The notes under the pieces: generated by a model
What the model was told of the DNA's origin: nothing
Databases searched by the model: none
Seen by the model: the letters and a program-made list of their open reading frames with translations, nothing else
Part shown: positions 1 through 10,000 of the stretch, piece by piece
Layout of the letters: every line of letters starts with the position of its first letter
Numbering within the stretch: the first letter of the stretch is position 1
Translations under genes and position numbers: made by a program
Source: Methanospirillum hungatei
GTDB taxonomy: Archaea; Halobacteriota; Methanomicrobia; Methanomicrobiales; Methanospirillaceae
NCBI RefSeq assembly: GCF_020216685.1
Contig: NZ_JAIWNS010000036.1
Coordinates: 1-10,000 of the forward strand
Direction: 5' to 3'
Length of the DNA stretch: 10,000 nucleotides

Positions 1-3000
1 AGTCTTTTCACAGGATGAATCAGGAACACTCCGACAGGTACCTGATAGCGAATTACGTCTGGATCTTCCGTCAGGCATATCCGAATTTCTATCAATCTCT
101 CCCATAACAGCAAGAGGGGTCCTGAATGCAGCCATAACACAGACCGGTCCAACTGATCTGAAAGAGATTGAGTTCTCCCTCCATGCTTCGGTTCATGAGG
201 ATGCCGTACCCCCACAGACGATCACGGTAGGTTTCAACGCTTCTGCATCCGGATCAATCGAGACACGATTCGAGAGTGACAAAAATACCATCTCTCCCTT
301 TCTCATAACTGATCGTGCGATCCTTTTGGTCAGGCTCAGCTCATACACCCTTAAAGCACCGATCTGGACCTTTGAACGGGCACAACCGGATGGATGGCTT
401 GATGAACCCAGCACTCCGGTTGATTATGGTGACGGATGGACTGCGGTTGCCCTAAAGGCCACCCCTCCGGACCCGGAGTACACCGGTGATCCCCCGGAAT
501 CAGAAGATATCATGATCACCGCAACTTTGGGGAATACCCGTTCAGGGCCCGTCTCTGTCCCGGTGCTGCTCCTGAAAAGGCCAAAAATCGAGGCAGATAC
601 CTATCAGGTCACGTTGGTAAAAGGAATAAATGAGACTGTGAAAGTTCAGGTCCGGATTGAGCATGGCGGGTCTGATTCATGGGTCTTTGCAATTGATCCT
701 GAAAAAACACTCAACCTTGTCAATGCAACCATTACTGTTCTGGATGACACCCATGCAGAGATAACCGTGACAGAACAGGATTCCCTTGATGAGCATACTG
801 AGGGGATGTATGACCAGGAGACTTTCATAATCACCGCATCACCCCGTTCAGGAGAACTCTCCTTTCCTCTGGAATGCCATATAACCGTCACCATCTCAAA
901 AGAGGGCCTATTCATAGATACCATCGCCAGACGGAAGGATACCGGAATGTATCATGTCCCGGTGCCGAATTCACAGATGGATTCTACTGCTCTTCTGGAT
1001 TTTTATTACCTGGTCCTCACCGAAGATAACCAGATAATTTCTCATACTTCTGCCATCACCGACCCAAACCCTCTGGATTTTACTATCATGGAGGATGAAA
1101 AGACCACTTCCTATAATGCAGCCAAGGGATCTGGTCTTACCTTTGTATCCTCCGGAGTAAGGCAACTCAATACCCCTTCCGCGGTCTATTCAGTCTCGAT
1201 GACCCGTCCGATACCCTTTGACGGAACCCCGATTCCAGTCAGGTGCCGTGCAACGGTAAAAAACCATGCAGGTTCTGAAGAGACCGGATATTGTGACTTC
1301 ATGCTTGCCCTTGAGACCGATAATGTCAATCCGGGGAGTGCCAGCTGGGAGATTGAAGTCCGCCGGTGTGAGCGTATCATCAACACCATGGCACCAGAGC
1401 AGGCCAGACCAGAACTTCATGCCCTCCTCTCCAAACGAAAACAGGTCCTTGGCGTTGAAGGGCTCGTGCAGTTCAGATGGATGATCTATAACCGGGCGTA
1501 CCGGCTCTGTCTTGAGGAGGCACAGGATTACCTGGATGCAGCAAACCGGTATGACCAGATCATCGAGGTCCTGGAATGGATACAGTGGGCCGGAGATCTC
1601 GCCTTTAATGCTGCTCTTGGAACGGTGGTCGGCCCATTTGGGGCGATCGCAGTCAATCATATAAAGGGGAAGATCCTGGGTGCTCTTGAAGCCTACCAGA
1701 TGGGAACTCCTCCGGAGGCTTTTATCAGTTTCAATGATATCAAGGGCATAACCGAAGGAAAACTTATCGATCCGGATCAACTGGCAAAACTCACCGGTGA
1801 CCGGAGATGGCTTGCATGGGGACTGTTTGCCGGGTATCACTTCTTAAAAACCCTGGTCCATGGAGAACCACCGAACAACACAGTGGTAGGAGCAGCCAAG
1901 GAGACCGCCCGCCAGCTGAGGGATGAGGTTATTGCAGACTGGCTGAATAGTACGGTAAAAACCCATGGAGCAAAACCGGTTTCTGACATCATCAGGGGTG
2001 GGAAAGGAGAGCCCGACGGAAAGAAGAAACCAGATGTGACTCAGAAAAAACCCGTACCGGAGGGAAAACCAGGAGATGAAAACGCAAAGGAAGAAGGCAA
2101 AAAGAAGCCGGATGAAGTGAAGGAGAAAGAGGAAACCGGAAAAGAGAAGGAAGGACCTGAAGGGAAGGATAAGCCGGATGAGAAGAAACCCGGTGATGAA
2201 AAGCCTAAAGACGGGAAAAAGACAGCAGATGAGAAATTAAAGGAAGCAACCTCCGAATATGATCGGTTGAAATCTGAATATGATGCAATAAAGGACAAAT
2301 CATCAAAAGAAGCAAAAGAGGCCGCGAAAAGACGTGATAATGCACGACTGGCTATGGAGAAGGCAAAGGCAGAATCTCTGGCAGATAAGAACATCGCCGA
2401 TTCTCAAAAGGAAGTGGATGCACGGGAGAAGATTAAGTTCGAAGAAGGGAGGAGGGAAGGCCGGAACAAGGTCAATGAGCTCAAAGATGCCTGGGAGAAT
2501 CTTCAGAAGAATCCGGATGATCCTGTTGCGAAAAAACGATTCTCCGAGGTCTGTGAGAAGGTGCAAAAGGACAAGCATGCCATGCATGTCCTCAATGATG
2601 AACCCCACATACTTGATGGAAAAACCAGAAACCCTGGTGAAGAAAGTCCGCTCCGACGAGACTTCAATGAACACTGGAGACAGACCTATGACAATGTGGA
2701 CCGGAGGGTAAAGCAGCGAATCGCAGACCAGCTGAATCAGAACCTGAAACCAGGTGAGAGACCATATAGTCCGGATGATATTGAGATTGCAAAGATCACC
2801 AATGTGAAAGATGCAGCACCCAGAACTCCAGACCAGGAGAGCACGAAATCCACCTTTGACCGTGATGTCACCTACAGGAAACCAAAGCAGCAGATGAGGA
2901 TAGATCCCCATACCGGAAAGGCAGTCATAGACATCAAAACGGGCCAGCCGGTGTATGATCCTGTCATCGATCCCAAGACCGGAAAACCGGAGATGGAGGA

Positions 3001-3769
3001 TGTTAAAAGCACCAATGAACCGATCAGGGATGCGAAGGGACATACACGGACGGAGAACGGAAAACTCGTGGAACAGGAGGGAACCGGCTCACGGGATATC
3101 TACAACCAGGAATTTTACCGCGAGCGACATGGAGAGTACCCGTATAAGACTGATGCAAGCGGAAGAGTTATCACGGGGCCTGACGGAAAACCGGTCATCG
3201 ATCAGGCAAAATGCAATGAATATGCTGAACACATGGATCAGACAGTTACTGACCGGTTCCATACCGATGCATATGGGGGAGGAAAGGAGGATATCGGCCC
3301 GGCAACACGGGGAGACATGAAAGGCAAACCCTATAAGGATCTTGAAGCGACAACCCGCACCATGGAGACAAAGGTATATGAATGGTATGACCGGGCCGAA
3401 AAGGCAACTAAATCAGGAGATCCTAAAGCAGCCGGGGCGTACAAGGAGGAAGGAATGCGACAACTGACCAAACAGTTTAAAAACCAGATTGAACCGGTTG
3501 TGAATAAATACAACGAACTTGCCGGGTATCCGGATCCTCCCATTGCACGAATACCGGAGAATGTCCGTGCCGGTGTTGAGATCATGAACCGGGTCGGAAA
3601 AGATGGATTTACTCCTGCAGATGCCGAAGCAGCACTTGCCCATATGGGCGAATCCCCCCGAAGCATCATTCAGAAGATGTCAGGCATCCTTGAATCAGGT
3701 CAGAAACATATGTCAGCAGGTCAAAAACAGCAGTTATTCGAATATCTGAAGACCCTTCCCGAAGGCTAG
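1..3769 (+). CDS. Very large modular protein, 5' end outside window (Ig-like region, hydrophobic helices, charged linker, coiled coil, unique C-terminal domain)
   Basis: The frame is open from the first bases to the TAG at 3767, giving at least 1255 residues; the true start lies to the left. A TTG at 326 could be read as a start, but the frame upstream is uninterrupted and protein-like, so it is internal. Visible parts, numbered from the window edge: about 1-480, beta-rich alternating sequence like stacked Ig-like domains; about 490-640, helical, with a glycine/alanine-rich hydrophobic stretch (about 531-551, GDLAFNAALGTVVGPFGAIA) and a second near 605-620; about 666-746, a Lys/Glu/Pro/Gly-rich linker with many KKP/DEKK units; about 746-840, a heptad-like coiled coil; about 867-1255, a charged C-terminal domain. 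I do not recognise the family. The order (long stalk, membrane-active-looking helices, linker, distinct tail) resembles large secreted or polymorphic-toxin-like proteins, but no catalytic motif is evident. It precedes two zinc-ribbon genes, nine bases from the first, probably one operon. Confidence 0.85.
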   Translation, partial: VFSQDESGTLRQVPDSELRLDLPSGISEFLSISPITARGVLNAAITQTGPTDLKEIEFSLHASVHEDAVPPQTITVGFNASASGSIETRFESDKNTISPFLITDRAILLVRLSSYTLKAPIWTFERAQPDGWLDEPSTPVDYGDGWTAVALKATPPDPEYTGDPPESEDIMITATLGNTRSGPVSVPVLLLKRPKIEADTYQVTLVKGINETVKVQVRIEHGGSDSWVFAIDPEKTLNLVNATITVLDDTHAEITVTEQDSLDEHTEGMYDQETFIITASPRSGELSFPLECHITVTISKEGLFIDTIARRKDTGMYHVPVPNSQMDSTALLDFYYLVLTEDNQIISHTSAITDPNPLDFTIMEDEKTTSYNAAKGSGLTFVSSGVRQLNTPSAVYSVSMTRPIPFDGTPIPVRCRATVKNHAGSEETGYCDFMLALETDNVNPGSASWEIEVRRCERIINTMAPEQARPELHALLSKRKQVLGVEGLVQFRWMIYNRAYRLCLEEAQDYLDAANRYDQIIEVLEWIQWAGDLAFNAALGTVVGPFGAIAVNHIKGKILGALEAYQMGTPPEAFISFNDIKGITEGKLIDPDQLAKLTGDRRWLAWGLFAGYHFLKTLVHGEPPNNTVVGAAKETARQLRDEVIADWLNSTVKTHGAKPVSDIIRGGKGEPDGKKKPDVTQKKPVPEGKPGDENAKEEGKKKPDEVKEKEETGKEKEGPEGKDKPDEKKPGDEKPKDGKKTADEKLKEATSEYDRLKSEYDAIKDKSSKEAKEAAKRRDNARLAMEKAKAESLADKNIADSQKEVDAREKIKFEEGRREGRNKVNELKDAWENLQKNPDDPVAKKRFSEVCEKVQKDKHAMHVLNDEPHILDGKTRNPGEESPLRRDFNEHWRQTYDNVDRRVKQRIADQLNQNLKPGERPYSPDDIEIAKITNVKDAAPRTPDQESTKSTFDRDVTYRKPKQQMRIDPHTGKAVIDIKTGQPVYDPVIDPKTGKPEMEDVKSTNEPIRDAKGHTRTENGKLVEQEGTGSRDIYNQEFYRERHGEYPYKTDASGRVITGPDGKPVIDQAKCNEYAEHMDQTVTDRFHTDAYGGGKEDIGPATRGDMKGKPYKDLEATTRTMETKVYEWYDRAEKATKSGDPKAAGAYKEEGMRQLTKQFKNQIEPVVNKYNELAGYPDPPIARIPENVRAGVEIMNRVGKDGFTPADAEAALAHMGESPRSIIQKMSGILESGQKHMSAGQKQQLFEYLKTLPEG
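2903..3199 (+). repeat. Degenerate D-x-x-T-G-K-P type amino-acid repeats inside the large protein
   Basis: Within the C-terminal part of the large protein, short units of the form DPxTGKP recur: DPHTGKAV, DIKTGQPV and DPKTGKPE at 2903-2989, then GPDGKPV near 3175-3195. The DNA also repeats in part (accggaaa-type blocks). Such units are typical of flexible or beta-hairpin linkers in large extracellular bacterial proteins. Here they separate two predicted helical parts of the C-terminal domain. Confidence 0.5.
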
Positions 3770-3778
3770 AGGCACTCT

Positions 3779-4576
3779 ATGACTACAAAAAAATGTCCGG
3801 CATGCGGTCAGGATAATTCACAAGGAGCGAAGTTCTGCAGATCCTGTGGTACTCTGCTCCAGAACGGATCACAAGGTGTTAATCCTGATGTTGGCAAAGG
3901 CTTCGGTGATTCCTTCCAAAAAGCGACTGAGATCCTTGATACCGTCGCATCCACCGCTTCAAAAATAGAATCAACGGTGACAAAGGCTGCACAGATTGGG
4001 ACTGCTGCCCAGGAGATCTCGCAGGTAATTGTCCGTCCACCGGCTGAATGGCAGGTTGTCGTCGGAGACATCCTTCCTGCAGCAGGTGAGAAGATCATGG
4101 AACAGGGAGTGAAAACGGCAGAACAGAAAGTTCAGCAGGTGGTACGTCAGAAGATTACAGACGTTCTTTCTGACATCCCTCTCTCCGGAAAACGTGAATC
4201 TGATCGTTTAAATAATCTCCCTGAAACCTTTGTTCCAAGTGAAACTTCCCAAAAATCAAGTACACACTTTCTCTGCCCATCCTGTAAACAACCGGTAAAT
4301 CCTGGAGTAAAATTTTGTAAAACGTGCGGAGCCCGGATACCTGACAAAAAACCCTCATCTTCAGTCCAGACCAGCAGGGTAGATCCAAATCTCTCCGTCT
4401 GTACTTACTGTAAAGCGCCACTCTCCCCAGAAGAGAAGTTTTGCAGGCACTGTGGAAAACCGGCAAGGCCATCTGCTCAAACTGACAGGAAAAACTCTGC
4501 CCCGGTCTGTCCATCATGCGGGAAGGATCTGAAACAGGGAGCAAAATTCTGCAGACATTGTGGAACAAAGATATGA
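3779..4576 (+). CDS. Protein with four zinc ribbons and a central helical region
   Basis: A 265-residue protein. Four zinc ribbons all have the spacing C-x2-C-x10-C-x2-C: Cys6/9/20/23, 166/169/180/183, 208/211/222/225 and 244/247/258/261. All share a K/A-F-C-x-x-C-G ending (KFCRSCG, KFCKTCG, KFCRHCG twice), so they arose by duplication. Between ribbons 1 and 2 (about 38-135) lies an Ala/Thr/Gln-rich amphipathic helical stretch with no Cys. This is the common archaeal and bacterial double-zinc-ribbon type; the metal is structural, and the partner may be protein or nucleic acid. ATG 3779 follows an AGAGG at 3768-3772 that overlaps the stop of the upstream gene, so translation is probably coupled. 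No membrane helix or signal peptide is seen. The exact role is unknown; the operon position suggests work with the large protein before it and the membrane zinc-ribbon protein after it. Confidence 0.85.
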   Translation: MTTKKCPACGQDNSQGAKFCRSCGTLLQNGSQGVNPDVGKGFGDSFQKATEILDTVASTASKIESTVTKAAQIGTAAQEISQVIVRPPAEWQVVVGDILPAAGEKIMEQGVKTAEQKVQQVVRQKITDVLSDIPLSGKRESDRLNNLPETFVPSETSQKSSTHFLCPSCKQPVNPGVKFCKTCGARIPDKKPSSSVQTSRVDPNLSVCTYCKAPLSPEEKFCRHCGKPARPSAQTDRKNSAPVCPSCGKDLKQGAKFCRHCGTKI

Positions 4577-4595
4577 ACGGATATCATCAGAACAC

Positions 4596-4603
4596 AGGTG
4601 ATC
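4596..4603 (+). promoter_or_regulatory. Strong Shine-Dalgarno that sets the start of the zinc-ribbon membrane protein
   Basis: AGGTGATC is an exact complement of the archaeal 16S rRNA 3' end (GATCACCT). Its GGTG core ends 5 bases before ATG 4606. This favours 4606 over the in-frame ATG at 4573, which overlaps the upstream stop as ATGA but has no comparable site in front. Confidence 0.7.
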
Positions 4604-4605
4604 AT

Positions 4606-5262
4606 ATGACTGCATGTCCTCATTGTGGATCAGATCTCCCTCCTGACAGTGCATTCTGCCAGGAGTGTGGAAAACCGGTATCAATTACAGAACAATCATC
4701 ATCAGACTCGATGATCTGGACCGCACAGATACCGGTGATTACCAGTTCGGTTGTCGTCAAACAACTGGGAATGGCTCTGGGTGCAGGGTTTCTTGTGGTA
4801 TTTGTCATCATCCTGTTCGCCCATCCCGGAGCTGCACTCTCTGTCGCACCCATCCTGTTTGTCATCTGGGCCTTCTTATTCGGACTGTCCCTGTTTATCG
4901 CCGGAATATACCAGAAAGCAACGAAAGGGGGGCCTGATGCAGTCTTCGCCGTGACCCCTGAAGGAATCGGCTATGCTGCGGGGGAGACTATCAAAAAGAT
5001 CAACCGGCTTACTGCCATCGGATCTGTTGCCGGCGGGTCACTCACCGGCCTTGGAGGCAGCATGATAAACATCTCCCGTGAGATGGATTCAATTCCCTGG
5101 GATGAGATAAGGTCCATATCATACCAGAACCGGGAGCGGACCATCGTTGTGTACAGAAAAATTCTGATCTCTCCTATCATGCTGGCATGCACGAGAGAGA
5201 ATTTCAACCAGGTAAAAGAGCTGATATCCCGGTATGCACCGCCCGGAACGATCAAAGGATAA
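4606..5262 (+). CDS. Membrane protein: N-terminal zinc ribbon, two transmembrane helices, PH-like domain
   Basis: A 218-residue protein from ATG 4606. Order: zinc ribbon with Cys4/7/18/21 (CPHCG...CQECG, same spacing as in the preceding gene); a Ser-rich linker; two hydrophobic helices at about 54-72 and 78-101; then a soluble domain at about 112-212. That domain starts FAVTPEGIGY and contains IPWDEIRSI (163-171), the pattern of bacterial/archaeal PH-like domains next to membrane helices, and ends in a helix (FNQVKELISRYAPPG). The product is probably an integral membrane protein with both soluble parts on the same face. The 29-base gap to the upstream gene and shared ribbon type make it the third gene of the unit. 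An alternative start at 4573 would add 11 residues but lacks a good ribosome site. Specific function is unknown; a membrane scaffold or anchor for zinc-ribbon partners is a guess. It ends three bases from the stop of the convergent small gene. Confidence 0.85.
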   Translation: MTACPHCGSDLPPDSAFCQECGKPVSITEQSSSDSMIWTAQIPVITSSVVVKQLGMALGAGFLVVFVIILFAHPGAALSVAPILFVIWAFLFGLSLFIAGIYQKATKGGPDAVFAVTPEGIGYAAGETIKKINRLTAIGSVAGGSLTGLGGSMINISREMDSIPWDEIRSISYQNRERTIVVYRKILISPIMLACTRENFNQVKELISRYAPPGTIKG

Positions 5263-5265
5263 TGG

Positions 5266-5457
5266 TTATTCCCGGTACAATACAAAGAGCAGGATTCGTG
5301 CACCAATATATCCGGTAAACGCCAGAATAAGGGCAACTTCTGCATCATGCAGAATCAGTGAGCCAAAAAGCATACCGGAAAGGGCCACCAGACATACCAC
5401 GAGGTACCGAAGGGTTGCCCACTGAATAGTAAAATGCCATGCTCCTCTGATCTTCAT
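5266..5457 (-). CDS. Small two-helix membrane protein
   Basis: A 63-residue product starting MKIRGAWHF. Two hydrophobic helices (about 16-36 and 41-59) are separated by a short acidic turn (HDAE), and the protein ends LLFVLYRE. Codon choice (CTG, CTT, CGG, ACC) is like that of the neighbours, which supports a real gene. The start has no Shine-Dalgarno, but a CTTTTAAC box lies 27 bases upstream, fitting a leaderless mRNA. It sits 60 bases downstream of hisG on the same strand and is convergent with the zinc-ribbon membrane gene, 3 bases apart. I do not recognise a family and no function can be given. The main doubt is the short length. Confidence 0.55.
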   Translation of the reverse strand: MKIRGAWHFTIQWATLRYLVVCLVALSGMLFGSLILHDAEVALILAFTGYIGARILLFVLYRE

Positions 5458-5480
5458 ATATCTGCATTAACAGAGAACCG

Positions 5481-5488
5481 GTTAAAAG
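5481..5488 (-). promoter_or_regulatory. Candidate TATA box for the small membrane protein gene
   Basis: Read on the minus strand the box is CTTTTAAC, centred about 27 bases before the ATG ending at 5457. Archaeal TATA boxes lie about 25-27 bases before the transcription start, so the message would begin at or next to the start codon. The gene could instead be read through from hisG. Confidence 0.35.
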
Positions 5489-5517
5489 TGATGGTACAGG
5501 ATGATAAATTCCTGATG

Positions 5518-6390
5518 TTATCTCACAATCTTGGTGATTGGTATCTCCAGGATATCCTCTGCCCCGGCAGCCTTCAATTCAGGTATCAGAGTATTTACCT
5601 TACTCTTCAGGACCACGGTCTCAAGGCTGAAATAATCGATACCATGAAGTTTTGCGACGGTTGGCTTCTTTAATGCCGGAAGGTTTGCAACGATTGAATC
5701 AAGTGATGCTGCCGGGACATTCATCGAGATGAGTACTTTATTCCTGGCATCGATAACGCCCATAAGGAGGGTTACTATCTCTTCTATCTCCTTTCTCTTG
5801 ACCGGATCCTCAAAACTTGCGATATTTGCAATGATGGTCGTGTATGACTCCATGATCTGCCCGATGATCTTCAGACCGTTCTTCCGAAGGGTCGTTCCGG
5901 TCTCAGTCAGGTCAACAACCACATCCATAAGGTCAGGAACCTTTGCTTCACTGGCACCATAGGACGGAAAAAGTCGGACAGGAATGTTTAATTTTTCAAA
6001 AAAGTCCTTGGTCAATTTAGGATATTCGGTAGTAATCCGGCTGTCCGGGCGAATTTCACTGACGGTTGAGATAGGCTCACTCTGATGGACGGCGACTACA
6101 ATTTTGACAATACCTGGCCCTGTTTTGCTGTAGTTAAGTTGTGCCACCTCTTTTACCTGTGCTCCGGATTCATGGATCCAGTCAAGACCTGATATCCCCA
6201 TATCGAAATATCCCATCTCAATATAGGTCGGTATCTCCTGGGGCCGTAATATTTTGACCTTTCCTATCCGTGCATCATTGATCTGCGGATTGTAATCACG
6301 GTCAGTTCTCCTGACCTCAAGGTCGGCTTCTTTAAAGAGCTGGAGTGTCTGTTCTTCAAGGCTCCCTTTTGGGAGTGCGATGTTAATCAT
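5518..6390 (-). CDS. hisG: ATP phosphoribosyltransferase, long form (HisG_L), histidine step 1
   Basis: A 290-residue protein, the usual length of the long HisG form, which carries its own C-terminal ACT-like regulatory domain and does not need HisZ. It joins ATP and PRPP to give phosphoribosyl-ATP, the committed and histidine-inhibited step, in the cytoplasm. Diagnostic parts: N-terminus INIALPKGSLEEQTLQLF; GYFDMGISGLDW (60-71); the PRPP-binding stretch DVVVDLTETGTTL (156-168); C-terminal regulatory domain about 214-290. ATG 6390 was chosen because family members begin at this point. The frame extends to an ATG at 6447, but the extra 19 residues (rich in Cys, His, Ser) are not protein-family-like. 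No Shine-Dalgarno precedes 6390; a TATA-like box about 25 bases upstream fits a leaderless mRNA. It is divergent from hisI, with no other his genes between. Confidence 0.95.
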   Translation of the reverse strand: MINIALPKGSLEEQTLQLFKEADLEVRRTDRDYNPQINDARIGKVKILRPQEIPTYIEMGYFDMGISGLDWIHESGAQVKEVAQLNYSKTGPGIVKIVVAVHQSEPISTVSEIRPDSRITTEYPKLTKDFFEKLNIPVRLFPSYGASEAKVPDLMDVVVDLTETGTTLRKNGLKIIGQIMESYTTIIANIASFEDPVKRKEIEEIVTLLMGVIDARNKVLISMNVPAASLDSIVANLPALKKPTVAKLHGIDYFSLETVVLKSKVNTLIPELKAAGAEDILEIPITKIVR

Positions 6391-6408
6391 AGAACAATAG
6401 AAGGAGTG

Positions 6409-6420
6409 ATATGAATTAAA
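6409..6420 (-). promoter_or_regulatory. Candidate TATA box for hisG
   Basis: On the minus strand the sequence is TTTAATTCATAT, centred about 25 bases before the chosen hisG start at 6390. This would place the transcription start at or within a base or two of the ATG, giving a leaderless message. That agrees with the lack of a ribosome-binding site and argues against the longer reading frame starting at 6447. Confidence 0.4.
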
Positions 6421-6617
6421 CCCTGACGGTTTGCATCTGTGTTCCATCTATCCCTAAAAAATCCTGAAACATTATCGAAAATTTTTTCTCCAATGATTTT
6501 CCGATTGTCTGATCGCTCCATATTGCATGGGAATGAGAAGAGAAACGCTGCCGCCATTGAAGTAGTGCACTCTTTGATATTCCTCCCTGAAGATTTTTAG
6601 GTTACTGGCTATGAAAG

Positions 6618-6656
6618 GGATGAAATTCATTATATAAGGAGTATATTGGATGAAAT
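6618..6656 (+). repeat. Direct repeat GGATGAAAT, 30 bp apart, in the hisG-hisI intergenic region
   Basis: GGATGAAAT occurs at 6618-6626 and again at 6648-6656, exactly 30 bases apart (close to three helix turns). A TTATATAAG TATA-like box (6629-6637) lies between the copies. The second copy overlaps the left arm of the palindrome at 6655-6672. It may be a regulator site or chance in an AT-rich spacer. Confidence 0.35.
6629..6637 (+). promoter_or_regulatory. TATA-like box in the his intergenic region
   Basis: TTATATAAG is among the best matches in the window to an archaeal TATA box. It is nearly symmetrical, so direction cannot be read. On the plus strand it would start a transcript near 6657-6662, about 120 bases before hisI, inside the palindrome at 6655-6672. 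It could drive hisI with a long leader. Confidence 0.3.
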
Positions 6657-6672
6657 CCGTCAATTGGCGGAT
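6655..6672. promoter_or_regulatory. Near-perfect 18-bp palindrome, candidate operator
   Basis: ATCCGTCAATTGGCGGAT reads the same on both strands except for one symmetric pair of positions (16 of 18 match). The size and symmetry suit a dimeric winged-helix or helix-turn-helix regulator. It lies between the divergent hisG and hisI genes, just after the TTATATAAG box and about 43 bases before the TTTAAA box of hisI. No regulator gene is visible nearby. Confidence 0.4.
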
Positions 6673-6714
6673 ATATTAGATGACCTTTTTTACCTTGTTT
6701 AAAAAATGAACAGA

Positions 6715-6720
6715 TTTAAA
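6715..6720 (+). promoter_or_regulatory. Candidate TATA box for hisI
   Basis: TTTAAA in an A-rich context (AAAAAATGAACAGATTTAAACC). It would place the transcription start near 6743 and leave a leader of about 40 bases before ATG 6783. A second candidate, TATACT at 6745-6750, would give a leader of about 10 bases. The sequence does not decide between them. Confidence 0.3.
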
Positions 6721-6782
6721 CCTCATCTGATCAAACTGTACGAGTATACTTCTTATTCGTGTACCAGAGAGATGGAAATACC

Positions 6783-7151
6783 ATGATTACGATTAATTTT
6801 GACGAAAAGGGATTGGTTCCGGTTATTGCGCAGGATGCCACAACAAAAGATGTACTGATGCTTGCATATGCCAATAAGGAGGCTGTGGATCTGACCCAGT
6901 CAACCGGATATGCCCACTACTACAGCAGGAGCAGGAATAAACTCTGGAAGAAAGGAGAGGAATCCGGACATCTCCAGAAGGTTCATGAGATCCTGGTTGA
7001 TTGTGATGAGGATGCGGTCATCTACCTCGTGGATCAGCTCACCGCAGCGTGTCATACAGGATACCGGTCATGCTTTTACCGAAGGCTTGACGGGACGGTC
7101 TCCGGAGAGCGGATGTTTGACCCTAAAGAGGTTTACAAGAAAAAAGAATAA
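6783..7151 (+). CDS. hisI: Phosphoribosyl-AMP cyclohydrolase (HisI), histidine step 3
   Basis: A 122-residue cytoplasmic enzyme that opens the adenine ring of phosphoribosyl-AMP in histidine synthesis. The family signature is complete: W55-[14 protein letters not shown] with Asp73, Cys74, Asp75 and Asp77 (metal ligands), ACHTG with Cys90 and His91, and SCFYR with Cys97. The three Cys are the expected zinc ligands at the dimer interface. It is a stand-alone cyclohydrolase with no fused HisE (phosphoribosyl-ATP pyrophosphatase) domain, which is usual in archaea. Start ATG 6783 gives [18 protein letters not shown], the normal N-terminus; an in-frame GTG at 6759 would add eight unconserved residues. 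A T-run just past the stop (7152-7156) may end the transcript. hisG is the divergent neighbour; hisE and the other his genes are not in the window. Confidence 0.95.
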
Positions 7152-7667
7152 TTTTTACGGTTAATGAATAAAAGGGGTCATCAGCAATCCCTCAATTTTT
7201 AACAATTATGACCTGCATTGGCGATACATTTCTTCCAATACGGCAATACCCCTGATTTGAACCTTGTCAGATGCTTTCACAGAATCTCTGGTGAATGTTT
7301 TTGCAATGAGCAGATAGTGAATATCACGAAATTCATGATGATATGAAAGAAAAACGACACTTTTTCAGAAGATTTGAATAGACTTTTTCTGCATTCACTC
7401 ATGTCCTGCCATTTCAACTCACAAAATTTCTGTATAAGCCACATTTGGATTTACGGAATAATACCGAAATGCTTCAGGGACTGAAAATCTATCAGGAAGA
7501 GCGAACAGAGATAATCCTTACATATTCATGGTTCCATTATTCCGAATGATTATATCCGATTTTTGCATGAATATCTTCGTGAGGGTGAGAATATCTCAGT
7601 TTTTTCTGATTGATACATGGCGAATCATGAGGAGACATTTTCAGTCATCAGGATCAATAGAAATACG
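7152..7667. other. Stretch of about 500 bases without an identifiable gene; possible decayed coding remnants
   Basis: No complete gene, RNA gene or repeat array is seen. Some stretches read like old coding sequence. On the minus strand, 7206 to about 7360 is open and contains FRDIHYLLIAKTF and RGIAVLEEMYRQC. On the plus strand, 7382-7549 is open and contains YKPHLDLRNNTEMLQGL; a second frame from about 7522 to 7613 contains NDYIRFLHEYLREGEN, as if one gene had been broken by a frameshift near 7520-7545. None has a convincing start, and I cannot assign a family. The position between hisI and a pseudogene fits a decaying accessory region. Confidence 0.4.
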
Positions 7668-8004
7668 ATGAGGTTTTTCAACACCGCCGGACCGGTCAAC
7701 TGTGAGAAACATTACTGTCTTCCTCCTCTACCCGATTTGACCTCCCAGATATACTCACTCTCATCAGTCATGAGAAGTATTTTGTCCTGCATGCACCAGA
7801 CAGACCGGGAAGACCTCATGCATGCTTGCTTTGCGTGATTATCTGAACCATGAAGGCAGGTATGTTGCAATTTATATGAATGTAGAAACCGCCCAGACTG
7901 CCAGAAGTGATGTTGGGAGAGGAATTAAAGCGATAATAAGCGAATTTGCGTTTCAGGCAGACCTGACTATACCGGAAGAGTATCACCAATACCCACAAAG
8001 GTAA
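7668..8004 (+). pseudogene. Broken and truncated AAA-type ATPase (P-loop) gene
   Basis: Three reading frames in succession give one protein. 7668-7732 encodes MRFFNTAGPV...HYCLPPL; 7733-7798 encodes RFDLPDILTLISHEKYFVLHAP; 7801-8001 encodes QTGKTSCMLALRDYL...DVGRGIKAIISEFAF. Joined, this is the N-terminus of a well-known archaeal/bacterial ATPase family with FNTAGPV, HY-x-x-PPL-x-RFDL and the Walker A stretch YFVLHAPRQTGKT. Two single-base deletions broke it: one at about 7731-7733 and one at 7799-7800, where the Walker A Arg codon is reduced to GA. Only about 112 residues remain before TAA 8002, while family members usually run several hundred residues with Walker B and a C-terminal winged-helix part. 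Thus the C-terminal part is missing. It cannot make a working ATPase. An in-frame ATG at 7617 upstream of MRFF is probably not used. Confidence 0.8.
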
Positions 8005-8040
8005 AAATAAAAATATCAGAGAATTTTCAAAGTAATTTCA

Positions 8041-8050
8041 AAAAATTTAT
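8041..8050 (+). promoter_or_regulatory. Candidate TATA box for the McrB-type gene
   Basis: AAAAATTTAT lies about 50 bases before ATG 8095 and would start a transcript near 8070, leaving a leader of about 25 bases. That leader holds GGTG (8087-8090), a short Shine-Dalgarno 4 bases before the ATG. A second A/T-rich block, AAAAATAAAAATAT, lies at 8003-8016. The gene therefore probably has its own promoter and does not depend on the pseudogene. Confidence 0.35.
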
Positions 8051-8094
8051 GATGCTTTCCAGAGAGTGTACTACTATCTGTTGTATGGTGCACC

Positions 8095-10000
8095 ATGATT
8101 CCACCTGATATTACCCGTGATGACATCCTTTTGGCATTGAAAGAGATTGATACAGAAGGTGAACCTGACTATAGGGAATCAAAAGTCTTTTCTTTAATCT
8201 ATCAAAATCGATTATATTCTCCAAAATATGTTCTGTCAATAGTTACCAGAATAAAAACCGGGAAAGAACTACCCAGTAAGGATTTTGATGCAAGAACCGC
8301 CAAGAATTTTTTATTAGATTATAATTTTCCGGTATTGCCGAAAAAGAATCTGGAAAACGCAGTTACCACGCTCAAATCAACATTTTCGAATAAAGACCGG
8401 TATGTTGAGTTAGAGAATGTAATTAAATCCCGTGATGAAGTCATTACGAAATATTCTTCTGTCTTTTCTCAGGAACATATCAATGATATTACCCCTGAAG
8501 AACTCATCGACTTTACGGAGTTCAAAAATAATCACCACTGGACTGGACTTACCCGATCAAAAAGTAAGTATCTAACCAACTTTTCAGGAGTTAGAAAAAT
8601 ACTCCAGACTCTGTTGAATGAAGACATCCCTATCGTTGATCGTTTTCAAAAAATTGAAATGATATCCGAAGATGAAGGGGTAAAAGGTCTTGGAAAAGGA
8701 ATTCTTACTGCCATTCTGCATGTGACACATCCAGATAGGTATGGGGTGTGGAACAAAACTTCAGAGAATGGTCTGAAAGAGTTGGATATCTGGCCGGAAT
8801 TTAGATCCAAAGCAACAGAGGGTGAAAAGTATTTCGTGATTAATGAACTTTTAAACTACCTCTCCGTTCAGGTGGGCGTAGACTTATGGACACTTGATGC
8901 TCTCTGGTGGAGAATTGATTCAACACGACCGGTATCAATACGATATTGGAAAGTAGCTCCGGGAAGAGATGCAATGTATTGGTCCCAATGGAAAGAAAAA
9001 AACACAATTTCCATCTATTGGTCCAAGTTACTGGATACAACGGGACCCGAAATCCTAACCATGCCCCACGAACAGATAATCTCTGCCTTCCAGGAGGTAT
9101 ATCCTGAAAAAGAACGTGCTACAGCCACAAGGCAAATCTCAAACTTTATCCATGAAATGAAACCTGGTGATAAAATAGTAATTAACAGAGGAAAGTCTTC
9201 TATTCTTGCCTACGGCCAGGTAGAGTCTGAAGCTTTTTTTGAGTCAAATGATGTCAGTAATATATATCGGAAAGTCATCTGGGAAAAAACAGATCTTGAA
9301 ACCCCGATTCCAGATTCAATTAAGGGGAAATTCATGCAGACCGTGGTTGAACTGACACCTGATGAATATAATCTCCTCACCGGTTCAATGGAGAATTATT
9401 GGGGAATCTTACCTTCAGATGGTAAAAATAAACTTGGATCAGACCTCTATTACTGGGATTCCTGGAGAGAAAATGGTATAGTAACTACCAGTTACTGGAA
9501 GGATTTTATTAAAGCACACGGCGAATCCCTCCTTGCATATTCAGAGCAGGAATATCTCAAGGCTTTTCGCGATTTTTATCCTAATAAAGAACATTCGGAC
9601 ATGATTTGGAAGTTTATTCATCAGATGCATATCGGGGATAAAATTCTTTTAAACCGGGGAAAAAAATCCATAATTGCCTTTGGTGAGGTCATTTCTGAAC
9701 CATTCCTGGATGAGTCGGGCGACACACTCGTCAGGAAAGTAAAATGGACATCATTACCTGAAGAAATACCAATTCCGTTGAGACTAATAGGTAAATTTTG
9801 CAGATATATCTTTCCAATAACGCCAGAAGAATATGAACAAATTTTTCATCCAGAGCCTATATCTGAAGAATTCGATCGTCTTGACAAATTACTCATGAAA
9901 AAGGGACAGGTCATTCTCTATGGACCACCGGGGACCGGGAAGACGTACCACGCAAAAAATTACATCGACTACAAGATAAAACACTCCCCAAAGGTACATC
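8095..10000 (+). CDS. McrB-type modification-dependent restriction protein with two EVE-like domains, 3' end outside window
   Basis: Open from ATG 8095 (stop TGA 8050 is the last in-frame stop upstream) to the right edge, 635 codons. Domains: about 5-85, a small head (YSPKYVLSIVTRIKTGKELP), like the N-terminal head of ScoMcrA-type proteins; about 113-273, a helical domain with HHWTGLTR, GLGKGILTAILHVTHPDRYG and LWTLDALWW; about 282-430 and 450-586, two EVE/PUA-like domains, each with F-I-H-x-M-x-x-GDKI-x-x-NRGK-x-SI-x-A; about 592 on, the AAA+ motor with Walker A GPPGTGKT at 610-617. McrB proteins read modified cytosines in DNA through their N-terminal domains and use GTP to drive the McrC nuclease. 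EVE domains are modified-base readers in this family. McrC is expected downstream, outside the window. Sampled 60-base lines had 28-43% GC by hand count, against 48% in one line of the large gene at the left, suggesting acquisition by transfer. The Walker B and MNTxDRS motifs lie outside and remain unchecked. Confidence 0.88.
   Translation, partial: MIPPDITRDDILLALKEIDTEGEPDYRESKVFSLIYQNRLYSPKYVLSIVTRIKTGKELPSKDFDARTAKNFLLDYNFPVLPKKNLENAVTTLKSTFSNKDRYVELENVIKSRDEVITKYSSVFSQEHINDITPEELIDFTEFKNNHHWTGLTRSKSKYLTNFSGVRKILQTLLNEDIPIVDRFQKIEMISEDEGVKGLGKGILTAILHVTHPDRYGVWNKTSENGLKELDIWPEFRSKATEGEKYFVINELLNYLSVQVGVDLWTLDALWWRIDSTRPVSIRYWKVAPGRDAMYWSQWKEKNTISIYWSKLLDTTGPEILTMPHEQIISAFQEVYPEKERATATRQISNFIHEMKPGDKIVINRGKSSILAYGQVESEAFFESNDVSNIYRKVIWEKTDLETPIPDSIKGKFMQTVVELTPDEYNLLTGSMENYWGILPSDGKNKLGSDLYYWDSWRENGIVTTSYWKDFIKAHGESLLAYSEQEYLKAFRDFYPNKEHSDMIWKFIHQMHIGDKILLNRGKKSIIAFGEVISEPFLDESGDTLVRKVKWTSLPEEIPIPLRLIGKFCRYIFPITPEEYEQIFHPEPISEEFDRLDKLLMKKGQVILYGPPGTGKTYHAKNYIDYKIKHSPKVH
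8938..9852 (+). repeat. Tandem duplication of an EVE/PUA-like domain within the McrB-type protein
   Basis: Copy 1 spans about 8938-9384 and copy 2 about 9442-9852. Matching blocks are W-x-x-W near the start (YWSQWKEK and YWDSWREN), SIYWSKL against TSYWKDF, AFQEVYPEKE against AFRDFYPNKE, FIHEMKPGDKIVINRGKSSI against FIHQMHIGDKILLNRGKKSI, and TPDEYNLL against TPEEYEQI near the end. They are similar in protein but diverged in DNA, so the duplication is old. Confidence 0.8.

Follow-up and report, generated by a model that had tools for sequence, protein, structure and literature searches.

A split mcrBC locus

The window (the whole stretch of DNA that was analysed, 10,000 nucleotides, contig C287) belongs to a genome of 3.0 Mb in 300 contigs, about 90% complete, and ends inside an mcrB-like gene, whose frame stays open from the ATG at position 8095 to the window end (635 residues) and is extended by 448 residues on contig C288. 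The features of the joined locus are as follows.

Window 8095..10000, + strand: mcrB-like gene, first 635 codons plus one base (open frame from ATG 8095)
Window 8098..8376, + strand: small N-terminal head (aa 2-94), weakly ScoMcrA-head-like (profile hits, pLDDT)
Window 8416..8913, + strand: helical domain (aa 108-273) with an HhH-GPD/OGG DNA-glycosylase fold (Foldseek, PF21790 in homologue P0010, motif spacing)
Window 8941..9381, + strand: EVE-A (aa 283-429), EVE/YTH-like
Window 9394..9846, + strand: EVE-B (aa 434-584), tandem paralogue of EVE-A
Window 9862..10000, + strand: start of the AAA+ GTPase-type motor (from aa 590)
Window 9922..9945, + strand: Walker A, GPPGTGKT (aa 610-617), read from the sequence
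C288 bases 1-1349: remainder of the mcrB-like gene (in-frame continuation; total 1084 aa)
C288, locus L010 bases 21-395: third EVE domain, EVE-C (aa 643-767)
C288, locus L010 bases 717-740: Walker B
C288, locus L010 bases 885-905: NxxD
C288, locus L010 bases 1346-2662: mcrC
C288, locus L010 bases 2623-3582: ADP-ribosylglycohydrolase gene (PF03747)

Since both the frame and the alignment of the joined 1084-aa chain with the public protein P0002 (67% identity, 1083 columns, one gap, none at the seam) run through the seam, we are very likely dealing with one gene split at a record boundary. The two contigs are separate records of exactly 10,000 bases each, but the chance that their joining produced an artificial chain is negligible, given the continuing frame, the end-to-end alignment of P0002, the fact that P0003 also spans the seam region, and the presence of the insert in 84 further collected chains, each within a single record.

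The mcrB stop and the mcrC start overlap (ATGA), and the McrC product (438 aa; PF10117, E 1.2e-60 by Pfam) retains an intact D...DTK motif, as do 6/6 aligned McrCs, its own included. The ADP-ribosylglycohydrolase gene (PF03747, E 9e-84) lies on the same strand and shares 40 bases with the end of mcrC. Ten further loci, of which 6 show a McrC, contained no relative of it among their ORFs of at least 100 aa, so it was dropped as a third component and is not counted in the system.

Upstream in the window are hisI (6759-7151) and hisG (5518-6447, minus strand), and between hisI and mcrB two short same-strand ORFs (7617-8004), without a Pfam match at E<=1, which possibly represent a decayed gene. 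A 1255-aa frame with an open 5' end (2-3769; no Pfam match at E<=0.05) is followed by two zinc-ribbon ORFs (3779-4576 and 4516-5262). Downstream of the operon, a PF09820 AAA-ATPase_like gene occupies L010 3753-5057 on the minus strand. There is no tRNA within the window, and no Rfam family reached its gathering score in the window and L010.

Modules of the McrB chain

The head had been counted in the preliminary description as a ScoMcrA-like reader. It is modelled with pLDDT blocks of 76-96, its profile hits comprise 12 collected rows (the window chain counting as two of them), and PF26345 is precomputed on the heads of 7 homologues. Its likeness to ScoMcrA is weak (5zmm residues 4-89, E 0.18, second of four hits), and the available text of PMC6224610 describes the ScoMcrA head as small and of unassigned function, with sulfur bound by another domain; the role of reader is thus unsupported, and phosphorothioate reading does not follow. 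ScoMcrA, with which a distant head domain is possibly shared, differs in combining head, sulfur-binding, SRA-like and HNH domains (PMC6224610, available text), whereas no HNH family came up at E<=0.05 when P0002 and the two parts of the present chain, on the window and on C288, were scanned with Pfam. The protein is not a ScoMcrA. A Foldseek row linking the window model to 5zmm (prob 0.09, 560 columns) was not used as evidence.

For the helical domain, the proposed glycosylase likeness held up in a Foldseek fold match to 3knt (E 0.0037; 3knt_D, prob 1.00), with 3fhf and 3n0u also found; the glycosylase rows have E values of 0.004-0.02, low target TM-scores (0.35-0.45) and rmsd of 9-12. The domain is shared by homologue P0010, in which PF21790 (OGG) scores 28.0 bits against a cut-off of 27 (E 2e-6); the window fragment P0001 gave no PF21790 hit. 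A PF00730 search of the genome matched three other genes and not the mcrB-like one, and because the helical-domain profile had no significant match to the HhH-GPD proteins of the host, the assignment depends on three lines, namely the fold search, the PF21790 hit of the single homologue P0010 and the spacing of the motifs.

In HhH-GPD glycosylases the catalytic positions are an Asp plus, in lyases, a Lys. Counting residues from the first Gly of the GxG hairpin (placement by spacing, not superposition), the HhH-GPD proteins of the host carry an acidic residue at +22 or +23 in 3/3 cases and Lys at +4 in 1/3, and the window chain has Asn at +22, the catalytic-Asp spacing. Among the 86 motif-matched rows of the family (45/131 rows in which the two motif patterns did not both occur were dropped, and the window chain is present twice, as P0001 and as the joined chain), +22 is Asn in 81, Asp in one (P0002) and differently spaced in four, and none has Lys at +4. 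In OGG1 the pair is named K249-D268 (PMC13160076, in the part available). Thus the domain shares the fold of the MjOgg/TmOgg 8-oxoguanine DNA glycosylases but has Asn at the catalytic-Asp spacing and lacks Lys at the lyase position, so that on its residues it looks catalytically dead, serving binding rather than excision, and is probably a modified-base reader. That it would instead be an active base-excision enzyme joined to a restriction motor, in the manner of the Brig defence, is suggested by the fold match to MjOgg, by the Asp of P0002 and by the existence of glycosylases attacking hypermodified phage bases, such as Brig1 (PMC11078745, as far as its available text goes). We regard this as very unlikely in view of the Asn and Lys counts, even if the host HhH-GPD proteins themselves have the Lys in only one of three; moreover, the same text places Brig1 in the uracil-glycosylase superfamily, so the resemblance is one of role only.

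The helical domain also precedes a NucS-like nuclease in many proteins of ~350 aa and therefore fits a portable recognition module. These glycosylase-like plus NucS-like proteins (P0013 and following) are candidate standalone modification-dependent nucleases. A profile of 32 NucS-like proteins with the helical domain gave 5 PDB hits at E<=5, none of them a glycosylase; the best rows were acidic low-complexity matches, and NucS itself appeared at E 0.21.

The two EVE-like domains claimed at the outset were borne out by predicted fold. EVE-A and EVE-B score 21 bits against the Pfam EVE cut-off of 23 (best stretch 347-389), so that they rest on models, which place them in the EVE/YTH fold, and on sub-threshold profiles; PADLOC reports PDC-S02 over EVE-A. 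The full-length structure model is that of homologue P0002, and the window model gave no Foldseek match at E<=0.001 (best 1.5e-3). EVE-C, one EVE module more than had been tallied, reaches the Pfam EVE score, has an EVE fold and interrupts the motor, where it separates the P-loop helix from the strand that follows; sequence comparison with EVE-A/B gave nothing, and its kinship to them is one of fold. Members of the EVE-like fold class are reported to act on 5mC, 5hmC or 6mA (PMC12707154, part available).

When the window piece is searched by itself, Pfam and single-sequence PDB comparison recover the P-loop and an EVE below threshold but nothing more, and a scan of genome contigs with the window protein found no relative. 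The extension to the right onto C288 supplied Walker B, NxxD and mcrC, and the AAA+ motor of the joined chain, with Walker A, Walker B and the NxxD signature, is of the McrB type, as had been proposed. Together with its adjacent McrC, which carries PF10117 and the PD-(D/E)xK motif as D...DTK, the chain is a member of the McrB GTPases (McrBC, Type IV restriction). CoCoNuTs, a McrBC branch with predicted RNA targeting, are defined by NxD (available text of PMC11090510); as the signature here is NxxD, the system is, judged by its motif, not a CoCoNuT. A system that is not anti-phage, cutting host or plasmid DNA or targeting RNA as predicted for CoCoNuTs, might draw on that branch and on structure entry titles in which YTH relatives of EVE bind RNA marks. 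We consider it improbable: besides the NxxD signature, no HEPN or other RNase family was found by Pfam in mcrC or the next gene, and McrC keeps D...DTK.

Distribution and turnover of the modules

We collected 235 sequences by similarity to the mcrB-like protein and to its insert, a sample therefore biased towards the insert, and counted as McrB-like the 124 chains with both Walker patterns; the other 111, among them the window fragment P0001, are without a usable Walker A plus B pattern. The EVE insert is present in the motor of 85/124 chains, which, owing to the way they were gathered, is not a natural frequency. N-terminal EVE-A/B copies are absent from 41, single in 75 and double in 8 of the chains, and only two (the window chain and P0002) unite head, helical domain, EVE pair and EVE insert; P0003, which comes from a 2.8-kb record and lacks the N-terminal end, may be a third. 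The C288 part has a match in 28/232 genomes of the order, its own included, and 12 of these matches start at query residue 36 or earlier and hence take in most of the insert.

On a motor tree of 134 cores, built by a quick method, the insert label, given to any length >100 residues and hence also to a few inserts that are not EVE, shows 15 or more changes as compared with a shuffled mean of 32.8, and at least 6 of the changes are forced by starred branches. The tree leaves out 11 rows in which the FHPS pattern was missing and uses 21 frames chosen from the 50 locus frames; in the spacing list some genes are entered twice. As far as this tree indicates, the EVE insert is clustered on it, yet gains or losses have occurred time and again. 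A same-order genome (G226, L045) and P0008, named Methanoculleus by its source, have identical motor cores, which assigns the order to Methanomicrobiales.

A second mcrBC in the same genome (G000:C150 1071-5313, L081) has the helical domain and an EVE insert; EVE-A/B gave no hit in it. In the same-genus genome G007 (L042, G007:C42, ~1700-2340), the beginning of the mcrB head passes straight into the C-terminal region of mcrC and nothing else of either gene is left, which could reflect deletion or assembly collapse; because only this remnant is kept there, the system looks dispensable.

Such turnover bears on the possibility that the extra modules are mostly structural, with one EVE reading and the head, the glycosylase-like domain and the other EVEs holding non-specific DNA or stabilising the ring. 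The free variation of module sets among relatives (none, one or two EVE-A/B copies), an insert that comes and goes on the tree and the paralogy of EVE-A and EVE-B in the window chain all favour it, while both EVE-A and EVE-B, grouping separately, persist in the window chain and in the two homologues nearest to it, and one position of the helical fold holds Asn almost throughout (81/86). We accordingly treat it as the strongest competitor, yet one that is rather less likely than not to be correct.

Proposed working and meaning

The explanation that we favour, with good though not full confidence, is that of a multi-reader McrB gripping modified foreign DNA, with a GTP-driven ring activating McrC. 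Its starting points are the observed gene structure, motifs and model folds and the McrC neighbour with intact D...DTK. Modified bases of foreign DNA would probably be held, likely through base flipping, by three PUA-superfamily EVE domains and the Asp-less glycosylase-fold domain. McrB rings powered by GTP would next move or remodel the DNA, and the PD-(D/E)xK nuclease McrC, once activated by them, would cut. GTP use, a hexamer, cleavage and phage defence would be expected by analogy with McrBC, whose rings hydrolyse GTP, move DNA and activate McrC once a reader meets a modified base (PMC7680126 and PMC11090510, available parts). We put forward more hesitantly a mark-reading role for every module and DNA sensing by the insert beside the GTP site.

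A reader placed beside the nucleotide site might link base recognition to hydrolysis, and a set of readers might demand more than one mark. The earlier suggestion that several modules point to several or bulky marks is a possible reading. Carried further, the EVE insert would sense the flipped base and gate GTP hydrolysis, the dead glycosylase and the EVE pair would be separate readers, and the whole would form a multi-mark AND gate with modules swapped among methanogens; we hold this elaboration to be doubtful. If true, the ring would fire only on DNA with several or hypermodified bases.

With regard to target marks, no C5-methyltransferase was found in the host in a search in which 10/14 controls gave a match, weak evidence because the genome is about 90% complete, and there are adenine/N4 methyltransferase matches (6 for PF02384, 4 for PF01555), so that targets with adenine/N4 marks are constrained, though still possible. 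On this slender basis, modified cytosine would be the safer target for the host. For Dnd phosphorothioation, a single DndC match (33.7 against a cut-off of 290.4 bits), likewise seen in 5/14 controls, is uninformative.

The unusual architecture first proposed is less isolated than implied. Of the defence proteins with EVE, EVE-McrB is described as the most frequent type, and it commonly bears added domains (Bell et al. 2020, PMC7641849); insertions that are likely specificity domains are reported as a frequent feature of McrB GTPase domains (PMC11090510), to go by the available parts of both; EVE-McrB fusions thus share with the present chain the McrB GTPase, EVE specificity domains, added domains and likely specificity inserts in the GTPase domain. 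The main text available of these two papers, figures and supplements aside, does not describe three EVEs per chain, a glycosylase-fold domain or an EVE insert after Walker A, and our literature searches, within the same bounds, returned no description of this module combination or of a glycosylase-fold reader in McrB. Among characterised systems, (i) E. coli K-12 McrBC shares Walker A/B, NxxD and the mcrB-mcrC order but has one DUF3578 reader, for 5mC/5hmC (PMC11090510, available text), (ii) Thermococcus gammatolerans McrB (YTH-McrB, 6ut3-6ut8) has a single reader, for 6mA (PMC7680126, available text), and 135 residues from Walker A Lys221 to Walker B Asp356 against ~260 here, and (iii) the endonuclease VcaM4I (6yex) has one EVE fused to an HNH nuclease and is motorless.

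With three probable readers, one of them inside the motor, and a dead-looking glycosylase domain, the system is a module-rich version of a defence family already known. It gives the general remark on McrB specificity inserts a definite example with a structure model, an EVE in the loop past the P-loop helix that recurs among relatives and appears to have been gained or lost repeatedly, and it adds an Asp-less glycosylase fold as a probable modified-base reader common to McrB and a NucS-like nuclease family. The coupling of base recognition to GTP hydrolysis in McrB thereby becomes directly testable, and such modules could serve as reagents for modified-base detection.
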